DNA of 10,000 nucleotides from Kiritimatiellota bacterium (lineage in GTDB: Bacteria; Verrucomicrobiota; Kiritimatiellia; JAAZAB01), in contig VSJD01000188.1 in the NCBI GenBank assembly GCA_008636095.1, forward strand, positions 1 to 10,000. Direction: 5' to 3'. This document shows, in pieces, positions 1 through 10,000 of the stretch. The stretch's first letter is position 1; every line of letters begins with the position of its first letter. Under the pieces are notes generated by a model. The model worked only from the letters and a program-made list of their open reading frames with translations. It did not search any database and was not told the DNA's origin. The position numbers and the translations under genes are program-made.

Positions 1-3000
1 AGCGAAAAGGTGCCCGTCAAGGCCGGGCTTGCGGCAAGCTGCACCGTGGAGTATATCGTTGACACTGCAAACATGTGCGCCGGGGGAGTGTTCGCCGCTC
101 CCGGCGACCCGACGGAAACCAAACTGGTCAGCGCCGGTTTCAATTTAAAGGCCGGCGAATATCATTTTAAAGCCGATATTAAAAGCGATTACAAGTGTGC
201 CGCTGACAAGCCATATAATTTCTTCCTGGTTCACAGCGCGGACAAAGGCTATGAAGCGATCCCGCAGGCGGAAGCTCCCCTGAAAAGCGACGGCTGGGTG
301 CGGGTGCAGGGTGACATCCTGGCGGACAAGGATCGGATATCCGAAATCTGGCTGGTCAAATGGGCTCAAAGGCAAATCACGGGCGAGTTGCTCGTGGACA
401 ATATTGAAATCATCGACAAAAAAACCGGTCAAAATTTGCTCCCTAACGGGGATTTTCAGAATGGGCCATTCGGTTGGTCGACTTGCACCCCGCTGTGCAA
501 AGGTTTTGGCAATGGCGCGGAAAAGATCACTTATAGTTACTCCATGGCCACCGGGCAATCAGCGCTATACCAATCCCCTCTTTTCTGCCAGTCCCTGATA
601 AACGAAAATCCACGTATATCCAGTCAATTTGTCAATTTCGCCGACAAAGGCGCATACCGGGTGGATGAATTGTTTTTATCAGTGGATGCTCCTGAACGAT
701 TAAGCCTGGTGCTGAAGAGCGACAAGGCGGATGGGGCGCAGAAAGTTTATTGCGAGATAAAAATGCCGGATTCCTGCCGCATCTGTTTCCCGGTGGAACA
801 GTCGTCGGCGGTGGAGCCCGGGCGCGTCGAAGAAAAAATTTTCAGCGAAAACGGCGAGGTTACGAGAAGTTACGTGATGGAATTCGATAGCGGCGCCCTT
901 ACGCACGCCAAGGACGCATCGTGGAAATACGTGGCGATCCCCGTGGTTTTCGAGGCGACCGCATTGGAGGCGGGCAAAGAGAGCGGGACGATACTGTACA
1001 AGGCCTGGATCGACGAAAAAGAGAAAGAGGGTGACTATCACAAGCTGAAGATAGGAATCCTCCCTCCGCTTGCCGGCAAGCAGCCCGGATCTTTGCCGCT
1101 TATCATTTGGGCTTATCCAAGCATGAATGAATTCCACATGCTGAGCAATGACCAGCAGGAAAAATTCATTTCTAAAATGGCGCACGCGGGTTTCAATTAC
1201 GCCGCGATTAAAAAAAGTGCGGTGGAAAAGTTTGCCGGGAAGGGAATCAAGGGGTTCACGCTTTTGCCGACGGTATCGATCGCGGGTAATTTCCCTTGTG
1301 TCAAAGAATTTATAAAAGAACATCCCGAAGCTGCCGCCCGGTATCCCGATGGCAAGGCGGCCGAAGCAATTGATCCTGCGTACCTGCTGGAGGAAAATTG
1401 TCTTTTTCAGCAGCCCATGAAAGAAGTGTTCCGGCAATACGTCCAGGCGTTTCCGGCCCAGCTGAACTGGGATTACGAATTCAATGTCACGCCGAATGGG
1501 AAGAACGATAGAACGCAAATCGGATTTTCCGACCGGAACATGGAAATGTTCCGAAGGCATGCCAATATTCCCGAAACTGAGCCGCTCGACGCCAAGGCGA
1601 TATCCAGCCGCTTTGCCGACAAATGGATTGACTTCCGGTGCTGGCAGAACGCCCGCACGGCGGGCTTGTACCGGAAGCTCATCAAGGAAATCAAACCAGA
1701 TTGCATCTTCTCGTTCTACAGCGGCTATCCGCCTGATAGCGCGACGCACTACGGGGCGAAGTGGGAGTACCTGAGCAAGGAGGTTGATCTCCCCATGTGC
1801 GGTTACGGCGGCAACAACAAGGTCATGATGAATTCAATTACGCAAAGTTATTTTAACGCCGGGCTGCTCATCATGGCGTATGCGGACCAGAACCCGCTGG
1901 AAAACACGCTGGTCAATTTCCTCGCCGAGGCAGGCAGCTATATGACGTATATCCATTTTGTCATTGACGGGCGTTTTTTCCAGGCCGCGTCGCGCGCGTC
2001 GGCGATCGCCGCGGATTTCGAGGAATTCTTCCTGAATTTGAAAGGAAACCGGCGCGACGAACTCGTCTGCGGGGACGACGCGAAGCCCAGGCAGGACGTC
2101 AAGGTGATAGTCAACGGCGACAGGCGGCTGCTCCTGGTTTTCAACTATTCGGCGGAAGATAAATTGATTCATCTCAGGAACAAAGATGTCCCACCCGGCT
2201 TCGTTGGGGTTGACCACGACACGAAGGAGCTGATCAGAGGGGTGGAATCCATGGAGCTGCGCGTAGCCCCGTGGAAGGTTAAAGCTGTCTACCTTTGCCC
2301 TGAAAAGGAAACTGCGGTCAGCTTGAATATCGCACCGATCCCGGAAGATATGCCTAATTACAGGGGCAGGGTCGCGCGCTGGCGCGACGGCCAATCTCAT
2401 ATGAAAAAGTACGAGCTGAAATATGGCGGTGTACCGGTCCTCGATGAATCGGCAGCCGTGACCAATATGCCGGGCTGCTGTTTCCAGTTTCCCGGGGAGG
2501 CGGCCAAGTTTGACCCTGTTTACTGGCAGGTGCGGGCAGTTGACCTTAAGGGCAAAAACAAGGGGCCATGGTCCAAGGTGTCCTCAATGAAGCTCAATGG
2601 CTCAACCCCCTTTTATCGCCATGCGCAGACGGAGCATGACCCTTTTAGCGGATTTGGCTTGTACTGGGAGAAGCATTCATGGTGTGCCGGCGGCGCGCTG
2701 AACATACTTGAAAAGGACTATGCGGTTACGCATGGCGGCGAGTATTCGTTGAAATGTAAAAATCTTTTTATTGACGGCTGTTCCTTCTGGAGAAATCCGC
2801 GCACGCCGGGGAGTGCCACAAAGCTGCCGAAAGTTGCGGCTGGCGAGAAGTACGTTTTGAGCTCATGGCTGAAGACCGAGGGCCCGGAAGTCCGTTCTTA
2901 CGTCGCAGTCGATATCCTTAATGGCGAAGCAAAGGGGATTAAATCATTCAAGTCCGCAGAGATCGCGGGAAGTTCGGATTGGAGCAAAGTCGATCTGGAA

Positions 3001-3102
3001 ATTGCCGTTCCGAAAGATGCGGACACTTTCCGGGTTTCATTCTGGGTCAACGGAAAGGGGACGGGTTGGTGCGGGGATATGAAACTCGCGAAAATACAAT
3101 GA
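1..3102 (+). CDS. Large multidomain glycoside-hydrolase-like protein, 5' end outside window
   Basis: The frame is open to base 1, so the true start and any signal peptide lie upstream; the GTG at base 10 is only the first in-window start codon, and residue numbers here count from it. Residues about 1-140 look like a carbohydrate-binding beta-sandwich ending in LLVDNIEII. NLLPNGDF near 142 is a typical opening of a CBM4/9-like module. Residues about 363-677 look like a TIM barrel: IIWAYPSMNEF strand, NWDYEFN with acidic residues D488 and E490, and an FSFYSGYPP strand. A small beta domain follows (about 700-757), then an FN3-like piece ending WQVRAVDLKGKNKGPWS (about 770-865), then a C-terminal binding-type domain with HGGEYSLKC and SSWLKTEG. 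A role in cleaving or binding polysaccharide outside the cytoplasm is inferred from this layout; I cannot assign a GH family or substrate. D488 and E490 are only candidate catalytic acids. It ends in TGA with a GC-rich hairpin 12 bases later. Confidence 0.85.
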   Translation, partial: SEKVPVKAGLAASCTVEYIVDTANMCAGGVFAAPGDPTETKLVSAGFNLKAGEYHFKADIKSDYKCAADKPYNFFLVHSADKGYEAIPQAEAPLKSDGWVRVQGDILADKDRISEIWLVKWAQRQITGELLVDNIEIIDKKTGQNLLPNGDFQNGPFGWSTCTPLCKGFGNGAEKITYSYSMATGQSALYQSPLFCQSLINENPRISSQFVNFADKGAYRVDELFLSVDAPERLSLVLKSDKADGAQKVYCEIKMPDSCRICFPVEQSSAVEPGRVEEKIFSENGEVTRSYVMEFDSGALTHAKDASWKYVAIPVVFEATALEAGKESGTILYKAWIDEKEKEGDYHKLKIGILPPLAGKQPGSLPLIIWAYPSMNEFHMLSNDQQEKFISKMAHAGFNYAAIKKSAVEKFAGKGIKGFTLLPTVSIAGNFPCVKEFIKEHPEAAARYPDGKAAEAIDPAYLLEENCLFQQPMKEVFRQYVQAFPAQLNWDYEFNVTPNGKNDRTQIGFSDRNMEMFRRHANIPETEPLDAKAISSRFADKWIDFRCWQNARTAGLYRKLIKEIKPDCIFSFYSGYPPDSATHYGAKWEYLSKEVDLPMCGYGGNNKVMMNSITQSYFNAGLLIMAYADQNPLENTLVNFLAEAGSYMTYIHFVIDGRFFQAASRASAIAADFEEFFLNLKGNRRDELVCGDDAKPRQDVKVIVNGDRRLLLVFNYSAEDKLIHLRNKDVPPGFVGVDHDTKELIRGVESMELRVAPWKVKAVYLCPEKETAVSLNIAPIPEDMPNYRGRVARWRDGQSHMKKYELKYGGVPVLDESAAVTNMPGCCFQFPGEAAKFDPVYWQVRAVDLKGKNKGPWSKVSSMKLNGSTPFYRHAQTEHDPFSGFGLYWEKHSWCAGGALNILEKDYAVTHGGEYSLKCKNLFIDGCSFWRNPRTPGSATKLPKVAAGEKYVLSSWLKTEGPEVRSYVAVDILNGEAKGIKSFKSAEIAGSSDWSKVDLEIAVPKDADTFRVSFWVNGKGTGWCGDMKLAKIQ

Positions 3103-3114
3103 CCCGATCACCAC

Positions 3115-3132
3115 GCCCGGGCGTAGCCGGGC
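3115..3132 (+). terminator. GC-rich hairpin after the glycosidase-like gene
   Basis: GCCCGG (3115-3120) and CCGGGC (3127-3132) form a perfect 6-bp stem around the loop GCGTAG, starting 12 bases after the stop codon. No T-tract follows on either strand, so it is not a classic intrinsic terminator; it could be a 3'-end stabiliser or a Rho-type or imperfect terminator. GGGCGTAGC in it also occurs, inverted, in the palindrome at 5912-5959, which may be chance. Confidence 0.3.
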
Positions 3133-3150
3133 CGGGGGAGAGATAGGTGG

Positions 3151-3240
3151 TCAGTCCTTGTCCTCTTCGACTGTCTCCCTGTCAACGGGCAACAACTTCT
3201 TCCTTTGCGTCTTAACACCTTTGCGATAGATTCTGCGCAT
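3151..3240 (-). CDS. Possible 29-residue basic/acidic peptide
   Basis: Reading leftwards from ATG at 3240-3238 to TGA at 3153-3151 gives a 29-residue peptide with a strongly basic first half (MRRIYRKGVKTQRKK) and an acidic tail (ETVEEDKD). It fills most of the gap before the Deg-type protease gene, and its start codon overlaps that gene's start codon on the other strand. I see no Shine-Dalgarno sequence upstream and recognise no family. An open frame of this length can easily arise by chance, so this is a weak call, listed because the charge pattern is unusual and nothing else explains the gap. Confidence 0.2.
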   Translation of the reverse strand: MRRIYRKGVKTQRKKLLPVDRETVEEDKD

Positions 3241-4747
3241 GCAAGCGATACTACGCTACGGGATATTGCTGGTAATAACGTGGGTTGCCGTCACGGTTGG
3301 GCTCAATGCACAGGCGGCGTGGTTGGGTAAGCATGGGTTCCGGGAGTCGGTGGTCAAGGTCTATACCACCATTCAGCGCGAGGACTATGCCTGGCCCTGG
3401 CAACCGGCGGCGCCATCCTCGGCCAGCGGCTCCGGATTCATTATCGGCAAAAAACGGATCCTGACCAATGCCCACGTCGTCTCCGATGCGCGGTTCATCG
3501 AAGTCCAGCGCGAAGGCCAGTCGCGCCGCTACCCAGCCGAAGTGGCCTTTATCGGCCATGACTGCGACCTGGCAGTCCTGACAGTCCGCGATCCCGAATT
3601 CTACGCCGAAGCCGTACCCATGGAGCTGGGTGATGGCCTGCCGGATCTGAACGAGGAAGTAATCGCGTTAGGCTACCCGATGGGCGGCGAACGGCTGTCG
3701 TTGACTAAGGGTGTGGTTTCGCGGATTGATTACCAGCTCTACACCCACAGCCAGGTGGATAGCCATCTCGTGATCCAGGTGGATGCCGCCATCAATCCGG
3801 GCAACAGCGGCGGCCCAGTGCTGTTCAAGGGCCGCGTGGTGGGCGTCGCGTTTCAGGGTATTCCCAACGCCCAGAACCTGGGCTATGCCATCCCCCTGCC
3901 GGTTATCCGGCATTTTCTGACGGACATTGAAGACGGCGTGTATGATGGTTACCCAGAACCGGGCATCTCCCACATGGAAACTCCGAACCCGGCCATGCGG
4001 CGGAACCTCGGTTTGCCGGGAAACGACACGGGCGTGGTTATTTCCTTCATTGACCCGTTTGGTTGTGCCATCGGTATCCTGCAGACCAACGACACATTGC
4101 TGGCCATTGACGGCCACGCCATCGCCAGCGATGGCACGGTCCGCCTGGACGGCCAGACGATTGAATACGTGGAACTCCTGGAGCGCAAGCAATGCGGCGA
4201 AACTGTGGCATTCAAGGTCTGGCGCAATGGGCAAGCCCTGGATATTTCCGTGCCCCTGGCCAACCGCAACGATCCTTTTGCATTCCGGTATGCCTACGAA
4301 CGCCGCCCGGAATATTTCATCATGGGTGGGCTGGTCTTTGCACCGCTAAGCCGCGGCCTGCTGATGGCCGCCGGCGGGGAACTGAACCAGTGGTATGCCC
4401 ATCATCTGTTGTATTACGCCACCTTCGCCAAGGTGGATGGCTTGATTAGCGGGCGCGACCAGTTTGTCGTTTTACGCAACCGGCTGGCCCATCCGGTGAA
4501 TGCGTACGATGAGCCCTACTTGAATAAAATCGTGCGTGAAATCAATGGACTTCCCATCCGCAACATGCAGGACCTGCCCTCCGCGTTCAGTAACCCGACT
4601 AATGGTTTTCACGTTATTCGTTTTTTAGATGATCCGGACCCCTTGATCCTAGACGCCACCGAAACAGCCAATGCTGACCCCGTCATTCAGCGCCGCTACA
4701 ATATTCCGGAGATCTCCCATATTGAACCGGCGGGGGTGCGGAAATGA
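3239..4747 (+). CDS. Exported Deg/HtrA-type serine protease, DEG9-like architecture
   Basis: A 502-residue protein. Residues 1-26 form a signal peptide: short n-region, hydrophobic core ILLVITWVAVTVGL, AQA cleavage motif. It should therefore act in the periplasm or outside the cell. The trypsin-like domain (about 33-230) has a complete triad: H79 in LTNAHVV, D110 in HDCDLAVLTV and S190 in NPGNSGGPV. A PDZ domain covers about 240-340, and residues about 355-502 form a second, degenerate PDZ-like domain beginning RRPEYFIMGGLVF. From memory, this order and the YFI-GG/AG-F-F and LD-T-A-...-IP signatures resemble plant DEG9 more than bacterial DegP or DegS. The expected role is ATP-independent cleavage of damaged envelope proteins. 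The ATG start is chosen because it gives a well-formed signal peptide; no Shine-Dalgarno is obvious. Its TGA stop overlaps an ATG in the frame of the downstream paralogue, suggesting one transcript. Confidence 0.9.
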   Translation: MQAILRYGILLVITWVAVTVGLNAQAAWLGKHGFRESVVKVYTTIQREDYAWPWQPAAPSSASGSGFIIGKKRILTNAHVVSDARFIEVQREGQSRRYPAEVAFIGHDCDLAVLTVRDPEFYAEAVPMELGDGLPDLNEEVIALGYPMGGERLSLTKGVVSRIDYQLYTHSQVDSHLVIQVDAAINPGNSGGPVLFKGRVVGVAFQGIPNAQNLGYAIPLPVIRHFLTDIEDGVYDGYPEPGISHMETPNPAMRRNLGLPGNDTGVVISFIDPFGCAIGILQTNDTLLAIDGHAIASDGTVRLDGQTIEYVELLERKQCGETVAFKVWRNGQALDISVPLANRNDPFAFRYAYERRPEYFIMGGLVFAPLSRGLLMAAGGELNQWYAHHLLYYATFAKVDGLISGRDQFVVLRNRLAHPVNAYDEPYLNKIVREINGLPIRNMQDLPSAFSNPTNGFHVIRFLDDPDPLILDATETANADPVIQRRYNIPEISHIEPAGVRK

Positions 4748-4763
4748 GAAATGTTTTGAAAAT

Positions 4764-4826
4764 AGCCGACATAAAGTCGGCTCTACATGTAGGCATTCCC
4801 AATGTAGAGCCGGTTTTATACCGGCT
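4764..4826. repeat. Double-hairpin palindromic element between the two Deg-like genes
   Basis: Two arms, 4764-4788 and 4802-4826, are inverted copies of each other at 21 of 25 positions, separated by 13 bases. Each arm contains its own hairpin: AGCCGAC-ATAAA-GTCGGCT (4764-4782) and AGCCGGT-TTTAT-ACCGGCT (4808-4826), both with 7-bp stems and 5-base loops. The four arm differences fall in paired stem positions and preserve the local pairing, so the small hairpins seem to be what is maintained. A direct repeat of GCATTTT follows at 4829-4842. The size and shape suit a REP- or MITE-like mobile palindrome. It lies in the same open frame as the downstream gene and so creates an apparent N-terminal extension. 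Confidence 0.75.
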
Positions 4827-4863
4827 ATGCATTTTGCATTTTCACGGCCTCCGAATGCCCCTG

Positions 4864-6384
4864 ATGAAATTGACGGCATGTTCGATTGTTCTGTTGACGG
4901 GCCTACTTTTCGCCCTGCCCGGGCCGACGGTTGCGGCGCCGGCGCCGGACTACGACGCCAGCGTGGTGGAGATCACAGTCACCTATCAGGACTATGACCC
5001 CCAGATTCCCTGGCGTAAAAAAGCATCCGCTCGCCGCCAGGGTTACGGTGTAGTCATCAGCGCGGGCCAAGTCCTGACCACTGAGGACCTGGTGCGCAAC
5101 CAGACCCAGGTGGAACTACGCCGGGCTAAGAGTGGCGCCAAGCTGGCGGCCACCGTGCTGGAAGCCGATGACCAGCTTAACACCGCACTCCTGACATTCA
5201 GTAATAGTGTGACCGCCAATGCGGTTGCGGCCGCTAACGCGCTCCTTCCCATGTCACTGGCCGACACCATCCGGCGCGACGACCGGCTGACCATTGTTAA
5301 ACTGGAGAAGACCGGCGAATTTCAAACCAGCGAGGGACGGGTGGTGGAGTTATCCGCCTCCGCATCGCCCCGCCCGCTGGCGCTCAAGGTACTGACGCAA
5401 TCGAGTATTGACGGCAACGGGACACCGGCGTTGCTCAACGGACAGTTGGCGGGTATCAGCGTGGCGTACGACAAAAAAACGCAGACGGGCTTGTTTATCC
5501 CCTGCACCACCCTTCGCCGGTTTATTACAGATGCCAATTCCCCGCCATATAAAGGACTGGCCTGGGCCGGTTTCCAATTTGAGCCCTTATTGGATCCAGT
5601 CAAACGCCGCTATCTGGGCGTGACCGAAACAAATGGCGGCATCGTGGTCACAAAAACAACGCCCGGCTCCGGCGCCGCCGAGGTTCTGCAAGCAGGCGAC
5701 GTCATCACGGCCTGGGACGGGATCCCGATTGACGCCCAGGGTTATTACACCGATACGGACTTCGGCCGCTTGCGCCTGGCATATCTCATTGGCGGCCGCC
5801 GCGCGGCGGGGGACAGCGTTCCGGTTGCAATCGTGCGGGACCGGAAGCCGCGCACCGTGCAAGTCTTACTTAAGCGTCAGCGTGATCGCGACGAGTTTAT
5901 TCCGGAAGCCATCTCGCCTGGGCGACCAGGCTCCGCCGGAGCGCTACGCCCAGGCGAGAGCGTGGAATACCTGGTGGAGGGCGGGCTGGTACTGCGAGAA
6001 TTGACGGGAAACTACCTGCGCGCCTCCGGCGAGAATTGGAAACTCCAGATGAACCCGCGCCTGGTGTATTACTATTTGCACCAGGATAAATTCGCGCGCC
6101 AGCCGGGGGACCACGTGGTTCTGCTTTCCATGGTCCTGCCGGATTCCATCAATATCGGCTATCAGGAATTCCACGACCAGGCAGTCACCGCCGTCAATGG
6201 CCAGCCTATCCGAAACATGGCCGATGTTTTTCGGGTCGTGGATAGCGCCGGCGGCTTGCGACGTGTGACACTCCTGGGATGCGCCGTGGACTTGGCACTG
6301 GATAAAGCTGCCCTTACCGAGGCCAACCGGCGGATCGCCGAGCAATACCGCATCCCGCGCTTGCGCTACCAGAAGGAACGGTAA
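4864..6384 (+). CDS. Exported HtrA/Deg-family pseudoprotease paralogue
   Basis: A second Deg-like protein, about 506 residues from ATG 4864. The frame is open back to an ATG at 4744 that overlaps the previous stop, but the extra 40 residues are largely encoded by the palindrome; ATG 4864 (or 4855) puts MKLTACSIVLLTGLLFALPG at the N-terminus as a normal signal peptide. The choice is uncertain because neither 4855 nor 4864 has a clear Shine-Dalgarno, while a G-rich run precedes 4744. Aligning with the upstream paralogue (numbering from 4864), catalytic His becomes D75 (LTTEDLV), Asp becomes N106 (QLNTALLTF) and Ser becomes N185 (DGNGTPALL), so no serine-protease triad remains. The fold around these sites, a PDZ domain (about 232-338) and a second PDZ-like domain with INIGYQEFHDQAV and VNGQPIRNM (about 365-500) are retained. 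Likely a non-catalytic partner, substrate-binding subunit or regulator of the protease in the envelope (inference). An in-frame palindrome encodes part of the inter-domain linker. Confidence 0.88.
   Translation: MKLTACSIVLLTGLLFALPGPTVAAPAPDYDASVVEITVTYQDYDPQIPWRKKASARRQGYGVVISAGQVLTTEDLVRNQTQVELRRAKSGAKLAATVLEADDQLNTALLTFSNSVTANAVAAANALLPMSLADTIRRDDRLTIVKLEKTGEFQTSEGRVVELSASASPRPLALKVLTQSSIDGNGTPALLNGQLAGISVAYDKKTQTGLFIPCTTLRRFITDANSPPYKGLAWAGFQFEPLLDPVKRRYLGVTETNGGIVVTKTTPGSGAAEVLQAGDVITAWDGIPIDAQGYYTDTDFGRLRLAYLIGGRRAAGDSVPVAIVRDRKPRTVQVLLKRQRDRDEFIPEAISPGRPGSAGALRPGESVEYLVEGGLVLRELTGNYLRASGENWKLQMNPRLVYYYLHQDKFARQPGDHVVLLSMVLPDSINIGYQEFHDQAVTAVNGQPIRNMADVFRVVDSAGGLRRVTLLGCAVDLALDKAALTEANRRIAEQYRIPRLRYQKER
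5912..5959. repeat. Perfect nested palindrome inside the pseudoprotease gene
   Basis: Bases 5912-5924 (TCTCGCCTGGGCG) are exactly inverted at 5947-5959, a 13-bp perfect stem. Between them GCTCC (5930-5934) and GGAGC (5938-5942) form a second stem around GCC. The 48-base element keeps the reading frame and encodes a Gly/Pro/Ala-rich stretch, SPGRPGSAGALRPGE, at the junction between the PDZ domain and the second PDZ-like domain. The active paralogue lacks it there and reads straight through with FRYAYERRPEYF. This looks like in-frame insertion of a REP-like palindrome at a tolerant linker. Confidence 0.7.
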
Positions 6385-6398
6385 ACCTAAATCCTGAA

Positions 6399-6530
6399 TT
6401 TTAACCACTGACACAGATCCCGACCTCGTAGAGAGTCGGGACGGATAACATCTTAATTTTCACGCGGTTACCGGTTTTAATATCGCAAATAATAATCTGC
6501 GTTTATCCGTGTTCATCTGTGGTTAGATTA
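6399..6530. repeat. MITE-like repeat with AACCAC terminal inverted repeats and internal hairpin
   Basis: The left end TTTTAACCAC-TGAC-ACAGAT (about 6399-6418) is imperfectly inverted at the right end CATCTGTGGTTA (about 6514-6525). Inside, TCCCGAC (6418-6424) and GTCGGGA (6435-6441) form a 7-bp stem that could also serve as a 3'-end hairpin for the pseudoprotease gene, though no clear T-tract follows directly. The right end, with CTGCGTTTATCC and GTTCATCTGTGGTTA, resembles a short sequence I recall as dispersed in many environmental bacterial genomes; that recollection is unverified. No open frame of interest lies in it. Confidence 0.5.
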
Positions 6531-6552
6531 AACTGCTCGTTTTAGGGTGGGT

Positions 6553-6804
6553 TTACGGCGGGATTTCCTCGAAGTTTTGGCGGCGCTGTTTGTTGATGTC
6601 CTTGATTTTCGCTTTGGTGCGCTGGCCGGCATCCACGGAAGTCTTACCGGTAAATCCCTCGATCGCCTGACGGGCCACCGATTTTTCCGACGGCGCCGCG
6701 TTGGATTGCGGCGGCGGTTGCCCTGCCGTTACCGTCATTTTATCCGCGGGTGCGCATCCAGTCACCCAGATCGCCGCAAACCCGATCAGCCAAAAATATT
6801 TCAT
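6553..6804 (-). CDS. Small predicted lipoprotein of unknown function
   Basis: An 83-residue protein starting MKYFWLIGFAAIWVTGC. A short positive n-region, hydrophobic core and the lipobox VTGC with C17 predict a lipoprotein signal peptide, leaving a mature peptide of about 67 residues anchored in a membrane. The mature part is polar and Pro/Gln-rich at first (AGQPPPQSNAAPSEKS), then charged (QRTKAKIKDINKQRRQNFEEIPP) and probably partly disordered or helical. AGGAG at 6818-6814 sits 9 bases before the ATG, a good Shine-Dalgarno, which is why I prefer this frame to the + strand frame over the same bases. I recognise no family. It stands alone, about 360 bases from gdhA, and points towards the convergent pseudoprotease gene. 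Confidence 0.7.
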   Translation of the reverse strand: MKYFWLIGFAAIWVTGCAPADKMTVTAGQPPPQSNAAPSEKSVARQAIEGFTGKTSVDAGQRTKAKIKDINKQRRQNFEEIPP

Positions 6805-7168
6805 AAGCCCTCTCTCCTGCTACGCTAAACACAGCAAGGTAGCTGACCGGAAACATGGCTCCTGAAGACGTTCGAGTCCCGAATGGACTGACCATTCGTG
6901 GGTGGTATCGCGCCGGGTCTGCGGGCGCGATGGCGTCCGCGACGCGCATTTCGGTTCCCGCCACGGGATTCGAAAAGGGTCGGCAAGTTTGCCGTAGATG
7001 CCGACGCGCGGCGCGAAGCGCTGGATATGTATCCGCGCGAGCGCCGGAAGACGACAGATGCGGCAAAATCGCCGGCCCGTTTCGAAAGAAATGCGCGGCG
7101 CATTTACCCCGCCAATACAACCTTGTCCCCAGTCATTACCAATAAATGCACCCTACACCCTTACTTCC
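6805..7168. other. 364-base gap, no convincing gene, rich in inverted repeats
   Basis: Open frames here are short, mutually overlapping and arginine-rich, as expected of GC-rich non-coding DNA. The gap must contain the lipoprotein promoter (not identified with confidence) and the gdhA 3' end. It holds several inverted repeats: CGAATGG/CCATTCG (6880-6898), TCGCGCC/GGCGCGA (6908-6930), CGGCAA-GT-TTGCCG (6981-6994) with the alternative pairing GTCGGCA/TGCCGAC (6979-7005), and AAATGCGC/GCGCATTT (7089-7105). An 11-base near-match pair (6969-6979 with 7076-7086, 10 of 11) could enclose the middle hairpins. It may be a structured RNA or decayed sequence; I cannot tell which. Confidence 0.4.
7083..7105 (-). 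terminator. Candidate intrinsic terminator of gdhA
   Basis: Read on the - strand, AAATGC-GCCGC-GCATTT forms a hairpin (7105-7089) whose 3' side runs into TTTCTTTC, a weak interrupted U-tract. It lies about 65 bases after the gdhA stop codon and in the right orientation. The short, interrupted T-run lowers confidence. Confidence 0.4.
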
Positions 7169-8509
7169 TCACACCACACCCTGGGCGAGCATGGCATTGG
7201 CGATCTTACGGAAGCCGGCAATATTGGCGCCCTTGACGTAGTTGACAAAATCATTTTCCCGCCCGTATTGCACGCACGACTCGTGGATGGCGCGCATGAT
7301 TTCACACAGGCGCTTGTCCACTTCCTCCTTGGGCCAGCTCAGGTGCATCGCGTTCTGCGACATTTCCAGTCCGGAGGTGGCCACGCCGCCGGCATTGGCC
7401 GCCTTGCCGGGACCATATAGGATTTTGGCTTTTAAAAACACGTCCACCCCTTCGGGCTCGGTCGGCATGTTGGCCCCTTCGCAGACGCAGATACAGCCGT
7501 TTTTCACCAATGCGCGGGCATCCGCCGCCGTGATTTCGTTCTGCGTGGCGGAGGGAAACGCCAGGTCACATTTCACTGACCAGGGCCGCTGATCGGGCAG
7601 GAACTTGGCGCCCGGGAATTTTGCGGCATATTCCTGAATCCGGCCGCGGCGTTCATTTTTCAATTCCATCACCCAGGCCAGCTTTTCCTCGCCGATCCCG
7701 GCCGCATCCACAATCGTACCGGCGGAATCGGAGAGCGTTATCACCTTGGCGCCCAGGTGCATAAGTTTTTCAACAGTGTACTGCGCCACGTTGCCCGCGC
7801 CGGAGACTGCCGCTGTTTTGCCCTCGAAGTTTTGTTTGCGCGTCGCCAGCATATCCTGGGCAAAATAAACGGCGCCATAACCCGTTGCCTCCGGCCGCAT
7901 CAGCGAGCCGCCCCAACTGACGCCCTTGCCGGTAAGCACGCCCGTGAATTCATTGCGAAGCTTCTTATACTGGCCAAAGAGGTAGCCGATCTCGCGTCCC
8001 CCTACCCCGATGTCACCGGCCGGCACGTCGGTATTCGGACCGATATGACGGAAGAGTTCACTCATGAACGCCTGGCAGAACCGCATGACCTCCATGTCGC
8101 TCTTGCCTTTGGGATCGAAATCGGAGCCACCCTTACCCCCGCCCATGGGCAGAGTGGTTAAGGCATTCTTGAAACACTGCTCGAACGCCAGGAATTTGAG
8201 GATGCTGAGCGTCACGGAAGCATGCAACCGCAGACCGCCCTTGTAGGGGCCCAGGGCCGAATTCATCTCGATCCGCCAACCGCGGTTGACGTGAATTTCC
8301 CCGCGGTCATCCACCCAGGGCACCCGGAAGATGATGATCCGCTCCGGCTCCACCAGCCGCTCGAGGATTTTTTCATGGGCGTAGGCCGGGGTACTCTCCA
8401 CCAGCGGCATCAGGCTTTCGGCAACTTCCCGCACCGCCTGGTGAAATTCCGGTTCACCCGGATTGCGCGCCACGACCTGGTCCATAAATGCTTCCACGGA
8501 TTTGCTCAT
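7169..8509 (-). CDS. gdhA: NADP-type glutamate dehydrogenase
   Basis: A 446-residue protein, the full length of hexameric bacterial GdhA (E. coli about 447), and similar to it from end to end from memory, including the shared C-terminus AMLAQGV. It catalyses reversible reductive amination of 2-oxoglutarate with ammonium to L-glutamate in the cytoplasm, in this subfamily usually with NADPH. The N-terminal catalytic domain has ERLVEPER, the substrate-binding segment GPYKGGLR (K90), the catalytic lysine in PMGGGKGGSDFDPKGKS (K126) and PAGDIGVGGRE (D166). The Rossmann domain has SGAGNVAQ (236-243) followed by SDSAGT (260-265), and GKAANAGGVATSGLEMSQN (368-386) closes the active site. The ATG start has AGGAG 10 bases upstream. 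A near-consensus promoter lies about 50-75 bases upstream, so it is probably transcribed separately from nifJ. NADP rather than NAD preference is inferred from subfamily similarity. Confidence 0.97.
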   Translation of the reverse strand: MSKSVEAFMDQVVARNPGEPEFHQAVREVAESLMPLVESTPAYAHEKILERLVEPERIIIFRVPWVDDRGEIHVNRGWRIEMNSALGPYKGGLRLHASVTLSILKFLAFEQCFKNALTTLPMGGGKGGSDFDPKGKSDMEVMRFCQAFMSELFRHIGPNTDVPAGDIGVGGREIGYLFGQYKKLRNEFTGVLTGKGVSWGGSLMRPEATGYGAVYFAQDMLATRKQNFEGKTAAVSGAGNVAQYTVEKLMHLGAKVITLSDSAGTIVDAAGIGEEKLAWVMELKNERRGRIQEYAAKFPGAKFLPDQRPWSVKCDLAFPSATQNEITAADARALVKNGCICVCEGANMPTEPEGVDVFLKAKILYGPGKAANAGGVATSGLEMSQNAMHLSWPKEEVDKRLCEIMRAIHESCVQYGRENDFVNYVKGANIAGFRKIANAMLAQGVV

Positions 8510-8519
8510 AGGATTTGTG

Positions 8520-8549
8520 CTCCTGATTGGTTTTTTGCGCCATCAATCA
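8520..8549 (-). promoter_or_regulatory. gdhA leader inverted repeat abutting the ribosome binding site
   Basis: On the - strand TGATTG (8549-8544) and CAATCA (8529-8524) are a 6-bp inverted repeat around a 14-base A-rich loop. The second arm runs straight into the AGGAG Shine-Dalgarno (8524-8520), sharing one base with it. Pairing could change access to the ribosome binding site, but a stem this short may be chance. Confidence 0.35.
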
Positions 8550-8557
8550 AAGTGGAG

Positions 8558-8586
8558 ATTAAACACGGAAAGGCAGGCTTTGGCAA
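8558..8586 (-). promoter_or_regulatory. Predicted sigma-70-type promoter of gdhA
   Basis: On the - strand the -35 box TTGCCA (8586-8581) and -10 box TTTAAT (8563-8558) each match the consensus at 5 of 6 bases, with an optimal 17-base spacer. Transcription would begin near 8551, giving a leader of about 40 bases before the gdhA ATG. PVC-group promoters can differ from this consensus. Confidence 0.6.
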
Positions 8587-8602
8587 CTGTCCTCATTCGG
8601 AC

Positions 8603-8670
8603 ACGGCAACAGAGTGCCGTGGCTGCAGCAGGAAACGATCTTCCTGTAGCCGCCCCACTCTGTTGGGGCG
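8603..8670. repeat. Bistable nested inverted repeat in the nifJ-gdhA gap
   Basis: CAACAGAGTG (8607-8616) is perfectly inverted at CACTCTGTTG (8656-8665). Inside, GGCT..AGGAA pairs with TTCCT..AGCC (8621-8651) around the loop ACGATC, so the whole can form one long stem. Alternatively each outer arm forms its own hairpin: ACGGCA/TGCCGT (8603-8620) and CGCCCC/GGGGCG (8651-8670). In that state the loop sequences are complementary to each other. The two folds share bases and exclude each other. It lies after the nifJ stop and just upstream of the gdhA -35 box. It could be a nifJ 3'-end structure, a regulatory site or a mobile palindrome. Confidence 0.65.
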
Positions 8671-8698
8671 TTTGTTAACAGGCACAGCACTGCCGTTT

Positions 8699-8712
8699 AA
8701 CCTGAACAGGTT
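8699..8712. other. Palindrome after the nifJ stop codon
   Basis: AACCTG-AA-CAGGTT is a perfect palindrome (two 6-base arms, 2-base centre), 16 bases beyond the nifJ stop. It could be the first 3'-end hairpin of the nifJ transcript or a dimeric regulator site. No T-tract follows on the - strand. Confidence 0.35.
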
Positions 8713-8728
8713 ATTTACTGACACGCAC

Positions 8729-10000
8729 TTATGCTTTCTGTTCCGGTGCCGCTGGCGCGGGCGATGTGACCGGTGCCGTCGGTGCGGCCGTCGCCGCCGG
8801 AGGAATTTCACCGGTGCAGGGCGGCAGACCGGCCAGTTTCTGGTAGAGATCCGCCCGGGCCGCTATGAGTTTATCGGCCATTTCCATGAGCCGCTTGGCG
8901 TTCTCCGGATAACTCTGCTTCAACACGCGGAACCGGTTTTCCTTCATCACGGATTCGCTGTATTTCTCAACCGGCATTTTGCTGTCCAGTGTCAGGGGGT
9001 TCTTGCCCTGCTTGGTCAGTTCCGGGTTGTAGCGATAGAGCGGGAAACGCCCCGATTGCACGGCTTCCTTCTGGGCCGTCAGACCATTGGTCATGTTGAT
9101 GCCGTGCGCAATGCAGTGCGAATAGGCAATGATGATCGAAGGCCCCTCGTAGGCGTCGGCCTCGGCAAAGGCCCGCACAGTCTGGTTCGGATTGGCGCCC
9201 AGCGCGACGGTCGCAACATAGATATTGCCGTAGGTCATACAGATCATGCCAAGATCCTTCTTCATCAGCGGCTTGCCCGCCATGGCAAACTTGGCCACCG
9301 CGCCCATGGGGGTGGACTTGGAAGCCTGGCCGCCCGTGTTGGAATAGACTTCGGTATCCAGCACGAGGACATTTACCTTGCGGCCGGAGGCCAGCACATG
9401 GTCGAGTCCGCCATAGCCGATATCATACGCCCAGCCATCGCCACCGACGATCCAGACCGATTTTTTCACAAGGTAATCGGACACGGAAAGCATTTGCCTG
9501 GCCCACTCATTGTTGGTGCATTTGGCCAGCATGTCTTTCAGCTTCGCCACCCGCGCGCGTTGTTCCTCAATGCCGACGGGCGTGGACTGGTCGGCATTGC
9601 GCAGTTCGCCAAAGAGCGGCTTCAGGTCGCCGCAGGCGGCGCACTCGCATCCTTTATCCATCAGTTCCAGGGCAACCTGGCGGAACTTGTCCACCCCCAA
9701 CCGCATGCCGTAACCGAATTCGGCATTGTCCTCAAACAGCGAGTTGGACCAGGCCGGCCCGCGTCCATCCTCGCGCGTCGTGTAAGGTGTCGTCGGCAGG
9801 TTGCCGCCGTAGATGGACGAGCATCCCGTGGCATTGGCAATCAGCGCCCGGTCGCCGAAGAGCTGGGTGAGCAGTTTGATGTAGGGCGTCTCGCCACAGC
9901 CCGCGCAGGCGCCAGAGAATTCGAACATGGCGCGCACAAACTGGCTCCCCTTGACCGTGGCACGGTTGTAAAGTTTCGGATCCATGTCCGGAATGTCCAT
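8729..10000 (-). CDS. nifJ: Pyruvate:ferredoxin (flavodoxin) oxidoreductase, C-terminal part
   Basis: The last 423 residues of a single-chain PFOR (whole enzymes are about 1200 residues); the rest lies beyond the window, and the ATG at the edge is internal. The enzyme oxidatively decarboxylates pyruvate with CoA to acetyl-CoA and CO2 and reduces ferredoxin or flavodoxin, in the cytoplasm of anaerobes. This part is the thiamine-diphosphate domain: FSGACAGCGETPY (C32, C35), NATGCSSIYGG (C60) and YSHCIAHGI (C296), which correspond to the four ligands of the proximal 4Fe-4S cluster in the Desulfovibrio africanus enzyme. GGDGWAYDIGYGGLDHVLASG with DTEVYSNTGGQASKSTPMGA (187-234) binds TPP-Mg. Residues 118-123 add a CECAAC cluster I do not expect in the family. 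The C-terminus is a Pro/Ala-rich tail (about 400-423) ending PEQKA, with no sign of a D. africanus-type C-terminal extension. Oxygen sensitivity is likely and fits an anaerobic host. Confidence 0.95.
   Translation of the reverse strand: MDIPDMDPKLYNRATVKGSQFVRAMFEFSGACAGCGETPYIKLLTQLFGDRALIANATGCSSIYGGNLPTTPYTTREDGRGPAWSNSLFEDNAEFGYGMRLGVDKFRQVALELMDKGCECAACGDLKPLFGELRNADQSTPVGIEEQRARVAKLKDMLAKCTNNEWARQMLSVSDYLVKKSVWIVGGDGWAYDIGYGGLDHVLASGRKVNVLVLDTEVYSNTGGQASKSTPMGAVAKFAMAGKPLMKKDLGMICMTYGNIYVATVALGANPNQTVRAFAEADAYEGPSIIIAYSHCIAHGINMTNGLTAQKEAVQSGRFPLYRYNPELTKQGKNPLTLDSKMPVEKYSESVMKENRFRVLKQSYPENAKRLMEMADKLIAARADLYQKLAGLPPCTGEIPPAATAAPTAPVTSPAPAAPEQKA

Follow-up and report, generated by a model that had tools for sequence, protein, structure and literature searches.

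The locus and its two Deg-like genes

Two adjacent genes on the forward strand of the 10,000-nucleotide stretch analyzed here (the window) encode paralogous proteins, which we call A and P (Table 1). By its catalytic triad and domain layout, A is predicted to be a Deg2/Deg9-like HtrA protease, with protease, PDZ1, and PDZ_3 domains in that order in both the Pfam assignment and the AlphaFold model. His-Asp-Ser was found in 131 of the 133 A rows of our alignment, and the other two rows are truncated there, leaving the triad intact in all 131 readable rows. P has the Trypsin_2, PDZ, and PDZ_3 domains in common with A, its PDZ_3 domain being the higher scoring of the two, and aligns to A at 24% identity over 487 columns (BLASTP, E 2e-30). 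The AlphaFold models of A and P reach mean pLDDT values of 89.4 and 87.8, respectively, and the closest structural matches of both are Deg2/Deg9 crystal structures; for P, Foldseek gave TM scores of 0.76–0.77 by query and 0.89–0.90 by target against 4fln and 5ilb. P is thus modeled with the same three-domain Deg2/Deg9 fold. The earlier note on this DNA had described adjacent Deg paralogues at these positions, the replacement of His, Asp, and Ser by Asp, Asn, and Asn in the second, and the INIGY and VNGxPIRN stretches; all of these could be reproduced. H79, D110, and S190 of A align with D115, N146, and N225 of P, and the INIGY form occurs in plant Deg2/Deg9 as well, as judged from alignments. 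Hydrophobic N-termini, recognized by eye, suggest that both proteins are exported to the periplasm.

Table 1. Genes, domains, and triad positions of the A–P locus (window coordinates).
Feature	Position	Strand	Details or basis
Gene A, Deg2/Deg9-like serine protease, predicted active-type	3239..4747	+	502 aa; Trypsin_2 + PDZ + PDZ_3
A: N-terminal hydrophobic signal-like segment, residues 1-26	3239..3316	+	By eye; AF2 helix 2-31
A: catalytic His79 (TNAHVV)	3473..3475	+	Alignment
A: catalytic Asp110 (CDLAVL)	3566..3568	+	Alignment
A: catalytic Ser190 (GNSGGP)	3806..3808	+	Alignment
A: C-terminal PDZ_3 domain, residues 352-491	4292..4711	+	Pfam PF17815, 74.9 bits
Gene P as ORF-called, triad-less paralogue	4744..6384	+	546 aa from ATG at 4744
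Dispersed hairpin repeat between A and P	4762..4828	+	Arms 4762-4788, 4802-4828
P: degenerate protease domain, residues 70-264	4951..5535	+	Pfam Trypsin_2, 30.8 bits; AF2
P: Asp115 at His position (TTEDLVRN), aligns to A H79	5086..5088	+	Alignment
P: Asn146 at Asp position, aligns to A D110	5179..5181	+	Alignment
P: Asn225 at Ser position, aligns to A S190	5416..5418	+	Alignment
P: PDZ1, residues 265-385, P-specific loop ~D330-G333-Y335-D337-G341	5536..5898	+	Pfam, AF2, conservation
P: C-terminal PDZ_3 domain, residues 407-539	5962..6360	+	Pfam PF17815, 86.4 bits

Where does P begin? While the extents of the two open reading frames stand as first described, the ATG at 4744, which overlaps A by 4 bp, is an unlikely start codon, given the low confidence of the model over residues 1-38 (mostly pLDDT <50), the repeat within this stretch, and a database copy (P0001) whose 506 residues match a start at the ATG at 4864. 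The true start is probably 4864, yielding 506 aa, or 4855, both downstream of the dispersed hairpin repeat. Alignments span at most 94% of ORF P in 68 of 70 database matches; counter to a later start, that of P0017 spans the whole frame. Since the 5' part of ORF P consists of repeat sequence, we dropped the reading of the 4-bp overlap as translational coupling in the window as unsupported. Database entries for P carry the names trypsin-like peptidase, S1-C subfamily serine protease, or hypothetical protein, and the first two are misleading for this protein.

Triad loss and constraint in P

The alignment comprises 114 P and 133 A rows, each A row being the best-scoring A of its genome and sometimes not the neighbor of P. 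Truncation removes the His and Asp positions from two P rows, and in one of these the Ser position as well, which leaves 112 readable; two records, L032 and L033, duplicate genomes G003 and G001 and are counted among the rows and among the 109 A–P pairs discussed below, outside the count of 112 genomes. None of the readable P rows retains His-Asp-Ser. The particular Asp/Asn/Asn set of the window, whose conservation the earlier note proposed to check, occurs in 15 of 70 database homologues and 1 of 114 P rows, and we rejected it as a conserved signature. What P does conserve is the absence of the triad, and the commonest change is Asn in place of Asp (83 of 112 readable rows).

The residues at the three positions differ from family to family, and the position of the nucleophile alone is filled by 17 different residues, an aromatic one (F, Y, or W) occupying it in 42 of the 113 rows that have a residue there. 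This latter variety makes it very improbable that P retains enzymatic activity through a shifted or non-canonical active site, even though the frequent Asn at the Asp position and a near-invariant D142 (97%), four residues ahead of it, could be read in that way. A related proposal, that the protease shell has been repurposed for other chemistry and that A lies nearby by history, can draw on MamO, whose protease domain is reported to bind metal (PMC4794232), and on the His position, which 73 of 112 readable rows fill with D, E, N, or Q. Against it stand the variation at the triad positions among families and the lack of any histidine among the P residues conserved in at least 80%; we regard this repurposing as improbable.

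P is under purifying selection. Against L032, the nearest examined relative carrying both genes, omega is 0.133 for P and 0.108 for A, with single P domains at 0.115–0.135; against L033, the values are 0.166 and 0.125. Among 20 hand-picked genome pairs, some sharing genomes, two with saturated P dS were excluded and several others have dS >1; in the 18 usable pairs, omega of P is at most 0.245 and exceeds that of A in 16. In a genus in which the two genes are unlinked, it is at most 0.323 (three pairs, dS >2 in two). These values agree with the selected role that the earlier note suggested for the second gene, and the relaxed selection that it named as a refutation was not observed. The loss of all three catalytic residues, together with a protease domain that has diverged faster than that of A, might have marked P as a decaying, functionless duplicate, but the low omega values, the open frames, and the retention of P across the phylum refute decay for practical purposes, and we rejected it. 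TAG codons flagged inside P in three genomes of family f54 were read as terminal stops: the one in G419 sits at the end of the P match, and the other two were read likewise.

Constraint is distributed unevenly over the protein. The ratio of P to A identity, taken over 109 pairs, is 0.52 for the protease domain, 0.90 for PDZ1, and 1.01 for PDZ_3; that is, the protease domain of P has diverged about twice as fast as that of A, while its PDZ domains keep pace with those of A. PDZ1 of P has a loop motif not seen in A. It is conceivable that P, having diverged faster in the protease domain, no longer fits into rings of A.

Linkage and co-inheritance of A and P

Of the 112 genomes that carry P, 107, representing 34 families, have A next to it in the same orientation, and A lies upstream in the adjacent pairs; a flag placing A downstream in G552 was spurious, caused by a long shadow frame, and by its coordinates A is upstream there too. 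In four of the remaining five genomes A is found elsewhere, and in the fifth a contig edge truncates P and an A-like gene occurs elsewhere. The two genes are thus apart, with both retained, in G488, G506, and G513, which belong to one genus, and in G515; in G513 they are separated by ~1.56 Mb on a single contig. The synteny that the earlier note proposed to check therefore holds, although linkage is not strict, and the case that it named as a refutation, the second gene without the first, was found in none of the 112 genomes. A without P, in contrast, was seen in 22 examined genomes. At least 1 kb follows A in 19 of these, indicating that an A-type protease can work alone, which counts against a partnership; in G004, G018, and G138, A ends <150 bp from the sequence end, so a neighboring P could be missing there. 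Because the 134 genomes with A or P were picked mostly for a high P score, the figures of 112 and 22 give no prevalence. Matches were obtained in 115 of 345 genomes of the class and 152 of 387 genomes of the phylum, with 51 common to both lists.

A wider operon around the pair was considered and rejected. Among 67 stretches of at least 8.5 kb, A is present in 63, covering 16 of 17 families, and the next most widespread neighboring gene family occurs in nine stretches and four families; no third gene is syntenic beyond four of the 17 families in this set, where neighbors were clustered by BLASTP at 1e-8 with coverage >50%, a setting that very divergent neighbors could escape. Natural A–P fusions were absent from the examined loci: four ORFs of >850 aa, from two genomes, match both profiles over one and the same region and hence are unfused. 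In family f54, 19 of 28 P proteins and no A protein matched a regular expression for a lipobox-like N-terminus, and such N-termini would fit an anchoring role for P in that family.

In a tree of 105 rows, picked from 172, A and P separate with a support of 100, and a single ancient duplication is the best fit to this full-support split. Does P act with A or merely beside it? P might function on its own in the periplasm, as a chaperone, scaffold, or substrate receptor that has regulation, and perhaps substrates, in common with A and does not bind it. The genomes that keep both genes apart are compatible with this, as are PDZ domains constrained in their own right, with their own loop motif, and the report of MamE and MamO, whose authors could not detect a physical interaction (PMC4794232). 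However, every examined genome with P has an A-like gene while A also occurs without P, and such one-way dependence would be more typical of a partner than of a protein acting independently. We consider independence unlikely, though the most serious of the alternatives.

A proposed pseudoprotease partner and its precedents

We favor, with some confidence, a model in which P, the product of an ancient tandem duplication, serves A as a non-catalytic partner and co-assembles with it through its own PDZ domains. The duplication would predate the split of the sampled lineages of the phylum. Both products would be exported to the periplasm, where A would do the cutting and P would retain its chymotrypsin-like shell as a scaffold, using PDZ1 and PDZ_3 for assembly with A, most likely in mixed rings or as a ring of A docked on a ring of P, comparable to the stacking of Deg2 trimers. 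P may thereby gate, feed, or anchor A. Physical contact and its stoichiometry are inferred, as is any activating, restraining, or targeting effect of P. The side-by-side retention in many relatives across the phylum suggests that the dead copy is a working partner of the live one, and the finding that the PDZ domains of P are as constrained as those of A, while its protease domain is not, counts for this model. On the other side, omega is higher for P than for A in most pairs, the diverged protease domain of P may no longer fit into A rings, physical interaction of MamE with MamO went undetected (PMC4794232), P can be unlinked from A, and stable co-inheritance of neighbors can stem from shared regulation rather than contact.

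Pairings of live and dead HtrA proteins are already known from magnetosomes and, in fused form, from plant Deg7. In the former, an active HtrA protease, MamE, is paired with an HtrA pseudoprotease, MamO, within one gene island; MamO is described as activating MamE non-catalytically, being required for its activity with its own triad unused, and as needing a TauE-like transporter domain to do so (PMC4794232). P resembles MamO as the dead member of a pair but has no Pfam match to a TauE-like domain and carries PDZ_3 instead, a difference that weighs against the partner model. According to the same source, pseudoproteases of magnetotactic bacteria arose separately in three taxa; unlike MamE and MamO, A and P are both three-domain Deg2/Deg9-like proteins, and one split covers the whole tree set. 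AtDeg7 likewise retains active and inactive Deg protease domains together, the inactive one reportedly acting in trimerization (PMC3473262), in a single large protein with four PDZ domains, whereas A and P are two proteins from two genes.

The plant proteins Deg2 and Deg9 (PDB 4fln, 5il9) offer the best sequence and structure matches and the same domain layout and fold, but as proteases they bear the triad that P lacks. In Deg2, PDZ2 is reported to dock two trimers into a hexamer (PMC4877387). Plant Deg5 and Deg8 are described as two Deg paralogues that form hetero-oligomers (PMC4877387), as we propose for A and P; in contrast to our pair, both carry the triad and neither is a pseudoprotease (PMC3473262). 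Searches of an open-licence library listed no description of the A–P pair, and none of six protease words occurs in the main text of a paper on essential genes of Verrucomicrobium spinosum (PMC12283558).

The present pairing is old, consists of separate genes with the same architecture, and extends over 34 families of one phylum. More tentatively, and with rather less conviction than we attach to the partnership itself, we speculate that the phylum has an ancient Deg machine of two components, a cage mixing A and P in which a dedicated pseudoprotease subunit, retained since the duplication, would provide the catalytic subunit with PDZ-based substrate gating or membrane anchoring. Given its age, its separate genes, and its spread over these families, the pair could allow tests, in culturable bacteria, of what a pseudoprotease subunit does for a periplasmic protease.

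A Paralogue without the Catalytic Triad

The window comes from contig C130 of a draft genome (3.8 Mb, 87% complete) and encodes in the same direction an active-type Deg2/Deg9-like serine protease, A, and an adjoining paralogue, P, that is 24% identical to it. Of solved structures, those of the plant proteases Deg2 and Deg9 come closest to A (a Deg2/Deg9 chimera matches with E 6e-82), and Deg2/Deg9 is again best for P (E 5.7e-34). The triad of A consists of H79, D110 and S190; in the alignment, these columns are occupied in P by D115, N146 and N225. AlphaFold2 models of both proteins are confident (mean pLDDT 89.4 for A and 87.8 for P), and Foldseek returns Deg2/Deg9 entries as top matches for each. 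The replaced triad residues, the confident model and these matches make P most likely a folded pseudoprotease rather than a broken gene. Relatives of P are named Kiritimatiellota, Kiritimatiellae, Lentisphaerae or Verrucomicrobia/Verrucomicrobiota bacterium, and one only "bacterium".

Features of the window
Feature	Position	Strand	Length	Remarks
Large protein	1-3102			Cut by 5' end of window; weak CBM_4_9 match, below cut-off
Gene A	3239-4747		502 aa	Trypsin_2, PDZ, PDZ_3
Gene P (ORF)	4744-6384			Trypsin_2, PDZ, PDZ_3, as in A
Hairpin repeat	4762-4828		27-nt arms	Arms 85% complementary; between A and P, after ATG 4744
Glu/Leu/Phe/Val-type dehydrogenase (Pfam)	7169-8509	-		Probably glutamate dehydrogenase; downstream of pair
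Thiamine-pyrophosphate enzyme, end part	8729-10000	-		Downstream of pair

The earlier note described the replacement of His, Asp and Ser by Asp, Asn and Asn in P. Loss of the triad is indeed conserved: among 114 P rows, which include two duplicates and two truncated sequences, H-D-S does not occur. The particular set, whose conservation the note put forward as a check, is not conserved, being found in 15 of 70 database homologues and in a single one of the 114 P rows. Six P rows retain His, three retain Ser, and three have His and Asp together; the Asp position holds Asn in 83, Gly in 18, Asp in 10 and Ala in 1, and F, A, E, Y and W are commonest at the Ser position. H-D-S is present in 131 of 133 A rows, the other two being truncated at the triad.

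Where P begins is less clear-cut. Its ATG at 4744 overlaps the A stop codon, but the hairpin repeat occupies the sequence that comes next, and pLDDT is below 50 over most of model residues 1-38. The database copy P0001, of 506 aa, is consistent with translation starting at 4864, ahead of a signal-like segment; contrary to this, the homologue P0017 aligns across the entire ORF. A DNA search with 4760-4845, which covers the hairpin repeat, gave 22 matching stretches genome-wide, several of them half-repeats or one place on both strands.

Linkage of A and P

P and A were searched for in 58 genomes, the window's own among them. Close copies of A (>50% identity) occur in 17, and P adjoins A in 15 of these; in G027 P is split, with one piece at a contig end beside A and the other on a different contig, and the A of G004 is interrupted by the end of its contig. 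When 345 genomes of the class and 387 of the phylum were searched with profiles, the arrangement also turned up in further classes of the phylum. DNA was then compared from 134 genomes, 112 with P and 22 with A only. A adjoins P on the same strand in 107 of the 112, spanning 34 families. The remaining five are G513, G488 and G506, of one genus, together with G515, in all of which A lies elsewhere than P (about 1.56 Mb away on a single contig in G513), and G112, where P sits at the edge of a contig and the A-like match lies in another place. In 19 of the 22 A-only genomes, the sequence examined after A, 1 kb or more, contains no P; in the other three (G004, G018 and G138), A reaches or nearly reaches the end of its contig. 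In most A-only genomes of the class, A is just ~40% identical to that of the window.

A accompanies P in 63 of 67 P-bearing stretches of at least 8.5 kb, drawn from 67 genomes and 17 families; the exceptions are G515, G488, G506 and G513. The next commonest gene family reaches 9 of the 67, in four families; the unit is therefore the A-P pair alone. Its context points to no pathway. Of the downstream genes in the window, the thiamine-pyrophosphate enzyme may be a pyruvate:ferredoxin oxidoreductase.

Origin and Constraint

A tree of 105 rows (52 A and 53 P), built by a quick method, separates all A from all P by a branch with support of 100; three P rows are long-branched. By eye, several families group alike in both halves (f51 with f56, f61, f57, f76, the f54 subgroups), and between-genome identities of A and P correlate at 0.86-0.88 per domain, as expected of any vertically inherited pair. 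The simplest account is a single duplication with loss of the triad, predating the separation of the sampled lineages. With the A tree rooted on P, the nine A-only rows form one of the two first branches, which would mean loss of P in these lineages rather than an earlier divergence, although the P branches are long. On the A side, the A-only lineages (L144, L145, L146 and the SOLO rows) make up a separate subclade, distinguished by residues such as Met in place of F205 (18 of 22; numbering of the window's A) and Leu in place of H176 (17 of 22). These may mark changes linked to the presence of P.

L032 is the nearest relative examined that has both genes; compared with it, the window gives omega values of 0.133 for P (protease 0.135, PDZ1 0.129, PDZ_3 0.115) and 0.108 for A, and compared with L033 the values are 0.166 and 0.125. 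Of 20 genome pairs chosen by hand, 18 were usable; across these, P omega is at most 0.245, and above that of A in 16. Values of 0.098, 0.323 and 0.090 were obtained for P in the genus with unlinked genes, dS exceeding 2 for 0.098 and 0.090. When identities were averaged over 109 A-P pairs (two being duplicates), P stood at 0.52 of A for the protease domain, as against 0.90 for PDZ1 and 1.01 for PDZ_3; P has therefore shed the extra constraint that catalysis imposes on the protease domain and retained that on its two C-terminal domains. A PDZ1 loop particular to P is near-invariant (D330 95%, G333 99%, Y335 81%, D337 85%, G341 96%), and only G333 is also the majority residue of A. At the start of the protease domain, P89-W90 is conserved in 99% of P and 97% of A.

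A Non-catalytic Partner for A?

What might P do? Live-dead HtrA pairs are already known as a kind; for a phylum-wide Deg2/Deg9-type pair of separate genes with the same architecture, we found no description in an open-licence library, most subscription journals lying outside it. Deg proteases use homotrimers as building blocks; in Deg2, substrate is bound by PDZ1, and PDZ2 docks two trimers into a hexamer (PMC4877387). In AtDeg7 the inactive protease domain is reported to participate in trimerization (PMC3473262). MamO activates MamE without catalysis, but it required its TauE-like domain and no physical interaction between the two was detected (PMC4794232). P lacks the TauE-like domain that MamO has. 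Because of these precedents and the pattern of constraint, the best explanation, which we hold with moderate confidence, is that P is a non-catalytic partner of A working through its PDZ domains; physical contact between A and P is what we infer.

In family f54, a regular expression rather than a predictor finds a lipobox-like N-terminus in 19 of 28 P proteins (e.g., L136, 7087-8667) and in no A protein. Judged from these termini, P but not A may be a lipoprotein there, in which case P might also anchor A to a membrane.

The genus with unlinked genes (G513, on contig C1, with G488 and G506; loci L143, L171, L122, L177 and L191-L193) retains both A and P. It provides a natural test of the importance of their linkage.
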